From contig JAUIAV010000007.1 of NCBI GenBank assembly GCA_030425195.1, positions 62,001 to 126,000 of the forward strand: DNA of 64,000 bases, read 5' to 3'. Under the pieces are notes generated by a model that made no database searches, had not been told where the DNA came from, and saw nothing but the letters and a program-made list of their open reading frames with translations. Below are positions 1-64,000 of the stretch, in pieces. Source of the stretch: Gammaproteobacteria bacterium (GTDB taxonomy: Bacteria > Pseudomonadota > Gammaproteobacteria > Pseudomonadales > Azotimanducaceae). The number at the start of each line of letters is the position of its first letter. The first letter of the stretch is position 1. The translations under genes and the position numbers were made by a program.

Positions 1-696
1 GAGAATGAAGCGGCGCAGAGCCGTTGCGCCCACGGCAGCAGCGAGTACGTCCACTACTGGCTGCACAACGGCATGCTCACCATGGGTCAGGAGAAGATGT
101 CCAAGTCCCTCGGCAACGTGGTGACGATCCGGGAACTCCGGGAAAAGTTTTCCGGCGAGGTGCTCCGGTACGCGCTCCTTTCCGCCCAGTACCGCTCTTC
201 GCTGGCCTGGTCGGAAGACCTGCTGAAGCAGCACAAAGCCAGCCTGGACCGGCTCTACGGTGCGCTGGATCCGGCAGACGACGAAACCAGTGAGCGCTAT
301 CGGGGACTGGCCATCGAGGACTATCCGGGCGCGGTGGTGGACGCGCTGGTGGACGATCTCAACACGCCGGAGGCGCTCGCCGCCATGCACCGGATCGCCG
401 GCGAGATTCACAAGGCAACGGACGAAGACGAGAAGCTGCGGCTTCGCCGGGAGCTGCTGGCCGGCGGCTGGCTTCTCGGTCTGCTCGGCCAGCCGGCCAC
501 CGGGTATTTCCAGGCGGACAGCACCCTGGATGCGGCGACGATCGAGGCCCGTATCGCCGCCCGTGACGAAGCCCGCGCCAGCAGAGACTACGCGGGGGCC
601 GATGCGATCCGGGACGAGCTGCTGGCTGAGGGCATCGAGCTGGAAGACACCCGCGAGGGCACCCGATGGAAGGTAATCGGGAAACCGGAGCGCTGA
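1..696 (+). CDS. cysS: cysteinyl-tRNA synthetase, C-terminal part (5' truncated by window edge)
   Basis: Class I aminoacyl-tRNA synthetase that charges tRNA-Cys in the cytoplasm. The frame is open from base 1 and codes for about 231 residues. It begins in the conserved stretch E-N-E-x-A-Q-S-x-C-A that precedes the adenylation-site loop, and the class I signature KMSKS follows at about residues 33-37, continuing into S-L-G-N. The remainder is the helical anticodon-binding and C-terminal region. The HIGH motif and the zinc-binding N-terminal half lie outside the window. The next gene starts inside its last 31 bases, so the two are probably co-transcribed. Identification is secure; only the 5' part is missing. 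Confidence 0.96.
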   Translation, partial: ENEAAQSRCAHGSSEYVHYWLHNGMLTMGQEKMSKSLGNVVTIRELREKFSGEVLRYALLSAQYRSSLAWSEDLLKQHKASLDRLYGALDPADDETSERYRGLAIEDYPGAVVDALVDDLNTPEALAAMHRIAGEIHKATDEDEKLRLRRELLAGGWLLGLLGQPATGYFQADSTLDAATIEARIAARDEARASRDYAGADAIRDELLAEGIELEDTREGTRWKVIGKPER

Positions 697-1877
697 ACAG
701 TACCGGCATCGTCGGTGCGGGCCTGGCCGGAACCACACTCGCCATCGCATTGCGGCAGGCCGGTCTGGACGTCCGGCTGTACGACCATACGGCGGTACCC
801 GGCGAGGGTGTGCCACTGACCCTGACCGCCAACGGGACACGGGTGCTGCACGCGCTGGGCCTGAAGGAGATCCTGAAGGCTCAGGCTCTGTTCCCGGAGT
901 TTTCGGTGATACGGAGCGCCCGAACCGCGTTTCTTCTCAGTCAGCGGCCGCTCGGCGGCTTTTCCGAAGCCCGCTACGGCGCACCGGACTGTGTGGTGAT
1001 GAGCGGCCGTCTGACCGCCGCCCTGCGGGAGCAGGCTGAACGGCTGACGATTCCCATGGATCTCGGCGCAGCGGTGGAAAGCGCGGAATCCGGCTCGGGG
1101 GCACTGCACCTGGCTGACGGTTCCGTGCGCCATCATCCGGCGCTCGCCGTGGCCTGCGGCCTGCCCCCGGACCCCGAACGCCCCGGACTCACCAATCTGC
1201 TGAACGAAAGACGCTGGCAGCCGGCCATCGGAACCCGCATGGTCCGTGCTATCGGTACGCGGGCCGATCCCAGCCGCGATCACGGACGTTTCCTCACCAC
1301 CTGGGTCACAGACGGACTCATCGCCCTGGAGCAGCCGCTGCCGGCGGAACCCGGCACCCAACGGCTGGCGCTCACCCTGGTGGTGCCGGACTCACCTGGC
1401 GCAGACGACCCTGCCGCTTTCATGGCTGAGCGGCTCGGCAAGGCACACGCTTATCTTCGGGACCTGTTCGAAGACAGGGTGGTCAACTGGGTCGCACATC
1501 CGCAAGCAGACTGCGCCGAGTTCTGGTTTGCAGAGAAGCTGGCCGTGCTCGGAGGGGCCTGCCATGCCCACGCGCCCTTCCCGGAACTCTCTCCTTCCGC
1601 GGCGCTCGAGGATGCCTGGGTGTTGTCGCGGATGATGGAGCGCTGGGAAGATGAGCCGCACCGGGGTTTCGCGGACTATGAGCGATTCCGGAAACCGCGA
1701 GCGCGGCGGTTGCGCGCCTTCTCCGAGAAGGAACGGCGGCAGCTCATGCTGAGCGATCCGTTGAAGGCCTGGAAGAGAAATCTGACCTGGTCCCTGACCA
1801 GCCGCTTTCTGCCCGAGATCAACCTCCAGAAAACGGACTGGCTGTACGGCTACGACTGCATCAAGGGATTCGTCTGA
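666..1877 (+). CDS. FAD-dependent monooxygenase-like oxidoreductase
   Basis: The protein (403 residues) opens with a Rossmann dinucleotide-binding motif, GAGLAG at about residues 18-23, then a run ending in an acidic/polar residue typical of FAD-binding group A monooxygenases (UbiH/PHBH/squalene-epoxidase-like). A G-x-L/T-x-A-L-R-E stretch near residue 118 fits the substrate-domain start of this family. The substrate is not evident. The ATG at 666 overlaps cysS by 31 bases; no better start lies downstream before the nucleotide-binding motif. The C-terminus is rich in basic residues (K-P-R-A-R-R-L-R), like related oxygenases. Family assignment is good; specific function is unknown. Confidence 0.75.
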   Translation: MEGNRETGALNSTGIVGAGLAGTTLAIALRQAGLDVRLYDHTAVPGEGVPLTLTANGTRVLHALGLKEILKAQALFPEFSVIRSARTAFLLSQRPLGGFSEARYGAPDCVVMSGRLTAALREQAERLTIPMDLGAAVESAESGSGALHLADGSVRHHPALAVACGLPPDPERPGLTNLLNERRWQPAIGTRMVRAIGTRADPSRDHGRFLTTWVTDGLIALEQPLPAEPGTQRLALTLVVPDSPGADDPAAFMAERLGKAHAYLRDLFEDRVVNWVAHPQADCAEFWFAEKLAVLGGACHAHAPFPELSPSAALEDAWVLSRMMERWEDEPHRGFADYERFRKPRARRLRAFSEKERRQLMLSDPLKAWKRNLTWSLTSRFLPEINLQKTDWLYGYDCIKGFV

Positions 1878-1965
1878 GGCGCACCTGGAAAGGCCGCGTG
1901 CGCTCACCGGAGCGCTTCCCTACCATAGCCTCTGACGAGAACCCCTCCAGGAGCCGATCACAACC

Positions 1966-3402
1966 ATGAGCCTCAGCATTCAGCAATTTGTCGAAGAACG
2001 GTGGGACAGCTCCATCATCCCCGCGCTCTGCGAATACGTGCGTATCCCGAACAAATCGCCCATGTTCGATGCGGACTGGGAAGCCAACGGCCATATGCAG
2101 GAAGCCGTAGCCCTGCTCGATGCCTGGTGCGACACGATTGCGATCGATGGCATGACCCGGGAGGTGGTAACCCTGCCCGGACGGACGCCTGTGCTGCTCT
2201 GTGAGATCGCCGCCACCGCGGGTCACGCATCCGGCACCGTGCTGCTGTACGGTCACTACGACAAACAGCCTGAATTCTCAGGCTGGGAAACCGGGCTGTC
2301 GCCCTGGGAACCGGTCCTGCGGGACGGCCGACTGTATGGACGCGGCGGCGCGGATGACGGCTACGCCCTGTTCGGCAGCCTCACCGCCATCGCCGCCCTT
2401 CAGGCGGAAGGTATCGGCCATGGCCGATGTGTGGTGCTGGTGGAGGGCTGTGAGGAAAGCGGCAGCTTCGATCTGCCCTTCTATATGGAGACGCTCGCGG
2501 ATCGGATCGGTTCCCCGGAACTGGTCATCTGCCTGGACGCGGAGTGCGGCAATTATGATCAGCTCTGGATCACCACCTCGCTGCGCGGGATTGCGCCTGG
2601 CGTTCTGTCGGTGGAGGTACTCGAGGAAGGCCAGCACTCGGGCATGTCCGGTGGCATCGTGCCATCGAGCTTCCGTATTCTCCGTCAGGTGCTGAACCGG
2701 GTGGAGAATCCGGAAACCGGCGGGTTGCTGCCGGCGCTGTACGCCCCGGTGCCGGAGGACGCCAGGGCTCAGGCCGAGAAGGCCGCGCAGGTGCTCGGTC
2801 CGGCCGTCTATCAGAAGTTTCCCTGGGCAGGTAACACCCGCCCGGAGGCGGACGATCCGGCGGAGCTCCTCATCAACAACACCTGGCGCCCGAGCCTTGC
2901 CACCACGGGACTGTCAGGCGCCCCGGAGGTGGGAAACGCCGGTAACACGCTGAGACCCGGCACCAGCGCCCAGCTGAGCTTCCGCCTGCCACCCACTCTG
3001 GATGCCGCTCTGGCAACGGAGTCGATCAGGCGGGAACTGGAGCGGGATCCGCCCTTCGACGCCCGGGTCCGGTTCGACCCGCTCACGGCGCAATCCGGCT
3101 GGGCCGCACCACCCGTCGAGCCCTGGCTCGAGAAGTCGATGAACGACGCCTCTCAGGCCTATTTCAGCCGACCTGCCATGTACATGGGCTGCGGCGGTAC
3201 CATCCCGTTCATGAAGATGCTGGGGGACAGATACCCCGGGGTTCAGTTCATGGTCACCGGTGTGCTCGGGCCGAACTCGAACGCGCATGGGCCGAACGAG
3301 TTTCTGGAGATCGCCACAGGCAAGCGGGTCACCGCCTGCGTGGCGGACGTGCTGGCCGATCACGGCCGCAGGGTTACTGGAGCAGCCGGCTCTGGGCGCT
3401 GA
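1966..3402 (+). CDS. M20 family zinc metallopeptidase (dipeptidase/deacylase type)
   Basis: A 478-residue metallohydrolase of the M20/M28 clan. Visible metal ligands are the HYDKQP segment (first zinc His and nearby Asp), the G-R-G-G-A-D-D-G block with the bridging Asp, and E-G-C-E-E-S-G-S with the catalytic Glu-Glu pair. A dimerisation (lid) domain follows in the middle, and a late G-C-G-G-T-I-P region carries the final His-side ligands. The length fits cytosolic carnosinase-like/ArgE-DapE-like dipeptidases. No signal peptide is visible, so a cytosolic role in cleaving dipeptides or N-acyl amino acids is likely. Its 3' end overlaps the convergent HNH gene by 29 bases. Confidence 0.85.
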   Translation: MSLSIQQFVEERWDSSIIPALCEYVRIPNKSPMFDADWEANGHMQEAVALLDAWCDTIAIDGMTREVVTLPGRTPVLLCEIAATAGHASGTVLLYGHYDKQPEFSGWETGLSPWEPVLRDGRLYGRGGADDGYALFGSLTAIAALQAEGIGHGRCVVLVEGCEESGSFDLPFYMETLADRIGSPELVICLDAECGNYDQLWITTSLRGIAPGVLSVEVLEEGQHSGMSGGIVPSSFRILRQVLNRVENPETGGLLPALYAPVPEDARAQAEKAAQVLGPAVYQKFPWAGNTRPEADDPAELLINNTWRPSLATTGLSGAPEVGNAGNTLRPGTSAQLSFRLPPTLDAALATESIRRELERDPPFDARVRFDPLTAQSGWAAPPVEPWLEKSMNDASQAYFSRPAMYMGCGGTIPFMKMLGDRYPGVQFMVTGVLGPNSNAHGPNEFLEIATGKRVTACVADVLADHGRRVTGAAGSGR

Positions 3403-3964
3403 AGCTTTTCTTGAGGAAATCCATCTGATCCCCCAGAATCCGCCCGCTGTTGGTCAATGCCAGGTATTCGGCGAAGTTCGGAACGTACGGCAGGGCCAGG
3501 AGCTCCATGCCGCACTCTTCGAGCAGACGATTGCCTTTGTGATGATTACAGCGCTTGCAGGCCGCCACCACGTTGAACCAGCTGTCCTTCCCGCCGCGGG
3601 AGGTGGGCATGACATGGTCCCGGGTGAGGTCGCCGTCACTGAAGGTGCCGCCACAGTAGAGGCAGACATTGAGATCGCGGCGGAACAGTGCTTCGTTCGT
3701 GAGCGGCGGCACCCCCCGCTGCGGAGGCATGACTCTGCCGTCGCAGGCGACGATGGCGTGGATGTCCACGTGAGACTGACAACTGTCCACACGGGAGTGG
3801 CCGCCGCGTATCCGCAACACCGCATCGCCAAGTGTCCAGACTACGATCTCTCGAGCGTAGAGACATACCGCTTCCTGCCAGCTGACCCAGTCGACCGGTT
3901 GTCCGGCCACATTCAGCCTCAGGATCCGCGGGATACGATCATAGTCCGTCACAGTCGAAACCAT
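3374..3964 (-). CDS. stand-alone HNH endonuclease domain protein
   Basis: A 196-residue protein with a complete zinc-binding HNH core in its second half: C-x-Y-C-G-G, then T-R-D-H-V-x-P with the catalytic His, a central N (F-N-V-V), and C-K-R-C-N-x-x-K-G. The N-terminal half has no nuclease motif. No methylase, toxin delivery or phage terminase gene is adjacent. Small chromosomal HNH proteins of this kind are widespread in proteobacteria and their function is not settled; a housekeeping or DNA-repair role is a guess. It is divergent from the SPOR lipoprotein gene. Confidence 0.8.
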   Translation of the reverse strand: MVSTVTDYDRIPRILRLNVAGQPVDWVSWQEAVCLYAREIVVWTLGDAVLRIRGGHSRVDSCQSHVDIHAIVACDGRVMPPQRGVPPLTNEALFRRDLNVCLYCGGTFSDGDLTRDHVMPTSRGGKDSWFNVVAACKRCNHHKGNRLLEECGMELLALPYVPNFAEYLALTNSGRILGDQMDFLKKSFSAQSRLLQ

Positions 3965-3987
3965 ACGTTACCTCGCTGGAGCGCCGG

Positions 3988-3993
3988 TATAAT
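3988..3993 (+). promoter_or_regulatory. candidate -10 hexamer TATAAT
   Basis: A perfect TATAAT lies in the HNH/SPOR-lipoprotein divergent spacer, 36-99 bases before the two possible starts of the lipoprotein gene. No good -35 element is visible at 16-18 bases upstream, so this is a weak prediction. Confidence 0.3.
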
Positions 3994-4091
3994 GAACAAT
4001 CGTTTAGAAGGATTCAACGACGGGCATCATGCGTTCTGACCGTTTAACTTTTATGTACCGAAGCGTTCACAGATCCCGCATCTGTTCCCCG

Positions 4092-4775
4092 ATGACTCTG
4101 CCAGTGGATCGTCTTGTCATGCTCGCTGCGGGCATTCTGATGATCTCGCTGCTCACCGGCTGTTCGAATGCTCAGGTGCGCAGAACGCCGGTCACCGATC
4201 TCGGCGAACCCTGGTTCTGCGAAATGAACGAAGCCCGGGACGACTGGGACTGCGTGCGCGACGAGGAGCTGGCCAGAAATCCACGGCCGCAGCGTCTACC
4301 GGGCGATCCGGTGGATGTGGATCCGGATCCGTTCGAATCAGAGGCATCCGACCTGCCGTCCGAGGCCGTCTCCACTGCCGGCCTGGCAAATCCGTCAGGT
4401 GCCATCGACTTCGAAGCCATCGAGGACGCGGTGGTACGCACCGATCGCGTCAACTCGATCATGCAGCTTCCGCCCGACCAGTTCGTCGTGCAGCTGGCGG
4501 CCACCGAGACCCGGGCACAGGCGGACGGATTCATCAGCAACTACGATCTGGGCGGCATGGAGGACGTGTTCACTCTGGAGCTCGGCCGCGAAAACGACCT
4601 CTACTACGTGGTGGTCTTCGGCGTCTACGAGAATCTGGATGCTGCCCAGGCGGCGGTCGACGGCCGCCCGGAGCGCCTGGAGGATGTACGGCCCTGGATC
4701 CGACCGCTCGAAACCATGCAGTCCGGCATCCTGGCGGCCGAGGCCATCCACGGGGCCCCGCACGCCGACGGCTGA
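4092..4775 (+). CDS. SPOR-domain lipoprotein
   Basis: The start at 4092 gives a 227-residue protein with a hydrophobic signal segment ending in the lipobox L-L-T-G-C, so it should be lipid-anchored in the envelope. An in-frame ATG at 4029 would add 21 basic residues in front and cannot be excluded. The middle is acidic and low-complexity. The C-terminal third (from about D-Q-F-V-V-Q-L-A) has the beta-alpha-beta pattern of a SPOR domain, which in characterised proteins binds denuded peptidoglycan glycan strands at septa. A role in cell-wall growth or division is inferred from the domain only. Confidence 0.72.
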   Translation: MTLPVDRLVMLAAGILMISLLTGCSNAQVRRTPVTDLGEPWFCEMNEARDDWDCVRDEELARNPRPQRLPGDPVDVDPDPFESEASDLPSEAVSTAGLANPSGAIDFEAIEDAVVRTDRVNSIMQLPPDQFVVQLAATETRAQADGFISNYDLGGMEDVFTLELGRENDLYYVVVFGVYENLDAAQAAVDGRPERLEDVRPWIRPLETMQSGILAAEAIHGAPHADG

Positions 4776-4778
4776 CGC

Positions 4779-5684
4779 TCAGGCCGCGCGGTTCAGCCTC
4801 CGGGCCCGGCGCTGAAACCGCAATCCGTCCAACGAAAAGACGATGAGCGCAGCCCAGATGCAGCCGAAGGTGATCGCCTGACTCGCTCTGAACGGCTCTC
4901 CGTACACGAAAACGGCCAGCAGCAGGGTCAGCGACGGTGCCAGATACTGAAAGAAGCCGAGCGTGGTCAGCGACAGACGCAGAGCCGCCGCGGCAAAAGC
5001 GACCAGGGGAATCACGGTGAGCGGTCCGCCGAGCGCCAGCAGCGCGATCTCTCCGACATTTCCGGACGCCACGGAGCCTCTGCCGGCCATTGACAGCCAG
5101 ATCAGATAGCCGCCGGCCAGGGGCAGCAGCAGCAGTGACTCCACCCCTAACCCCACCACCGAGTCCACCATGATCTTCTTGCGCACCAGGCCGTAGAAAC
5201 CGAAGGTGAACGCGAGCGTCAGCCCCACCCAGGGGAAGACGCCGACCGCAAAGAGCTCGTTGGCGACGCCTGCCCCGGCCAGCATCACGGCCGCAATCTG
5301 CGCCGGTCGCAGGCGCTCTCCGAGAAAGAGGCCGCCAAGCAGTACGTTGACCAGAGGATTGATGTAGTAGCCGATGCTGGTCTCCAGCATCCGCTCGTTG
5401 AGCAGCGCCCAGATGAACACGCTCCAGTTGATGGCGAGCAGACTGCCGCTCAGCGCAAGCCAGCGCAGCCTGCCTGGAGTCAGGTGACGGATTCCCGCCA
5501 TCTGCTGCCGGACCACGATGACCAGCCCGAGCACCAGCACGGCCCAGCATATGCGGTGCGCGATGATCTCGAAGGGTCCGGCGAAACCGACCGCTTTGAA
5601 GTAAACGGGGATGACACCCCAGAGACCGTACGCCGTCAGCGCGAACGCAAAACCCGCCCGGTCCGTTTGGGTTTCGGTGTTCAA
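4779..5684 (-). CDS. rarD: RarD-type EamA/DMT family transporter
   Basis: A 301-residue inner-membrane protein with about ten hydrophobic helices in two EamA repeats. The opening (Y-G-L-W-G-V-I-P-V-Y-F-K) and the following H-R-I-C-W motif are typical of RarD, the chloramphenicol-sensitive protein of the drug/metabolite transporter superfamily. The physiological substrate of RarD is not firmly established. It lies 16 bases downstream of gloB on the same strand, so the two may be co-transcribed. It converges with the SPOR lipoprotein gene with 3 bases between stops. Confidence 0.88.
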   Translation of the reverse strand: MNTETQTDRAGFAFALTAYGLWGVIPVYFKAVGFAGPFEIIAHRICWAVLVLGLVIVVRQQMAGIRHLTPGRLRWLALSGSLLAINWSVFIWALLNERMLETSIGYYINPLVNVLLGGLFLGERLRPAQIAAVMLAGAGVANELFAVGVFPWVGLTLAFTFGFYGLVRKKIMVDSVVGLGVESLLLLPLAGGYLIWLSMAGRGSVASGNVGEIALLALGGPLTVIPLVAFAAAALRLSLTTLGFFQYLAPSLTLLLAVFVYGEPFRASQAITFGCIWAALIVFSLDGLRFQRRARRLNRAA

Positions 5685-5700
5685 TCCGACTCAGGAGGCA

Positions 5701-6474
5701 CTAGAAACTGTCTTTCCGCCGCCGGGTTTCCGCGAAGACCGCCACGTCATCCTGACCGGCATCCGCCATACCGAGGGTCTCACGGAGATTGCCGCTGTCC
5801 GGACGCAGAAAGGGATTGGTCGCCTTCTCCAGACCGATGGTGGTGGGAACCGTCGGGATTCCGGCCGCCCGCAGACGGTCGATCTCTTCCGACCGGGCGA
5901 CCAGATCCGCGTTGCCCGGCTCTACGGACAGCGCGAAGGCGGCATTGGCCTGGGTGTACTCATGGGCACAGTAGACGGTCGTTTCGTCCGGCAGTGCCAT
6001 GAGCTTCCTGAGGCTCGACCACATGTCCGCGGGAGATCCCTCGAAAAGCCGGCCGCACCCGAGCGCAAACAGCGTATCGCCGACGAAGGCGATGCCGTCG
6101 TCCGCGAAGTAGTACGCGATGTGGCCTGTGGTGTGGCCCGGCGTCTCGATGACCTGCGCCTGTGTGCTGCCGAAGCTGAACAGCTCACCGTCCGAAACCT
6201 GCACATCGATCCCCGGAATCCGTGCAGCGTCATTGGCCGCACCCACCACCGTGCACCCCCACTGCGCTTTCAGGGCCTCGTTGCCACCGGCATGGTCGAA
6301 ATGGTGGTGGGTATTCAGAATGTGCGTGAGCGTCCAGCCTTTCTCGGCCAGGGCACTGTTGATGGGGGCCACTTCCGGCGTATCGATCACCGCGGTCGCT
6401 CCCGATGCGGGATCGTGCACCAGAAAACCGTAGTTGTCGCTCAAGCAGGGAAACATATGCACTTCCAGCGCCAT
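5701..6474 (-). CDS. gloB: hydroxyacylglutathione hydrolase (glyoxalase II)
   Basis: Metallo-beta-lactamase-fold enzyme that hydrolyses S-D-lactoylglutathione to D-lactate and glutathione in methylglyoxal detoxification. The signature T-H-H-H-F-D-H is at residues 55-61, G-H-T-x-G-H follows at about 113-118, F-V-G-D-T-L-F-A-L-G-C-G-R is in the middle, and A-H-E-Y-T is the glyoxalase II substrate-loop motif. The C-terminal domain carries the N-P-F-L-R stretch that contacts glutathione. The 257-residue length is normal. It is followed directly by rarD. Confidence 0.95.
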   Translation of the reverse strand: MALEVHMFPCLSDNYGFLVHDPASGATAVIDTPEVAPINSALAEKGWTLTHILNTHHHFDHAGGNEALKAQWGCTVVGAANDAARIPGIDVQVSDGELFSFGSTQAQVIETPGHTTGHIAYYFADDGIAFVGDTLFALGCGRLFEGSPADMWSSLRKLMALPDETTVYCAHEYTQANAAFALSVEPGNADLVARSEEIDRLRAAGIPTVPTTIGLEKATNPFLRPDSGNLRETLGMADAGQDDVAVFAETRRRKDSF

Positions 6475-6506
6475 GTGCTTTCTCCAGTCGTTTCAGTTCC
6501 GTCCGT

Positions 6507-6863
6507 TCAGGACTCTTCCAGCGGCACGAACAGGCATTTTCTCGGTTCACCATCCACCGCCCGGCTGATGTGCCCTTCGCCGGTGGTATCTTCAGCCAGC
6601 AGGATGTCGCCCGGACCCAGCCGCCTGACGGTCCCGTCGCCCACCTCGATGTCGACGGAACCGGTCAGATTGATGACGAACTGGCGTCGCGGGGCGGTGT
6701 GAAAATCGAGGGCATAGTCCCCATCCACTTCCCGGAAAATAACGCCTTTCCCCTGCCACAGAGAGGAGATCCGACCCATCCCGCCCATGTCCTTGAGCGC
6801 TATCTCGCCATCTTCGAAGTGCGAGCGGCCGTCATCTCCGGTATAAACGCGTACGAACCGCAT
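6507..6863 (-). CDS. small single-domain cupin protein
   Basis: A 118-residue protein whose core has the cupin pattern: F-H-T-A-P-R-R-Q-F-V-I beside G-S-V-D-I-E-V-G-D-G, then the second motif L-G-P-G-D-I-L-L-A-E-D-T-T-G-E-G-H. This is a double-stranded beta-helix likely to bind a metal or small ligand. Substrate and reaction are unknown. It precedes gloB on the same strand with 32 bases between them and is divergent from tesB, so it could be in one operon with gloB and rarD. Confidence 0.72.
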   Translation of the reverse strand: MRFVRVYTGDDGRSHFEDGEIALKDMGGMGRISSLWQGKGVIFREVDGDYALDFHTAPRRQFVINLTGSVDIEVGDGTVRRLGPGDILLAEDTTGEGHISRAVDGEPRKCLFVPLEES

Positions 6864-6927
6864 GGTCTGCCCTCAGATCAACCAGAATGCCAGAGAAAGT
6901 ACTACAGCCCACCGGCAGGCTCCAGAC

Positions 6928-7797
6928 GTGAACCCGATCCTCAAGAACATCATCGACATCCTCAACGTGGAGGAGCTCGAGCGTAATCTCTACCGCGGGC
7001 AGAACCATAAGACCGAGCACGTGTTCGGTGGACAGGTGCTGGCCCAGGCCATTGCGGCCGCTTACCGGACGGTGGAGGCGGATCACGACCTCCACTCCAT
7101 CCACAGCTACTTCATCCGGCCAGGCGACTGGAACGTGCCCATCATCTACGAGGTGGACCGGATCCGGAACGGGCGCAGCTTCACCACCCGGCGGGTGGTC
7201 GCCATCCAGCATGGCCGGGCCATCTTCGACATGGCGCTCTCCTGGCACAAGGCAGAGTCCGGCGTCAGTCACGATCTGCCCATGCCCGATGTGCCGCCAC
7301 CGGAAGCACTACGCGGCGATCGGGAAGCCTTCCGGGAAGCCATGAAAGACAACGCCGAAATGCAGCGCTTCGGTTTCCGCTTCGAGGCCATCGACTCACG
7401 GCAGGTGGAGCGTATCCCGATGGACGACCAGGGCACACACCCGCCCGTCAAGCACACCTGGCTGAAGGCGAGAGATCCGCTGCCGGACGACCCGGAAGTC
7501 CACCTGTCGCTGCTCGCCTACATGTCCGATCTGGATTTCATGAGCACGTCCATGCTGCCGCACGGCCATAACCGGATGCGCGGCAGCATCCAGGGCGCGA
7601 GCATCGATCATGCGCTCTGGTTTCATCGACCCTTCCGGGCAGATGAATGGCTGCTGTTCGCCAAGGAATCGCCGAATGCCGGCGGGGCCCGGGGGTTCGT
7701 GCGGGGTCAGTTCTTCAACCGGCAGGGAGATCTGGTGGTCACCGCCGCCCAGGAGTGCCTCATCCGCCCCATCAGGGCCGATGCTCAATCCAGATAG
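6928..7797 (+). CDS. tesB: acyl-CoA thioesterase II
   Basis: TesB hydrolyses medium- and long-chain acyl-CoA to free fatty acid and CoA. From the GTG at 6928 the protein is 289 residues, close to the 286 of the E. coli enzyme; longer in-frame starts upstream would add an unlikely N-terminus. The sequence shows the double hot-dog arrangement: F-G-G-Q-V-L-A-Q-A near the N-terminus, H-S-I-H-S-Y-F-I-R-P-G and R-S-F-T-T-R-R-V in the first hot dog, and D-H-A-L-W-F-H-R-P-F in the second, where the catalytic Asp resides. It overlaps the convergent membrane-protein gene by 13 bases. Confidence 0.93.
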   Translation: MNPILKNIIDILNVEELERNLYRGQNHKTEHVFGGQVLAQAIAAAYRTVEADHDLHSIHSYFIRPGDWNVPIIYEVDRIRNGRSFTTRRVVAIQHGRAIFDMALSWHKAESGVSHDLPMPDVPPPEALRGDREAFREAMKDNAEMQRFGFRFEAIDSRQVERIPMDDQGTHPPVKHTWLKARDPLPDDPEVHLSLLAYMSDLDFMSTSMLPHGHNRMRGSIQGASIDHALWFHRPFRADEWLLFAKESPNAGGARGFVRGQFFNRQGDLVVTAAQECLIRPIRADAQSR

Positions 7798-8738
7798 CTC
7801 TGAACCAGCGTCTCAACCAGCGCGGCACCCACCCAGGCCAGCGGTGGAATGATGAGGTAAAAACCCACCCTGGAGACGATGGAGACATCCACCGGCCAGG
7901 CGGAAAGATGCAGGATCCGCTCCCGGTGCGCGAGCAGCTGCTCGAGGGTGCCGACATCGTTGCGATCGGCCGCATCTATGCGGCTGTTCAGATCTGTCAG
8001 CCGCGCCGTCTTCGCCCGTCTGATCCCATCGTGAACACCTGAAACCGGCAGATAGAAGAGCAGCGAGGCGGAAATGAGACCGAAGATCAGACCGGTCTGA
8101 TAGTTGACCCAGCGGAACTCCGCATCCAGCGACTGCAGCGGCATGAACGCCAGCGCACCCATGACCACGAGCACGTCCCGGACCGCCGCGCGGCCGATGG
8201 GGCGGAGACGGTCGAGTGCGTAGAGATCGATCTCCATATGACCGCCGAGCCGCCGCATGGCACGGGCATCGTGCAGCCGTCCAACCGTCAGAAGTGCGGC
8301 GACCATCCACAGAATCACGTTGCCGACGATGAGCGGTACGTCCGGCAACGGACTCAGGACATCGGGTCGGAAGAAAAGCACTTCTGCGAACTGGAGGAGG
8401 CCGAAAACCGCTCCTGCGAGTACGGCACCCGCGGCAGCCCGGCCGGACAGATCACGGAGTGCCGCATCCATGGCGGCCACATCCGAAATCTGTGGTTTGA
8501 GCAGACGGACCGTGTCCCGATGACTGCGATACAGGTAGGTGAACGCCGCCAGCAGGTAGGCCGATATCAGGCTGAAGGTGAGCGCGCTGCCCCACATCTG
8601 GGTCCGGTTCTTCCAGCAGCAGCTGTCGACGTCCGGCCCGCCCAGGACGATGCCGTAAACGATCAGGCTCAGAATCACCCAGGCCCCCGGTACTGCCAGG
8701 GGATGGGTTCGATCGGAAATGCGGATCAGCCAGCGCAC
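7785..8738 (-). CDS. multi-pass membrane protein of unknown function
   Basis: A 317-residue protein that I do not recognise. It has about six to seven hydrophobic segments: two near the N-terminus (around residues 18-35 and 50-68), two in the middle (around 100-150), a pair around 195-235 and a last one near the C-terminus. Between them lie charged loops, including a helical region near residues 245-280 rich in Asp, Arg and Leu. No catalytic motif is visible. It lies 34 bases downstream of the peroxiredoxin gene on the same strand and may share its transcript. Confidence 0.65.
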   Translation of the reverse strand: MRWLIRISDRTHPLAVPGAWVILSLIVYGIVLGGPDVDSCCWKNRTQMWGSALTFSLISAYLLAAFTYLYRSHRDTVRLLKPQISDVAAMDAALRDLSGRAAAGAVLAGAVFGLLQFAEVLFFRPDVLSPLPDVPLIVGNVILWMVAALLTVGRLHDARAMRRLGGHMEIDLYALDRLRPIGRAAVRDVLVVMGALAFMPLQSLDAEFRWVNYQTGLIFGLISASLLFYLPVSGVHDGIRRAKTARLTDLNSRIDAADRNDVGTLEQLLAHRERILHLSAWPVDVSIVSRVGFYLIIPPLAWVGAALVETLVQSYLD

Positions 8739-8772
8739 GATCCGGGCACGGCCAAGAGGTCAGATCCCCCGG

Positions 8773-9252
8773 TCAGAGCGCCTCGAGAATGGATTCCGCC
8801 TTGGAGACCTCGAACTGACCCGGCGCTTCCACGGCGAGCTTGGTCACCACGCCATCGTCCACGATCATCGCATAGCGCTGGGAACGGGTACCGAGTCCGA
8901 AACCGCTGCCGTCCATCTCCAGGCCGATGGCCGCGGTGAACTCGCCATTGCCGTCACCGGCCATGATGATCTCATCCGCGTTCTTCTCCTCACCCCAGCT
9001 GTCCATGACAAAGGCGTCGTTGACGGATACGCAGACGATGCTGTCCACCCCTTTACCCTTGATCGCATCGGCGTTCACCACGTAACCAGGCAGATGTGCC
9101 TGGGAACAGGTCGGGGTAAAGGCACCGGGGACCGCAAAAAGCACCACTCTTTTACCGCCGAACAGGTCCTGGGTGGCCTTCGGTGTGGGCTTGCCGTCCT
9201 CCATCACGTAGAGCGTTGCTTCAGGCAGCTTGTCGCCTTCTTGAATCGCCAT
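8773..9252 (-). CDS. peroxiredoxin, Prx5/hybrid-Prx type
   Basis: A 159-residue thiol peroxidase. The peroxidatic site is P-G-A-F-T-P-T-C with Cys49, the form typical of the Prx5 group (type II peroxiredoxin, often glutaredoxin-dependent), which reduces H2O2 and alkyl hydroperoxides. The later G-L-G-x-R-S-Q-R-Y motif supplies the conserved Arg. No glutaredoxin domain is fused. An open frame extends further upstream, but the ATG at 9252 is where family similarity starts, and an AGGAGG-like sequence precedes it. It lies between the Nudix gene and a membrane-protein gene on the same strand. Confidence 0.93.
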   Translation of the reverse strand: MAIQEGDKLPEATLYVMEDGKPTPKATQDLFGGKRVVLFAVPGAFTPTCSQAHLPGYVVNADAIKGKGVDSIVCVSVNDAFVMDSWGEEKNADEIIMAGDGNGEFTAAIGLEMDGSGFGLGTRSQRYAMIVDDGVVTKLAVEAPGQFEVSKAESILEAL

Positions 9253-9308
9253 GTCGTCGTCCTCCTTGGGTAAGCGAACGGCGAGTGTGGAGAAAGGCGG
9301 CCGGCGGG

Positions 9309-9980
9309 TCAACGCCACGCAAAGGCGGGCTGTTCGTAATGCGCTACCCGGGTGTCCCGTCCCAGCAGACAGACCTCGCGGAACTGATAGATCAGTGCCG
9401 CCGTCGGTGCGGCGATGTAGTCGCTGCCTACCGGCATGCGCAGAACGGGATGCTCGCTGCCGGAAAGGCTGCTGAGCATGGGTGCGTCTTCCCGCAGAAA
9501 CTCCGAGAGCGGGATGCGGTGCACGGAGGCCACCTCGTCCGGATTCGGCTCCGTATCGAGCCGGACACCACCCCAGACCACCACCGGTGACATCACGAAG
9601 CCGGATCGGGTGACGAAGTCGTCCAGGCGTCCGAGCACCTGGTCTTCTCCAATCCTCACATTGACTTCCTCGTGCATTTCCCGCAGCGCGGTCTCCACGA
9701 CGGTTTCGCCGGGATCCAGCCGTCCTCCGGGAAACGCCCACTGCCCCGCGTGCTTACGCAGAGTTGCCGCCCGCCGGGTCAGGATAAGAGCCGGTGCTTC
9801 ATTCCACGCTTCGTGGACCGGCAGACCGGGCAGATCGGCACCGAATCCGGTACCCGTCACCGTGATGGCCACCGCCGCGTGGTGCGCGTCGTCCACGTCG
9901 GCAAGCTGGACGGGAAAGGCGTCGAGCCGGGCGCGGATGCGCTCCTTCAGCGACGAGGTGAGAGTTTCCAGCGCTTCCAT
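9309..9980 (-). CDS. Nudix hydrolase, CoA-pyrophosphatase-like
   Basis: A 223-residue protein with a full Nudix box starting at G-G-R-L-D-P-G-E-T and ending R-E-M-H-E-E-V, the metal-binding helix that cleaves nucleoside diphosphate-X compounds. Preceding it is L-R-K-H-A-G-Q-W-A-F-P-G-G, close to the pattern in NudL/CoA diphosphatases. The long N-terminal part (about 100 residues before the box) also fits that subfamily. CoA or a derivative is the probable substrate, but this is inferred. It lies 56 bases upstream of the peroxiredoxin gene, same strand. Confidence 0.82.
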   Translation of the reverse strand: MEALETLTSSLKERIRARLDAFPVQLADVDDAHHAAVAITVTGTGFGADLPGLPVHEAWNEAPALILTRRAATLRKHAGQWAFPGGRLDPGETVVETALREMHEEVNVRIGEDQVLGRLDDFVTRSGFVMSPVVVWGGVRLDTEPNPDEVASVHRIPLSEFLREDAPMLSSLSGSEHPVLRMPVGSDYIAAPTAALIYQFREVCLLGRDTRVAHYEQPAFAWR

Positions 9981-10038
9981 GTCCCAAGACTGCCAAATCC
10001 GCTAACGTGCCTCAATCGGATGTCGGGATGGCAAGCAC

Positions 10039-10917
10039 GTGCGGGATGATCAGAAGGCGCTCTCGTTCGGAATTGGCGCCGTCGTGCTCTGGTCCACTGT
10101 GGCCACGGGTTTCAAACTCGGCCTGTCGGTCATGGAGCCGGTGCAGCTGCTGTTCCTCGGCAGTTGCATCTCCGCACTCGTCTTCGTACCGGCCGCGGTC
10201 CGACAGGGCTGGCCCCGGCGCCCGCTGAATCTCAAGGAAGGCCTGGTCTTTGCTCTGCTGAATCCCGTCCTCTACTACCTGGTGCTGTTCGAAGCCTACG
10301 ACCGGCTCCCCGCGCAGATTGCCCAGCCGCTCAACTACACCTGGGCTATCGTGCTCGCCCTCCTGGCCGTGCCCGTGCTCGGACAGAAACTCACGCCCCG
10401 GATGCTCTGGGGCATCGGCATCGGCTATCTGGGTGTGGTCGTCCTGCTCAGCCAGGGACGGTTCGATACCCTGCCCGATCTCGACTGGTTCGGTGTGCTG
10501 CTGGCTCTGGCTTCCACCGGGATCTGGGCGGGTTACTGGCTCTACAACGCCCGCTCCACCACGGAGCCCCATGCACTCATGGCCACCAGCTTCCTGCTGG
10601 CGGTCCCTCTGCTTGCCGTCATCTGTCTCGCGGGTTCCGGGCTCCCGACTCTGACCCTGAAGAACCTCGGTTACGGCGCCTGGGTGGGGCTCGTGGAAAT
10701 GGGCATCACGTTCCTGCTCTGGCAGCAGGCGCTGCGGTTGAGCAGCCAGGCGGCAAGGATCGGTCAGCTGATCTTTCTCTCTCCGTTCCTGTCTCTGCTC
10801 CTGATCTCATCCGTGCTGGGAGAGACCATCCACGTCACCTCCTGGCTGGGACTCGGCGTGATCGTGATCGGACTGCTGGTGACCGGGCGCCCGGATCAGG
10901 GCTTGAGCGCCCGGTAG
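10039..10917 (+). CDS. EamA/DMT family transporter
   Basis: A 292-residue inner-membrane protein with two EamA repeats of five hydrophobic helices each. Recognisable features are a first helix with A-V-V-L-W-S-T, L-N-Y-T-W-A-I in the first repeat, and L-I-F-L-S-P-F-L-S-L-L near the end of the second. The family exports amino acids and other metabolites; the substrate cannot be read from the sequence. The start is a GTG at 10039. The 3' end overlaps the convergent esterase gene by 22 bases. Confidence 0.87.
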   Translation: MRDDQKALSFGIGAVVLWSTVATGFKLGLSVMEPVQLLFLGSCISALVFVPAAVRQGWPRRPLNLKEGLVFALLNPVLYYLVLFEAYDRLPAQIAQPLNYTWAIVLALLAVPVLGQKLTPRMLWGIGIGYLGVVVLLSQGRFDTLPDLDWFGVLLALASTGIWAGYWLYNARSTTEPHALMATSFLLAVPLLAVICLAGSGLPTLTLKNLGYGAWVGLVEMGITFLLWQQALRLSSQAARIGQLIFLSPFLSLLLISSVLGETIHVTSWLGLGVIVIGLLVTGRPDQGLSAR

Positions 10918-11978
10918 AGGAACGGCAGGCTCCGGTCCATCCGGTAATCGATGCCGGAATGGGTGTCGTCGAATTCCTCGTAGCGGTGTGGGATCCCGGC
11001 CCGGGTCAGCGCGCCCGACAGCTGCCGGGTACCGAAATGGATGTGGAACTGGTCCCGCCAGCCGCAGTCGATGAAGATCGCCTTCAGCGACTTCAGCGCA
11101 CGTTTATGGTCACCCACCATGTGCACTGGATCGTGCCGCAGCCACTGCCGCCAGCGGGCTTCGATGATCTCACCCGTTTCCAGATCGAAAGGCAGGCGGA
11201 AGCCGTTGGGTGCGGAAGGCGCCGGATCGTAGCTGGCCGCCATGCAGAGGTTCATCAGCACCATCACCTCCCCACCTGAGGGCCTGTCCTTATCCCGGAA
11301 CGCTGCCAGGAAGCGCCTTACGCGACCATCGTCCAGACCGCGCTTCAACCCCGCTCTGGCGCGCTCGACATCGTAGGCACCCGCCTTCCGTTCCGGCTTC
11401 CTGTACCGGGTCAGCTCGGTGAGGGTGTTGGGCCAGTCACTGCGGTAGCAGAAATCGAAGTAGGCATCTCCCGAGTGATTGGCCACCGCGCCCCAGTGCT
11501 CCGGATAGCGCATACCCTGCACGATGGCCCCGTAGCCGCCGGAAGATTTGCCGAAGCAGCCGCGGTGGTCCCGATCGGCCAGCGTACGGAACTCGGCATC
11601 GATGAATGGAATCAGCTCCCGGGTGAGGTAGTCGGCATAGCGTCCGATGGCGCTCGAGTTGATGTACTGATTCCCTCCCAGGCTCGTGAAGCAGTCGGGG
11701 AAAACGACGATGGCGGGTCCCATCTTCCGCTCACCGATGAGCCGATCGAGCCGTTGTGGCAGATTCTCGGCGAAGTTCTGCCAGTTCGTGTGCGACCAGC
11801 CCGATCCGGTGTACCCCACCAGATCGAACAGCACGGGGAAACGGCGTCCGACCGGGCCCTGGTCATACTGAGGGGGCAGCCAGACGGGAAACCGGCGCAC
11901 GTGCGGGTCGCCGAGCGGATTTCCTTTCAGCACCCGGGATTCATGCTCGACGACGACCATCCGGCCGGCTCTGGTCAT
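10896..11978 (-). CDS. putative esterase, alpha/beta-hydrolase fold (possible ferri-siderophore esterase)
   Basis: A 360-residue alpha/beta hydrolase of the esterase-D/enterochelin-esterase-like group. The nucleophile elbow is G-K-S-S-G-G with Ser145 as the likely nucleophile; D-F-D-D-T-H-S-G near the C-terminus holds the probable catalytic His. No signal peptide is visible, so it is probably cytosolic. A GAGGAGG Shine-Dalgarno about 8 bases before the ATG at 11978 supports the start. It is divergent from a TonB-dependent siderophore receptor across a Fur-box-like site, so hydrolysis of an imported ferri-siderophore is an attractive but unproven role. A general carboxylesterase is the alternative. 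Confidence 0.78.
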   Translation of the reverse strand: MTRAGRMVVVEHESRVLKGNPLGDPHVRRFPVWLPPQYDQGPVGRRFPVLFDLVGYTGSGWSHTNWQNFAENLPQRLDRLIGERKMGPAIVVFPDCFTSLGGNQYINSSAIGRYADYLTRELIPFIDAEFRTLADRDHRGCFGKSSGGYGAIVQGMRYPEHWGAVANHSGDAYFDFCYRSDWPNTLTELTRYRKPERKAGAYDVERARAGLKRGLDDGRVRRFLAAFRDKDRPSGGEVMVLMNLCMAASYDPAPSAPNGFRLPFDLETGEIIEARWRQWLRHDPVHMVGDHKRALKSLKAIFIDCGWRDQFHIHFGTRQLSGALTRAGIPHRYEEFDDTHSGIDYRMDRSLPFLYRALKP

Positions 11979-12089
11979 TGCCTGTTCCTCCTCGGTTGAT
12001 GACGCCTACTTTAAACCGCGCTCTCCGTATTGCATCCAGCCCGGGTCGATGGCTGTTCTGCCGCGCACGTCCTTCAATGAACTATAGCT

Positions 12090-12108
12090 TGTAATAGTAA
12101 TCATTCTC
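12090..12108. promoter_or_regulatory. Fur box candidate
   Basis: The 19-base site matches 14 of 19 positions of the classical inverted-repeat Fur consensus and contains an intact AATCATT core. It lies 37 bases before the TonB receptor start and 112 bases before the divergent esterase start, so Fe2+-Fur could repress one or both genes. Confidence 0.72.
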
Positions 12109-12145
12109 ATTTAGCTTACGTCCTTTACTTGCACTGGAGAGCGCC

Positions 12146-14269
12146 ATGCGGGCGAAACTGCCTCTCGGCCTGATGTCCCTGATTTTCCTCCTCAGCCCAG
12201 CGGCCATGGCGGCGGAACCCAACGCCTCCGACGACACCATCGAAGAGATGATCGTCACTGCGACTCTGAGCCGGTTTTCCGCCACCAAGTCCAACACGCC
12301 CATCATGGAGACGGCCCGATCCATTTCCGTGGAAACCCACCAGCAGATTCTCGACCGTGGGGCGCTGAACGTCGCCGACACCTACGTCTACAAATCCGGC
12401 GTGTTCGGCGAGACCTACGGCTACGCTACCCGCGGCGACTGGGTACGGGTCCGGGGCCTGGACGTTCCGGAATACCGGGACAGCCTGCAGGGCCTGTTCG
12501 GCAACTACAACAGCACCCGGGCGGACATCTACACCGTCGAGCAGGTGGAGATCCTCAAAGGTCCTGCGTCCGTGCTTTACGGCAGGGGCTCGCCCGGGGG
12601 CCTGGTCAACATCGTCAGCAAGCTGCCGGACGAGGACGCTGGCAGCGAGCTGGTCGCCGATCTCGGCAACTACGATCGTTTCCAGATCGCCGGCGACCTC
12701 AATGGGCGGATCGGCGATTCAAAGGAGTGGCTGTTCCGGGTGATCGGCGTCTACCGCGAGAACGAATCCCAGGTGGATTACGTGAAAGAGGAGACCGTCA
12801 CCTTCGCCCCATCACTCACCTGGCGTCCGACGGAACGGACGGAGCTGACCGTGCTCGCCACCTATCAGGAAAACAACGGCGACGTGGGCGCCCAGTTCCT
12901 GCCCGTCTCCGGCACCCTGATTCCGGGGCCTGACGGACGCCGCATTCCGTCCTCCACCTACTCGGGCGAGCCGGACTTCAACTTCTACGACACCGAATCC
13001 ACTTCCGTCACTCTGCTCGGCTCACACCGGTTCAATGAAACCTGGGAGATCGAAGGCACGGCGCGGGTGACGGACAGCTCGTCCGACTACCAGCAGGCCT
13101 GGACGGCCTTCATCGGCGGCGACCGCCACGTCTACGACACCGATGGCTCTCTGTACCTGGACGGCCTGACCCCGAGGAGCTTCTATCTGGCAGAGGGCGC
13201 GTCGGACCAGGCGGCCATCGACCTGCGCAACCGGATCACCTTCTCGACCGGCAGCCTGGACCACGAGATCCTCGCCGGCGTCCACTACCAGAAAGTCGAT
13301 ACCGACACCGACTCTGCCTACAACTTTGCCATGGGCTACAACTTCTCGCCGGACCCCGCCACCTGGGACACCCGCTTCTGGCTCAACCTGTACGAACCCG
13401 TCTACGGCAACGTTCCCACCGACGCCGACCTGCTGCCCATTACCGATACGCCCGGCAGCACCACTACCGACTTCGGCCTCTACTTAAGCGATCAGATCGT
13501 CGTGAACGGCTGGCACTTCACCCTGGGGGTGAGGTTCGACGACGCCGAGACCGATACCGGATCGGCGTCTCAGAAAGACGACGAGATCAGCGCCAGCTTT
13601 GGCGTGCTCTACGAATTCGCCAACGGCTTTGCGCCGTATGCGAGCTATGCCGAGTCCTTCGAGCCGGTTGCCGGCACCGACATGATCACGGGCAGCGCTC
13701 TGAAGCCCGAGGAAGGTGAGCAGTGGGAGCTGGGCCTGAAGTACCACCACGCCGCCAGCGGATCCTATTTCACCACCGCCATTTTCGACATCGAGCAGTC
13801 CAACCTCTCGAACCCCAACGACCTTCCGAACGCGCCCTCTCAGCAGGAAGGCGTGACGGAGATTCAGGGCATCGAGTTCGAGGGTGTCCTGGTGCTCGAT
13901 GACTTCTTCATCGAGATCGCGGCCAGTCATCTCGAAACCGAGAATCCTGACGGCTATCGTCTGGCGACGGTGCCGGAGGATCAGGCCTCGATCTGGCTCG
14001 GCTACCGGCCGGAGGGCAGGTTCGCAGGTCTCAGGGCCGGCGGCGGGCTGCGCTACGTAGGCGACTCCTGGGACGGCATCGACACCCTCAAAACACCTTC
14101 CTACACGCTGGCGGACCTGATGATCGGATACGAGTTCGGCGCCTGGGACCTGGCTCTCAACGTCCGCAACCTCACCGACAAAAAATACCAGGCCACCTGT
14201 CTTGCGCGCGGCGACTGCTTCCCCGGGGAGCGGCGGACCGTGGTGGGACGGCTGAGCTTCTCCTTCTAG
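12146..14269 (+). CDS. TonB-dependent siderophore receptor
   Basis: A 707-residue outer-membrane receptor. Residues 1-22 form a signal peptide cleaved near A-M-A-A. A TonB-box-like E-E-M-I-V-T-A lies around residues 34-40. The plug domain follows with the signature V-E-Q-V-E-I-L-K-G-P-A-S-V-L-Y-G-R-G-S-P-G-G. About 500 residues of alternating beta-strands then end in L-S-F-S-F, the C-terminal aromatic signal for outer-membrane assembly. The length and the plug motif place it with FhuA/FpvA-like ferric-siderophore receptors; the ligand cannot be told. A Fur box precedes it and two membrane genes follow with almost no gap, suggesting an iron-regulated operon. Confidence 0.93.
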   Translation: MRAKLPLGLMSLIFLLSPAAMAAEPNASDDTIEEMIVTATLSRFSATKSNTPIMETARSISVETHQQILDRGALNVADTYVYKSGVFGETYGYATRGDWVRVRGLDVPEYRDSLQGLFGNYNSTRADIYTVEQVEILKGPASVLYGRGSPGGLVNIVSKLPDEDAGSELVADLGNYDRFQIAGDLNGRIGDSKEWLFRVIGVYRENESQVDYVKEETVTFAPSLTWRPTERTELTVLATYQENNGDVGAQFLPVSGTLIPGPDGRRIPSSTYSGEPDFNFYDTESTSVTLLGSHRFNETWEIEGTARVTDSSSDYQQAWTAFIGGDRHVYDTDGSLYLDGLTPRSFYLAEGASDQAAIDLRNRITFSTGSLDHEILAGVHYQKVDTDTDSAYNFAMGYNFSPDPATWDTRFWLNLYEPVYGNVPTDADLLPITDTPGSTTTDFGLYLSDQIVVNGWHFTLGVRFDDAETDTGSASQKDDEISASFGVLYEFANGFAPYASYAESFEPVAGTDMITGSALKPEEGEQWELGLKYHHAASGSYFTTAIFDIEQSNLSNPNDLPNAPSQQEGVTEIQGIEFEGVLVLDDFFIEIAASHLETENPDGYRLATVPEDQASIWLGYRPEGRFAGLRAGGGLRYVGDSWDGIDTLKTPSYTLADLMIGYEFGAWDLALNVRNLTDKKYQATCLARGDCFPGERRTVVGRLSFSF

Positions 14270-14271
14270 TC

Positions 14272-14826
14272 ATGATCTTTCTGCCGGCCTTTCTGCCGCC
14301 TTTTCTCTGCACGCTGTTCGGCACCACGCTCCTCTACCTCTCCTGGCGGCGGACGGCCCCCGACCGGCGTACGGCAAGCGGAATCGGCTGGCTTTTCCTG
14401 ATCGGCAGTCTGGCGCTGTGGGTGATCGCAGCCGGCCCGGAGTATGCACCCGTCTTCACGCTGCTCACGGTGCCGTTCGTCGCCTGGCTGTTCATCGCCT
14501 TCGGACGGCAGGATCGCGTCCGCACGACGACGACTCTGACCCGCCGGGGACTGCACGGTCCCAGCCTGCGTTCGGTGCTGTCCAACGCGGGTCTGTTCGT
14601 GGCCGCAGTGCCACTGGCAGGACTGGTCGCCAGTCTGGTGTCTGCGGCGCTCATCCGCTGGATGCCGGGACTGGACGTGGACCGCATGGTTTTCGCCGTG
14701 CTGTTCATGCCCGTACTCTGGGGCAGCTTCGCAGTCTGGATCTGCGCCGACCCGCGAAGGATGCGCGCGGTATCTCTGGTCACCGGGCTCGGCATCGTCA
14801 GCGGTCTGCTGGCATCGGTGCCCTGA
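14272..14826 (+). CDS. small membrane protein in the siderophore-receptor operon
   Basis: A 184-residue protein with about five hydrophobic segments and short polar loops. I do not recognise the family. It starts 2 bases after the receptor stop and ends 1 base before the PepSY gene, so it is almost certainly translated from the same message. Small membrane proteins in this position accompany many receptor/PepSY pairs; a helper role in iron release or reductase assembly is only a suggestion from context. Confidence 0.7.
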   Translation: MIFLPAFLPPFLCTLFGTTLLYLSWRRTAPDRRTASGIGWLFLIGSLALWVIAAGPEYAPVFTLLTVPFVAWLFIAFGRQDRVRTTTTLTRRGLHGPSLRSVLSNAGLFVAAVPLAGLVASLVSAALIRWMPGLDVDRMVFAVLFMPVLWGSFAVWICADPRRMRAVSLVTGLGIVSGLLASVP

Positions 14827-14827
14827 G

Positions 14828-16282
14828 GTGAAACCGTTTACACCCGCATCGGTGCGAAACGCACTGACGGCGCACACCTGGCTCGGACTGCTGGTGGGCG
14901 GGCTCATGTACCTCGTCTGCCTCAGCGGTGCCCTGCTCGTCTTCCTCGCCGAGCTGGAACGCTGGGAGCAACCGGCCGTATCCGAGTTCATGGAATTCGA
15001 CACCGCGGCTGCCGAACGGGCCTTCAACCAGGCGATCCTGGACCCGGACTTCGTCACCGAGCACATGTACCTGATTCTCCCGACCAGCGACGTGCCGCGG
15101 CTGCGGATCTCTTCGGAGGATGCGAGTTACTTCCTGAATGCCGACGGCAGCCGGGGGCTGGACGAGCGCAACGGTTTCTCGGAGATGCTCGTGGGGCTGC
15201 ACCTGTATCTCCACCTGCCCGAATCCTGGGGAATCGTGCTGGTGAGCAGCCTGGGCGCTCTGCTGGTGGGCCTGATCATTTCCGGCATTCTCGCCCACCC
15301 GAAGATTTTCCGGGATGCCTTCGCACTCCGTCTCGGCGGCAACCGGCTGCTCACTCAGACGGACATCCACAATCGCCTCAGCGTCTGGGGTCTGCCCTTC
15401 CACCTGCTGATTGCGGTGACCGGTGCCTACTTCGGACTGGCGCTGATCAACCTGGGCGTGCTTGCCGAGCTCGTCTACGACGGCGACCGGGAAGCGATCG
15501 TGGAAACGGTTTTCTCACCCGATCCGGAAGTGAACAGTGGCGCCGGCCCCGTCCGTATCGTCGAGCCGCTGCAGGAAATCGTGGCGCGGCATCCGGACGC
15601 GACCCCGGAGATGATCCTGGTTCATGACGCCGGAGAGGCCGGCCAGCACCTGAGCATCTCCGCCACACACGCCGGACGCCTCATCTATGCGGAGAACTAC
15701 CGTTTCGATGCGGACGGGAAATTTCTCACGACGGACGGCTACGCCGACGGGCCGGCGGGCAAACAGGTGGTGTATTCCATCTATCAGCTGCACTTCGGCT
15801 GGTTCGCCGGGATCTGGGTCAAGCTCGCCTACGGCCTGCTCGGGCTGGCGCTCGCCGTGGTGTCCACCACCGGCATCAACGCGTGGCTTGCCCGCCGTGG
15901 CGAGCTGACCGCACTGGACGACGCCTGGACCGGCTTCGTCTGGGGTACCCCGCTCGCCATCGCCGCAGCGGGCCTTGCCGAGATCGTTCTCGGTTCCTCC
16001 GGCACTCTCTGCCTCTGGCTGGTGCTGCTGGCCGCCACCGGAGCTGCGCTCGCCTGGCGGGATCCACAGACCAGCCGGCGGCGCCTTCAGCAGCTGCTGG
16101 TCGTTGTCCTCGCCGCCCTGGTGATCGGTCATGGCCTGCGCTTTCAGGAAGCTGCCCTGCGCGGCATCGGCCTGGCCGGCAACCTGGTCCTCGCCGGATT
16201 CGCGGCCGGGCTGGCAGCCTGGCTCTATCGTACCCGCCATCGAATCGCAGCGCAGGAACGGGCTGTATCGGGCAGCGTTTAG
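14828..16282 (+). CDS. PepSY-associated TM protein (ferric-siderophore reductase-like)
   Basis: A 484-residue inner-membrane protein with the PepSY-associated TM layout: a first helix starting T-A-H-T-W-L-G-L-L-V-G near residue 14, a periplasmic region of about 130 residues, helices with conserved His (H-L-Y-L-H-L-P, D-I-H-N-R-L-S-V-W-G-L-P-F-H), a second periplasmic domain, and Y-x-L-H-F-G-W-F-A-G near residue 325. These His residues resemble haem ligands in membrane reductases. Related proteins next to siderophore receptors reduce Fe3+-siderophores in the periplasm. It uses a GTG start at 14828 and is translationally close to the preceding gene. Confidence 0.85.
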   Translation: MKPFTPASVRNALTAHTWLGLLVGGLMYLVCLSGALLVFLAELERWEQPAVSEFMEFDTAAAERAFNQAILDPDFVTEHMYLILPTSDVPRLRISSEDASYFLNADGSRGLDERNGFSEMLVGLHLYLHLPESWGIVLVSSLGALLVGLIISGILAHPKIFRDAFALRLGGNRLLTQTDIHNRLSVWGLPFHLLIAVTGAYFGLALINLGVLAELVYDGDREAIVETVFSPDPEVNSGAGPVRIVEPLQEIVARHPDATPEMILVHDAGEAGQHLSISATHAGRLIYAENYRFDADGKFLTTDGYADGPAGKQVVYSIYQLHFGWFAGIWVKLAYGLLGLALAVVSTTGINAWLARRGELTALDDAWTGFVWGTPLAIAAAGLAEIVLGSSGTLCLWLVLLAATGAALAWRDPQTSRRRLQQLLVVVLAALVIGHGLRFQEAALRGIGLAGNLVLAGFAAGLAAWLYRTRHRIAAQERAVSGSV

Positions 16283-16373
16283 TCCAAGCACCCGAGCATC
16301 TTCGACCGCGTGCAGGCAATCGGTGCCTCGGCAGGTTTGATGCGCCCGCATACCTCGATTAGGCTGCCTGGCC

Positions 16374-17138
16374 ATGACGACTTTTTCCGAGAAACTCGAA
16401 GCCGGCTGGCGGGAACGGAGCATGCTGTGCGTGGGCCTGGATCCGGACCCCGAGCGCATCGACAGGGATGTGATCGATTTCTGCCGCGGCATCGTGGACG
16501 AGACAGCAGACCTGGTTTGTGCCTACAAGCCGCAGATCGCATACTTTGCCGCGCTCGGACTCGAGGACGGGCTGCGGGCTCTGATCGACTACATACACGC
16601 CACCACCGACGTACCCGTGCTGCTGGACGCCAAGCGGGGTGATATCGGGTCCACTGCGGAACGCTACGCTGCGGAGGTCTTCGAGCGCTATGGCGCTGAC
16701 GCTGCCACGGTGAATCCCCTGTTCGGATTCGAAAGCATCGAGCCCTACCTGAAGTACCAGGACCGCGGGGTGTTTCTGCTCTGCAGGAACAGCAATCCCG
16801 GAAGCGGCTGGCTCCAGTGTCATCCCGAGGACGCACCCACGTATCTGCGCGTTGCGGATGCGGCAATCGAGTGGGATGCCGGCCGTGGCAATCTGATGCT
16901 CGTCGCAGGAGCGACCTATCCGGATGATCTGGTGCAGATCCGCACACACTGCGGCGACATGCCCATTCTGGTATTGGGCGTTGGCGCTCAGGGGGCCGAT
17001 CTGTCGACAACGCTGGAGGCCGGACGGGATTCCAGAGGTCTCGGGCTCGTCGTGAGCACCTCCAGGGCTGTGCTCTATGCGGACGACCCGCGCGAGGCGG
17101 CACTCGGATTCCGGGACCGTCTGCTGAACGCGGCCTGA
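16374..17138 (+). CDS. pyrF: orotidine 5'-phosphate decarboxylase (type 2)
   Basis: Last step of UMP biosynthesis: decarboxylation of OMP. The 254-residue protein carries the type-2 OMP decarboxylase active-site motif D-A-K-R-G-D-I-G-S-T at about residues 84-93, where the Lys and Asp residues act in catalysis. C-V-G-L-D-P-D-P near the N-terminus and N-P-L-F-G-F fit the same subgroup, as does the length (type-2 enzymes are longer than the E. coli form). The gene begins 91 bases after the PepSY gene. No other pyr gene is near. Confidence 0.95.
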   Translation: MTTFSEKLEAGWRERSMLCVGLDPDPERIDRDVIDFCRGIVDETADLVCAYKPQIAYFAALGLEDGLRALIDYIHATTDVPVLLDAKRGDIGSTAERYAAEVFERYGADAATVNPLFGFESIEPYLKYQDRGVFLLCRNSNPGSGWLQCHPEDAPTYLRVADAAIEWDAGRGNLMLVAGATYPDDLVQIRTHCGDMPILVLGVGAQGADLSTTLEAGRDSRGLGLVVSTSRAVLYADDPREAALGFRDRLLNAA

Positions 17139-17167
17139 TACTCTGACATCTGAATAAGGGGAAAGCC

Positions 17168-17980
17168 ATGAGTCTCGACGGGAAGGTGGTTCTGATCACC
17201 GGTGCAGGCCGGGGTATCGGCGCGGGCATCGCCCGCTGTTTCGCCGAGCGGGGTGCGCTCGTTGCCGTCACCGATCTGGACCAGACCATGGCGGACGAGG
17301 CGGCCGCCGCGCTCGCCACGCGCGCGATCGGGCTGGAAGCCGACGCCTCGAGTCAGGCAGCCATGGGCAGCGCCTTCGACCGGGTGATCGACGAGTTCGG
17401 CAGCCTGGACGTGCTGGTCAACAATGCCGGCATCGGCGGCCTGGATCTGAGCCCGGACGAACTCACGTCCGGTGATGAGCTGGCCGGGATGACGGACGAG
17501 GAATGGGACGAGCAGCTGAGGTACAACCTGCGCACCGCTTTCGCCTCCTCGAACGCCGCCATTCCGCGCCTCGCCGATGGCGGCAGTATCGTCAACATCG
17601 CCTCCATCGCCGCGCTGTCGGGCACACCCGATCTCATGGCCTACGGCGCGGCCAAAGCGGGCGTCGTGCATCTGACCAAGTCGCTCGCACTGCAGCTGGC
17701 GCCGAGGCGTATCCGCGTGAACTGTATCTGTCCTGGGCTGCTCTGGACCCGCGCCTGGGAGCTGCTCACCGCGCGGATGCAGGCTAATCAGCCGGAGCTG
17801 TCGAACGTGCCGCAGCGTCAGATCTTCGAGACGGTCGTGGCCGAGATGACGCCGCTCGGCGGCGAGCAGACACCTGAGGACATCGGCAACCTGGCCGTGT
17901 TCTACGCCTCGGATGCCGCCCGGATGATCACCGGCCAGGCGGTCGCCGTGGACGGCGGCATCACGCTGCGGCGGGCGTAG
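17168..17980 (+). CDS. short-chain dehydrogenase/reductase
   Basis: A classical SDR of 270 residues. It shows the cofactor-binding T-G-A-G-R-G-I-G at residues 12-19, the N-N-A-G motif, the catalytic Ser in the N-I-A-S-I-A-A-L-S-G stretch, the Y-G-A-A-K active-site pair, and the C-terminal G-Q-A-V-A-V-D-G-G-I. A D-L residue pair after the second strand suggests an NAD preference. The substrate is unknown; neighbours with acyl-CoA and oxygenase functions point to a catabolic alcohol or hydroxyacyl substrate. A near-consensus AGGGGA Shine-Dalgarno lies 7-8 bases before the ATG. Confidence 0.9.
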   Translation: MSLDGKVVLITGAGRGIGAGIARCFAERGALVAVTDLDQTMADEAAAALATRAIGLEADASSQAAMGSAFDRVIDEFGSLDVLVNNAGIGGLDLSPDELTSGDELAGMTDEEWDEQLRYNLRTAFASSNAAIPRLADGGSIVNIASIAALSGTPDLMAYGAAKAGVVHLTKSLALQLAPRRIRVNCICPGLLWTRAWELLTARMQANQPELSNVPQRQIFETVVAEMTPLGGEQTPEDIGNLAVFYASDAARMITGQAVAVDGGITLRRA

Positions 17981-17988
17981 CCCTCCCG

Positions 17989-18039
17989 CTACGGCAGTAC
18001 GCCTCCTGCCTACGGCAGTACGCCTCCTGCCTACGGCAG
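17989..18039. repeat. 21-base tandem repeat, about 2.4 copies
   Basis: A 21-base unit starts at 17989, repeats exactly at 18010, and a partial third copy starts at 18031. It fills the spacer between two convergent genes and runs into the stop codon of the ThDP enzyme. Slippage at this site could vary copy number. Confidence 0.85.
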
Positions 18040-18043
18040 GAGG
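18023..18043. terminator. perfect 9-bp hairpin, possible bidirectional terminator
   Basis: CCTCCTGCC (18023-18031) and GGCAGGAGG (18035-18043) form a perfect 9-base stem with a 3-base loop. It lies between convergent genes and overlaps the stop codon at 18031-18033. There is no T tract on either side, so classic Rho-independent termination is doubtful. Confidence 0.4.
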
Positions 18044-19578
18044 GCTTCGATCAGCCTCGGCCCCCGATCTCCCAGGAAGCGCCCGAGCAGATCGTTGAAC
18101 TCGTCCGCCGTCGTGGCCCGGGCTGCAGTGACGCCCATGCCTTCTGCCAGCTTCACGAAGTCCAGATCGGGATTGGAGAGATCCAGCATCTCCAGCGTTT
18201 TCGGGCTCATGGTCTGAGCCCCCACCCGGGAAAGCTCGATCTGCAGGATCTGATACTTGCGGTTCGCGAAGATGATGATGCAGATGTCCAGGTCCTCCCG
18301 GGCCATGGTCCAGAGGGACTGGATGGTGTACATGGCGCCGCCGTCACCGTGGACGCAGACCACCTTCCTTTCCGGCGCGGCGACGGCGGCACCGATGGCC
18401 TGAGGCAGACCGTAGCCGATGGAGCCACCCGTGAGCATCAGCCAGTCATGCGCGGCAGCACCCGCACAGGCCGGGAAACAGGCCGACCCGGCGGTACCAC
18501 CCTCGTCCACGACGATGGCGTTCTCCGGCAGCAGTCGGGCGAGCGCGACACCGATCGACCGGGAGCTGAGCTCGCCGGATGTGAACTCGGGCAGTTCCAG
18601 GGACTTGAGCCGGGGCGCCAGATCGGCTGCACCGACCGCGTCACACACTCTGGCGAGCGCGTCCTCCGCATCCTCGTGCACCGCGGCCAGCGTGTGCAGA
18701 TCGGCGCCTTCCGGCGCGAACTCACTCGCCTTGCCCGGATAGGCGAAGAAGCCGACAGGTGCCTTGGTGCCCACCATGATGAGCTGCTCCGCCTCTCGGA
18801 TCTGCTCCGTGGCCTGCTCGGCGAAGTAACCGAGCCGCTCGATCTCCGGCCGGCCCTGCCCTCTTGGCAGGCGCGGCACGAAGGTGTCGCAGAAGATGCG
18901 GGCACCCGTTTTCTGCGCGATCCGATCGGCAAGCTCGAGGGCGGTTTCGCTGAGCGCCATGTTGGACATCAGAAGCACCGTGTTGCGGCCGTTCGACAGC
19001 ATGTCCGCAGCCTGCGCCACGGCCCGGTCGCCGGCGAGCGGCGCAGCCGACGGCACGATGGTCTCCGCGGGCGGCACGGATTCGTTCCAGGCACAATCCG
19101 CGGGCACGATGAGCGTGGCGATGCGGCCCGGCCGTATTCCGGATGCAGCCACCGCCTCTGCTGCATCTCCTGGCAGCGCCGGTGCGTCGGCTACGCTCCT
19201 GACCCAGTGCGAAACGGGCTCGGACAGACCGATCACGTCCGAATTCAGCGGCGCGTCGAACTGCTTGTGATAAGTCGCATGATCACCCACCAGATTGATC
19301 ATGGGCGAATGTGCCTTCCGGGCGTTGTGGATGTTGGCCGAGGCGTTTGACAGACCGGGGCCCAGATGAAACAGCGTGCAGGCGGGCTTACCGGCGATCC
19401 GCGCATACCCGTCTGCGGCTCCCGAGCATCCGCCCTCGAAGAGACACAGAATGGAACGCATGCCCGTGGACGCGCCGATGGCGGCCACCATGTGCATCTC
19501 CGAGGTTCCCGGGTTCGTGAAACAGACCTCCACGCCTGCGGCCACCAGGGTTTCGAGCATGCTTTCCGCGCCGTTCAT
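18031..19578 (-). CDS. thiamine-diphosphate-dependent enzyme, acetolactate synthase large-subunit-like
   Basis: A 515-residue ThDP enzyme of the acetolactate synthase/benzoylformate decarboxylase fold. The N-terminal PYR domain has F-T-N-P-G-T-S-E and the catalytic Glu in L-F-E-G-G-C. The C-terminal PP domain has G-G-S-I-G-Y-G-L-P and the cofactor motif starting G-D-G-G-A-M and ending F-A-N-R-K-Y. The family contains decarboxylases, carboligases and C-C lyases, so the reaction is open. It is shorter than biosynthetic IlvB and no small subunit (IlvH) is adjacent, which argues against a role in branched-chain amino acid synthesis. The start at 19578 is where homology begins; an AGGAGAACGCC-type ribosome site precedes it. 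Confidence 0.88.
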   Translation of the reverse strand: MNGAESMLETLVAAGVEVCFTNPGTSEMHMVAAIGASTGMRSILCLFEGGCSGAADGYARIAGKPACTLFHLGPGLSNASANIHNARKAHSPMINLVGDHATYHKQFDAPLNSDVIGLSEPVSHWVRSVADAPALPGDAAEAVAASGIRPGRIATLIVPADCAWNESVPPAETIVPSAAPLAGDRAVAQAADMLSNGRNTVLLMSNMALSETALELADRIAQKTGARIFCDTFVPRLPRGQGRPEIERLGYFAEQATEQIREAEQLIMVGTKAPVGFFAYPGKASEFAPEGADLHTLAAVHEDAEDALARVCDAVGAADLAPRLKSLELPEFTSGELSSRSIGVALARLLPENAIVVDEGGTAGSACFPACAGAAAHDWLMLTGGSIGYGLPQAIGAAVAAPERKVVCVHGDGGAMYTIQSLWTMAREDLDICIIIFANRKYQILQIELSRVGAQTMSPKTLEMLDLSNPDLDFVKLAEGMGVTAARATTADEFNDLLGRFLGDRGPRLIEALLP

Positions 19579-19695
19579 GGCGTTCTCCTCTGACAGTTCC
19601 TGCAAGCGGCAGAGTCTAACCCAGCGAAGCCGGCGGAGAAGGCCGCGGCGCAGAAAAAGAGCCATAATGGTGGCGGACACTTCAGGAGGCAGAAC

Positions 19696-20832
19696 ATGGC
19701 GCTGAAATCCCCGATCTGCGAGTTGCTGGGCATCGAGTTCCCGCTGGTCGCCTTTACCCATTGCCGGGACGTGGTGGTGGAAGTCTCCAAGGCCGGCGGC
19801 ATGGGCGTGCTGGGTGCGGCGGGCTACAACGCTGAGCAGCTCGAGATCGAGCTCAACTGGATCGACGAGCACATCGACGGCATGCCCTACGGCGTGGATC
19901 TGATCGCGCCGACCTCCATGGCGGTGACGGACGGCAACGACTCGTCCGAAGAGATTCTGGAGCGCGTCCCGGAGACCCATCGGGACTTCGCCCGGAGTGT
20001 GCTCGCCCGCCACGATGTGGACACGGCGGATCTGTATCAGAAACAGCGGGGCAGCGCCGGTGGTTTTCTTACCGAGGGCAAGGCGGCCAACATCATCGAC
20101 GTGGCCTTCGCTCATCCGATCGGACTGATCGCCAATGCACTCGGCGTTCCACCCCGGTACATGCTGGAAATGGGAAAGGAACGGGGTGTCGCCGTGGCAG
20201 CGCTCGTAGGCGCGAAGGAACATGCTACCCGCCAGGTGGAGGCCGGCGTGGACATCCTGGTGGTCGCCGGAACCGAGGCCGGCGGTCACTGCGGCGAGGT
20301 CTCCACCATGGTCCTGGTCCCTGAAGTCGCCCAGGCGGTGGCCGGTTCGGGCGTACCCATTCTGGCTGCCGGCGGAATCGTTCAGGGGCGCCAGATGGCA
20401 GCGGCCATGGCCATGGGCGCCGACGGGGCCTGGACGGGGTCCATGTGGCTGACCACGGCGGAGGCGGAAACGTCGCCCGTCATCAAGGAGAAGTACATTC
20501 AGGCGAGCTCCCGGCAGACGGTCAGATCCAAAGCGAGAACGGGCAAGTATTCGCGCCAGCTGGTCTCCGCCTGGACCGATGCCTGGGAATCCGAAGAGGC
20601 ACCGGAGCCGCTGCCCATGCCGCTGCAGTCGCTGGTGAGCGAAGCACCGCTTTCGAAGATCACCAAGCTGGCGGAGGGCGGGCACGCAGGCGCAAGGCAG
20701 CTGGCCACCTTCTTCGTCGGCCAGGGCGTGGGCCTGATGAACGACGTGCAGTCAACCCGGGACGTGGTCCGGGAATTCATGGAAGACTATCTGGCCGCCG
20801 TGGATCGGATGAACGCCACGCTCGACAGCTAG
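19696..20832 (+). CDS. nitronate monooxygenase family flavoprotein
   Basis: A 378-residue TIM-barrel FMN enzyme of the nitronate monooxygenase (2-nitropropane dioxygenase-like) family. Seen are A-G-T-E-A-G-G-H-C-G with the conserved catalytic His, followed by P-I-L-A-A-G-G-I and M-G-A-D-G-A-W-T-G-S that bind the FMN phosphate. The family oxidises alkyl nitronates such as propionate-3-nitronate, but many members have unknown substrates. It diverges from the ThDP enzyme gene and is followed by the APH-like gene after 15 bases, suggesting co-transcription. Confidence 0.88.
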   Translation: MALKSPICELLGIEFPLVAFTHCRDVVVEVSKAGGMGVLGAAGYNAEQLEIELNWIDEHIDGMPYGVDLIAPTSMAVTDGNDSSEEILERVPETHRDFARSVLARHDVDTADLYQKQRGSAGGFLTEGKAANIIDVAFAHPIGLIANALGVPPRYMLEMGKERGVAVAALVGAKEHATRQVEAGVDILVVAGTEAGGHCGEVSTMVLVPEVAQAVAGSGVPILAAGGIVQGRQMAAAMAMGADGAWTGSMWLTTAEAETSPVIKEKYIQASSRQTVRSKARTGKYSRQLVSAWTDAWESEEAPEPLPMPLQSLVSEAPLSKITKLAEGGHAGARQLATFFVGQGVGLMNDVQSTRDVVREFMEDYLAAVDRMNATLDS

Positions 20833-20847
20833 GGGGATACAGAAACA

Positions 20848-21915
20848 ATGAGCACACACGACGAGTCTCTCGGACCGGAGGGCTACCGGGTCGGACCGGT
20901 CGAGGCGTGGATTGAGGCGAACGTGGAAGGTCTGAAGCCGCCGTTCAGGTGGACGCGCCTGCAGGGCGGACACTCCAACCTGACCTACCGCCTGGACGAT
21001 GCGGAAGGACACTCGGCCGTCATCCGCCGTCCGCCTCAGGGCGAGCTGCTGCCGAAAGCGCACGACATGAGCCGGGAGTGGGCGCTGATCTCCGCTCTCG
21101 GCCCAACCGACGTGCCCGTCCCGGCAGCACTGGGCTTCTGCGAAAGCCCGGAGGTCACCGGTGCCTGGTTCTACGTGATGGGCCTCATCGACGGGCACCC
21201 GTTGTACAACGCAGACGATACGAATACCTATGTGCCGGAGCCGGAACGGCGCAAGATGGCCTTCTCGTTCATCGACGTGCTGGCTGCATTGCATTCGGTG
21301 GACCCGGACGAGGTGGGCCTTGGCGATCTGGGCAAGAAGGAAGACTACGTAGGCCGGCAGCTGAAGACCTGGTACCGGTCCTGGATGGCGTCCATAGAGC
21401 CCGCGGACTTCGACGATCCCAGGGCGCACGAGCTCCAGCAGTTCTTTCTCGAGAACGTGCCCGATCAGGGCCCAGCCCGGGTGGTGCACGGAGACTACGG
21501 GGTGCACAACTGCCTGGTCGGACCGGACTGCACCATTGCCGCCGTCGTCGACTGGGAGATCTCGACGCTGGGGGATCCGCTGGCCGACCTCGCTTACGCG
21601 CTGAATCAGTGGCCCGATCCCACCGATCGGGAACCGCCGCCGCCGGAGGGTGCGACGGCACCACCCGGGTTCCCCGCCAGAACCGAACTCGCCGAACGCT
21701 ACGCCAGGCAGACCGGCCGGGACCTGTCATTGCTCGACTACTACGTGGGTTTCAACCGCTGGAAGACGGCCGCCATCGTGCACGGCGTTTACGCCCGCTA
21801 CTGCGAAGGCAAGAAGAGCACGGACGGCATCGATCTGGACGAGATGCGCGAGCGCATCGGCCGCTCGCTCGATCTCTCTGAGGAAGCGGTCAACCGCCTG
21901 AATCGGGCGGTTTGA
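20848..21915 (+). CDS. phosphotransferase family protein (APH/ACAD10-11-like kinase)
   Basis: A 355-residue protein with the aminoglycoside-phosphotransferase/choline-kinase fold. The N-lobe has L-Q-G-G-H-S-N-L-T-Y and V-I-R-R-P-P. The catalytic loop is V-V-H-G-D-Y-G-V-H-N, and the metal-binding motif is V-V-D-W-E-I-S-T-L-G-D-P. This arrangement matches the kinase domain found fused to acyl-CoA dehydrogenase in ACAD10/ACAD11, which phosphorylates 4-hydroxyacyl-CoA; in bacteria the stand-alone form usually lies in fatty-acid-degradation clusters. Antibiotic resistance is not implied. It follows the nitronate monooxygenase gene closely and converges with the PhyH gene. Confidence 0.85.
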   Translation: MSTHDESLGPEGYRVGPVEAWIEANVEGLKPPFRWTRLQGGHSNLTYRLDDAEGHSAVIRRPPQGELLPKAHDMSREWALISALGPTDVPVPAALGFCESPEVTGAWFYVMGLIDGHPLYNADDTNTYVPEPERRKMAFSFIDVLAALHSVDPDEVGLGDLGKKEDYVGRQLKTWYRSWMASIEPADFDDPRAHELQQFFLENVPDQGPARVVHGDYGVHNCLVGPDCTIAAVVDWEISTLGDPLADLAYALNQWPDPTDREPPPPEGATAPPGFPARTELAERYARQTGRDLSLLDYYVGFNRWKTAAIVHGVYARYCEGKKSTDGIDLDEMRERIGRSLDLSEEAVNRLNRAV

Positions 21916-21942
21916 GGCTCGTACCCGAACTGCCGCCTGGGA

Positions 21943-23109
21943 TCAGATCCCCAGGTCCTTGAGGCTGTAGTCGTGCAGGCGGATCTTTCCCGCCTCGTCC
22001 CACCGGTACTGATCTTCCAGCCCACGGAAAGGCTGGTAGGCGAAGGGAGTCTCTTCCGGGAAGTGCCGCGCCCGTGCGTCGATGGCGGTCTGAATCACAC
22101 TCGACCGTTCGAAGATGCGCGTCTCGTCATAGACCTGATCCGAGCTGACGACGATGGCGCCCCGCTGACCGAGCACGGAGGCACGGCGGTGAAATCCGAA
22201 CGTGAGAGACACCCTGAGATCAGGTGACGTGTTGGCGAACGAGCAGTGCAGGGCCTGTCGATTGACCAGGGTCACTCCGCCTGCGTCGCAGTAGAGAGGT
22301 ACGGCATCCGGCAATCGGTCCGAGCCGCCGTTGTCGTCCACCATCTGCCTGATGTCCAGCTTGCCGAGCCTGTGCGATCCGGGCACCACCCACAGGCAGT
22401 TCGCCGGCGTGCAGTCATAGAGCTGCACCTGAAAGTTGAAGCCATGGATCTCCGGATCCCAGTCCGGCGAGTCCCAGTGGGTCAGACCATCCTGATGCCA
22501 GGCAACGGATGCCCCGAGCCCCGGCTGCTTGACGAACACTGCATCGTTATAGGGGACGAAGTCCGGCCCGTTGATGGTCGCGGCGATGGCCAGCAGTCCC
22601 GGGTGACCATAAACCCTGAGCCCCGCTTCCATGTTCTCGCACAGGTTGAACATCATGTAGATGACCTTGTCAGGCGCACCCGCTGCCGGTTCCGGTTCCG
22701 CCATCTTCGCCGGATGCCGACCGCCGTTGGCTGACGTGCCGCCCACCGGATCCGCCAGTGGTCGGGCCCAGAGGTAGGAGTCACGGCTGATGTCGAGACC
22801 CAGCGCCGGCCGGCCAGACGCGTCCACATCGGCCCCGGGACGGACCGGCGCCCGCTCGAGCATCTCATCGATTCCCGCACGCAGCTCGGCGAGCTCCGAA
22901 TCGCCGATCAGGTGCTCGAAAACATAGAACCCCTGTTTCCGGTAGGCGCTGAGGATGTCAGGGTGCAGCGCCCCATCGTCGGTGAGGCGCAGAGGGCCTC
23001 GGTTGCCGAGCGACAACGCCCGCTCACGGCCGGCGGTCAGGTATTCGGCCATCTGTGCCGCGTGGTTGTCGGCAGACAGGGCCGGCGATCGTCCCCCTTG
23101 TCGAGCCAT
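21943..23109 (-). CDS. phytanoyl-CoA dioxygenase (PhyH) family protein
   Basis: A 388-residue Fe(II)/2-oxoglutarate-dependent oxygenase. The iron-binding facial triad is suggested by W-H-Q-D-G (first His and Asp) in the middle and a late L-H-C-S-F-A-N His. V-V-P-G-S-H between them is typical of PhyH proteins. The family hydroxylates acyl-CoA and many small molecules; the substrate is unknown. The start at ATG 23109 has a GGAGGGGGAAG-type ribosome site just upstream. The open frame continues far upstream without a recognisable domain, so the longer version is rejected. Confidence 0.85.
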   Translation of the reverse strand: MARQGGRSPALSADNHAAQMAEYLTAGRERALSLGNRGPLRLTDDGALHPDILSAYRKQGFYVFEHLIGDSELAELRAGIDEMLERAPVRPGADVDASGRPALGLDISRDSYLWARPLADPVGGTSANGGRHPAKMAEPEPAAGAPDKVIYMMFNLCENMEAGLRVYGHPGLLAIAATINGPDFVPYNDAVFVKQPGLGASVAWHQDGLTHWDSPDWDPEIHGFNFQVQLYDCTPANCLWVVPGSHRLGKLDIRQMVDDNGGSDRLPDAVPLYCDAGGVTLVNRQALHCSFANTSPDLRVSLTFGFHRRASVLGQRGAIVVSSDQVYDETRIFERSSVIQTAIDARARHFPEETPFAYQPFRGLEDQYRWDEAGKIRLHDYSLKDLGI

Positions 23110-23217
23110 GGCTTCCCCCTCCGGAACCAAGTTCTCCAGACATTTTCCGCCAGGCGCAAGGACATTTGAAGCCTCCCATCGATGGCCGCAGAATGACGGG
23201 GCGGAGCGGAGAGCAGG

Positions 23218-23676
23218 ATGTCCTATAAAATCGAAGTCGTCACCCTGAAACCACAGCCGGTCCTGGTGATCGAGGATGAGGTCGCGCCTGAGGCGCTGGG
23301 TGAGGCCCTCGCCAGGATCTTCCCCGCCGTCCACGGGCATGCCAGCCGCCTGGGCGCGGAGATCACCGGAATGCCTTTTCTTCGCTACCTCGGCATGACC
23401 GACAGATTTCAGATTCAGGCCGGCGTGCCGGTGGCGGAACCGGTGGAAGGCAGTGGAGAAATCAAGGCGGCAGAGCTGCCGGGAGGCAAGGCCGCGACAA
23501 CCGTCTTTTTCGGCCCGTACCAGGAAGTGGCCGCTGCCTGGGATGCCATGAATGCGTGGCGGGAGGAACGGGGCCTGTCGCCGGGCTTCGGCGGCTGGGA
23601 TGTCTATGAGAACGACCCCACGGAAGTGAGTGACCCGAAAGAAATCAGAACGCGTCTGTACCAGCCGCTGGACTGA
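23218..23676 (+). CDS. GyrI-like small-molecule-binding protein
   Basis: A 152-residue single-domain protein of the GyrI/Rob effector-binding (SOUL-like) fold. It has an N-terminal hydrophobic strand, an R-Y-L-G-M-T stretch, a P-G-G-K-A-A-T-T-V-F-F-G-P-Y strand resembling the G-x-Y repeats of the domain, a helix containing M-N-A-W-R-E-E-R-G, and W-D-V-Y-E-N-D-P-T-E with the conserved acidic residue that contacts ligands. Stand-alone GyrI-like proteins bind or hydrolyse toxic cyclic compounds. It is divergent from PhyH and lies 18 bases before the acyl-CoA synthetase gene. Confidence 0.75.
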   Translation: MSYKIEVVTLKPQPVLVIEDEVAPEALGEALARIFPAVHGHASRLGAEITGMPFLRYLGMTDRFQIQAGVPVAEPVEGSGEIKAAELPGGKAATTVFFGPYQEVAAAWDAMNAWREERGLSPGFGGWDVYENDPTEVSDPKEIRTRLYQPLD

Positions 23677-23694
23677 AGAGAAAGGAAAAGCAGC

Positions 23695-25380
23695 ATGCCC
23701 ACACGCGACGAAGCCATCGCCACTCTGACCGGGCCCGGTGAGGCTTACGAACTGACCGAAGTCATCCAGTACGGCGATACCTGCCGGGCCTTTCTGAATG
23801 CGCCCGCGTCGCTGCGCGCGCTGTACGAGGACAATCTGAGCGATGCCACCTTCGTCGTCTACGAGGACGAACGGTACAGCTTCGAGGACATCTGGCAGCA
23901 GGCCGGACGCCTGGCCACCGCCCTGGTGGAAGAGCATGGCGTCGTCAAAGGCGACAGGATCGCCATCAGCATGCGCAACTATCCGGAATGGATCGTCGCC
24001 TTCGAAGCAGCCACGTCCATCGGCGCCATCGCCGTAGCCATGAATGCCCTCTGGCAGCCGGATGAGATGGAGTACGGTCTGAAGGACTGCGGCGCGAAAG
24101 TGCTCATTGCCGACGGCGAGCGGCTGGAGCGTCTGGCCCAGTGCGGGGATGCGCCTGCGATCACCGTGATCGGCGTGCGCACGGATGCCGTCTCCGGCAC
24201 CGCCACCCTTTCCTACGACGAGATTCAGAGCCGGTATCCCGATGCCCGGATGCCTCCCGCAGAGATTGCCCCGGACGACGACGCGACCATCTTCTTCACC
24301 TCCGGATCCACGGGACATCCGAAGGGCGCCGTGAGCTGCCACCGCAGCATTCTTTCGGCACTGCTGTCCTGGGAGCTCGACGGCAGAGCGGCCGCCCTGG
24401 TTGCCGGCATGGACATTCCCGAGCCTGAAACTCAGCCTGCCACCCTGCTGGCAGTACCGCTTTTTCACGCCACGGGTTCTCACGCGGTCTTCCTCTCCTC
24501 CTACCGGTCCCAACGCCGGATAGTCTCCATGTACAAGTGGGACGTCGCCCAGGCAGCCGATCTCATCGAGGCAGAACAGATCAGCTCGGTCGTTGCTCCG
24601 TCGGCCATGACGGGTGATCTCGTGGAGTATGCGATCAGGGAAGGCCGCGACCTGTCCAGTCTCGCCACGGTAGGCGGCGGGGGTGCGGCCCGGGCGCCGG
24701 AGCAGGTGCGGCGCATCGAGCAGACCTTCGCGAAGGCACTGCCCAATACCGGCTGGGGCATGACGGAAACCAACGCGATCGGTACGGGTATCGGCGGCCA
24801 GGACTACCTGGATCATCCGGCGAGTTCCGGCAGGGTCTCCGCAGTCCTGGACATCCGGGTGGTGGACGACTCCGGTAATCCGCTCCCGCCGGGGCAGCGG
24901 GGAGAACTGCAGATCCGGGGCATTTCGGTCATCCGCGGCTACTGGGAGCGTCCCGACGCCAACGCCGAGACCTTCAATGGGCGCTGGCTCAAAACGGGCG
25001 ATGTGGCGCGGATCGACGAGGAAGGCTATCTCTACATCGTCGACCGCATCAAGGACCTGGTCATCCGCGGCGGCGAGAACATCGGCTGCGGCGCCGTGGA
25101 AGCGGCCCTGCTCGAGCACCCGTCGGTCATCGAGGCGAGCGTTTACGCGGTCCCGGATGCCCGCCTCGGCGAAGAAGTGGGGGCGACGGTGTTCTGCTCG
25201 GAACCCATCGACGAGGAAGCGCTCCGGGCCTTTCTGCTTCCACATCTGGCGCGTTTCGAAATTCCGCGCTATTTCCACTTCGCCGAAGAGCCGCTGCCGA
25301 GAATTGCCTCCGGCAAGATCTTCAAGCGTCAGCTCCGGGACGAGGCCGAGGCCCGCCTGGGCCTTACCGCGCCAGGCTGA
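23695..25380 (+). CDS. AMP-binding acyl-CoA synthetase
   Basis: A 561-residue adenylate-forming ligase that activates a carboxylic acid with ATP and CoA. Motifs in order: the P-loop-like F-F-T-S-G-S-T-G-H-P-K-G near residue 200, G-W-G-M-T-E-T-N in the middle, Y-W-E-R-P-D-A followed by W-L-K-T-G-D-V-A with the conserved Asp, and the C-terminal P-R-I-A-S-G-K-I-F-K-R with the catalytic Lys. The length and motif set fit the FadD/acyl-CoA synthetase class; chain length and substrate cannot be told. Surrounding PhyH, SDR and ACAD10-like kinase genes suggest a shared acid-degradation route. Confidence 0.92.
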   Translation: MPTRDEAIATLTGPGEAYELTEVIQYGDTCRAFLNAPASLRALYEDNLSDATFVVYEDERYSFEDIWQQAGRLATALVEEHGVVKGDRIAISMRNYPEWIVAFEAATSIGAIAVAMNALWQPDEMEYGLKDCGAKVLIADGERLERLAQCGDAPAITVIGVRTDAVSGTATLSYDEIQSRYPDARMPPAEIAPDDDATIFFTSGSTGHPKGAVSCHRSILSALLSWELDGRAAALVAGMDIPEPETQPATLLAVPLFHATGSHAVFLSSYRSQRRIVSMYKWDVAQAADLIEAEQISSVVAPSAMTGDLVEYAIREGRDLSSLATVGGGGAARAPEQVRRIEQTFAKALPNTGWGMTETNAIGTGIGGQDYLDHPASSGRVSAVLDIRVVDDSGNPLPPGQRGELQIRGISVIRGYWERPDANAETFNGRWLKTGDVARIDEEGYLYIVDRIKDLVIRGGENIGCGAVEAALLEHPSVIEASVYAVPDARLGEEVGATVFCSEPIDEEALRAFLLPHLARFEIPRYFHFAEEPLPRIASGKIFKRQLRDEAEARLGLTAPG

Positions 25381-25381
25381 C

Positions 25382-27088
25382 CTACCAGCCTCCGCCGCCT
25401 CCGCCACCGCCACCTCCGCCCGAGAATCCCCCCCCGCCACCGCCGGAAGAGGATCCCGGCGGTGTGGCGGCAGAGGCGATGGCGCTGGAGAAACCGGATC
25501 CCACGTTGTCCACGAAGCCGGACAGACGGTGGGCATTGAAGTCGCCGTGGTACCAGCGGGGCGAATAAGCGGCCCGCTCTCCCCGGTCCATCTTCGACAG
25601 CGCCGATGCAAACTGCTCAGCCCAGTCGTTCTCCACACCCAGGGCGATGGCGAACGGCAGATAGCGTTCGAACAGCTCGGGCGTGAGCTCGGGCCGGTGC
25701 CGCAGATTCAGATCGTCTTTCTCCGCAACTTTCAGATACAGCTCGAATCCGTCCAGCTCGTCCATCAGCAGGCGGCCGCGCCGGGTCGGGGATTTCATCA
25801 GTATGAGAAACAGCGCCTGCATCGCCGCATTCAGCAGAAACACACCCACCACCAGCGGGTTGACAAGATCGGCAACGACCAGGATGACGAAGGCGATCAC
25901 GCTGCCGATGGAAGTAGGCAGCAGCCACTGGGAATTGTTCCGGAAGTAGACGTTGTAGTAGTTGCGCTTCAGCGCCCGGCGGTGCGCCTTGCGCGCCGCA
26001 CCGATGAGCACGTGATTCTCATCGTCCAGCACCACCTCCGGCCCATCCCGGAACAGCCGGGAAATCAGCACTTCCTCGCCGGGGCCCAGCGGCTCCGCAG
26101 AAGAGGCCCGCTCGAGCACGTAATCGTCACCGGTCTGGCGGATGGTCAGATAGCCTTTCACGGCCAGACTCACCACCGCGGCACAGAGTGCATCGGCGTC
26201 ATACCCCATCCTGCGGATGTAGCGCATGGAAGCCGCCGAGAAACCCTCCGGCGGCTCGTAGTGAGCGAAGGTGACCCCTGCACGCGGATCTCTGCCGTAG
26301 CGGTGCCAGGCAAAGATCAGAAATCCGGCAACCGCAAGAAACACGGCCAGTGCCAGCAGCAGTCCCAGATTGTCCATCAGCAGGAACCGGATCCGGTCGA
26401 CGGTGCTCGGCTCGTACACCACGCCCTTGGGCCAGCTGACCACCAGAGTCAGACCTTCCCTGGCCTGGAGAGGCCGGGTCGTCCGGATGCTGGCTACCCC
26501 CTCCTCCACCGAGCCGGAGAAGTCACGCCCGGAGATCCCGAACGCGCCCGTATAGCCTTCCACTGCCAGATCGGAAGCAGGCACCCTGCCGGGCAGCACG
26601 ACCCGGGCACTGGCTTCATCGATCGGAAAGCCCCAGTCCGTGCCGGTCACGTTCCAGTAGAGCTCGTCACGGCCTTCGAAGTAGCCGATGCTTCGATCCG
26701 TCCGGTAGGTCAGCGCAAAGGTGTATTCGCCCGGAGACAGGGTAATCGACGCGCTGCCCATGTAGACGCGCACGCCGTTCGAGCGGGATTCGGTATGCCA
26801 GGCTTCGGGTTCGCCATCACGCACAACGGAGACCACCGCGAAGGGGACGCGGTAGTCGTTGCCGAAGCGGTCCTCAAAGGATGTGGGGAAATCCCGGTAG
26901 ATTCCCCGCCGGATCTGATTGCCCTCAGCCCGCACGCGGATCGTCTCCGTCACCGTCATGCTGGCGTCCGCTGCGATACGGATATCAGCGTGGTAGGAAA
27001 GAATCCGCTCGTCCGCCGAAACGGCACCGGAGAACAGCAGCGCAAGCAGGAGCGCAACGATGCTCCGACCAGGGCACAGTCTGCTCAC
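25382..27088 (-). CDS. DUF2207 membrane protein with Gly-rich tail
   Basis: A 568-residue membrane protein. It has a signal peptide or first helix (residues 7-25), an extracytoplasmic DUF2207 domain of about 220 residues with the early W/Y-H-A-D-I-R-I strand and E-G-N-Q-I-R-R-G-I-Y-R-D-F-P, a helix near residue 235-255, a cytoplasmic part, two further helices near 385-425, and a C-terminal tail made largely of Gly. This layout, including the Gly-rich end, is normal for the family. Function is unknown. It overlaps the lemA stop/start by 4 bases, and DUF2207-LemA pairs occur widely, so the two probably act together in the envelope. Confidence 0.88.
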   Translation of the reverse strand: MSRLCPGRSIVALLLALLFSGAVSADERILSYHADIRIAADASMTVTETIRVRAEGNQIRRGIYRDFPTSFEDRFGNDYRVPFAVVSVVRDGEPEAWHTESRSNGVRVYMGSASITLSPGEYTFALTYRTDRSIGYFEGRDELYWNVTGTDWGFPIDEASARVVLPGRVPASDLAVEGYTGAFGISGRDFSGSVEEGVASIRTTRPLQAREGLTLVVSWPKGVVYEPSTVDRIRFLLMDNLGLLLALAVFLAVAGFLIFAWHRYGRDPRAGVTFAHYEPPEGFSAASMRYIRRMGYDADALCAAVVSLAVKGYLTIRQTGDDYVLERASSAEPLGPGEEVLISRLFRDGPEVVLDDENHVLIGAARKAHRRALKRNYYNVYFRNNSQWLLPTSIGSVIAFVILVVADLVNPLVVGVFLLNAAMQALFLILMKSPTRRGRLLMDELDGFELYLKVAEKDDLNLRHRPELTPELFERYLPFAIALGVENDWAEQFASALSKMDRGERAAYSPRWYHGDFNAHRLSGFVDNVGSGFSSAIASAATPPGSSSGGGGGGFSGGGGGGGGGGGW

Positions 27089-27636
27089 GTGAGATTCACT
27101 CTGACGTTCGCCCGCGCTTCGTCGTCGGCCTCGAAGAATTCAGCCTGCCTGAAACCGAACGGCCCGGCCAGCAGCAGGTGGGGGAAGGACTCGACCCGGG
27201 TGTTGAAGACCCGTACCGCTCCGTTGTAATAACGCCGGGCGTACTGCAGGTGATCCTCGACCTCCGTGAGACTGGTCTGCAGAGATCTGAAGTTCTCATC
27301 CGCCTGCAGCTCGGGATAGGCTTCCTGCACGGCGATGAGCCGATGCAGCCCGGCTTCCATCGCATCCTCCAGCGCCGCGCGTTCGGGCAGACGGCGGGCG
27401 GACTCGCTCCGCGCACGGAGCTCCGTGACCGCTGCCAGCGTGGCCTGCTCGTAATCCGCATAGGCCTTCACCGCCTTGACCAGCTGCGGCACCAGGTCAT
27501 GCCGCCGGACCAGCTGCACGTCTATGTCGCTCCAGGCATTCCTGACCTGGTTGCGGTCTCTGACCAGTGCGTTGTAGATCCAGATCCCCAGACCCACGAA
27601 GAGCACGGCCGCACCAGCGGCGACGGTCGTCAGCAT
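27085..27636 (-). CDS. lemA: LemA family protein
   Basis: A 183-residue LemA protein: one N-terminal membrane helix (residues 4-22), then a long helical bundle beginning V-R-N-A-W-S-D-I-D-V-Q-L-V-R-R-H-D-L-V-P, the family signature, and a later A-R-R-Y-Y-N-G-A-V-R-V-F-N-T-R motif. The role is not settled; members sit in the envelope with the globular part on one side of the membrane. It forms a translationally coupled pair with the DUF2207 gene and begins 16 bases after the selenoprotein candidate, so all three may share a message. Confidence 0.92.
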   Translation of the reverse strand: MLTTVAAGAAVLFVGLGIWIYNALVRDRNQVRNAWSDIDVQLVRRHDLVPQLVKAVKAYADYEQATLAAVTELRARSESARRLPERAALEDAMEAGLHRLIAVQEAYPELQADENFRSLQTSLTEVEDHLQYARRYYNGAVRVFNTRVESFPHLLLAGPFGFRQAEFFEADDEARANVRVNLT

Positions 27637-27652
27637 CCGTCACCCGCAGCGC

Positions 27653-27994
27653 TCAGGTGAGCACCTCCCCGTAGGCGTCTTCGTTGAAACCGACCAGCAC
27701 CGTGCTGCCGACGATGGCGGTCGGTGCCCTGAGGTTTCCGGTGGGGCCCAGCATGGCATCCACCGTCGCCCCGGCAATCCGCGTGCCGAGCTCGTACTCG
27801 GTCACCTTCCTGCCCTTGGCCACGATGAGTCGACGGGCGCCTTTCAGGAGCTTGCGGGCATCCTCTTTCTGCAGCTTTCTGCTCGCCGGGATGGTTTCTT
27901 CGATCTCGATGCTGTTTGCCTCCAAGAACTTGGATGCTCGGGTACAGCTGGTTCAGCCCTTTCGGAAGTAGTACCAGTTGACGCTGGCTGACAT
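27653..27994 (-). CDS. ArsC/glutaredoxin-like selenoprotein candidate (TGA read as Sec14)
   Basis: Read through one in-frame TGA (27953-27955), this gene codes for 113 residues. The start ATG at 27994 has an AGGAGA ribosome site (28003-28008). Residues 7-17 read W-Y-Y-F-R-K-G-U-T-S-C, with TGA exactly at the first position of a C-x-x-C redox motif (U14, C17). R-A-P at residues 89-91 supplies the cis-Pro of a thioredoxin fold, followed by a V-G-F-N end typical of ArsC/Spx-like proteins. A SECIS-like hairpin begins 4 bases after the TGA. Likely a redox enzyme with selenocysteine as nucleophile; substrate unknown. A call starting after the TGA (TTG at 27925) would lose the active site. The alternative is a nonsense mutation of a Cys form (TGC/TGT to TGA), made less likely by the hairpin and the intact remainder. 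No selA/B/C is in the window. Confidence 0.8.
27911..27948 (-). promoter_or_regulatory. bacterial SECIS-like hairpin
   Basis: On the minus strand an outer stem GCUGU/ACAGC (27944-27948 with 27911-27915) encloses an inner stem of 8 positions, GCAUCCAA with UUGGAGGC (27930-27937 with 27918-27925; one A-G mismatch), and a 4-base loop GUUC (27926-27929). The loop starts 23 bases after the UGA and its first base is G followed by U. Bacterial SECIS elements usually have 16-37 bases to the apical loop and a G in its first two positions; the exact consensus is from general knowledge. It would recruit SelB. Confidence 0.72.
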
Positions 27995-28002
27995 GTCCGG
28001 AT

Positions 28003-28008
28003 TCTCCT
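28003..28008 (-). promoter_or_regulatory. ribosome binding site of the selenoprotein gene
   Basis: AGGAGA on the minus strand, 8 bases before the ATG at 27994. It places translation initiation upstream of the in-frame TGA, which is the main evidence that the TGA is normally read through. Confidence 0.75.
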
Positions 28009-28034
28009 GTCATCGGGTGGTTGATACGGGTGGC

Positions 28035-28040
28035 ATTGTA
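28035..28040 (-). promoter_or_regulatory. possible -10 hexamer TACAAT before the selenoprotein gene
   Basis: TACAAT (5 of 6 consensus matches) on the minus strand, 40 bases before the start codon. No convincing -35 element is seen 16-18 bases further upstream. Confidence 0.28.
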
Positions 28041-28073
28041 GCGCCGAGTGCGCGGCCTTGCCCCTTACCGACG

Positions 28074-29630
28074 TCAGCCGAGCAGCTCTTCGTACAGCGG
28101 ACCCAGATAGTCACGCCGCTCCGGCGACAGATACCCGAAGTTCGACCCCCGGTCGATCAGCTCCCAGTATTGAGGACGGTCCTCGTTTTCCAGCTGCTGG
28201 CGCAGACGCAGCAGCCGGCTGGACCGCTCTCCCTTCAGGTCCTCCACCATGCGGTCGAGGCGCTGGCGGTCGCCCCGCATCAGGAACAGCGTCGCCAGCT
28301 GAATCTGCGAACGGCGGACACCCAGGAGACTGTCCTCCTGCTTTTCCTCCCGGATTTCCTCGTCCAGATCGAGCAGCACCTCCAGAAGCGGGTCCACCTG
28401 GTCGCTGTCCAGTGTCAGCGCATGCTCGATCAGCCGGACCACGTCGTAGGCTGCCGCATCCAGCAGGAAGGAGATGCCGTTGAGATGCGCGAGCTGGCCG
28501 TACTCACTGAAGAAGCCGGCGATCTCGAACGCTCTCTCTCCCTGGCCCTGCTCGAGCAGGTGTTCGGCCACCTCGCGGTAGCGGTCCATCAGATAGTAGG
28601 CCGTTCGCGCGTCCCGGGCGTTGATCGTCGTGCGCAGGAAACTGTTGAAGCTTCGCACGCAGAGCCAGAGCAGGTCGGGATTGCCGGTCCCCAGATCCTT
28701 GGCCACCTGGCAGGTATTGATGCCGATCAGGTTGGCCACGTCCCGGGCATTGCCCGCACTCTGCGACATGAGCGCATTGAGCTGACGGAAGATCTTGGTC
28801 TCCAGCCAGATGCGCTCCTGCTCGACATCGTCGATGGCGTCGTCGGTGAGCGCGACGAAATCCGGATCCCGCGCGATGGCTTCCGTGATCCCGTACCAGC
28901 CTTCGGGCAGGCGTGCCCGCAGCTGTGCGTAGTCATAGACGATGGCGACCATGCCGTTGATTCCGCTCATGGCGATGCTGCGATCACCCTGCTCTATGGC
29001 GCCGCGGGTCACGTCCTGCAGCTCGTCGATGGCCGTCAGCGTCATCCGTTGCGCCGGTTCGACGGCGGTGCGGATGCCATCCTCGATCGCCTTCACCGCA
29101 TTCCGGCAGATCCGCTTGATCACGCTGATCGGCGACAGAAAGGTGAAAACGAAATAGATGTACGGGAGCAGGAGCAGCAACGAAACGGTGACCAGGGTGA
29201 AAGCAACGAAAAAACCCGCGTGAGGAAGGATGCCGGCGTCATCGTGGCTCAGCGTGATCCCGATCCACACGCACTGAATCGTCGTAATGAGGAAAAGCCC
29301 CAGAACGATCATGTTCACGGGTTCCCGGACGAAGAGCCTCGTGATCAGATGACTGAACCGGGTCGCCGCAAGCTCGACAACGATGGCGACCACGGTGATG
29401 GCGATTCCGAGGACGGCCGCCACCACCTCCGCCGCACCGCTGACCGCATCCAGCGCGCCCCGGTCATCGAGGGTATGCAGCCAGGCAGCCGGGTCCGTGA
29501 GCAGGGTGGCGCCGCTGAGTGCCGCGGATACCAGCCAGACACCGAGCGCGGCAAGTCCCAGGCAGACAAAGGCCAGGAAGGCGCTGGACAGAGGCGATCT
29601 GTCCCGATAGCGGGTGATCTGAGGGCGCAT
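28074..29630 (-). CDS. DUF2254-type membrane protein
   Basis: A 518-residue protein with four hydrophobic helices in the first 165 residues (about 18-38, 65-88, 105-125, 138-160), followed by a long soluble alpha-helical region rich in Asp, Glu, Arg and Leu. The pattern V-A-I-V-V-E-L-A-A-T-R-F-S-H in helix 2 and the F-S-P-I-S-V-I-K-R turn after helix 4 match the DUF2254 group of predicted membrane proteins. Function is unknown. The soluble part shows helical-repeat character and could act as a scaffold. It is 79 bases upstream of the selenoprotein candidate. Confidence 0.78.
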   Translation of the reverse strand: MRPQITRYRDRSPLSSAFLAFVCLGLAALGVWLVSAALSGATLLTDPAAWLHTLDDRGALDAVSGAAEVVAAVLGIAITVVAIVVELAATRFSHLITRLFVREPVNMIVLGLFLITTIQCVWIGITLSHDDAGILPHAGFFVAFTLVTVSLLLLLPYIYFVFTFLSPISVIKRICRNAVKAIEDGIRTAVEPAQRMTLTAIDELQDVTRGAIEQGDRSIAMSGINGMVAIVYDYAQLRARLPEGWYGITEAIARDPDFVALTDDAIDDVEQERIWLETKIFRQLNALMSQSAGNARDVANLIGINTCQVAKDLGTGNPDLLWLCVRSFNSFLRTTINARDARTAYYLMDRYREVAEHLLEQGQGERAFEIAGFFSEYGQLAHLNGISFLLDAAAYDVVRLIEHALTLDSDQVDPLLEVLLDLDEEIREEKQEDSLLGVRRSQIQLATLFLMRGDRQRLDRMVEDLKGERSSRLLRLRQQLENEDRPQYWELIDRGSNFGYLSPERRDYLGPLYEELLG

Positions 29631-29697
29631 CTCCGGGAGCCTGCCGGAAATTCAGAGTTGGCGCCAGAGGCACCGGCGGCGCGGCTTGCGCAACGAA

Positions 29698-30018
29698 TCA
29701 GTACGGATTGGTTCCACCGGGGCCGATACCCCGGTAACCGAACTGGGATTCCTCGACGATGGCATCATTGGCCGCCCGCTGCCCCCCTTCCCGCATGGCA
29801 TCCCACTGACTCTGCTTCAGACAGTAGCGCCGCTGGATGCGGCTGCCGGTGGGCGCCATCCGCTTGCAGACCATGGGGTCTTCGGTCACCTCGCGCCGGG
29901 TTTCCGCCGGGTCGGATGGCGTGCCCGTCCCCGCCTGTGCCGCCAGGCCCGCGGCCGCCAGCAGACCGCAGACCAGAATCCCCGTGCCGAGCCGGATCGG
30001 TTTCTGCCGGACGCTCAT
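29698..30018 (-). CDS. small secreted protein, unknown function
   Basis: A 106-residue protein with an N-terminal signal peptide (M-S-V-R-Q-K then a hydrophobic stretch ending about A-A-Q-A). The mature part has two Cys (M-V-C-K-R-M and R-R-Y-C-L-K-Q-S) that probably form a disulfide in the periplasm, and S-Q-W-D-A-M-R near the C-terminus. Short periplasmic proteins with this V-C-K-R ... Y-C ... W pattern are common in gammaproteobacteria and lack a known function. The ATG at 30018 has a good AGGGAGGT ribosome site; an upstream extension is rejected because it would bury the signal peptide. Confidence 0.72.
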   Translation of the reverse strand: MSVRQKPIRLGTGILVCGLLAAAGLAAQAGTGTPSDPAETRREVTEDPMVCKRMAPTGSRIQRRYCLKQSQWDAMREGGQRAANDAIVEESQFGYRGIGPGGTNPY

Positions 30019-30135
30019 CTGCACCTCCCTGATTGGATCACCGAACGCTGTGAAACCATAACAGAACCCAGGCAGGGCCCGCCGGTCATCGTCGGCGTCC
30101 ATCACCAGGCAATCCACCGGGCAGCATCCCGCCGC

Positions 30136-30151
30136 TGGCTCGATAATTGCT
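30136..30151 (+). promoter_or_regulatory. sigma-54 promoter of flgA
   Basis: TGGCTCG then ATAA then TTGCT: the invariant GG (30137-30138) and GC (30149-30150) are 10 bases apart, and only one position of the TGGCACG-N4-TTGCW consensus differs. Transcription should start near 30162. Confidence 0.78.
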
Positions 30152-30175
30152 TCGTTGAATTACATGAACGCGTTC

Positions 30176-30931
30176 ATGCCCGGAAATCACGGATTTTTGA
30201 CGTTGCGGCTCAGTCCGTCGCGCACTGCCGTGATCCTGCTGCTGATGCTGATGCTGATGCTGATCCACGGTAGCACTGTCCAGGCCGAAACCGGCGCCTG
30301 GCAGACCACGGATTCCATCCGGGCCGCCGCGGAATCGCATGCCGGAGCAAGCCTCTCCCGCCCGGGTCTGAACGTGAAAGTCAGCGTGGGCGCTCTGGAC
30401 AACCGGCTGAAGCTCGTCCGTTGCGATCAGCCCCTGCAGGCGTTCACGCCGCCGAACACGGAGATCCGTCAGAACCTGGTGATCGGCGTCCGCTGCCGGG
30501 GCTCCAGCCCCTGGAAGGTGTACGTGCCGGTCAAGCTGTCGGCCCGGCGCCAGGTGCTCGTCACCAGCAGGCCACTGGCGCGTGGGGAGGCGCTCACCCG
30601 CGGGGACGTCCGACTCGAAATACGCGACATCACCACCACCCGGGGAGCTTATCTCACTGACTTGAGCCAGTTGAGCGGCAAGATCCTGAAGCGGACGGTG
30701 CCGGAAGGCCGGCTGGTCACTGCCGACCTGCTCAACGACGAGGACATCATCAAACGCGGGCAGCGGGTGACGCTGCTGGTGACCCAGTCCGGCTTCATGG
30801 TTCAGATGGCGGGCACCGCGCTCTCGGACGGCACCATCAACGAACGGATCCGGGTGGAAAACGATTCGTCCCGGCGGACGGTAGAAGGCATCGTGCGCTC
30901 TCCCAAGCTCGTCGAAGTGATCTCCTACTGA
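30176..30931 (+). CDS. flgA: flagellar P-ring assembly chaperone FlgA
   Basis: Periplasmic chaperone for FlgI during P-ring assembly. A signal peptide includes a run of Leu-Met repeats coded by a CTGATG repeat. The mature part has the SAF domain: V-T-S-R-P-L-A-R-G-E-A-L-T-R-G-D-V and R-T-V-P-E-G-R-L-V-T-A-D-L. The C-terminus has the F-M-V-Q-M-A-G-T-A-L-S-D-G and N-D-S-S-R-R-T-V-E-G motifs of FlgA. I use the ATG at 30176, because the sigma-54 promoter would start the transcript near 30162; in-frame ATG 30164 and TTG 30155 lie at or before that point. The start is therefore uncertain by a few residues. Confidence 0.93.
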   Translation: MPGNHGFLTLRLSPSRTAVILLLMLMLMLIHGSTVQAETGAWQTTDSIRAAAESHAGASLSRPGLNVKVSVGALDNRLKLVRCDQPLQAFTPPNTEIRQNLVIGVRCRGSSPWKVYVPVKLSARRQVLVTSRPLARGEALTRGDVRLEIRDITTTRGAYLTDLSQLSGKILKRTVPEGRLVTADLLNDEDIIKRGQRVTLLVTQSGFMVQMAGTALSDGTINERIRVENDSSRRTVEGIVRSPKLVEVISY

Positions 30932-31031
30932 GGAGCGGCGGATGCCCGTGGATGCAGAAGTTGATCGAACCGGCTGGACAGCATTCAGATTTCGACTCAC
31001 AGTCCATACAATATTTCAACGACACAGCCCC

Positions 31032-31058
31032 TAAAGTAATTCCGGCGTTGGCCGAATA
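31032..31058 (+). promoter_or_regulatory. sigma-28 (FliA) promoter of flgMN
   Basis: TAAAGTAA (31032-31039), an 11-base spacer, then GCCGAATA (31051-31058). It matches the FliA consensus TAAAGTTT-N11-GCCGATAA in 12 of 16 positions and lies 37 bases before flgM. The 164-base gap between flgA and flgM holds no other clear feature. Confidence 0.85.
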
Positions 31059-31095
31059 AGGGTGTGTTGTCCAGGAGAATTCCGGAGCACAACAG

Positions 31096-31395
31096 ATGGT
31101 TAACAAAATTGACGGTGTATCGGGTCAGCGCCCTGCGGCGCCGAGTCCGGGACAGAATACCCGGTCGGAGCGTGCCGGTTCGGAACGGGCATCCAATCCG
31201 GCTTCCGGCAGCGATCAGCTCAGCCTGACCAGCTCCGCCCAGCTGCTCAAGGAGCTGGGTGACGTCGTCGCTGCCACTCCGGAAGTGGACATGAGCCGCG
31301 TGGAAGCCATCAAGCAGGCCATCGCCGACGGCAGCTACAACGTGGACGCCGGCCGTATCGCCGACCAGCTCCTGAAGCTCGAAGATCAGCTCTAA
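31096..31395 (+). CDS. flgM: anti-sigma-28 factor FlgM
   Basis: A 99-residue protein that binds FliA and blocks late flagellar transcription until it is exported through the finished hook-basal body. The N-terminal half is low-complexity and disordered, as usual. The FliA-binding C-terminal half has V-D-M-S-R-V-E-A-I-K-Q-A-I-A-D-G-S-Y-N-V and I-A-D-Q-L-L-K-L-E, the standard FlgM pattern. It is transcribed from the sigma-28 promoter directly upstream, which makes the FliA-FlgM circuit autoregulated. Confidence 0.94.
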   Translation: MVNKIDGVSGQRPAAPSPGQNTRSERAGSERASNPASGSDQLSLTSSAQLLKELGDVVAATPEVDMSRVEAIKQAIADGSYNVDAGRIADQLLKLEDQL

Positions 31396-31402
31396 GGCGA
31401 GC

Positions 31403-31858
31403 ATGAACCCGGGCGCCCGACTTCAACCGCTGCGCGCCGTCATCGAAGAACTCCTCGACTGCGCCGAACGCCTGCACCAGACGCTTCTCGACGAACGGGA
31501 GGCGCTCACGCGGCACAATCTGAACACGCTGAACGCACACACCGAAGAGAAGAAGGACCTCCTCCTGCATCTGGAAGCACTCGAGATGCAGCGCCGGGCC
31601 CAGCTCAATCAGCTCGGTTTCGATGCCGCTCAGGACGCCCTCGTCCCGGAACTGGAAACCCTCTGGCAGCGTGTGCTCGATGCCCTGCGGCGCGCTCAGG
31701 AAGCGAACGAGGTGAACGGCGCCATCGTGCGCACACACCAGACCCAGACCCAGCGGGCCCTCGATCTGCTCGCCGGCCGCGACGGCGAGCAGACCCTCTA
31801 CCAGGCCGACGGCTATCAGTCCTCGCGCCTAAAATCCGGCGAAATTGCAAAGGCCTGA
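31403..31858 (+). CDS. flgN: flagellar export chaperone FlgN
   Basis: A 151-residue, mostly alpha-helical protein with heptad-like Leu spacing, following flgM by 7 bases. Position and the helical L-L-D-E-R-E-A-L-T-R-H-N segment identify FlgN, the cytosolic chaperone for the hook-associated proteins FlgK and FlgL. FlgN is weakly conserved in sequence, so the call rests on context as well as pattern. The acidic/Gln-rich C-terminus is typical. Confidence 0.85.
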   Translation: MNPGARLQPLRAVIEELLDCAERLHQTLLDEREALTRHNLNTLNAHTEEKKDLLLHLEALEMQRRAQLNQLGFDAAQDALVPELETLWQRVLDALRRAQEANEVNGAIVRTHQTQTQRALDLLAGRDGEQTLYQADGYQSSRLKSGEIAKA

Positions 31859-31933
31859 CACCCGGGCACGTCTGCTTACAGCCGGGCCACAAGCTCGCGC
31901 ATCCCATGAGCGGCTTCGACGTAAAATGTCTGC

Positions 31934-32284
31934 ATGGAGCGTCGGACCAACAAGCGCAAGCTCACCGAGACCAAGGTATTCCTGCACCATCCCGAGATGC
32001 CGGCCGAACCCTGCGTGACCCGGGATCTGAGTGCCGACGGTGTTTTCGTGATCACGCCCCATGCGACGGCCCTGAACGTCCGCGCGGTGCTTCAGATGAC
32101 GTTTGCCGTCGATCTCGGCAATCTCACCCGCCTGTATGATTTCACGGCGACCGTGGTGCGGGTCAGCGACGACGGCGTGGCCCTCGCCATCGACCGCAGC
32201 CGGCCGGCCAGATCCCGGGCAATGCCCCGACGGGTCGAACAACGCCACACGGGCACCGCCGACATCCTGCCACTGCGCCGCTGA
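31934..32284 (+). CDS. PilZ-domain cyclic-di-GMP receptor
   Basis: A 116-residue single-domain PilZ protein. The two halves of the c-di-GMP site are both present: R-T-N-K-R at residues 4-8 (R-x-x-x-R) and D-L-S-A-D-G at 31-36 (D-x-S-x-x-G). It should therefore bind c-di-GMP. It sits between flgN and fliK inside the flagellar locus, 75 bases after flgN. A function as a motility brake or in export or gene control is inferred from the location. It is not the longer YcgR type with a flagellar-motor N-domain. Confidence 0.87.
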   Translation: MERRTNKRKLTETKVFLHHPEMPAEPCVTRDLSADGVFVITPHATALNVRAVLQMTFAVDLGNLTRLYDFTATVVRVSDDGVALAIDRSRPARSRAMPRRVEQRHTGTADILPLRR

Positions 32285-32357
32285 CGGCGCGGGTTTCTGG
32301 CCCGTTCCCTGCATCACCTTAGAGAGGTCCGAACCGTGACTAGAGGGAGACTTGTCC

Positions 32358-33653
32358 GTGTCCGAACAGGTTGGGGCCAGCCTGGTGCTGGCCCAGATGC
32401 TGCTTCCCGCCCAGAGCGGTGCTTCGAGCGTGGTCCAGGCCGTATCGGCCGGCTCCGCAGGTACCCCGGAGGCACTGGCAGATCCGGCGCAACCCGTTGA
32501 TCTGCTGAGCGAAAATCCACCGGTTTTCGCCGCGCTGCTGAACGAGTTCGCCAATCTCGAGCTGGAGGGCGTCGCCCGCATGGAGGCGTCCGATCTGATC
32601 CGGGTTCGCGTGGATACCACCCTGCCGTACACGACTCCGGCGACCGGCATGACTTCGCCGGACACCGGCATGGCTGTGCCGGACCCCGGCGCCGAGATGC
32701 TGGCGGCCGATACGCTTCTGCCGACCGGCGCCGATGACCCGGCCGTGGTTCCCGTGCCGGATCCGGTACGCCGTTCGACGGCGTCCGCACAACCGCTCCC
32801 TGAATCCGCAGACACCCTGCTGCGACTGGATGCGGACATCGCCGTTCCGGAACCCGGCACCCGGGTCGGGGCCGACGTCGGTGCGCTCCACCAGCCCCCC
32901 TTCGGGGCGCGGGGGGACGCGATCCCGGTGCCCCCGGCCAGTGTCCCTGCTCAGAACACCGGGACTGAAGCGGGTGTTGCCGCACGCCCGGAAGCAGGTG
33001 CCGCCGCCGCTGGACTCAGTGACGCGGCCCTCGCCGAAGAATTCTCCGACCAGAGCGGGCAGCGTGATCGGGGCGGTGAACAGCGCCCGCCGCTTGCCGA
33101 CCCTGCGGCCCGTGCACCCGCCATCCAATTCAGCCAGACTTCTCCAGAGGCTGGATCGCTCCTCGCGAGTCCATCCACATTGCCCGCATCCGGACCCGCA
33201 TCCGGGCCTGCACCTGGTCATCCGACCCCGGCGGGTCTGCCCTCCGCCCTGCTGTCACTGCAGGGTGCACCCGCCGAGTGGGCAGAACCGCTGGCCCAGA
33301 GACTCGCCGGCCTGGCGACCCGGGGTGCCAACACGGCGGAAGTGCGCCTCCACCCGCCGAGCCTCGGCCAGCTGGAGGTGCGGATCACCCTGCACAACGA
33401 TCAGGCGAGCATCTCGCTCGCCAGCGCGAGTCCGGAAGTCAGAGAAGCGCTTCAGCAGGCCCTGCCACGCCTGGACAGTCTGCTGGACAGCCTCGGTATC
33501 GAGCTTGCCGACACCCAGATCACCGATCGCGAACAGCAGGCGTCTGATCAGGAGGGCGGCGAAACCGCACAGCGCTCGAACGGCGACGGCGGCACCGGCG
33601 CAGCGGATGCCGCGCCCGCCACACCGGTCGGTCTCATCGACGCCTGGGCCTGA
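32358..33653 (+). CDS. fliK: flagellar hook-length control protein FliK
   Basis: Secreted ruler that sets hook length and switches FlhB specificity. The N-terminal 280 residues are Pro/Ala/Thr-rich and low-complexity. The conserved C-terminal Flg_hook domain (residues about 300-400) contains T-A-E-V-R-L-H-P-P-S-L-G-Q-L-E-V and the L-R-E/E-A-L-Q-Q-A-L-P-R-L-D-S-L-L region. The start is GTG 32358, chosen because the AGGGAGA ribosome site sits 8 bases upstream; a TTG at 32352 is too close to it. Length (431 residues) is normal. A possible terminator follows at 33720. Confidence 0.93.
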   Translation: MSEQVGASLVLAQMLLPAQSGASSVVQAVSAGSAGTPEALADPAQPVDLLSENPPVFAALLNEFANLELEGVARMEASDLIRVRVDTTLPYTTPATGMTSPDTGMAVPDPGAEMLAADTLLPTGADDPAVVPVPDPVRRSTASAQPLPESADTLLRLDADIAVPEPGTRVGADVGALHQPPFGARGDAIPVPPASVPAQNTGTEAGVAARPEAGAAAAGLSDAALAEEFSDQSGQRDRGGEQRPPLADPAARAPAIQFSQTSPEAGSLLASPSTLPASGPASGPAPGHPTPAGLPSALLSLQGAPAEWAEPLAQRLAGLATRGANTAEVRLHPPSLGQLEVRITLHNDQASISLASASPEVREALQQALPRLDSLLDSLGIELADTQITDREQQASDQEGGETAQRSNGDGGTGAADAAPATPVGLIDAWA

Positions 33654-33719
33654 ACCGCCACCCAGCGCGGCCGTCAGGGATCCGTGATCGGGACAGTCAA
33701 TAATCCGATCACCCAGCCG

Positions 33720-33746
33720 TCCGGCTGAACGACCGGAATTTTTATT
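33720..33746 (+). terminator. possible Rho-independent terminator after fliK
   Basis: TCCGG (33720-33724), an 8-base loop and CCGGA (33733-33737) form a stem, followed by ATTTTTATT. An additional 8-base inverted repeat (33684-33691 with 33705-33712) precedes it. It separates fliK from the sigma-54 promoter of the fliL operon. The stem is short, so strength is uncertain. Confidence 0.45.
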
Positions 33747-33781
33747 CCTTCAATTTCAGTCGGTTACGTACATCTCGCCGG

Positions 33782-33797
33782 TGGTACGGTTTTTGCT
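33782..33797 (+). promoter_or_regulatory. sigma-54 promoter of the fliL-fliR operon
   Basis: TGGTACG, then GTTT, then TTGCT: GG at 33783-33784 and GC at 33795-33796 are 10 bases apart. One mismatch to the consensus. The predicted start is near 33808, 22 bases before fliL. Confidence 0.82.
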
Positions 33798-33829
33798 CAG
33801 CCTCTTCCAGCCCCCACGAGAGACCCGAG

Positions 33830-34357
33830 ATGGCAGAAACCGCGGACGCAGCTGAAGAGTCGCCAAAAGCAAAACTGGGCCTGATGCAGATCCTGGCCAT
33901 CATCGGCCTGGTCATCGTGACCCAGGTGGTGATGAAGGTCGTCCTGGATACCTTCTTCCCACCCCAGGCCGCAATGGAGACTGCCGAGGATGCCGAAGCG
34001 GAGGCGGACGTCGAAGAGGTTCCGGTGGAAGAGCTCGAACCGGCCAACTATCTGCCGCTGGACCCTGCTCTGGTGGTCAACATCCAGGACAAGGGGAACT
34101 CCCAGTATCTGCAGACCTCCATCCAGCTGATGACGCGCGACACGGAAGTGTACGAAGCGGCGAAGCTGCACGCGCCGGCGATCCGCAGTGCGCTCATCAT
34201 GCTGTTCTCCACCGTGGAGTACGAATCGCTTTCCACCGTGGACGGCAAACGGGCGCTGCAGGACAGCGCCAGAGCGCGGATCGACGAGGTGCTCAGCGAG
34301 CTTGCCGGTGTGGAAGGTGTCGATGCGGTCTATCTCACCAGCATGGTGTTCCAGTGA
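33830..34357 (+). CDS. fliL: flagellar basal body-associated protein FliL
   Basis: A 175-residue inner-membrane protein with one helix (residues about 21-40) and a periplasmic domain. The domain has Y-L-P-L-D-P-A-L-V-V-N and the D-K-G-N-S-Q-Y-L-Q-T-S-I-Q-L stretch of FliL. It surrounds the MotB/PomB periplasmic part and helps open the stator channel. First gene of a long operon with a sigma-54 promoter; fliM starts at its stop codon. Confidence 0.93.
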   Translation: MAETADAAEESPKAKLGLMQILAIIGLVIVTQVVMKVVLDTFFPPQAAMETAEDAEAEADVEEVPVEELEPANYLPLDPALVVNIQDKGNSQYLQTSIQLMTRDTEVYEAAKLHAPAIRSALIMLFSTVEYESLSTVDGKRALQDSARARIDEVLSELAGVEGVDAVYLTSMVFQ

Positions 34358-35334
34358 GCGAAGTGCTTTCCCCGGAAGAAGTGGATGCCCTTCTGAAGGG
34401 TGTCTCCAGCGGTGACGTGGAATCCGGCGGCGGCTTCGGCATGGCGGACGCGGAAGTCCGGGCGCTCGATCTGACCAATCCGGAATGGATGCAGCACAAC
34501 CAGATGCCGCCGCTCGATTTTCTGAACCAGGTCCTGGGACGGAAGCTGGCGAACAACATCCGGCCGCTGCTGAAGAACCAGGCTCAGGTCAGCGTGGATG
34601 CGCCGCGGCTGTGCAGCTACGCCGACTACGTTGCCGAGATTTCCCGGCCGACCAGCATTCACCAGACGAACGTGTCGGCGCTGGACTCGGACGTTCTCTT
34701 CGTGCTTCACCCGGACCTGCTGCTGAACTACGTGGACTTCTATTACGGAGGCGAGGGGCCTCACGAGGACAACGAGCCTCTGAACCGTGACTTCACGGTG
34801 ACAGAGCTCGGTGTGGCCATCCGCTTCCAGAAGAAGGCGCAGCGATTCATGGCCGAAGCCTGGGAACCGGTGGCGGCACTCGAGTTCGAGGAGATCGGCA
34901 CCGAAACCAACCCGGAGTTCTCAAACTTCTTCAACCCGGCGGACGTCATGACCGTGTCCCGGTTCAACGTCTCGCTGGAAGAACGGCCCATCGGCTGGCT
35001 CGACATCCTGATTCCGAATACGGCCCTGGAGCCGTTCCAGCGCCAGCTGATCGCGGCCAGTCGGGGGGATCAGCTGCAGAAGCAGTCACGCTGGGCGCAC
35101 GCCTTCGAAGCGCAGATCAGAAACACGGAAATCGAGCTGAGTTCCGTACTCGGCACGACCCGGATCAACCTGGGTGAGCTCGTGAAACTCCGGATCGGCG
35201 ACATCCTGCCGCTCGAGCTGCCGGAGACCGTCCAGCTGACGGCAGGCTCCGTGCCGCTGTTCAGGGGCACCTTCGGGGTTTCCAACGGACACAACGCCAT
35301 CCGCATCGTCGAACGTCTCCAGAATCAGGCATGA
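34354..35334 (+). CDS. fliM: flagellar motor switch protein FliM
   Basis: C-ring component that binds phospho-CheY and FliG. The N-terminus has the CheY-binding peptide region (V-L-S-P-E-E-V-D-A-L-L-K-G-V) and the centre holds the FliM middle domain (G-E-G-P-H, F-T-V-T-E-L). The C-terminal SPOA-like domain has L-G-E-L-V-K-L-R-I-G-D-I-L-P-L. It uses a GTG start overlapping fliL by 4 bases. Length of 326 residues is normal. Confidence 0.96.
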   Translation: MSEVLSPEEVDALLKGVSSGDVESGGGFGMADAEVRALDLTNPEWMQHNQMPPLDFLNQVLGRKLANNIRPLLKNQAQVSVDAPRLCSYADYVAEISRPTSIHQTNVSALDSDVLFVLHPDLLLNYVDFYYGGEGPHEDNEPLNRDFTVTELGVAIRFQKKAQRFMAEAWEPVAALEFEEIGTETNPEFSNFFNPADVMTVSRFNVSLEERPIGWLDILIPNTALEPFQRQLIAASRGDQLQKQSRWAHAFEAQIRNTEIELSSVLGTTRINLGELVKLRIGDILPLELPETVQLTAGSVPLFRGTFGVSNGHNAIRIVERLQNQA

Positions 35335-35359
35335 CGGCCAACCACAGGAAAGCACTCTC

Positions 35360-35719
35360 ATGAGCGAAACCGAAGCGACCGTCCCGGCAACGGGCGAACC
35401 CGTCGAGCGGGCCAGGTTCGACGAGCTGGGCGAACGACCCGCCGCGGAGGGCGGACAGGACATCAATCTGGACGTGGTGCTCAACGTGGACCTGGACCTG
35501 TCGCTGGAAGTGGGCCGCACCACCATCAGTGTCAAGAATCTCCTGCAGCTCAATCAGGGTTCCGTCGTCGAGCTCGACCGGCTGGCCGGAGAGCCGCTGG
35601 ACGTGCTGGTGAACGGCACGCTGGTCGCCCGGGGAGAAGTGGTCGTGGTCAACGATAAGTACGGCATCCGGCTGACCGACGTGGTCAGCCCCGCCGAACG
35701 CATCCGGCGGTTCCAGTAA
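35360..35719 (+). CDS. fliN: flagellar motor switch protein FliN
   Basis: C-ring base protein that also contacts FliH at the export gate. The 119-residue protein has a short acidic N-tail and a SPOA domain: L-E-V-G-R-T-T-I-S-V-K-N-L-L-Q-L, V-V-E-L-D-R-L-A-G-E-P-L-D-V-L-V-N and V-V-N-D-K-Y-G-I-R-L-T-D. It lies 25 bases after fliM and 4 bases before fliO. Confidence 0.96.
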   Translation: MSETEATVPATGEPVERARFDELGERPAAEGGQDINLDVVLNVDLDLSLEVGRTTISVKNLLQLNQGSVVELDRLAGEPLDVLVNGTLVARGEVVVVNDKYGIRLTDVVSPAERIRRFQ

Positions 35720-35723
35720 TTCC

Positions 35724-36074
35724 GTGGATCCTTCCTGGACCAGCCAGACCTTCAACATGCTGGGTGCGTTGGCCGGTGTGCTGCTGCTCATCTTCGCCGC
35801 GGCCTGGTTCCTGCGGCGGCTGCAGCAGGGTCAGGGCAGCGGCAGGGGGCACCTGAGGATCGTTTCCGTGCTGCCGCTGTCCGCCAAGGAGCGGATCATC
35901 CTGCTCCAGGCCGGTGAAGAGCAGGTGCTCATGGGCATCAGCGGCGCCGGTATTCAGCACCTGCACACTCTGAAAGAACCCGTTCAGGCCGAACCCGTTA
36001 CCGACGGCGCGCCTGTGCCGCTTCAGGACTTCGCCAGTCATCTGAAAAACGTCATGGGCCGGGGGCGGACGTGA
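35724..36074 (+). CDS. fliO: flagellar export apparatus protein FliO
   Basis: A 116-residue protein with one N-terminal membrane helix (residues about 14-32) and a short cytoplasmic domain with [20 protein letters not shown], the FliO pattern. FliO helps assemble the FliPQR core. Start is GTG at 35724; it overlaps fliP by 4 bases. Confidence 0.9.
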
Positions 36075-36856
36075 CCGCACGCGCCGCCGCCATGCTGTCG
36101 ATTCTGGCGCTGTCCGCGCTCACGAGTCTGCCCGGCACCGCACATGGTGCGGATGCGGCAACGGCCGGCGCCGCCATCGCCCAGAGTGCTGCCGGACTGC
36201 TGACGCCCACCGGTCAGGCGGACGGCACGTCCTATTCGCTGACCATCCAGGTGCTGGCGCTGATGACGGCGCTCACCCTGCTTCCGGCCCTGGTCCTGAT
36301 GATGAGCTCGTTCACGCGCATCATCATCGTGCTGTCCATCCTGCGTCAGGCGCTCGGCACCGCTCAGACCCCGCCGAATCAGGTGCTGATCGGGCTGGCG
36401 CTGTTTCTGACCTTCTTCGTGATGGCGCCCGTCATCAGCACCAGCTACGAAGCAGGTCTCGGCCCCTACCTCGATGGTGAGATCGGTGTGGAGGAAGCGT
36501 TCGACAAAGGCATGGCGCCCCTGCGTGCGTTCATGCTCGACCAGACCCGGGAAACGGAACTGGAGCTGTTCGTGTCTCTGTCGGCGGACGACGTCGCCTC
36601 ACCGGAAGAGGTCCCCACCAGCGTGCTGGTACCCGCTTTCATCACCAGTGAGCTGAAGACGGCGTTCCAGATCGGCTTTCTGGTGTTCATTCCCTTCGTG
36701 ATCATCGACCTGGTGGTGGCCAGCATCCTCATGTCCATGGGCATGATGATGCTCTCGCCCATGCTCGTCTCCCTGCCGTTCAAGATCATGCTGTTCGTTC
36801 TGATCGACGGCTGGTCGCTGCTGATCGGCACCCTGGCGGGGAGCTTCTACCTGTGA
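36071..36856 (+). CDS. fliP: flagellar type III export protein FliP
   Basis: Inner-membrane core subunit of the flagellar export gate. It has a cleavable signal peptide (S-L-P-G-T-A-H-G-A), an unusual periplasmic linker, then the helical core with [16 protein letters not shown] and the conserved [10 protein letters not shown]. The C-terminal part ends [12 protein letters not shown]. Length of 261 residues is normal. Confidence 0.96.
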
Positions 36857-37122
36857 CGCCGGAATCCGTCATCACCATCGGTCAGCAGGCCCTGCAGGTG
36901 ATCGTTCTGCTGTCCGCGCCGCTGCTGCTGTCCGCGCTGCTCGTGGGACTGTTCATCGGCATGCTGCAGGCGGCGACCCAGATCAACGAGATGACGCTTT
37001 CGTTCATCCCCAAGCTGATCGTGCTGGTTGCCGCGCTCTGGATCGCCGGACCCTGGATGCTGGAGCTCATCACCACCTATGCAACGCGGCTGATCTCCGA
37101 CATTCCTCTCATGATCGGCTGA
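36853..37122 (+). CDS. fliQ: flagellar type III export protein FliQ
   Basis: An 89-residue, two-helix gate protein: helix 1 about residues 16-38 and helix 2 about 55-75. It contains the [16 protein letters not shown] motif that links the helices in all FliQ proteins. It overlaps fliP by 4 bases and starts with GTG. Confidence 0.95.
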
Positions 37123-37133
37123 GGCGGCATTCC

Positions 37134-37910
37134 GTGACCGAACTGCCTGACCTGTCCGCTCTGATCGCCTCGTACCTGCTCCCTTTCTTCCGGATCAGTG
37201 CCATGCTCATGATCGCGCCGCTGTTCGGCGCCCGGCTCGTACCCGCACGGGTTCGCATTCTGCTGGCGCTGGTGCTCGCGGCCGCCATCGTACCGCTCAT
37301 TCCCGCCGCACCCCCGTTCGACACCTTCAGCGCCGTTGCGGTCTTCGCCATCGCCCAGGAAATCGTCATCGGAGCGACCATGGGGTTCATGGTCCAGATG
37401 GTATTCGACGCCATCATCATCGGCAGTCAGACCATCGCCATGGGCATGGGCCTCGGCTTCGCCATGCTGGTTGACCCGCAGCGCGGCGTGAACGTGCCGA
37501 TCCTTTCCCAGTTCTTCGTCATCATGACGACGATGATGTTTCTGGCACTCGGCGGGCATCTGGTGCTGATCGAAGTGCTGGTCCGGAGCTTCACCACACT
37601 GCCGGCGGGTGCCGCGGAATTCGGGCGGGACGGCCTTTTCTCGGTGGTTGCCTGGGGATCACAGATGTTCGCGGGCGCGGTGCTGGTCGCACTCCCGGCC
37701 GTGGTGGCGCTTCTGGTGGTGAACCTGGCCTACGGCGTCATCAGCCGGGCCGCCCCTACCCTGAATCTCTTCGCGGTCGGGTTTCCGGCGACGGTTCTGC
37801 TCGGATTCCTCATTCTGCAGTTCAGCTTTCAGACCACCCTGGTCAGTCTCACCAGCATGCTCGAGGCTGCCTTCGCTGCGCTCGGCGCCCTCACGGGATT
37901 CGTGCCTTGA
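37134..37910 (+). CDS. fliR: flagellar type III export protein FliR
   Basis: A 258-residue inner-membrane export-gate protein with six hydrophobic segments. The R-I-S-A-M-L-M-I-A-P-L-F-G near residue 18 and E-I-V-I-G-A-T-M-G-F near residue 80 are FliR signatures, and A-P-T-L-N-L-F-A-V-G-F-P near residue 200 is the conserved loop. Completes the FliPQR block; flhB follows after 18 bases. Confidence 0.95.
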   Translation: MTELPDLSALIASYLLPFFRISAMLMIAPLFGARLVPARVRILLALVLAAAIVPLIPAAPPFDTFSAVAVFAIAQEIVIGATMGFMVQMVFDAIIIGSQTIAMGMGLGFAMLVDPQRGVNVPILSQFFVIMTTMMFLALGGHLVLIEVLVRSFTTLPAGAAEFGRDGLFSVVAWGSQMFAGAVLVALPAVVALLVVNLAYGVISRAAPTLNLFAVGFPATVLLGFLILQFSFQTTLVSLTSMLEAAFAALGALTGFVP

Positions 37911-37928
37911 TTTCCCGGGAGTCGAGCC

Positions 37929-39062
37929 GTGGCTGAAGAGCAGTTCCAGGAACGCACCGAGCCCGCCACACCGAAGCGGCTGCAGGAAGCGAGAGAAAAG
38001 GGACAGATCGCCCGTTCCCGGGAGCTGAACGCCATGGCAGTCACGCTCACCGGCGCCTTCGCCGTTTTCCTGCTCGGCGAAGGCATGGTGAACGATGTGA
38101 CCGGGCTCATGGCGGCCAATCTCTCCCTGCCGAGGCCGGCGGTGCTCGGCACGGAACAGATGCTCGTCTACCTCAAGGACGCAACGCTCGCCGCGGTCCA
38201 GGCATTGCTGCCCTGGCTCACGCTGCTGACGGTCGTGGCCCTGATCGCGCCGATGAGTCTGGGTGGCTGGTCGTTCAGCACTCAGGCCATGCAGTTCAAG
38301 GGCGACCGTATCAATCCCGTTGCCGGCCTGAAGCGCCTGTTCGCCATGCGCGGACTGGTGGAGCTTCTGAAGGCCATGGCCAAGTTCTTACTGGTCGGCA
38401 CCATCGCCGTGCTGGTGCTCAACTGGCTGTCGGACGAGTTCATCGGGCTCGGCCGGCAGAACCTCATGGAGGCCCTGAATCACGCCGGCTGGCTGATGGC
38501 AGTCGCTTTCGTGCTGTTCAGTGCCGGCCTCATCCTGATCGCCGCCGTGGATGTCCCTTTCCAGATCTGGGATCACGGGAAGAAGCTGCGCATGACCCGT
38601 CAGGAAGTCAGAGACGAGCTGAAGGAGACGGAAGGACGCCCGGAAGTCCGTGGAAAAGTCCGCGCCCTTCAGCAGGAGGCCGCGAGAAGGCGGATGCTGG
38701 AGGATATCCCCGTCGCTTCGGTGGTCGTCACCAACCCCACCCACTACGCCGTAGCCCTGCGCTACGACGCCGAGGAGATGAGTGCGCCCGTCGTGGTAGC
38801 CAAGGGTGCGGATCTCATGGCCCTGAAGATCCGCGAGATCGCGAACGAGCATGACGTCCCCATCTTCGAGGCGCCGCCACTCGCCCGGGCGCTCTATGCC
38901 AGCGCCGACATCGGCGATGAGATCGCGGAACGTCTGTACGTGGCGGTCGCTCAGGTGCTGACCTACATCTATCAGCTCGATCGCCACCTGGCCGGTCTCG
39001 CAGGCGCGCCGGAGCGCCCGGACATAGACATCGACGAAAGCACCGACGGAGATGAAGGATGA
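37929..39062 (+). CDS. flhB: flagellar export switch protein FlhB
   Basis: A 377-residue inner-membrane protein. It starts with the conserved E-E-R/Q-T-E-P-A-T-P-K-R-L-Q-E-A-R-E-K-G-Q basic segment, then four helices, then a cytoplasmic domain with the self-cleaving N-P-T-H motif (T-N-P-T-H-Y-A-V-A-L-R-Y). Cleavage after Asn switches export from hook to filament subunits in response to FliK. It overlaps flhA by 4 bases. GTG start. Confidence 0.96.
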   Translation: MAEEQFQERTEPATPKRLQEAREKGQIARSRELNAMAVTLTGAFAVFLLGEGMVNDVTGLMAANLSLPRPAVLGTEQMLVYLKDATLAAVQALLPWLTLLTVVALIAPMSLGGWSFSTQAMQFKGDRINPVAGLKRLFAMRGLVELLKAMAKFLLVGTIAVLVLNWLSDEFIGLGRQNLMEALNHAGWLMAVAFVLFSAGLILIAAVDVPFQIWDHGKKLRMTRQEVRDELKETEGRPEVRGKVRALQQEAARRRMLEDIPVASVVVTNPTHYAVALRYDAEEMSAPVVVAKGADLMALKIREIANEHDVPIFEAPPLARALYASADIGDEIAERLYVAVAQVLTYIYQLDRHLAGLAGAPERPDIDIDESTDGDEG

Positions 39063-41218
39063 ACTTCCAGGAGCTGAGCCGACGTCTCATGCCGTACCTG
39101 AATCACGGTCTGGGTGCTCCCATCTTCCTGATTCTGATTCTCGGCATGCTGGTCGTCCCGCTGCCGCCGTTCATGCTGGACCTTCTGTTCAGCTTCAACA
39201 TCACGCTGTCCCTCATCATCATCCTGGCCGTCATCTACGTGCAGCGGCCGCTGGATCTGGGCGTCTTCCCCACCGTGCTGCTGCTTGTCACGCTGCTGCG
39301 TCTGTCGCTGAACGTGGCATCCACCCGGATCGTGCTGCTCAATGGTCATGAGGGTACCGACGCGGCCGGACGGGTGATCGAGGCCTTCGGCGAGTTCGTG
39401 ATCGGTGGCAACTACACCATCGGCCTGGTGGTATTCGCCATCCTGGTGATCATCAACTTCGTGGTGGTCACCAAAGGGGCCGGCCGGGTCTCGGAAGTCA
39501 CCGCCCGATTCACTCTGGACGCCATGCCCGGCCGGCAGATGGCCATCGACGCGGATCTGAACGCAGGCATCATCGATCAGGACGAGGCCTCCCGGCGTCG
39601 CAACGAGATCCGCGAGGAGGCCGACTTCTTCGGATCCATGGACGGCGCGAGCAAGTTCGTGCGCGGCGATGCGGTCGCCGGTGTGCTCATCCTCTTCATC
39701 AACATCATCGGCGGCCTTGCGATCGGCACGGTACAGCACGACATGACGTTCGCGGATGCCATGCACAACTACACGCTGCTGACCATCGGCGACGGGCTGG
39801 TGGCCCAGATCCCCTCCCTTCTGCTTTCCACCGGCACTGCCATCGTCGTCACCCGGATGTCGGCGCCTCAGGACATGGGTGAGCAGGTGCTCTCTCAGCT
39901 CTTCAGACAGCCGAAGGTGCTGAACATCGCCGGTTCCGTGCTGTTCCTGCTCGGCGTCATCCCCGGGATGCCGAACGCGGTCTTCCTGCTGATCAGCGCC
40001 GCCTGCTTTGCCGGCGCCTGGCGTGCTGAACGGCTCGCCCGGGCTCCGGTGGCAGAGCCGGAAGAAGCGCCGCCGGAACCGGAAGGCGTACGCGAAGATC
40101 TGAGCTGGGACGATGTGGGGCCCGTGGACGTGCTCGGTCTCGAGGTCGGTTATCTGCTGATCCCACTGGTGGATCCGGACCAGGGCGGCGAGCTCATGTC
40201 GCGCATCCGCGGCGTGCGGAAGAATCTCACGGGCGAGCTCGGATTTCTGATACAACCGATTCACATCCGTGACGATCTCAATCTGACACCCGGTGGCTAT
40301 CGGATATCCGTGCACGGTGTGCCCGTCGCCGAAGGGGAAATTCATCCGGGCAAGGAACTCGCCATCAATCCGGGCGAAGTGTCCGGCAAGCCCGTCGGCA
40401 TCGAAACCCGGGATCCCGCCTTCGGACTGGAGGCGGTCTGGATCGATTCGACGGCCAGCGATCATGCCCGCACGCTCGGCTACACCGTGGTGGATGCCAG
40501 CACGGTGGTCGCTACGCATCTCAGCCAGGTGATCAAGACCCACGCCCATCAGCTGCTCGGACACGAGGAAGCGCAGCAGCTCATCGACCGGCTGACCGCC
40601 GGCAACGCGGCGCTGAAGGACCTGGTGCCCAAGGTAGTACCGCTGGCCTCCCTGGTCCGGGTTCTACAGGACCTCCTCGCCGAGCAGATCCCCATCCGCA
40701 ACATCCGGACCATCGTCGAAACTTTGGCGGAGCACGCGCCTGCGAATCCGGACCCCGCCAGATTACTGGCGGCCGTCCGCGTGGCGCTTGCCTCTTCAAT
40801 TGTTCACAAAATCAACGGGTTAGCGCAGGAAATCCCGGCATTTACACTGGATCCCAAACTGGAACAGATCCTGCACGACAGTATGAATCAGCGGCACGGC
40901 GGCGACGCGGCCGGCCGGAATCTGCAGCATGACGGTGGAGCGAACCAGCAAGGCATGATGAAGGATGCGTCCGGACCCGCCGAGCCTCAGGGACTCGGCA
41001 TCGAGCCGAATCTCGCGGACCAGATCCACAAGGCGCTGCTCGAGCAGACCCACCGTCAGGAGGCCCTGGGGTCGCCCGCGGTCCTGCTCGTGCCTCCCGC
41101 CATCCGCAGCTGGGTCGCGCGGTTCGTGCGTCAGGGCATCCCCGGGCTGAACGTGCTGGCCTACAACGAGATTCCGGACGACCGGAAGGTACGCCTGATC
41201 GGCGCCATCGGCGGATGA
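39059..41218 (+). CDS. flhA: flagellar export gate protein FlhA
   Basis: A 719-residue protein with about eight N-terminal helices and a large cytoplasmic domain that forms the nonameric ring docking chaperone-substrate complexes. The first half has L-R-L-S-L-N-V-A-S-T-R and the FHIPEP segment containing A-M-P-G-R-Q-M-A-I-D-A-D-L-N-A-G. The C-terminal linker and domains end with Y-N-E-I-P, the usual D-V-I-S-Y-x-E-I-P region. A C-terminal insert rich in H/G/Q (near residues 615-650) is somewhat longer than in model proteins. Confidence 0.96.
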   Translation: MNFQELSRRLMPYLNHGLGAPIFLILILGMLVVPLPPFMLDLLFSFNITLSLIIILAVIYVQRPLDLGVFPTVLLLVTLLRLSLNVASTRIVLLNGHEGTDAAGRVIEAFGEFVIGGNYTIGLVVFAILVIINFVVVTKGAGRVSEVTARFTLDAMPGRQMAIDADLNAGIIDQDEASRRRNEIREEADFFGSMDGASKFVRGDAVAGVLILFINIIGGLAIGTVQHDMTFADAMHNYTLLTIGDGLVAQIPSLLLSTGTAIVVTRMSAPQDMGEQVLSQLFRQPKVLNIAGSVLFLLGVIPGMPNAVFLLISAACFAGAWRAERLARAPVAEPEEAPPEPEGVREDLSWDDVGPVDVLGLEVGYLLIPLVDPDQGGELMSRIRGVRKNLTGELGFLIQPIHIRDDLNLTPGGYRISVHGVPVAEGEIHPGKELAINPGEVSGKPVGIETRDPAFGLEAVWIDSTASDHARTLGYTVVDASTVVATHLSQVIKTHAHQLLGHEEAQQLIDRLTAGNAALKDLVPKVVPLASLVRVLQDLLAEQIPIRNIRTIVETLAEHAPANPDPARLLAAVRVALASSIVHKINGLAQEIPAFTLDPKLEQILHDSMNQRHGGDAAGRNLQHDGGANQQGMMKDASGPAEPQGLGIEPNLADQIHKALLEQTHRQEALGSPAVLLVPPAIRSWVARFVRQGIPGLNVLAYNEIPDDRKVRLIGAIGG

Positions 41219-41228
41219 GGAGTCAGTC

Positions 41229-42710
41229 GTGAAAATCAAACGATTCCACGCCAGGACCATGCGGGAAGCGCTGCAGCAGGTCCGGGAGGAGCAGGGGCCG
41301 GATTCGGTCATCCTCTCCAAAGCGCGGACGGCGGAGGGCATCGAGGTGATCGCCGCGGTGGACTATGACGAAGCGCTGCTGCATCAGTCCAATCAGTCGT
41401 TCCTCTCCCAGGCTGCATCCGCCTCGGCAGGTGCGCCGGCGCATGCCGGACCGGAATCCAGCGAAACGTCCCCGCCCGCGTCCGGAACCGAGCGGCCCCG
41501 ATCGTCCATCGGCAGTTTCTTCGCCCGCGCCTATGCGGAGTCCGCCCCGGCAGAAGACGACGGCGGGGAAGCGAGTCTCGACGACCTGTTCGATGAGGCG
41601 GGCACCAGGGGTTCGGACGCCGGTGAACAGACCGGGGAACCGGAGACGACCGGCACGGACTTCAGGCGCCTGTTCGACGCCACGAAGACCATCGCGACGC
41701 TGCCGGAACCCGGTGCCCGGCTGGCACCGGATGCGATCGATGAGATTTCCGCCCGGCTCGCGATGCTGCAGCGGACCCTGGAGGAGGGCTTCGGCGAACT
41801 GCACTGGGTCGACCTGCAGAGACGCCAGCCGGAGCTTGCCGATGTCATCACTCGCCTCGAAGGGCTCGGTCTCTCCCGCCCGCTCACGCAGGAAATCGTC
41901 CATGCCATCGCGCCTGGAGCGGATCGGAAGAAGGCCTGGCGCAGTGCCATCGGGCTTCTGGCCAAGCGGATTCCGGTGACTCAGCAGGATGTCTGCGAGG
42001 AAGGCGGAATCTTCGCCGTGGTCGGCCCCACCGGTGCCGGGAAGACCACGTGCATCGCCAAGCTCGCCGCGCGGTTTGCACTCGAGCACGATCCGCAGGC
42101 GCTGGGACTGATCACCACGGACGGTTTCCGGATCGGCGCTCAGGAACACCTGCTCAGATTCGGCAGGATTCTCGGTGTTCCCGTTCAGGTGGCCGGGACG
42201 GCCGAATCCCTCAGAACCACCCTGGATCAGCTGGCGGACCGCAAGCTCATCCTGATCGACACGGCCGGATTCAGCCCGAACGACACCGGCATGCTGGAAG
42301 CGCTCACGCTGCTGACCCGTCACTCGCCCACGCTGCAGACCCTGCTGGCGCTGCCCGCGAACCTGCAGACCGAGGCCATCCGACAGGCTATCCGCACTTT
42401 CGACCCGCTCGGACTGGATGGCGCCATCGTCACCAAACTGGACGAAGCCACTTCGCTCGGCGGCCTGCTCTCGGCGCTCATCGAAGCTGACCTGAATGCC
42501 TGCTACGTGACCGACGGTCAGCGTGTTCCAGAAGACATCAAGACAGCCGGCCGCTATCGCGCGGGCTTCGTCAGCCAGGCGGTGAGCCTGGCCAGAACGT
42601 TCAGCGGCTCCGACGGCCTGGCGAAGACCGGTCCGGCAGCAGGTATCGAGCGCCCCTCCGGCACGCTCCACACCCTTACCAGCGAGAAGCGGATGGCCAG
42701 CTATGGATAA
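41229..42710 (+). CDS. flhF: flagellar biosynthesis GTPase FlhF
   Basis: SRP-type GTPase that marks the cell pole where the flagellum is built. The 493-residue protein has a basic N-terminal start (M-K-I-K-R-F-H-A-R-T-M-R-E-A-L), a variable acidic linker, an N-domain, and a G-domain with V-V-G-P-T-G-A-G-K-T-T (G1), L-I-D-T-A-G-F-S (G3) and T-K-L-D-E-A (G4). Its presence with flhG argues for a polar, number-controlled flagellum. GTG start; flhG overlaps by 8 bases. Confidence 0.95.
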   Translation: MKIKRFHARTMREALQQVREEQGPDSVILSKARTAEGIEVIAAVDYDEALLHQSNQSFLSQAASASAGAPAHAGPESSETSPPASGTERPRSSIGSFFARAYAESAPAEDDGGEASLDDLFDEAGTRGSDAGEQTGEPETTGTDFRRLFDATKTIATLPEPGARLAPDAIDEISARLAMLQRTLEEGFGELHWVDLQRRQPELADVITRLEGLGLSRPLTQEIVHAIAPGADRKKAWRSAIGLLAKRIPVTQQDVCEEGGIFAVVGPTGAGKTTCIAKLAARFALEHDPQALGLITTDGFRIGAQEHLLRFGRILGVPVQVAGTAESLRTTLDQLADRKLILIDTAGFSPNDTGMLEALTLLTRHSPTLQTLLALPANLQTEAIRQAIRTFDPLGLDGAIVTKLDEATSLGGLLSALIEADLNACYVTDGQRVPEDIKTAGRYRAGFVSQAVSLARTFSGSDGLAKTGPAAGIERPSGTLHTLTSEKRMASYG

Positions 42711-43599
42711 CGTCTTACCGATCAGCTCCGGACACGCCGGATCGAGGCCGAAGGACGGCCGCAATCCCGTGCAGGTGATCGCCGTCACCGCGGGCAAGGG
42801 TGGCGTGGGCAAGACCACCGTCTCCATCAATCTCGCACTCGCGCTCGGCAAGATGGGACGTAAGACCATGCTGCTGGATGCCGATCTCGGCCTCGCCAAC
42901 ATCGATACGCACCTCGGTCTGCAGCCGGCGTCCAATCTGGCCCACGTTCTGGCCGGAGAGTGCTCGCTCAGGGACATCGTCCTGCCCGTCTATCCGGGCG
43001 TGGATCTGATCCCCGCCGCCTCCGGCGTCACCCGGATGACGGAGCTCTCCGCAAGGGAACAGGCTGGTGTGATCGGCGCTTTCGACGAGCTGACCGGCGA
43101 CCTGGACGTGCTCATCGTGGACAACGCCCCCGGTATCTCCGCGAGCTCTCTGCGTTTCAGCAGCGCCGCGCACGAGGTGATCGTGGTCGTCTGCGACGAA
43201 CCCGCTTCCATCACGGACGCCTACGCAGTGATCAAGGTGCTGAGCAGAGACCACGGCGTGGATCAGTTCAACGTGCTGGTGAATAAGACAGACAACATGA
43301 AACAGGCGAAGGACGTCTTCACGAAGATCAATCGGGTCGCGGAACGCTTTCTGGATGTCACCCTGAATCCCGTCGGCGAAATCCCCCGGGACATCTATCT
43401 GCAGCGCTCCATTCAGGAGCAGGCGGGTGTGGTGCTGCGTTACCCGGGTGCGGCGTCCGCCCGCGCCTTTCACACTCTGGCCCGGAAAACCATGGCCTGG
43501 CCAGTTCCGGAAGTGCCACGCGGACACGTGGAGTTTTTCGTGGAACGGACGCTGGCCGCAGCCAGCCGTCGCGACGGCGAAACGAGACTTTCGCCGTGA
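42703..43599 (+). CDS. flhG: flagellar number regulator FlhG (FleN)
   Basis: MinD-like ATPase that limits flagellar number and, in Pseudomonas, antagonises FleQ. The 298-residue protein has the deviant Walker A motif K-G-G-V-G-K-T-T near residues 31-38, L-L-D-A-D-L-G-L-A-N-I-D (A', switch region) and an amphipathic C-terminal membrane-targeting helix region. The N-terminal tail (M-D-N-V-L-P) resembles the activation-helix stub used to stimulate FlhF. It overlaps fliA by 4 bases. Confidence 0.95.
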   Translation: MDNVLPISSGHAGSRPKDGRNPVQVIAVTAGKGGVGKTTVSINLALALGKMGRKTMLLDADLGLANIDTHLGLQPASNLAHVLAGECSLRDIVLPVYPGVDLIPAASGVTRMTELSAREQAGVIGAFDELTGDLDVLIVDNAPGISASSLRFSSAAHEVIVVVCDEPASITDAYAVIKVLSRDHGVDQFNVLVNKTDNMKQAKDVFTKINRVAERFLDVTLNPVGEIPRDIYLQRSIQEQAGVVLRYPGAASARAFHTLARKTMAWPVPEVPRGHVEFFVERTLAAASRRDGETRLSP

Positions 43600-44312
43600 G
43601 TGCGCCTTCCGAGTACCTGAAGAACGAAGGCATCGACCAGGCGGATCTGGTCAGAAAGCACGCCCCCCTGGTGAAGCGGATCGCCTATCACCTGGTCGGC
43701 CGTCTCCCGTCGAGCGTCGACGTGGACGACCTGATACAGGCAGGCACCATCGGACTTCTGATGGCCGGCCGTAACTTCTCACCGGACAAGGGCGCCAACT
43801 TCGAAACCTACGCAGGCATCCGAATCCGGGGTGCCATGATCGACGAGCTGAGAAAATCCGACTGGACCCCCCGTTCGGTGCACCGGAAGATCCGTGAGGT
43901 GACAGAGGCCATCGCCCGAATCGAAAACCAGACCGGTGCCCGGGCGAGGGACGTGGACGTGGCGGCGTCACTCGGTATCAGCACCGAGGAGTATCACGAG
44001 ATCCTGCGGGACGCGACGGCGGCAAGGCTGTTCAGCCTGGACCAGCCCGCGGACGACAGCGGCGAGCCGCTGCAGGTGGAAAGCGAGGCGGAGCGGGAGC
44101 CTTCCGAACTCCTCCAGGAAGTTACCCGGCGGGAACGACTGGTCGAACTGATCGAGGAACTGCCCGAACGGGAACGTCTGATCATGTCCCTGTATTACGA
44201 CGAGGAACTGAATCTCCGGGAGATCGGCGAAGTGCTGAACATCTCCGAATCCAGGGTCTGCCAGATCCACGGTCAGGCCCTGTTGCGCCTGAAATCACGC
44301 ATCGACGACTGA
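43596..44312 (+). CDS. fliA: RNA polymerase sigma-28 factor FliA
   Basis: A 238-residue sigma factor for late flagellar genes. Region 2 has V-D-V-D-D-L-I-Q-A-G-T-I-G-L and G-I-R-I-R-G-A-M-I-D-E-L-R. Region 4 has E-L-P-E-R-E-R-L-I-M-S-L-Y-Y-D and the HTH L-N-L-R-E-I-G-E-V-L-N-I-S-E-S-R-V. It matches FliA of the FliA/WhiG group. Its target promoters are visible elsewhere in the window (31032, 62047, weaker 46597). Confidence 0.96.
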   Translation: MSAPSEYLKNEGIDQADLVRKHAPLVKRIAYHLVGRLPSSVDVDDLIQAGTIGLLMAGRNFSPDKGANFETYAGIRIRGAMIDELRKSDWTPRSVHRKIREVTEAIARIENQTGARARDVDVAASLGISTEEYHEILRDATAARLFSLDQPADDSGEPLQVESEAEREPSELLQEVTRRERLVELIEELPERERLIMSLYYDEELNLREIGEVLNISESRVCQIHGQALLRLKSRIDD

Positions 44313-44321
44313 GATCCGACC

Positions 44322-44873
44322 ATGAACGCGACGGGCCCCATCGCCTACCTCGCCAGTTACGCCGACATCATTGCGGGCACACTGATCTTTCTGACGCTCG
44401 GGGGACTCATCCTCACGATCCGGCATCAGGCGAAGCTGATCCGGGCCAGCGCCAGGCAGATGGCCGATCTGCAGGAAGCGGTCTCGGCCTACGGCCAGAC
44501 CCTGATCACGTCACGCGCCCTGCTCGAGCGGATGGAGCAGAGGATCACGGCGTTCACCGATCGGAACCTGGAGATTCAGTCGCAGTTCGCCTTCAACCGA
44601 TCGTTCGAAGAGGCCTCACGCCTGGTCCGGGACGGCGGCAGCGTGGAATCGCTGGTCAACGGTTGCGGTCTGACGGACGCGGAGGCCGCTCTCATGGTGC
44701 GGCTGCATCAGCGGGAGCTGGACAGACCGCGCCGGCAGTGGCGGGCCAAGGACCTGCGGACCGCTGACGGCGCCGACACGCAGATACAGGCGCCGGAAGA
44801 GACCACGTCCGGTCTGACTTCCGAGGAAATCAGACTCAGGGAGTCCATCCGGGCTGCTCAGTCTTCGAGATAG
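44322..44873 (+). CDS. DUF2802 protein
   Basis: A 183-residue protein with one N-terminal membrane helix (about residues 17-35), then a coiled-coil (E-A-V-S-A-Y-G-Q-T-L ... L-L-E-R-M-E-Q-R-I), then a C-terminal conserved block E-E-A-S-R-L-V-R-D-G-G-S-V-E-S-L-V-N-G-C-G-L with the DUF2802 helix-turn-helix-like pattern (repeated A-E-A-A-L-M-V-R-L). DUF2802 genes commonly lie next to fliA/che operons in polar flagellates; function unknown. It overlaps the convergent pomB gene by 16 bases. Confidence 0.85.
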   Translation: MNATGPIAYLASYADIIAGTLIFLTLGGLILTIRHQAKLIRASARQMADLQEAVSAYGQTLITSRALLERMEQRITAFTDRNLEIQSQFAFNRSFEEASRLVRDGGSVESLVNGCGLTDAEAALMVRLHQRELDRPRRQWRAKDLRTADGADTQIQAPEETTSGLTSEEIRLRESIRAAQSSR

Positions 44874-45706
44874 ACGGATTCCTGAAAGTCCTCGCCGCGG
44901 ATGATGGAGATGTCCACCCGGCGGTTGCGGGCCCGGTCGAAGGAATTGTCGTTGGAAGCTACGGGCTTCGTATCCGCGTACCCCGCAACCACGAACCGTG
45001 CCGGATCCAGCCCCTCGTATTCCATCAGTTCATGAAGAACCGACACCGATCGGGCCGAAGACAGCTCCCAGTTCGAGCGGAACCTCAGTGTGGCAATGGG
45101 CAGATTGTCCGTGTGTCCGGCTATCCGGATCACCCCTTCCGTCTGCCGCAGCACACCGTGGATCTTCTCGAGCACCGGCAGAAAGTTCTTTTCCACTTCC
45201 GCCGAGCCCAGCGAGAACGAACCTTTTTCCCGGATGTGGATGATGGTCCGGGCGCCGACCGTGCGCACGGCGATCATGCCTGCCTCGATCTCCGGTTGAA
45301 GGGCTTCCTCCGCCTTCCGCGAATCCTCTTCCGCCTTTTCCACCAGTTCCTGGAATTCCTTCAGTTCCATCACCTCGTCCGGGTCGACGAAGTCCAGCGT
45401 GCTCTTGTTCGAGTCGATGGTGAACTGCCGCACTTCGTTCAGCACGGTGGGTTGCGGACGTCCGGGACTGAATTCGTTGGCGACGATGCTCGTGCCTTTC
45501 GGGATGTGCTTGCTCTTTATCTCGGCCTGCACGCCGAAGGCTTCCCGCATGGAACCGGCCAGCTGCTTGAACTTGGCCACATCCATCTCGGAGAACGACA
45601 GCAGCAGCACGAAGAAACAGAGCAGCAGCGTGGACAGGTCGGCAAAGGTGACCATCCATTTCGGCGCTCCAGCCGGCTTTGACGGTGCCCCGTCCAGTTC
45701 TTCCAA
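44858..45706 (-). CDS. pomB: flagellar stator protein PomB/MotB (Na+-type)
   Basis: A 282-residue stator subunit. One membrane helix carries the ion-binding Asp23 in W-M-V-T-F-A-D-L, followed by L-L-L-S-F-S-E-M-D. A plug segment follows (A-G-S-M-R-E-A-F-G-V-Q). The C-terminal OmpA-like domain binds peptidoglycan (G-H-T-D-N near residue 202, R-S-N-W-E-L-S-S-A-R-S). The sequence around the helix resembles Vibrio PomB much more than E. coli MotB, suggesting Na+ coupling. It is 29 bases downstream of pomA. Confidence 0.9.
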   Translation of the reverse strand: MEELDGAPSKPAGAPKWMVTFADLSTLLLCFFVLLLSFSEMDVAKFKQLAGSMREAFGVQAEIKSKHIPKGTSIVANEFSPGRPQPTVLNEVRQFTIDSNKSTLDFVDPDEVMELKEFQELVEKAEEDSRKAEEALQPEIEAGMIAVRTVGARTIIHIREKGSFSLGSAEVEKNFLPVLEKIHGVLRQTEGVIRIAGHTDNLPIATLRFRSNWELSSARSVSVLHELMEYEGLDPARFVVAGYADTKPVASNDNSFDRARNRRVDISIIRGEDFQESVYLED

Positions 45707-45735
45707 CGTCCTCTACTCCTTCACACGGCCCGGGT

Positions 45736-46506
45736 TCAGGCAGCGACCTTCTTCTCTTCCGACGCCCGCTTGGACTCGGGCAGATAGTTCTTCAGAAGGC
45801 TCTCCAGTACCCGGGGATTCTGGCTGTCCTGAATACCCGCGATGGCATCGGCGATCAGCGAGCGGACCCGCTTCTCTTCCCGGCTGCGCAGCTCGAGCTT
45901 GTCGGCGATGGGAATCGCCACCATGTTGGCGAGCACGGCACCATAGAGTGTGGTCAGAAGCGCCACCGCCATGGCCGGCGCGATCTGCTTGGGATCGTCC
46001 ATGGTGGAAAGCATCTGCACGAGACCGATCAGGGTTCCGATCATGCCCATGGCCGGCGCTACCTCACCGATCTGCGTAAAGATCGCGGACCCTTCCTGGT
46101 GCCGCTGTACGGTGAGGCCGATGTCCTTGGCGAGAATGGACCGCACCACTTCCGGCTCATGACCGTCGATGACGAGGCCGAGACCTTTCTGCATGAACTC
46201 ATTCGGGATTTCGGCCTCCTCGAGGGAGAGGATGCCGCCCTTGCGCGCAGCCTGCGCCAGCTCCACGGATTTCTCGATCAGCGATTCAGGGGTGTCCTGC
46301 TTGAACATGAATGCCCGGACGGCCACCCTGGCGGCGCTCAGAAACTGTCCGAGGCTGAACTTCATCATGGTCACCATGACGGTGCCGCCCAGGACGATGA
46401 TCAGGGAAGGTGTGTTGATGAATACCGTGGGGTGGCCGCCGACGACGATGGTCGCCATGACCACCACCATGGCACCGACCAGACCTATCAGGGTGGCTAG
46501 ATCCAC
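45736..46506 (-). CDS. pomA: flagellar stator protein PomA/MotA (Na+-type)
   Basis: A 256-residue protein with four helices, starting M-D-L-A-T-L-I-G-L-V-G as in Vibrio PomA. The cytoplasmic loop contains charged residues that face FliG and the A-A-R-K-G-G-I-L-S-L-E pattern. Helices 3-4 hold P-A-M-G-M-I-G-T-L-I-G-L and A-V-A-L-L-T-T-L-Y-G-A. With PomB it forms the ion channel that drives rotation. A weak sigma-28 promoter lies about 90 bases upstream, and the gene pair faces away from fliA. Confidence 0.92.
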   Translation of the reverse strand: MDLATLIGLVGAMVVVMATIVVGGHPTVFINTPSLIIVLGGTVMVTMMKFSLGQFLSAARVAVRAFMFKQDTPESLIEKSVELAQAARKGGILSLEEAEIPNEFMQKGLGLVIDGHEPEVVRSILAKDIGLTVQRHQEGSAIFTQIGEVAPAMGMIGTLIGLVQMLSTMDDPKQIAPAMAVALLTTLYGAVLANMVAIPIADKLELRSREEKRVRSLIADAIAGIQDSQNPRVLESLLKNYLPESKRASEEKKVAA

Positions 46507-46596
46507 AACCGGACTCCTTTTCTCAGTTGAGGGCGGCGTTCGAGCTCGCTCATGCGTGTCAACTAGTTAACTGACCATACCGGGCCGTCTGACAGA

Positions 46597-46623
46597 TCAT
46601 CGACAGCCGAAAGGATTCCTTGA
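46597..46623 (-). promoter_or_regulatory. weak sigma-28 promoter of pomAB
   Basis: On the minus strand TCAAGGAA, an 11-base spacer and GTCGATGA; 10 of 16 positions match the FliA consensus. About 91 bases upstream of pomA. The position is right for a late gene but the match is only moderate. Confidence 0.45.
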
Positions 46624-46669
46624 GGGTCTTCTGAGCGAATTGTGATCGGCCCCGCACTTTCACCAGAGG

Positions 46670-46701
46670 GGCCTCAAAAGCCTTTGGCGGCCCTTGAGGC
46701 C
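46670..46701. repeat. inverted repeat in the pomA / STAS-gene spacer
   Basis: GGCCTCAA (46670-46677) and TTGAGGCC (46694-46701) are perfect 8-base inverted repeats separated by 16 bases. A palindrome TTCTTAAGAA follows at 46713-46722. The repeat sits between divergent promoters and could be an operator. The rest of the 241-base spacer (46507-46747) shows only the pomA promoter. Confidence 0.5.
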
Positions 46702-46747
46702 GGTGACATACTTTCTTAAGAATCATGAACTTAGCGTTGATTTGACG

Positions 46748-47152
46748 ATGGACAGTCATGACAGTTGCACCAGCGGAAACGACGGAGGCATATCCCACGA
46801 GGTCCGGGGCGGCATTCTTCGGGTGGTTCTGACGGGATCCGTCAGTCTGACGGCAGCGACCGCCTACGCCACCCTGCATCAGGAACTGTGGTCGGCAAAC
46901 CCCGGAATCCTCTGGGATCTCAGAGCGTTCGATCCCTCCGGCATATCCAGCCAGGACGTGCTCAACATCCCGCATGCCTTCGCCGAAGTCATGGCCCTGC
47001 GGCCGGGGGGACGATCTGCCGTGGTGGTCGGGAAGGAACTGGATCTGGTGGCGAGGGTCGCCATCGCGCTCTACGACGACCAGGAAAACCCTGTCACCGT
47101 ACGGTCCTTCCTCGAGAAGTCGGCCGCCTGCGACTGGCTGAAATCAGACTGA
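46748..47152 (+). CDS. STAS-like protein
   Basis: A 134-residue protein that I place with the SpoIIAA/STAS-like group: an N-terminal beta strand (I-L-R-V-V-L-T-G-S-V-S), a helix, a strand (G-I-L-W-D-L-R-A-F-D-P-S) with the conserved Asp, another helix (A-E-V-M-A-L-R), then G-G-R-S-A-V-V-V-G and a final strand-helix with V-R-S-F. No kinase or phosphatase partner lies next to it. Start ATG at 46748 rather than the upstream frame. It converges with fliJ, with 3 bases between. Function in this locus is unknown. Confidence 0.6.
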   Translation: MDSHDSCTSGNDGGISHEVRGGILRVVLTGSVSLTAATAYATLHQELWSANPGILWDLRAFDPSGISSQDVLNIPHAFAEVMALRPGGRSAVVVGKELDLVARVAIALYDDQENPVTVRSFLEKSAACDWLKSD

Positions 47153-47155
47153 CGT

Positions 47156-47617
47156 TCAGTCCGGCTGCCGAATCCTGTGATAGCGGGCGGCAATCTCATC
47201 TGCCATCCGTTCCTCCCGTCTGACGACCTCCCGCGTCTCCTCCGCTTCGAAGCGATGCACGACGGAGCCGAGCGCGCTGGTGCGCACGTGCTGCGCGATC
47301 CAGTGCGCACGGCAGGATTCGTAGCGGCTTCTGGCCTTCTCCACCACCGTCTTCTGCAGATTCACCGCCTCCCGGAGTCTCTCCAGGAACAGATGGGTTT
47401 CCGTCAGCTGCATGGCACTCAGCCCACCCTCGCGGTTTTTGTCGGCCTGGTCGCGCACATAGCCGTCCAGGTAGTCGGTCAGCTCATCGAGGCGCGTCTG
47501 TGCTTCCCGCACGCTATTCGCCTGATGCTCCATGCGTGCGGCAAGGTCCCGGGATTCCCGGGCCGCCAGAGCCTCGATGGAACGCATCCGGTCGGAACGT
47601 TTCTCACCCTTCGCCAT
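47156..47617 (-). CDS. fliJ: flagellar export protein FliJ
   Basis: A 153-residue, highly helical coiled-coil protein (E-A-L-A-A-R-E-S-R-D-L, a Q/R-rich middle, and V-V-R-R-E-E-R-M-A-D near the end). FliJ forms the stalk inside the FliI ring and primes the export gate. Sequence conservation is low, so the call rests on coiled-coil character and position after fliI. The start ATG at 47617 overlaps fliI's stop by 14 bases. Confidence 0.85.
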   Translation of the reverse strand: MAKGEKRSDRMRSIEALAARESRDLAARMEHQANSVREAQTRLDELTDYLDGYVRDQADKNREGGLSAMQLTETHLFLERLREAVNLQKTVVEKARSRYESCRAHWIAQHVRTSALGSVVHRFEAEETREVVRREERMADEIAARYHRIRQPD

Positions 47618-49004
47618 CGGAGGCTCCCTGTCCGTCGTTCTGCTGCGGTGTGAAGATCTGTTCGAGCTCGGCAAGGGAGACATCCATCCGTGCCGGCTGG
47701 TCGAGTCCCTGGATCAGAAAGGCCCGCAGCTTCGGCCAGAGCCTGATGGCCAGGTCGATATCCGGATCCGATCCCGGGCTGTAGGCTCCCACGTTGATCA
47801 GATCCTGATTCTCCGTGTAGGTGGCATAGACCTGCCGGTAAGCCTGCGCCAGCTGCTGATGGCGATCGCCTGTCACCTGGTTCATGACCCGACTGGCCGA
47901 GGCTTCCACGTCCACGGCGGGAAAAACACCCGCACCCGCGAGCTTCCTCGACAGCACGATGTGACCATCGAGAATGGATCGGGCCGCATCCGCAATCGGG
48001 TCATTCTGATCGTCACCCTCGGCGAGAACGGTGTAGATGGCCGTGATCGATCCCTGGTCACGGGAGCCGTTGCCGGCCCGCTCGCACAGTTCCGGCAGCG
48101 CGGCGAAGACCGAGGGCGGATAGCCCTTGGTAACCGGCGGTTCTCCGATGGCCAGCGCGATTTCCCGCTGCGCCTGAGCTATCCGGGTCAGCGAATCCAT
48201 CAGCAGCAGCACGTGATATCCCCTGTCCCTGAAGTACTCGGCTACGCTGGTGGCAATCAGGGCGCCATGGATCCGCATGAGGGGTGGATGATCGGAAGGC
48301 GTTGCCACCACCACCGAGCGGGCCATCCCTTCCGGGCCCAGGGATTGAGCGACGAACTCCTGGACTTCCCTGCCCCGTTCGCCCACCAGCCCCACCACCA
48401 CGATGTCTGCCGCGGTATGCCGCGTCATCATGCCGAGCAGCACGCTCTTGCCTACCCCGGAACCCGCGAACAGGCCCACGCGCTGACCCCGCCCGAGACT
48501 CAGCAGAGCGTTGATGGACCGCACGCCCACATCCAGTGGCGCTTCGATGGGTGCCCGTTCCAGCGGATTGATCGGTGAAGCGTGCAGATCCACGCGCTCG
48601 TGCGCATCCAGCGGTCCCCGGCCGTCGATGGGCGCGCCGGAGCCGTCGATGATCCGTCCGAGCAGGCCCTCACCCACTTCCACCGAAGCAGGCCGCAGCG
48701 TTGGAACGACCCGCGCGTTGCTGACCATACCCCGGATGTGTCCGGTCGGCATGAGGAAGATCCGATCATCCGAGAAGCCGACGACCTCGGCATCAACCCG
48801 GCCGCCGTCCGGCCGTATGACCTCGCAGTAGGAACCGACCGGTGCTTCGCAGCCGATGGCTTCCAGCGTCAGTCCGACCATCCGCCGCAGGGATCCTTCC
48901 ACCACCAGGCGCCCCGCCTCATCCACCAGGGCTTCATCCCGCTTCAGCCGTTCGGCCCAGCGCCTGCTGCGCTGCAGGGGCGCCTCCTGTCCGGGCTCAG
49001 CCAT
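47604..49004 (-). CDS. fliI: flagellum-specific ATPase FliI
   Basis: A 466-residue F1-beta-like ATPase of the export apparatus. Walker A is G-L-F-A-G-S-G-V-G-K-S, and Walker B is L-L-L-M-D-S-L-T-R. Both G-D-D-Q-N-D-P-I and R-S-I-L-D-G-H-I-V-L-S fit the FliI family. The longer open frame upstream is rejected because the ATG at 49004 gives the standard N-terminus and overlaps fliH by 8 bases. Confidence 0.96.
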   Translation of the reverse strand: MAEPGQEAPLQRSRRWAERLKRDEALVDEAGRLVVEGSLRRMVGLTLEAIGCEAPVGSYCEVIRPDGGRVDAEVVGFSDDRIFLMPTGHIRGMVSNARVVPTLRPASVEVGEGLLGRIIDGSGAPIDGRGPLDAHERVDLHASPINPLERAPIEAPLDVGVRSINALLSLGRGQRVGLFAGSGVGKSVLLGMMTRHTAADIVVVGLVGERGREVQEFVAQSLGPEGMARSVVVATPSDHPPLMRIHGALIATSVAEYFRDRGYHVLLLMDSLTRIAQAQREIALAIGEPPVTKGYPPSVFAALPELCERAGNGSRDQGSITAIYTVLAEGDDQNDPIADAARSILDGHIVLSRKLAGAGVFPAVDVEASASRVMNQVTGDRHQQLAQAYRQVYATYTENQDLINVGAYSPGSDPDIDLAIRLWPKLRAFLIQGLDQPARMDVSLAELEQIFTPQQNDGQGASDGEG

Positions 49005-49599
49005 CTTCTTCCCGTTCTCCGCCGACCAGCGCCGTGAGAATGGCATCGAGCCGCTTCTCGACCCGCGCATCAATCTGAGAGGTGGCCGTGGTCACTCTGA
49101 GCCCGCCCCGGGCGAGCACCGGGTCTTCGAGCAGCGTCCAGGCCAGATTCGTACCCGACTCTCCGAACGCCGCGCGCACCACCTGCGCGTCTTCAGGATG
49201 CAGGTGCACCACCACATCCCGTGATGTCACGGGCAGCAGACCGATGGTTTCCCGGACCACACCGACGATCTGACCGGGATCGGTCTTCAGCTCCCGGCGG
49301 ATGATCTGCCGGGCAACCCGGATCGCCAGGGAGACCAGCGATCGTTCGACGTCCTCATCCAGCTCGCGGAACGGCTCCGCCAGCGCTTCTATGCAGCCGT
49401 TGAGCACCTCCGCCCGGGCGGCGAGCAGCTTTCTGCCTTCTTCCCGTCCGGCTTCCAGCCCCTGTGCAAAGGCTTCCTCGTAGGCGGAGCGCTGCAGCGC
49501 TTCCAGCTTGTCCACGGTCATGGGCGGTGCCGCACCCGGACGGCCCACATCGGGCGCTACCCAGCGGACGGCCCCTGAGGTCGCATCGGTTTCAGACAT
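48997..49599 (-). CDS. fliH: flagellar assembly protein FliH
   Basis: A 200-residue protein that regulates FliI and links it to FliN. The middle has the G-x-x-x-G-type helical repeat (Y-E-E-A-F-A-Q-G-L-E-A-G-R-E-E-G), typical for FliH, followed by a V-ATPase E-subunit-like C-domain with R-R-E-L-K-T-D-P-G-Q-I. Start ATG 49599, overlapping fliG by 8 bases. Confidence 0.93.
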   Translation of the reverse strand: MSETDATSGAVRWVAPDVGRPGAAPPMTVDKLEALQRSAYEEAFAQGLEAGREEGRKLLAARAEVLNGCIEALAEPFRELDEDVERSLVSLAIRVARQIIRRELKTDPGQIVGVVRETIGLLPVTSRDVVVHLHPEDAQVVRAAFGESGTNLAWTLLEDPVLARGGLRVTTATSQIDARVEKRLDAILTALVGGEREEDG

Positions 49600-50599
49600 A
49601 TTCCTCACCGGAGTCGCCGAGCTGGATCTTGCCTTCATCGGCCAGACGCAGGGCTCTCTCGAGAATCTCCTTCTGAGCTTCCTCGACCTCGGAAAGGCGA
49701 ACGGGGCCCCGGGCCTCCATGTCCTCTTGAAGAATCTCGGCTGCACGGCTCGACATGTTGGAGAGAATCTTCTCCTGCGTGGCCGGATCCGCACCTTTGA
49801 GCGCGATGCCGAGCTGATCGCTGCTGATCTCCCGAAGCAGCGCCTGCATGCTGCGGTCTTCCAGCTCCGCCAGTGACTCGAAAACGAACATCAGCTCCTG
49901 GATCTGCATGCCCAGCTCACTGTCCACGGCCTTGATCTTCTCGATCGCACCGCTTTCATAGTCCGGCCCCAGCTTGTTCAGGATGTCGGCCGCCGCACGC
50001 ATGCCGCCCAGGCTCTTGGACTGGTCTCCGCGGTTCTGGGCGATCCGTTTCTCCATGATCTCGTCCAGCTCCATGAGCGCCGAGTGCCGGATGCCTTCGA
50101 GGTTGGCGATGCGGATGAGAATGTCGCCGTGCCGCTCCGCCGGCAGGCGCGTCAGCACCTGTGCGGCGCGCTCGTGACTGAGATGGGAAAGCACCACCGC
50201 CACCACCTGCGGATGTTCTTCCCCGAGCAGATCGGCCACCACCGCAGGCTCGGTCCACTTCAGGGTCTCCAGACCCTTGGTATCCCGACCCTGGAGAATA
50301 CGTTCGATGAATTCGTTGGCCTGATCCGCACCCAGTGCGTTGGCGAGCACGGTCCGGACGAACTGCTGACTGCCGATACCCAGCGACGTGTGTTCCTGGA
50401 TATCCACCGCAAAGCTCTCGATCACCGCGTCCACCTGTTCCCGGGACACGTTGCCGATCTCGGCCATGGCCTGACCCACATGCTGCACTTCCTGGGGATT
50501 GATGTGACGCAGGACTTCCGAGGCGGCCTCTTCACCAAGCGTCATCAGCAGAATGGCGGCCCTGCTCTTCCCCGAGAGCCCTTCCCCCGCACTACTCAT
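49592..50599 (-). CDS. fliG: flagellar motor switch protein FliG
   Basis: A 335-residue C-ring/rotor protein that touches the stator. It has the N-domain (A-I-L-L-M-T-L-G-E-E-A-A), the middle-domain E-H-P-Q-V-V-A-V-V-L-S motif and the C-domain L-M-F-V-F-E with the charged torque helix (D-D/E-R-S-M-Q-A-L-L-R-E-I). Overlaps fliF by 8 bases. Confidence 0.97.
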   Translation of the reverse strand: MSSAGEGLSGKSRAAILLMTLGEEAASEVLRHINPQEVQHVGQAMAEIGNVSREQVDAVIESFAVDIQEHTSLGIGSQQFVRTVLANALGADQANEFIERILQGRDTKGLETLKWTEPAVVADLLGEEHPQVVAVVLSHLSHERAAQVLTRLPAERHGDILIRIANLEGIRHSALMELDEIMEKRIAQNRGDQSKSLGGMRAAADILNKLGPDYESGAIEKIKAVDSELGMQIQELMFVFESLAELEDRSMQALLREISSDQLGIALKGADPATQEKILSNMSSRAAEILQEDMEARGPVRLSEVEEAQKEILERALRLADEGKIQLGDSGEEYV

Positions 50600-52208
50600 C
50601 CGCCGCTACCCAGTCCTTCACCACCTGGGCGATCCGTTTCGGGTCGGTATTGGCCATGTTCTGCGCGATCTGGAGCGGGTCTTCCCGCGGCATCAGATGC
50701 ATCTGCGGGTGTCCTGCCTGATCGTAAGGCAGCGCCGGCGCCGGTGCGGGCGGCGGCTGCAGCAGGTTCTGCACCAGCGGCTTCAGCACGAAGATCACCA
50801 GCGAGAGCACGACCACGGCCGCGAGCACCAGCTTGCCCGCATCCATGACCATGGGATTTTCCCAGACCGGCGGCGGCTCGGCTTCCATCGGCAGCGGCGG
50901 CGCCTGGAACGGCATGTTGATGAGGTTCAGCGTATCGCCCCGGCTTTCGTCGTAGCCGACGGCCTCTCTGATCAGTCCGGAGATCTCGTTCAGCTGATCT
51001 TCGCTCAGCGGTACCGGCTCCGCGTTCCGGCCGCCGCCCGGAGCCGGCAGATAGTCCAGCACCACCGCCACGGAAAGACGTTCGAGTTCTCCCCGCGGTG
51101 CCCGTTTCCGGCTGATGGTCCGGTCCACCTCGTAGTTCAGGATCGAATCCTGAGCGCTGCTTCTCGGCAGCGGCTCTCTCTCGACCGTGCCCGTGGCAGC
51201 AGCGGCGCCTGGCGCGGCATTCCGGGGCGGATTGCCGAGCGCGTTCACCGGCGGCTGATTCGACAGCGCACCGGGAATGCCCAGCGCCCCGAGGGTGCCC
51301 CCGACCGACTCCTGCTGTGATGTCTGCTCGCTGCGCACCACCTGACTGGCCGGGTCGAAACGCTCGGTGGTTTCCTCGAGCTCGGTGAAGTCGAGGCGCG
51401 CGACCACCCGGGTCCGGGAACGGCCCGGTCCCATGATCGGCACGAGCAGCGTGTCGATGTTCTCCGCCAGAGCGTTCTCGAGCCGTCGCCGGTATTCGAA
51501 CTGGCTGGTGGCTGCGCCGAGCACGTCCTCGCCCGGCTGACTCGAGAGCAGATTGCTGTTCTCGTCCAGCAGCGTGACGTTGGCCGGTTCCAGATCCGGA
51601 ACGCTGGAGGCCACCAGGTGCACGACGGCCTTCGCCTGGCCGGGCTCCAGCACCCGTCCGGGGAACAGGTGCACGACCACGGAAGCGGTGGGTGACTTGC
51701 GGTCCCTGAGAAAGGCGGACGGTTTCGGCAACCCCAGAGAAACCTGGGCCGCCTTGACCGTGTTCAGGCTGCCGATGATCCGTTCGAGCTTGGATTCCAG
51801 CGCATGGGTGTAGAACTTTGTCTCCATGAACTGACTGGTCGCATATCCCTGCCCGTCGTAGAGACTTTCCAGCGTGACACCCTTGCTCTGCGGGAGACCC
51901 TGTCCGGCCAGCAGCATCTGGGCCCGGCTCACGCTGGCACCGTCCACCATGAGCGCACCGGAGCCGGCGTCGAACCGGTATTCGATACCGGCGCCTTCCA
52001 GAACACCACCGATCGGTCCCATCTCGCTCGCATCCACCGACGGGAAGAGCACGCGATAGCTCGGGCTCTGCGACCACAGGGCGATCGCAACGCCCACGGC
52101 AACGGCCGCCGCCAGAGCAACCAGCAGAAGCACCTGCCGGATACCGGGTATGGCAGCGCCCTGGCTTCTGGCCGACATGGGTGTCGAGGCTTCCTGTGCT
52201 TCCGCCAT
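50592..52208 (-). CDS. fliF: flagellar MS-ring protein FliF
   Basis: A 538-residue membrane protein with two helices (about residues 26-46 and 440-460) and a long periplasmic part. The periplasmic part contains Y-R-V-L-F-P, M-E-T-K-F-Y-T-H-A-L-E-S-K-L-E-R-I-I and V-V-H-L-V-A-S-S-V-P-D-L. It forms the MS ring and rotor base. The C-terminal tail that binds FliG is present (K-R-I-A-Q-V-V-K-D-W-V). fliE lies 58 bases upstream. Confidence 0.96.
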   Translation of the reverse strand: MAEAQEASTPMSARSQGAAIPGIRQVLLLVALAAAVAVGVAIALWSQSPSYRVLFPSVDASEMGPIGGVLEGAGIEYRFDAGSGALMVDGASVSRAQMLLAGQGLPQSKGVTLESLYDGQGYATSQFMETKFYTHALESKLERIIGSLNTVKAAQVSLGLPKPSAFLRDRKSPTASVVVHLFPGRVLEPGQAKAVVHLVASSVPDLEPANVTLLDENSNLLSSQPGEDVLGAATSQFEYRRRLENALAENIDTLLVPIMGPGRSRTRVVARLDFTELEETTERFDPASQVVRSEQTSQQESVGGTLGALGIPGALSNQPPVNALGNPPRNAAPGAAAATGTVEREPLPRSSAQDSILNYEVDRTISRKRAPRGELERLSVAVVLDYLPAPGGGRNAEPVPLSEDQLNEISGLIREAVGYDESRGDTLNLINMPFQAPPLPMEAEPPPVWENPMVMDAGKLVLAAVVVLSLVIFVLKPLVQNLLQPPPAPAPALPYDQAGHPQMHLMPREDPLQIAQNMANTDPKRIAQVVKDWVAADE

Positions 52209-52266
52209 CTATCTCCGCCTCGTGAGCTTCAGACTGAACAAATGCATCACCCGATTCCTGAGGGAC

Positions 52267-52596
52267 CTAAACCGGCATATTCATGATTTCCTGGTACGCA
52301 CTGACCAGCTTGTTACGGACTTCCGTCATGGCGGTGAAGGAGAGGTTGGCTTTCTGCAGCGAAATCATCACCTCCGCCAGGTCCACATTTCCCTCGCCCG
52401 TCTCGAAGGCCCGGGCGAGCTCCGTCGCCCGGCTCTGAGCATCGTTCACGGCGTTCACCGAGTCGCCGAGAAGGTCGGCAAAGCGGGTATCGGGCACGCG
52501 GTCCGCCGCAGGCCCGGCAGCCATGTCGAGAGACTGAGCCTGAGCGGCCAGCGAGCGCATCTCTGCAAGCAGGCTGGAGACATCGATACTGTTCAC
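52267..52596 (-). CDS. fliE: flagellar hook-basal body complex protein FliE
   Basis: A 109-residue rod-MS ring junction protein. The C-terminal conserved segment A-E-V-M-I-S-L-Q-K-A-N-L-S-F-T and the following E-V-R-N-K-L-V-S-A-Y-Q-E-I-M-N-M are diagnostic. Start is a GTG at 52596 with AGGAGG 6 bases upstream; the longer frame is rejected. It lies 10 bases after fleR on the same strand, so it may be read from the fleSR message. Confidence 0.94.
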   Translation of the reverse strand: MNSIDVSSLLAEMRSLAAQAQSLDMAAGPAADRVPDTRFADLLGDSVNAVNDAQSRATELARAFETGEGNVDLAEVMISLQKANLSFTAMTEVRNKLVSAYQEIMNMPV

Positions 52597-52606
52597 GGGA
52601 GCCTCC

Positions 52607-53998
52607 TCATGCGGTCCGTACCGCCTCGCCGGGAATGTCGGCGCCTTCCTCACGCATTCGTGCCAGTTTGTGCCGGAGTGTCCGGGGACTGATACCGAGC
52701 CGCTGTGCGGCTGCTTCACGGCTGCCGTTTCCCGTACGGAGCGCTTCGAAGATCACCTCGCGTTCCCGTGCCTTCAGATCCTCTTCCAGACTGACGGGTC
52801 CGGCAGCGACGGTCGCGGTTTCCGCTTCCGCCGGGTCAGGCATATCGACAGCGACCACCTTCGAGGCCGCCCCTTCGAACGTCAGATGCTCCGGCCCGAT
52901 CACCGGTCCATCACAGAGCACGGCCGCGCGCTGCATCAGATTGGTGAGTTCCCGCACGTTGCCGGGCCAGGCATAGCTTTCCAGGTGTCCAACGGCGGTC
53001 TCGGAAAGCGCCGTGGGGGTGGCGTCAGGGCGCAGAGCCTTCTGCCCGTTGAGAATGTGCTCTGCCAGGGGCAGCACGTCACCGGGCCTTTCCCGCAACG
53101 GTGGCAGGCAGAGTGGGAGCACGTTCAACCTGTAGAACAGATCCTCACGGAACCGGCCGTCGGCCACCTCCGTTTTCAGGTCCAGATTGGTGGTGGCGAT
53201 CACACGCACATCCAGGTCCATCACCTTGCGGCCGCCAAGGCGCTCCACTTCCCGCTCCTGCAGCACTCGGAGCAGCTTGGCCTGAAGCGGCGCACCCATC
53301 TCAGAAATCTCGTCCAGGAGCAGCGTGCCACCCTGAGCCTGCTCGAATTTTCCCGGGTAGGCGGACTGGGCGCCGGTGAACGCGCCCTTCTCGTAGCCGA
53401 AGAGCATGGCCTCGAGCATGTTTTCCGGAATGGCCGCACAGTTGATGGCGACGAAAGGCGCTTCCGCCCGCCGGGAATGCCGATGAATGAACCGGGCGAA
53501 CACTTCTTTTCCGGTGCCGCTTTCGCCGGAGATCATGACGGTCAGGTCGTTGTCGGCGAGCCGCCGGGCGAAATCCACCAGGCTCAGCGTCTTCGGATCT
53601 CTGGCGATCAGGTCCTCATCCAGGCCGGCCGGAGCGGCGGGCAGGTAGCGGTCGACCATCTCGATCAGGGCCTTACCGTCGAACGGCTTCGCCAGATAGT
53701 CCATGGCGCCCTGCTGCATGGCGCTCACCGCCTGCTGTATGGAACCGTAGGCCGTCATCAGAATCACGGGAATACCGGCATGACGCTCACGCACATGCGC
53801 CAGCAGCTCCAGACCGCCCACGGGCTGCATCTGCACGTCGGAGATCACCAGTCCGGGCGGCGAGCGATCCATCAGCAGCATCGCTTCCGCGCCATCCCCG
53901 GCAACGAGTACTTCATGTCCGGCGTCCAGGAGGGTTTCCTCGAGTGCTTCTCTGAGTGCTGCGTCATCCTCGACCACGAGTATCCGGGAGCTGCCCAT
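52607..53998 (-). CDS. fleR: sigma-54-dependent response regulator FleR (FlrC)
   Basis: Activates the class III genes (hook-basal body completion). The 463-residue protein has a receiver domain with phospho-acceptor Asp54 (V-I-S-D-V-Q-M), an AAA+ domain with Walker A G-E-S-G-T-G-K-E and the sigma-54-contact loop G-A-F-T-G-A, and a C-terminal Fis-type HTH ([13 protein letters not shown]). The start is ATG 53998; a GTG at 54001 sits directly after the fleS stop and is possible. Translationally coupled with fleS. Confidence 0.95.
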
Positions 53999-54001
53999 CA
54001 C

Positions 54002-55207
54002 TCAGTTCCCTCCCGCCGCCGCGCGCAGCGAGCGGTTTTCGAGCCCCGCGTCGAGCGGCAGCCGCAGACGGAAGGTGGCACCCCCGCTGGCGTTCCGCTC
54101 CAGCGTGATGGAGCCGCCGAAGCTCTCGGCGACCGTGCGCACCACCGCCAGTCCGAGGCCCGTGCCACCGGACCGGGTCGTGAAGAACGGCTCGAAGATA
54201 CGTCCGGCGATCTCGTCACGCACACCCGGACCGTCATCGGCAACGGCAATCTCCAGAAAGCCTTCGCTCGAACTGCGCACCGAGAGCGCCACGTGTTCGG
54301 CTCCGCTCTGCACGCCATTGCTGACCAGATTGACCAGCGCACCGACCAGCAGATCCTGATTGACGAACACGCAATGAGATCCGGGAGCGGCGGACACATC
54401 CGTACTCAGCGCATGGAGCATGCGCGGGTCCAGGGTCCGTCTCACCTGCTCGACGATCTCTTCAGCAGATACCCTCACCAGTTCACCCACATCGCCTCTG
54501 GCGAACATCAGCATGTCGTTGACCATCACCTCCAGCTCGCGGAGCCGCGCCAGGATCTTCTCGCCGCTGCGCCGGGCACGGTCTTCACCGGATCGTGCGA
54601 GGGTAGAGGCATGCAGCATGGCGGTGGCTACCGGAGTACGGACCTGATGCGCAAGGCGTGCGGCCATCTCCCCCATCTCCGTCAGTCTTTCGTTTCGGAC
54701 CACCCGTTCCTGGAGGTCGTGAATCTGCGTGACATCCGTCAGCACCACCACGCAGGTACCACCGCCCAGCTCCCGGCGGGTCAGCGTCAGGCGCCGCCGG
54801 CGTTCGAGCACGATGTCACCGCCGCTGCCGGAGCCCACCAGGTTTCCGGCGACCACCTTCTCCCAATGCGCACCTTTCCCGAGCCCTTCCAGCATGGATA
54901 CGGCTGTCGGGTTCGCTTCCTCGACGAGACCCGACGCACCCACCAGCACCACACCGACGGGCAGCTCCTCCATGAGTCCGGCCATGCGGGCGGCGATCCG
55001 CTCCTTCTCCGCCCGCTGCACCTCCCGTTCCTGACGGGCAACGCGGAGTTCCTCGTCCAGGGAAGCCACCTGACTTTCCAGGTCTCCGTAAGCTTCTTCC
55101 AGCCGGACGGAAAGGCTGTTGAAAACCCTGAAGGCTGCCTCCAGCTCCTGCCGTGATCGGGCACCGCCGTCCGGTACCCCCCTGCTCGGCACGGGGTTCG
55201 AAATCAT
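54002..55207 (-). CDS. fleS: sensor histidine kinase FleS (FlrB)
   Basis: Cytoplasmic partner of FleR. The 401-residue protein has a coiled-coil N-terminus (about residues 30-70), a PAS-like sensing domain, a HisKA dimerisation motif with H-Q-V-R-T-P-V-A-T-A near residue 190, and the ATPase with N-x-V-S-N-G (N-box), D-D-G-P-G-V and G-T-G-L-G-L-A (G-boxes). No transmembrane helix is seen. The ATG at 55207 has an AGGAGG site 10 bases upstream. A sigma-54 promoter lies about 75 bases upstream. Confidence 0.93.
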   Translation of the reverse strand: MISNPVPSRGVPDGGARSRQELEAAFRVFNSLSVRLEEAYGDLESQVASLDEELRVARQEREVQRAEKERIAARMAGLMEELPVGVVLVGASGLVEEANPTAVSMLEGLGKGAHWEKVVAGNLVGSGSGGDIVLERRRRLTLTRRELGGGTCVVVLTDVTQIHDLQERVVRNERLTEMGEMAARLAHQVRTPVATAMLHASTLARSGEDRARRSGEKILARLRELEVMVNDMLMFARGDVGELVRVSAEEIVEQVRRTLDPRMLHALSTDVSAAPGSHCVFVNQDLLVGALVNLVSNGVQSGAEHVALSVRSSSEGFLEIAVADDGPGVRDEIAGRIFEPFFTTRSGGTGLGLAVVRTVAESFGGSITLERNASGGATFRLRLPLDAGLENRSLRAAAGGN

Positions 55208-55279
55208 CGTCGCTCGCCTCCTCGGCCTGATGGTCCAGGTCTGCCTGCCCGGCTTGATCCAGGCACATGGCACAGATAA

Positions 55280-55295
55280 GGCAAAAAACATGCCG
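55280..55295 (-). promoter_or_regulatory. sigma-54 promoter of fleSR
   Basis: On the minus strand CGGCATG, then TTTT, then TTGCC; GG and GC are 10 bases apart (forward positions 55293-55294 and 55281-55282). The predicted start is about 60 bases before fleS. In Pseudomonas fleSR is FleQ/sigma-54 dependent, which agrees. The rest of the fleS-fleQ gap (55208-55430) shows only a small hairpin at 55360-55373. Confidence 0.68.
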
Positions 55296-55430
55296 CTGCC
55301 GTTAACTCCTGGAATATCAGTCGCTTATGTAGAGGCGGATGCCGGAATAGGGGGTCTCTGACGGAAAGCCGTCAACAATCCGACGGGCTCCGGTCCGGGA
55401 AGAAGGGTCAGGCGACGGAAGACCGACGCT

Positions 55431-56768
55431 TCAGGCGACGCGGCTGGCGTCCGTGTCCAGTTCGTATTTCCGGATTTTCTCGACGAGCGTCGTGCGGCCC
55501 ACGTTCAGCATACGGGCGGCTTCCGCCACCACACCTCTGGAACGCCGCAGCGCGTGTTCGATCAGCTCCCTTTCGATCTGCTGGAGGTGCTCCTTCAGGT
55601 CCACCGACAGACCCTCTCCGGCCGCAGCGTCCGGATCGGGGACCTGCACGGTTGTGTCCTCAACGGCGGCGGCAACTTCCATCCTCGGATCATCGGGCAC
55701 ATCATCCCGGTAGTCCTGTGGCAGATCCGACGGTTCGATGGTTCTGCCCGGGTGCATGATCGCCATGCGCTCCACCAGGTTCGCCAGCTCGCGGACGTTA
55801 CCCGGCCACCGGTGCCGGGTCAGCTGCCGCATGGCGGAGGGCGAAAACCGCACGGAGACCCCGGAGCGTCTCTCCACATCCGTCACCAGCTCGTCGACGA
55901 GCAGCGGCAGGTCGCCGATCCGTTCCCTGAGGGCGGGCACTTCCAGCGGGAATACGTTCAGCCGGTAGTAGAGATCTTCGCGGAACCGGCCTTCTGCGAC
56001 TGCCTGCCTGAGATTCCGGTGGGTGGCCGCGACGATCCGCACGTCGCATCGAATCGTACGGTTGCCGCCGACGCGCTCGAACGTGCGCTCCTGAAGTACG
56101 CGCAGCAGCTTCACCTGCATCTCCAGGCTCATGTCTCCGATCTCATCGAGAAAGAGCGTGCCGCCCTCGGCGAGCTCGAATCTGCCTTTGCGCGCACTGA
56201 GGGCCCCGGTGAAGGCCCCCTTCTCGTGACCGAACAGCTCGCTCTCCATCAGCTCGGAGGGGATGGCACCGCAGTTGACGGGCACGAACACCCCGTCCGA
56301 GCGATCGGAATGCGCATGGATGCTTCGTGCCACCCGCTCCTTGCCGGTGCCGGACTCCCCGAGAATCAGCACGCTGGTGTTGAAGGGGGCAACCTGGCCG
56401 ATCAGCTCGACCAGGGTTCGAATGACGGGCGTCGTTCCGGTGGGGAGAAGTCCCCGGCTCCCGGGCCTGGGTCGTGCGAATTCGGCCGGTGCCTGATCGG
56501 CCCGTCCTTCCCAGTGAAAGAGCGCCACATCCGGCGCCGCCGCTTCCACGGTTTCCAGCCAGCCGGTCACCGCCGGTGTTTCCCTCGGACCCACCACGAT
56601 CACGCCGGTCAGGCACTGACCTTCGAACACCTGTTCATCCAGATGCCGGGCGGGCTCGTGTATCTGTGGCGAATAGCCGAAGAAGTTGAGGAAGAGGGCG
56701 ATTTTGCGCGCGCGGGTTCCGTCGGTATCCAGAACCAGTACTTTCCCGTGTGGGATCAAATCAGGCAC
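55431..56768 (-). CDS. fleQ: flagellar master regulator FleQ (FlrA)
   Basis: Sigma-54 activator at the top of the flagellar cascade. The 445-residue protein has an N-terminal receiver-like domain whose phosphorylation Asp is replaced (V-I-V-V-G), an AAA+ domain with G-E-S-G-T-G-K-E and G-A-F-T-G-A, and a Fis-type HTH ([12 protein letters not shown]). These are the FleQ features. The c-di-GMP-binding L-F-R-S segment of P. aeruginosa seems altered here. The start may be GTG 56768 or TTG 56759. Confidence 0.93.
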
Positions 56769-57141
56769 TCCAGTCAGGTTTCTACTCTGGCGCCTCCCCT
56801 GTTCCCACCGGTCATCCGGTCGGCCTGCTGGATCTCCTGGATCTCTCTCAGCACCCGGGCCAACTCGCGCCTTCGTGCTGCCGATCGATCAGATCCCTGT
56901 GTCTTTCCCTGCCTGTCCGTTACCGAACTTGTTATGATCCCGCTCCGCTTCACGATCGCCTGATCGATCCGTCGGGTCGCGCTTTTCAGCAAACTTAATT
57001 GCCGTCGCCGCGAGTTGGCAACGTTAGTTTCGGGTTTGCAACGGTATGGACCCAAAATGGGGAGAGTTGCCACCATTCTGGGTGCGAGTGATATCAGAGT
57101 GATATCGGCTGCCGCGAAAAAACGGCATTCCGGAGACCACT
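56769..57141. other. intergenic region between fleQ and the MarR-type gene
   Basis: 373 bases between divergent genes. It holds a TATGAT at 56933-56938 without a matching -35 and a direct repeat at 57086-57106. A minus-strand open frame ending at 56774 has a helical C-terminus but no ribosome site and no recognisable homology, so I do not call it a gene. Promoters of both fleQ and the MarR-type gene should lie here. Confidence 0.6.
57086..57106. repeat. direct repeat, possible operator
   Basis: GAGTGATATC occurs at 57086-57095 and again at 57097-57106, an 11-base period (about one helical turn). It lies 36 bases before the MarR-type start and could bind that protein. Confidence 0.45.
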
Positions 57142-57678
57142 GTGCATTTGCACACTGCCGGAGAAAAACTCCTTTTGCTACCATCAACCACGCCCCAAGC
57201 CAGGAATTTCAACTCCGTGACCCGCGAATTCGTCGATGCCCTTGGAGATCTGCTCACTGACTACCTCGGCATCGTGATCGATATCGATTCGAAGTCGGAG
57301 ACGAGCTACAAGGGGATCTATTCGGTCAAGGAACTCCGCGTGATGCACATGGTGTTCAGCCACTGGCGCCGCGGCGCTCCCTGCACCGTCACTCAGATCG
57401 CCACGGAAACCGGCATCAGCAAGACCACCGTGTCCCGCGCCATCACCACCCTCATGACCAATGGCCTGCTCAAAGAGCAGCCGGATCCGGAAGACGGCCG
57501 CCGCCGCCATCTGCTGCCGACGGATGCCGGCAGGAGAATGCTGGAGAACGTGAATGCCTGGCTGTCGCTCTGGGCGGACCGGCTGCGGGACATCATGGCA
57601 CGGGAGGAGAACTCGATCATCGCACCGGAGCCGCGTCCGGATGCCTCTCAGGTGTCCGTGGACGCCGCTTCCCGATAG
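57142..57678 (+). CDS. MarR-type winged-helix regulator
   Basis: A 178-residue DNA-binding protein. The winged helix is evident: Q-I-A-T-E-T-G-I-S-K-T-T-V-S-R-A-I (recognition helix), then L-L-K-E-Q-P-D-P-E-D-G-R-R-R-H-L-L-P-T-D-A-G (wing), with a helical dimerisation tail. This matches MarR/HTH transcriptional regulators. The GTG at 57142 has a CGGAG site 6 bases upstream; GTG 57208 is an alternative start. It lies between fleQ and the fliT-fliD block and overlaps fliT tail-to-tail by 31 bases. A role in flagellar control is only suggested by place. Confidence 0.82.
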   Translation: MHLHTAGEKLLLLPSTTPQARNFNSVTREFVDALGDLLTDYLGIVIDIDSKSETSYKGIYSVKELRVMHMVFSHWRRGAPCTVTQIATETGISKTTVSRAITTLMTNGLLKEQPDPEDGRRRHLLPTDAGRRMLENVNAWLSLWADRLRDIMAREENSIIAPEPRPDASQVSVDAASR

Positions 57679-57965
57679 GCGCCCACCGCCCGCCGGCCGC
57701 GCCGATGCTCTGAGAGTGCGTCCGAAACCCGGGTGCGCGCGTTCCGGGCAAGCGCGGCGAGCTTGCGATCAGACCGGAGGATGCTCTGCACCAGGCTCGT
57801 CTCCCCGGCCGGGTCTTCCGTGGCGTCGAAGAGGGCTTCGAGGAGATCCCGGCGATGACCGCCGAGTTCCGAGGCCCCTTCCCAGTCACCCGACTCTGCG
57901 GCATCCAGCATCGCGTCCGAGACCGTTCTGATTTTCGATCGCAGCGTCTGACGTGTTCCGCTCAT
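57648..57965 (-). CDS. fliT: flagellar export chaperone FliT
   Basis: A 105-residue helical protein that follows fliS by 2 bases. FliT is the cap-protein (FliD) chaperone; it is poorly conserved, and the call rests on size, helical content (S-D-A-M-L-D-A-A-E-S-G-D-W-E) and position. The L-A-A-L-A-R-N-A-R-T-R-V helix near residue 72 fits. Confidence 0.72.
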   Translation of the reverse strand: MSGTRQTLRSKIRTVSDAMLDAAESGDWEGASELGGHRRDLLEALFDATEDPAGETSLVQSILRSDRKLAALARNARTRVSDALSEHRRGRRAVGAYREAASTDT

Positions 57966-57967
57966 GC

Positions 57968-58372
57968 TCAGGCGGCACCCTGATCGGCGGTCTGCCCGGC
58001 CAGAATCACATCCCAGGCCGACCTGATTTCCCGGAGCAGATCGGCGACCTCGTCCAGGATCGCCGGATCCGCTTCGGCGTTCGCGGTGAGCAGGCGCCCA
58101 CTGATGTAGACATAGAGGTCCCCCAGATTCTGACTGATCTCCCCCGCTTCGGGATTCAGGCTCCCGCGCAGCCCATCCACAATGGAGATGGCCTTGCCGA
58201 TCTGCTCACCTTTCTGTGCCGCTTCACCACGCTGGATGTGACCCTTGGCGGTGGCGATCCGCTCCAGGGCACCGTCGAGCAGCATCTGCACCAGACGCTC
58301 CCGGGAAGCGCCGCCGATCGCGCCGCCGGCCCCGACACTCTGATAGGCACTCACACCCTGTGGATTGTTCAT
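57968..58372 (-). CDS. fliS: flagellin export chaperone FliS
   Basis: A 134-residue chaperone that keeps flagellin unfolded in the cytosol. The N-terminus has S-A-Y-Q-S-V, the family signature, followed by R-L-V-Q-M-L-L-D-G-A-L-E and a Y-V-Y-I-S-G-R-L-L-T-A-N segment. Start ATG 58372; an upstream frame extension is rejected. Follows fliD by 25 bases. Confidence 0.95.
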   Translation of the reverse strand: MNNPQGVSAYQSVGAGGAIGGASRERLVQMLLDGALERIATAKGHIQRGEAAQKGEQIGKAISIVDGLRGSLNPEAGEISQNLGDLYVYISGRLLTANAEADPAILDEVADLLREIRSAWDVILAGQTADQGAA

Positions 58373-58397
58373 GATTGACGTCCTGTTCTGATTGGGT

Positions 58398-59789
58398 CTA
58401 CTGGCTGCCCGGGTTGTTCGAATAACCCGGCAGGTTGGCCAGCTGCTGCCCCAGGAAGGCACTGGTGGAGTCCAGCTGGCTGATGAGGGAATCGAGGGCC
58501 GAGAACTGCGCCGTCAGCCTCGCTTCCACTGACGCCATCCTCAGATCCAGAGCTTCGCGCTGACCCGAGATGTCGTCGATCAGGGTTTCGAGACCGTCTT
58601 CCCGGGTGGACAGGGCCGATTCCGGCTCGAGAAATTCGCCGAGCATCTCGTCGAGCAGCGTGGCGAAGCCGCCGTCGTCGGAGAACAGCCGGCCCACATC
58701 ATCGAAGCCGCTCGCGAATACATCGCCGAGCACGCTTTCATCCAGCGTCAGGGTTCCATCCAGGTTCGTGCTGATACCGATTTCCGTGAGGGCGCGGAAG
58801 GGGCTCGATGTGCCGTCCGCGATACTGCCGACGGTGGAACGGAGGTCGAAGACCAGATTCCGAACGGCGCTCTCACCGAACAGCGGCGCCGCGATGAGGG
58901 TGTCCGCGTCGAAAGCCGTCTGGCTGGAGAGCGTGCCGACCAGCTCGTTGTAGCCCTCCACGAAGGCACGGATCTGATCCCGGGCGGCTTCCGTGTCGAA
59001 GCCCACCACCAGATCGTAGACGGTGCCGGGCTGTGCGGCGACCAGATCGATGGATACCCCTTCGATGGCATCGGCTACCACATTGCTGGCGGCAGAGACT
59101 TCGAGACCGTCGATGAACAGGGCGGCATCGGCTGCCGCATCCACCTCGGTCATGTTCACGGTGCCGCCGAGCGGGTCGAATATCAGTGTCTCCAGCCCCG
59201 CATCGCCGCTGGCCAGCACCGTGACCGCACTCGCTGCACCTTCCTCTGCCGAGGTCAGCACCAGATGCGCACCCTCCACGCTGTTCACGATACCGGCGAG
59301 TACCGAGGTATTGAATTCGGAATCGTTGATGGCCGCCGCGATCTCCACCAGCGTGTCGTTGGGACTGGCGATGTCCACGGTGAAGCTCTCGGCCCCGGAA
59401 CTGATGGTCAGTGTGCCGCTGCCCACCACCGCATCCGCGGCGGCAAAGGCGTCACTTCGGATCTTGTGGCCGCTCGCCAGGGAGACGACTTCGATACCGT
59501 AACGGCCGGGCACCGCGCTGGTATCGGCGGTGGCCGTAAAGATCTCCTCGTTCGACGATCCCGTGGTCCGGCCCTGGAAGGTTTCCAGATCCAGAAGCGG
59601 CTCGAGCTCGCTCTGAAAGGTGCTCACCGCCCCCTTGACCGTCCCGAGCGCGGACAGCTTGGCCAGCGCCTGCGCTTCGCGCTGATCGAGGCGGGTCTGG
59701 GTCGGGGCTCTTTCGGCCGCGACGAGCTGGGAGACGATCCCCGCCACATCGAGTCCGGATCCGATCCCTGGTGATGAAAGAGAGGACAT
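58398..59789 (-). CDS. fliD: flagellar filament cap protein FliD
   Basis: A 463-residue cap/adhesion protein that folds flagellin at the filament tip. The N-terminus has the FliD signature G-I-G-S-G-L-D-V-A-G-I-V-S-Q-L-V-A-A-E and the C-terminus has the heptad coiled coil ending in A-F-L-G-Q-Q-L-A-N-L. The centre is variable. It follows flaG by 63 bases. Confidence 0.95.
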   Translation of the reverse strand: MSSLSSPGIGSGLDVAGIVSQLVAAERAPTQTRLDQREAQALAKLSALGTVKGAVSTFQSELEPLLDLETFQGRTTGSSNEEIFTATADTSAVPGRYGIEVVSLASGHKIRSDAFAAADAVVGSGTLTISSGAESFTVDIASPNDTLVEIAAAINDSEFNTSVLAGIVNSVEGAHLVLTSAEEGAASAVTVLASGDAGLETLIFDPLGGTVNMTEVDAAADAALFIDGLEVSAASNVVADAIEGVSIDLVAAQPGTVYDLVVGFDTEAARDQIRAFVEGYNELVGTLSSQTAFDADTLIAAPLFGESAVRNLVFDLRSTVGSIADGTSSPFRALTEIGISTNLDGTLTLDESVLGDVFASGFDDVGRLFSDDGGFATLLDEMLGEFLEPESALSTREDGLETLIDDISGQREALDLRMASVEARLTAQFSALDSLISQLDSTSAFLGQQLANLPGYSNNPGSQ

Positions 59790-59852
59790 CAGGCCGCTCC
59801 GGGTCAGAATATCAGGAGGTCAGGGTGCATTTTCCGTACCAGGCTGCGTGAC

Positions 59853-60230
59853 TCAGGCTTCCGTATCCAGCAGCAGGGCGCGGTTGCTGGCCAGCGCTTC
59901 CGACATCCTGAGAAATTCCTCACTGGGGATCTGCCTGATCACTTCCTTGGTCTCACCGTCCAGCACCGTGACGACGGTGTGTCCGCTGGCTTCGTGGACG
60001 CTGAAGCTGAGATCACGGTTCATGCTCTTCACGAAGCGGGAAATGCTTTCGGCCAGGCGCTCGAGCTCCGGCAGCTCCACGGGCTCCGAACGGGAAACAC
60101 CGTTCACCGGCAAGCTCGTGCCGCCGCTCGGCGTGTTCTGGCCAGCCCGAACGGCTGCGGCAATCGACGTCTCCGTCCGGCGAGCGGGACCCACCGTCGA
60201 GGCCTGATTAGTTGATGTCACGTCCAGCAT
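59853..60230 (-). CDS. flaG: FlaG family protein
   Basis: A 125-residue protein with the FlaG C-terminal domain: V-K-S-M-N-R-D-L-S-F-S-V-H and V-L-D-G-E-T-K-E-V-I-R-Q-I-P-S-E-E. FlaG affects filament length in several polar flagellates. The N-terminus is unconserved. Lies between fliC and fliD, 221 bases downstream of fliC. Confidence 0.92.
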   Translation of the reverse strand: MLDVTSTNQASTVGPARRTETSIAAAVRAGQNTPSGGTSLPVNGVSRSEPVELPELERLAESISRFVKSMNRDLSFSVHEASGHTVVTVLDGETKEVIRQIPSEEFLRMSEALASNRALLLDTEA

Positions 60231-60317
60231 GGCTCATTTCCCATCCAAGACCCTGTCCTTGGAACCCGCCGTGAAGCGGACCCTTTCCGCCTGAGAATGT
60301 CCTGTCTCGAGACGGCG

Positions 60318-60340
60318 GGGCCGGGCACTGTGCCCGGCCC
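60318..60340. terminator. GC-rich hairpin downstream of fliC
   Basis: GGGCCGGGCA (60318-60327) and TGCCCGGCCC (60331-60340) form a strong perfect stem. It stands about 110 bases after the fliC stop and lacks a T tract, so it could be a processing or partial terminator between fliC and flaG. Confidence 0.5.
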
Positions 60341-60413
60341 GGACGGCGCGATCTTCCCTGACCGCTCCGTTACCCACCACGCGCGCCTTCGTCAGACCGC
60401 GTGGCGCCGGTGC

Positions 60414-60466
60414 TTACTGAAGCAGACCTGCTTTACTGAAGCAGACCTGCTTTACTGAAGCAGACT
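60414..60466. repeat. 19-base tandem repeat at the fliC stop
   Basis: A 19-base unit occurs at 60414-60432 and 60433-60451, and a third, partial copy (15 bases) at 60452-60466 contains the last codons and TAA of fliC. Each copy repeats the coding for S-L-L-Q followed by a stop. Confidence 0.9.
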
Positions 60467-61969
60467 CAGGACCACCTGAGGCTGAGCGTTGGCCTGCGAG
60501 AGCACGGCCACACCAGCCTGCTGGAGGATCTGAGCCTTGGTCAGAGCCGCAGTTTCGGCCGCGAAGTCCGCATCCTGAATCCGGCCGCGGGAAGCGGACA
60601 GATTTTCAGAGACGGCCTGGAGGCCGGAGATCGTGGACTCGAACCGGTTCTGGATGGCGCCCAGCTCGCTTCGAAGCGTGCTGATCACCGTCAGAGCCGA
60701 GTCGACCCGCGAAATCGTGTTGTTGGAGTCGGCAACCGAGGTCACGTTCACCGTGGACAGCGTGTTGGTGTCCAGGGCGATGGTGAAGTTCGCGGATCCG
60801 AGACCCATGTCATCGCCATCGCCGGTGATGATGATGTTCTCGTTGGCCGTGAAGGTCAGCCGGCCGCCATTGACTGCCGTCGCATCGGTGCTTGTCGCGG
60901 TGGCGTTGGCCACGGTACCGATCGTGCCGTCCAGGAATTCGACGCCATTCACCGTCGTGGCACCACCTGCACCAGCGGTGATACCGCCAGCCACACCGCC
61001 GGCCACGTCCTGACCGATGATGATGTCGCGGCCGTCAGAGGCCGAAAGACGCAGATCGCCGCCGGACAGCGCCGCGGTCACACCCGTGTTCGAGGACTGG
61101 GCATTGATGGCAGCCGCAATCTGGGAAGTGGTCAGGACACCGTTCGTTTCCTGGCTGTAGGAAGCGAAGATGTCCTGGCCGTTGATCCGCAGGCTGTAGG
61201 TCGCACCCACGCCCGTACCCGTGGTGTCCGCGATCGAAAGCTCGACGTTGGTTGCCGCCGTCGCCGTCAGTCCGGATACACCGGAGTTGTTGATGGCTTC
61301 CGCCTTGGCGAAGGCGCTGCCGGCATTCTGTCCGGCGCCCGTGCCCGCAACGGAAGCACCGACGGTGACTGCCGCATTGGAACCGACCTGAATGGTGCCG
61401 GCACCGGAGAGCGCAGTGGTATTCACTTCGGTCGCGGAGGTTGCGGTCGCCACCTGGCCGATCTGGTTGGTGCGCACGCTGGTACCGAGGCTGATGCTGA
61501 TGGTCTCGCCGACGTTCGCGCCCACCTGGAAGGTGGCAGTGCCCAGGGAGCCGTCCAGCACTTTCTGACCGTTGAACGAGGTCTGACGGGCAATCCGGTC
61601 GATCTCGTCGAGGCGCTGCTGAACTTCGTTGTCCAGCGCCGCACGGTCGGAAGCAGAGTTCGTCACGTTGGCGGACTGAATGGCCAGCTCGCGGATCCGC
61701 TGCAGGTTGTTGGTCAGCTCGCCGAGAGCACTTTCTGCCGTCTGAGCCAGAGAGATGCCGTCGCTCGCGTTCCGCACCGCCTGGTTCAGGCCGCGAATCT
61801 GCGTGGTGAAGCGCTCGGCGATCGCGAGACCTGCCGCGTCGTCTTTCGCGCTGTTGATCCGAAGGCCCGTGGAAAGACGCTCGAGAGAGGTCGCCAGAGC
61901 ACTCTGGGAGTTGTTGAGGTTCCGCTGCGCGTTGAGCGACAGAACGTTGGTATTGATTCCAAGGGCCAT
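60452..61969 (-). CDS. fliC: flagellin FliC
   Basis: The filament subunit, 505 residues. Conserved D0/D1 ends are evident: M-A-L-G-I-N-T-N-V-L-S-L-N-A-Q at the N-terminus, the L-Q-R-I-R-E-L-A-I-Q motif near residue 88-97, and the C-terminal S-A-S-R-G-R-I-Q-D-A-D-F-A-A-E and Q-A-N-A-Q-P-Q. The centre is variable and includes a flagellin IN motif. AAGGAGAG 7 bases before the ATG is a strong ribosome site, and a sigma-28 promoter lies about 80 bases upstream. Confidence 0.97.
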   Translation of the reverse strand: MALGINTNVLSLNAQRNLNNSQSALATSLERLSTGLRINSAKDDAAGLAIAERFTTQIRGLNQAVRNASDGISLAQTAESALGELTNNLQRIRELAIQSANVTNSASDRAALDNEVQQRLDEIDRIARQTSFNGQKVLDGSLGTATFQVGANVGETISISLGTSVRTNQIGQVATATSATEVNTTALSGAGTIQVGSNAAVTVGASVAGTGAGQNAGSAFAKAEAINNSGVSGLTATAATNVELSIADTTGTGVGATYSLRINGQDIFASYSQETNGVLTTSQIAAAINAQSSNTGVTAALSGGDLRLSASDGRDIIIGQDVAGGVAGGITAGAGGATTVNGVEFLDGTIGTVANATATSTDATAVNGGRLTFTANENIIITGDGDDMGLGSANFTIALDTNTLSTVNVTSVADSNNTISRVDSALTVISTLRSELGAIQNRFESTISGLQAVSENLSASRGRIQDADFAAETAALTKAQILQQAGVAVLSQANAQPQVVLSLLQ

Positions 61970-62046
61970 GAAACACTCTCCTTAGGTAGTTCTTCAGCCG
62001 GTTCAGTGGTCGACCCCGAAGGGAATCACTCGCCACTTGTTCCCCT

Positions 62047-62073
62047 ATATCGGGTGGCTGTCGGAAAACCTTA
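62047..62073 (-). promoter_or_regulatory. sigma-28 (FliA) promoter of fliC
   Basis: On the minus strand TAAGGTTT, an 11-base spacer and CCCGATAT; 13 of 16 positions match the FliA consensus. The -10 ends about 77 bases before the fliC ATG. Confidence 0.82.
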
Positions 62074-62139
62074 GGAATTTCGGTGTAATTGCGGGCCAGT
62101 TAACGTTCGCGCCGTGCATCCGACCCGGGACGGCCCCAG

Positions 62140-62202
62140 GGAGCCTCTGAACAAGTATGCGCAACGCTGGCTTACGGAGCATTCGAATGTCCGGGAGGCT
62201 CC
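62140..62202. repeat. inverted repeat after flgL
   Basis: GGAGCCTC (62140-62147) and GAGGCTCC (62195-62202) are perfect inverted arms with a 47-base loop, the second touching the flgL stop. It may help end the flgL message. The remainder of the fliC-flgL gap (61970-62202) holds the fliC promoter. Confidence 0.4.
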
Positions 62203-63396
62203 TTAGAGGAAGTTGAACAGTGACAGGCCCTGCACCCGGGTGTAGGCCTGCTGCGCGGCCTGCAGTCCGGTGAGCTGCAGATTCAACCGGCCTACCGCTT
62301 CCGCGAAATCCAGATCGCGCAGATCGCTCCGCGTGGTCTGCAGCTGAAGCTCGTATTCGTCGTTGGCGCCGGCCTGCGTGTCCAACTGGGAGAGACGGGT
62401 ACCCACGTCCGTGCGCACCTCCACCAGCCGGTCGATGGCCTGGTCCAGATTGGCCAGGCCGCTGTTGAGCGCCGTCCGGGTCTGCGCGCGCGCCATATCC
62501 GTCTCGCCCGTATTCTCGAGGGCCGTGGCGATGGCATCCAGCGTCGCGAACATGCTCTGGAAGCTGCTCGGCGCCACCTGGAAGCGGTCAGCCGGATCCG
62601 GAACGCCTTCGATACGCACCTCGATGCCGCGGAAGGCGATGGTTTCACCTTCCGTGTAGGAGCCGGACTGGACCACCCCGCCACCGGAATCCACCACGTC
62701 GAAGGTATCGCTGCCGGTGAAGACGATCTCGTAGGTGTCGCCGTCGTAGGCCGCCGGATCCACCACCGCACCGGGCAGGATGAGTCCCCCGCCCGTGTTG
62801 CCGGACGCTGCGGCCACGGCAAAGGTGCCGTTGCCGGTAGGCACTTCGAAAAAGACGGCCGATCCCGGATCTCCATCGGGAATCTGCCGGGATTCGCTGA
62901 TCCGAAGCTGCCGCTGCCCCTGATCGCCGTTGTAGACCACCCCGGCTGCGGTCCGGGAGAAAGGCTCGGAGCGACTCCTGAACCCGGCGAACAGATACTC
63001 ACCCTGGCCGTTCTGGCTGTTCGCCACCTCCAGCAGGGAGTCGGCGAGCTGCCGGATCTCGGTGGCGATCAGGCCGCGGCTCGCGGGGGTGTAGGTATCG
63101 TTGCTGCCCTGAACCACCAGCTCCCGGGCGCGCTGCAGCACATCCGTGGCATTGGACAGGGCATTGTCTTCCAGCGACAGGCGTACTCTGGCGAGCTCAC
63201 CGTTCTCCCGGAACTGGGTGATCCGCTCCAGAGTGGCATCCAGCTCCATGATCCGCTGAGTGGCCAGCGGATCGTCTGACGGCTTCACGATCCGATTACC
63301 CGTGGAGACCTGCAGCTGGGTTCGGGCCAGCTCAGACTGCTGATCGAGGATGGAATTGATGGCCAGACGCTGCATGGCGACGGTGGATATCCGCAT
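62203..63396 (-). CDS. flgL: flagellar hook-associated protein FlgL
   Basis: HAP3, the hook-filament junction protein, 397 residues. The N-terminus is M-R-I-S-T-V-A-M-Q-R, followed by L-Q-V-S-T-G-N-R-I-V-K-P-S-D-D-P, and the C-terminus has the flagellin-like L-Q-A-A-Q-Q-A-Y-T-R-V. It starts 5 bases after the flgK stop. FlgN is its export chaperone. Confidence 0.96.
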   Translation of the reverse strand: MRISTVAMQRLAINSILDQQSELARTQLQVSTGNRIVKPSDDPLATQRIMELDATLERITQFRENGELARVRLSLEDNALSNATDVLQRARELVVQGSNDTYTPASRGLIATEIRQLADSLLEVANSQNGQGEYLFAGFRSRSEPFSRTAAGVVYNGDQGQRQLRISESRQIPDGDPGSAVFFEVPTGNGTFAVAAASGNTGGGLILPGAVVDPAAYDGDTYEIVFTGSDTFDVVDSGGGVVQSGSYTEGETIAFRGIEVRIEGVPDPADRFQVAPSSFQSMFATLDAIATALENTGETDMARAQTRTALNSGLANLDQAIDRLVEVRTDVGTRLSQLDTQAGANDEYELQLQTTRSDLRDLDFAEAVGRLNLQLTGLQAAQQAYTRVQGLSLFNFL

Positions 63397-63401
63397 TGCT
63401 G

Positions 63402-64000
63402 TTACGTCCTGGTCATGTTCAGAACGGTCTGGAAGAGCACGTCGGCCACGCCGATCATCTGTGCCGTCGCCTGGTAGGCCTGCTGGAAGCGGATCATGTC
63501 GGCCGCCTCCTCATCCAGGTTCACGCCGGATACCGACAGCTGCTCGGTGATGGCCTGCTCCGTGATCGCATTCTGCGCGGTGAGACTGATGCCCGAGCGC
63601 CGGGTATCCGTGGCCACCTGGGAGACCAGGCTTTCGAACCGTTCCTGAACGCTCACGTTGCCGCCGCTGAAGATGCCTGAATCAAAGGCATCGGACAGGG
63701 CCTGAGCATTGCGGTTGTCACCGACGCCGCCTGCGTTCGAGGTGACCGTGAACGTATCACCGGCCGCCGGGGCGCCGCTGATCGTCACTTCCCAGCCGTT
63801 CACCTGAATAGGCGCATCCGGCGTGTAGGCGAAGCTGCCGCTCCCGTTCACGGAATAGGTGGCTGCATCCAGGAACTCGATGGTCACGGGATCGAGCAGC
63901 GCGGGATCGGTGACATCGACCACCCTGTCGCCACCGATGGATCCGCCGCCCGTGTTGCTGAGTGCGGCGTTGCTCACCACCGGCAGAGCGGCTGCCAGAG
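63402..64000 (-). CDS. flgK: flagellar hook-associated protein FlgK, C-terminal part
   Basis: HAP1, C-terminal end only; the frame is open to the window edge, about 199 residues seen. It has N-T-G-G-G-S-I-G and D-P-A-L-L-D-P-V-T-I-E-F in the variable region, then the conserved end G-V-N-L-D-E-E-A-A-D-M-I-R-F-Q-Q-A-Y-Q-A-T-A, which is diagnostic. A GTG at 63980 is internal, not a start. Confidence 0.95.
   Translation of the reverse strand, partial: LAAALPVVSNAALSNTGGGSIGGDRVVDVTDPALLDPVTIEFLDAATYSVNGSGSFAYTPDAPIQVNGWEVTISGAPAAGDTFTVTSNAGGVGDNRNAQALSDAFDSGIFSGGNVSVQERFESLVSQVATDTRRSGISLTAQNAITEQAITEQLSVSGVNLDEEAADMIRFQQAYQATAQMIGVADVLFQTVLNMTRT

Follow-up and report, generated by a model that had tools for sequence, protein, structure and literature searches.

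In a 64,000-nucleotide stretch of a gammaproteobacterial genome, referred to here as the window, the product of a short gene on the minus strand is almost certainly a selenoprotein that belongs to NF041106, a subfamily of the ArsC/Spx/YffB group, with an in-frame UGA that would be read as selenocysteine (Sec). The preliminary description of this DNA had proposed an ArsC/Spx-like selenoprotein with Sec as the first residue of a UTSC motif, and this proposal is borne out by a match to a curated family model, a conserved TGA codon, a SECIS-like hairpin downstream of it, and the full complement of Sec genes encoded by the same genome. The gene is a clean example, in that ordinary translation cuts it at the UGA and several independent lines of evidence come together in one place; taken alone, it extends an already listed family by a single genome.

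Reading frame, family membership and conservation of the TGA codon

On the minus strand, an ATG at 27994 opens a frame of 13 codons that runs into a TGA (27955-27953), after which 99 sense codons follow up to a terminal TGA (27655-27653), the latter lying outside the coding coordinates listed in Table 1. Direct reading agrees with the preliminary description on all of these points, including the ribosome-binding site AGGAGA. When the TGA is translated as U, the 113-residue product starts MSASVNWYYFRKGUTSC, with the stretch W-Y-Y-F-R-K-G-U-T-S-C near its N-terminal end and G-N-L-R-A-P-T and V-G-F-N near its C-terminal end. Purine-rich stretches similar to AGGAGA, as judged by eye, also occur 5′ of most of the 25 homologous starts. 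The list of open reading frames (ORFs) obtained with translation table 11 gives, in the same frame, a 90-residue ORF that starts at a TTG (27925-27653). As many as 60 ORFs of at least 60 amino acids overlap the listed 12 kb on both strands, and an open frame alone is therefore weak evidence; the present frame is more than chance because the TGA and the frame after it are conserved in 25 of 25 related loci and in 80 of 80 loci of a wider set. Recoding of TGA throughout the genome was considered and rejected, since five of the six neighbouring genes examined end in TGA and use it as an ordinary stop.

Table 1. Features of the selenoprotein gene and its immediate surroundings, in window positions
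Feature	Position	Strand	Basis
ArsC/Spx-like selenoprotein coding sequence, 113 residues with Sec14 (predicted)	27656..27994	-	direct reading; NF041106 107.9 bits, cut-off 85
In-frame TGA, Sec14 codon (predicted), first position of the U-T-S-C motif	27953..27955	-	TGA conserved across homologs
Cys17 codon, second redox residue of UxxC	27944..27946	-	invariant column in the alignment of 25 sequences
SECIS-like hairpin, 15 nt after the TGA	27918..27937	-	folding, synonymous constraint, pairing, covariation
Shine-Dalgarno-like AGGAGA, 8 nt 5′ of the ATG	28003..28008	-	direct reading
Upstream neighbour, DUF2254 membrane protein, same strand	28074..29630	-	Pfam PF10011
Downstream neighbour, LemA family protein	27085..27636	-	Pfam PF04011

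The protein scores above the cut-off of the NCBIfam model NF041106 (ArsC_rel_Se_1, ‘ArsC family (seleno)protein’), with residues 5-108 aligned to positions 1-107 of the 107 in the model; a Pfam scan of the protein recognised no family at E <= 0.001. Among 57 related genomes, a match over the NF041106 cut-off is present in 25 (the genome carrying the window included), and all 25 members have a single stop, TGA, at the equivalent codon. The weaker matches in these genomes (13 of 38) have no stop and reach at most 31 bits, far under the cut-off, and five of them, once translated, resembled regular ArsC/YffB proteins of the Cys type. Scanning species genomes yielded 533 relatives. In the best 80 of these, some of them from records with Myxococcota, Deltaproteobacteria, or Acidobacteria in the title, the codon corresponding to Sec14 is TGA in every case; one of these loci (L078) has a masked stretch near the end of the frame. 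The set of 25 and the best 80 of 533 are not independent, with 15 copies common to both. A search of 390 genomes from the same order gave ten matches at E <= 1e-10, of which nine exceed the cut-off; each of the ten has one in-frame TGA, six also belong to the 57-genome set, and the three sets of copies overlap. A sample of 398 genomes from the phylum contained nothing beyond the window's own copy at E <= 1e-12, and the family is therefore patchy. The viral contigs searched gave a single weak match of 27 residues.

In the alignment of 25 sequences, identity between the window copy and the other 24 is 49-66%, and W7, Y9, R11, U14, T15, C17, F23, K60, G61, R89, and P91 are invariant; the closest relative of the window copy among the best 80 of 533 loci (L038) shows 72% identity. 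The preliminary description had suggested checking homologs for Cys or Sec at position 14, and a Sec codon is present there in every close homolog seen, with Cys in distant ones. No close Cys form of the NF041106 protein was seen in the 57 related genomes or among the best 80 of the 533 scan relatives, which were ranked by likeness to a Sec-containing query, so that more distant Cys forms could be missed. Most redox selenoproteins have close Cys versions, and because none was seen here, the family makes a reasonable subject for asking what leads certain redoxins to retain selenium. A more distant member, at 78.4 bits and thus under the cut-off of 85, was observed in a different family of the order; this locus (L132, G671:C114:9294-9593) carries U-T-G-C and likewise the TGA.

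A SECIS-like hairpin and the selenocysteine machinery

The signature of a bacterial SECIS element is a small loop with a G, located shortly after the UGA. In the window gene, a hairpin extends from +19 to +38 after the UGA and consists of a GC, a mismatch, TCCAA-GTTC-TTGGA, a second mismatch, and a GC, with G as the first base of the loop. Synonymous choice across the 25 copies is most frozen within this hairpin, where Ser at +7 is encoded by TCC in 19 of 19 copies and Lys at +8 by AAG in 22 of 22, and Leu at +10 by TTG in 21 and CTG in four of the 25; some codons outside the hairpin, such as -3, +20, and +24, are also more frozen than expected, but most are not. All 84 distinct sequences (from 105 rows) have GTTT or GTTC as the loop; in them, the two C-G core pairs are unbroken and the innermost pair, 26-31, is A-U in 61, G-C in nine, and unpaired in 14. 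From these 84, 41 sequences were hand-picked for diversity to assess covariation, and the resulting counts may be favourable: pairing cells amount to 92.7%, versus 21-52% with a slid partner. Changes on both sides occur in three pairs, a number reached in 2 of 500 shuffles. In the same 41 sequences, the count of further pair types does not favour structure (4 versus 5.1 in shuffles, below all shuffles), and one slid version outscores the hairpin in covariation (0.114 versus 0.104). Folding energy does not set the hairpin apart either (z -0.94), with 34 of 200 shuffles folding equally well. Taken by its conserved synonymous sites and compensatory changes, the candidate element looks as expected for a bacterial SECIS. 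By analogy with established bacterial Sec insertion, SelB would bind the hairpin and bring Sec-tRNASec to the ribosome at the UGA of codon 14.

The sel genes that the preliminary description had named for a search of the same genome, which is 100% complete in 45 contigs, were all found over their cut-offs. selA (533.1 bits), selB (398.5 bits, with SelB domains found), and the tRNASec gene (72 bits, anticodon tca) are clustered within 4 kb on contig C17, and selD (357.7 bits) is located on contig C33. The selD gene (C33:6459-7382) has an in-frame TGA of its own before A-A-K, from which SelD itself is probably also a selenoprotein. Formate dehydrogenase was considered as a further Sec client and rejected: no match in this genome exceeds the Fdh-alpha cut-off, and the two pieces found contain no internal stop. 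SelD and the ArsC-like protein are therefore the only Sec proteins that can be named in this genome. Within the region C17:78000-97900, a DUF2961 gene, selA, selB, a small ORF without a Pfam match, and the tRNASec gene stand in a row at 8140-13029, and predicted genes that by reading appear to belong to the TCA cycle lie beside this cluster.

The distribution of SelB was compared across the 57 related genomes, where it scores over its cut-off in 23 of the 25 with the gene versus 12 of the 32 without it (p 2.6e-5); within the family to which the genome belongs, the corresponding figures of 23 of 25 and 8 of 11 do not differ significantly (p 0.15). In one genome with the gene (G018; draft, 170 contigs, 91% complete), no SelB exceeds the cut-off and tRNASec is present, and in another (G020; draft, 550 contigs, 91% complete), neither SelB nor tRNASec does so. 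Among 20 genomes hand-picked from the 80 loci, tRNASec is found over the cut-off in 15, with no hit in five.

Two explanations of the frame dispense with Sec or with the upstream codons. If the locus were a pseudogene or the product of an assembly error, the TGA would have arisen by nonsense mutation, or would stand for a TGC or TGT read wrongly, in an ordinary Cys-type redoxin, and a lone TGA in one draft genome would indeed look alike; however, every one of the 25 related and 80 wider loci (overlapping sets) has this TGA within a conserved frame, and the synonymous sites of the hairpin are frozen, which leaves this explanation a virtually negligible probability. It is also extremely improbable that the 90-residue frame is translated alone from the TTG at 27925, with the upstream codons open by chance. 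Although this ORF is the one listed in the frame under table 11, seven positions that are invariant in the 25 sequences, W7, Y9, R11, position 14, T15, C17, and F23, lie upstream of the TTG, as does the first strand of the structural model. Translation from the ATG with insertion of Sec at the UGA is thus preferred to both.

Predicted fold and relation to arsenate reductases and Spx

The predicted fold is thioredoxin-like, of the ArsC/Spx type, and closest to Spx. An AlphaFold2 model built from the 25 sequences has a mean pLDDT of 91.1, with its first strand formed by residues 7-10. The top solved match in Foldseek is Spx 6gho (E 3.2e-4, TM 0.56). VIA-align places Spx 3ihq at Z 8.8, barely above the range that it terms middling (rmsd 2.9, 87 of 113 residues, 25% identity), SACOL0876 at Z 8.7, and glutaredoxin-type chains at Z of about 6 to 8. 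The fold assignment is supported by profile hits, both to 2m46 (9.4e-9) and to Spx (7.2e-6). Along with the thioredoxin fold, the protein shares with Spx (1z3e, 3ihq, 6gho) a conserved Arg-x-Pro region, and Sec14 and Cys17 occupy the places of the Spx cysteines, so that UTSC corresponds to the CTSC of Spx with Sec replacing the first Cys. The broad fold is also common to YffB (1rw1), presumably a Cys-type protein, at Z 8.1 over 90 residues (rmsd 4.7, 19% identity). To the glutaredoxin-type ArsC proteins described by TIGR00014, the likeness lies in the broad fold and the place of the reactive residue, whereas the protein differs from them in its UxxC motif, in the lack of an Arg before the cis-Pro, and in giving no match to that model at E <= 1. 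With the NF041106 proteins, it has in common a full-length match over the cut-off and a UxxC motif with Sec first, and nothing was found that sets the window copy apart.

Immediately ahead of the cis-Pro, 24 of the 25 aligned sequences have Ala, which is Ala90 in the window copy, and one has Ser. The genome also has a separate ArsC-like gene (C23:75359-75679), which is of the Cys type with a CSKS motif, scores 98.9 bits against the TIGR00014 cut-off of 106.05, and has an Arg at the place matching Ala90. We take this Arg to correspond to Arg94 of the plasmid R773 ArsC, in which the other two anion-binding Arg residues are presumably Arg60 and Arg107; no Arg of the window protein aligns with these two positions, which fall in a loosely matched part of an alignment with 17% identity.

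An ArsC-type domain with UxxC, cd03032, which we take to be the Spx subgroup, is a feature that the protein shares with a group known from marine metagenomes as ‘Arsenate reductase 2’. In the accessible parts of the literature, an ArsC-like selenoprotein family is listed in a 2006 survey (PMC1794560), and the 2008 Global Ocean Sampling survey describes ‘Arsenate reductase 2’ with UxxC, in 42 sequences with Sec and 238 with Cys (PMC2398784), whereas no close Cys form appears in the present sampling. A 2022 review gives an ‘Arsenate reductase-like protein’ of COG1393 with UxxC, in the part available (PMC9312934), and a 2026 review, as far as its accessible text goes, ties the protein of that name and motif to NF041106, its UxxC with a single Sec being matched here by U14-T-S-C17, and regards almost all proteins of this kind as largely uncharacterised in function (PMC13188914). 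From the motif and the citation, rather than from sequences, we infer that ‘Arsenate reductase 2’ and NF041106 are the same group. The statement in the preliminary description that Sec-containing members are known from environmental surveys holds, but could be made more specific, as a curated subfamily model exists and is listed with UxxC; its remark that substrate and partners look undescribed still stands against the accessible part of that listing (PMC13188914). On the same partial sources, the family, its motif, and the position of Sec are already in print, and what is new is the copy in this genome.

A Sec-containing arsenate reductase would belong to the same broad group, and such enzymes are named in the accessible part of the 2005 Sargasso Sea survey, though with a UXXS motif (PMC1088965). 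This identity is nevertheless improbable for the window protein, whose motif is UxxC and not UxxS, which lacks a match to PF03960 at E <= 0.001, and in whose family the Arg before the cis-Pro is replaced in 25 of 25 sequences. Judged from the sequence, the substrate is probably not arsenate, because Ala90 stands where the Cys-type ArsC of the same genome has Arg, TIGR00014 is unmatched at E <= 1, and that separate Cys-type ArsC is present. A Spx-like regulator, which would bind RNA polymerase and sense redox state through UxxC, has in its favour that the nearest folds are those of Spx, with CTSC at the equivalent place. However, the Spx/MgsR model TIGR01617 gives 29.1 bits, far under its cut-off of 75.05, Spx regulators are known from Firmicutes, and a sensor would not ordinarily be expected to use a selenenylsulfide, all of which makes a regulator of this kind very improbable. 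The assignment to NF041106 as a selenoprotein of the ArsC/Spx/YffB group is the one retained here.

Proposed redox role and gene neighbourhood

The NF041106 selenoprotein of the window may act as a small cytosolic oxidoreductase with a thioredoxin fold, in which the Sec14 selenolate would attack an oxidised substrate, Cys17 would resolve the intermediate as a selenenylsulfide, and thioredoxin or glutathione/glutaredoxin would re-reduce the protein. To this redox cycle as a whole, we attach an even chance of being correct.

Genes for LemA and DUF2207 proteins (Pfam) are located downstream of the selenoprotein gene, and a FlgA gene (Pfam) was noted at 30155-30931 of the window. When seven window genes were compared with the neighbours of the homologs in the 80 loci, a close counterpart was obtained for the DUF2254 gene alone, which lies next to the homolog in one locus (L038) and is 67% identical. 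The AMP-binding gene of the window has matches of 26-31% identity in eight of the 80 loci, mostly several kb away, and the other five genes have no counterpart at 1e-8; for LemA, the neighbours in the 80 loci gave no match at this threshold. Each neighbour family is confined to at most 18 of the 80 loci, and none of the linked genes points to a substrate. The six neighbour clusters with members listed look, by appearance, like sets of near relatives.

In 17 of the 80 loci, or 16 of the 75 with at least 1 kb of downstream sequence, a same-strand gene of one cluster lies directly downstream of the homolog (L039, L040, L042, L043, L046, L048, L049, L052, L053, L057, L059, L060, L063, L067, L085, L097, and L107). 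The records of these 17 loci are titled Gammaproteobacteria, Pseudomonadales, K189A clade, and HTCC2089, with two titled only Proteobacteria, and the one member of the cluster that was scanned is a nitroreductase (PF00881). The downstream nitroreductase-like gene is a possible redox partner in one clade, and its adjacency may reflect shared descent. A more speculative proposal, to which we give a low probability, is that NF041106 represents a selenium-obligate clade that needs Sec and reduces an electrophile other than arsenate, in one marine clade together with the downstream nitroreductase-family flavoprotein. In L042, L048, L057, and L085, a second nitroreductase-like gene was observed upstream.
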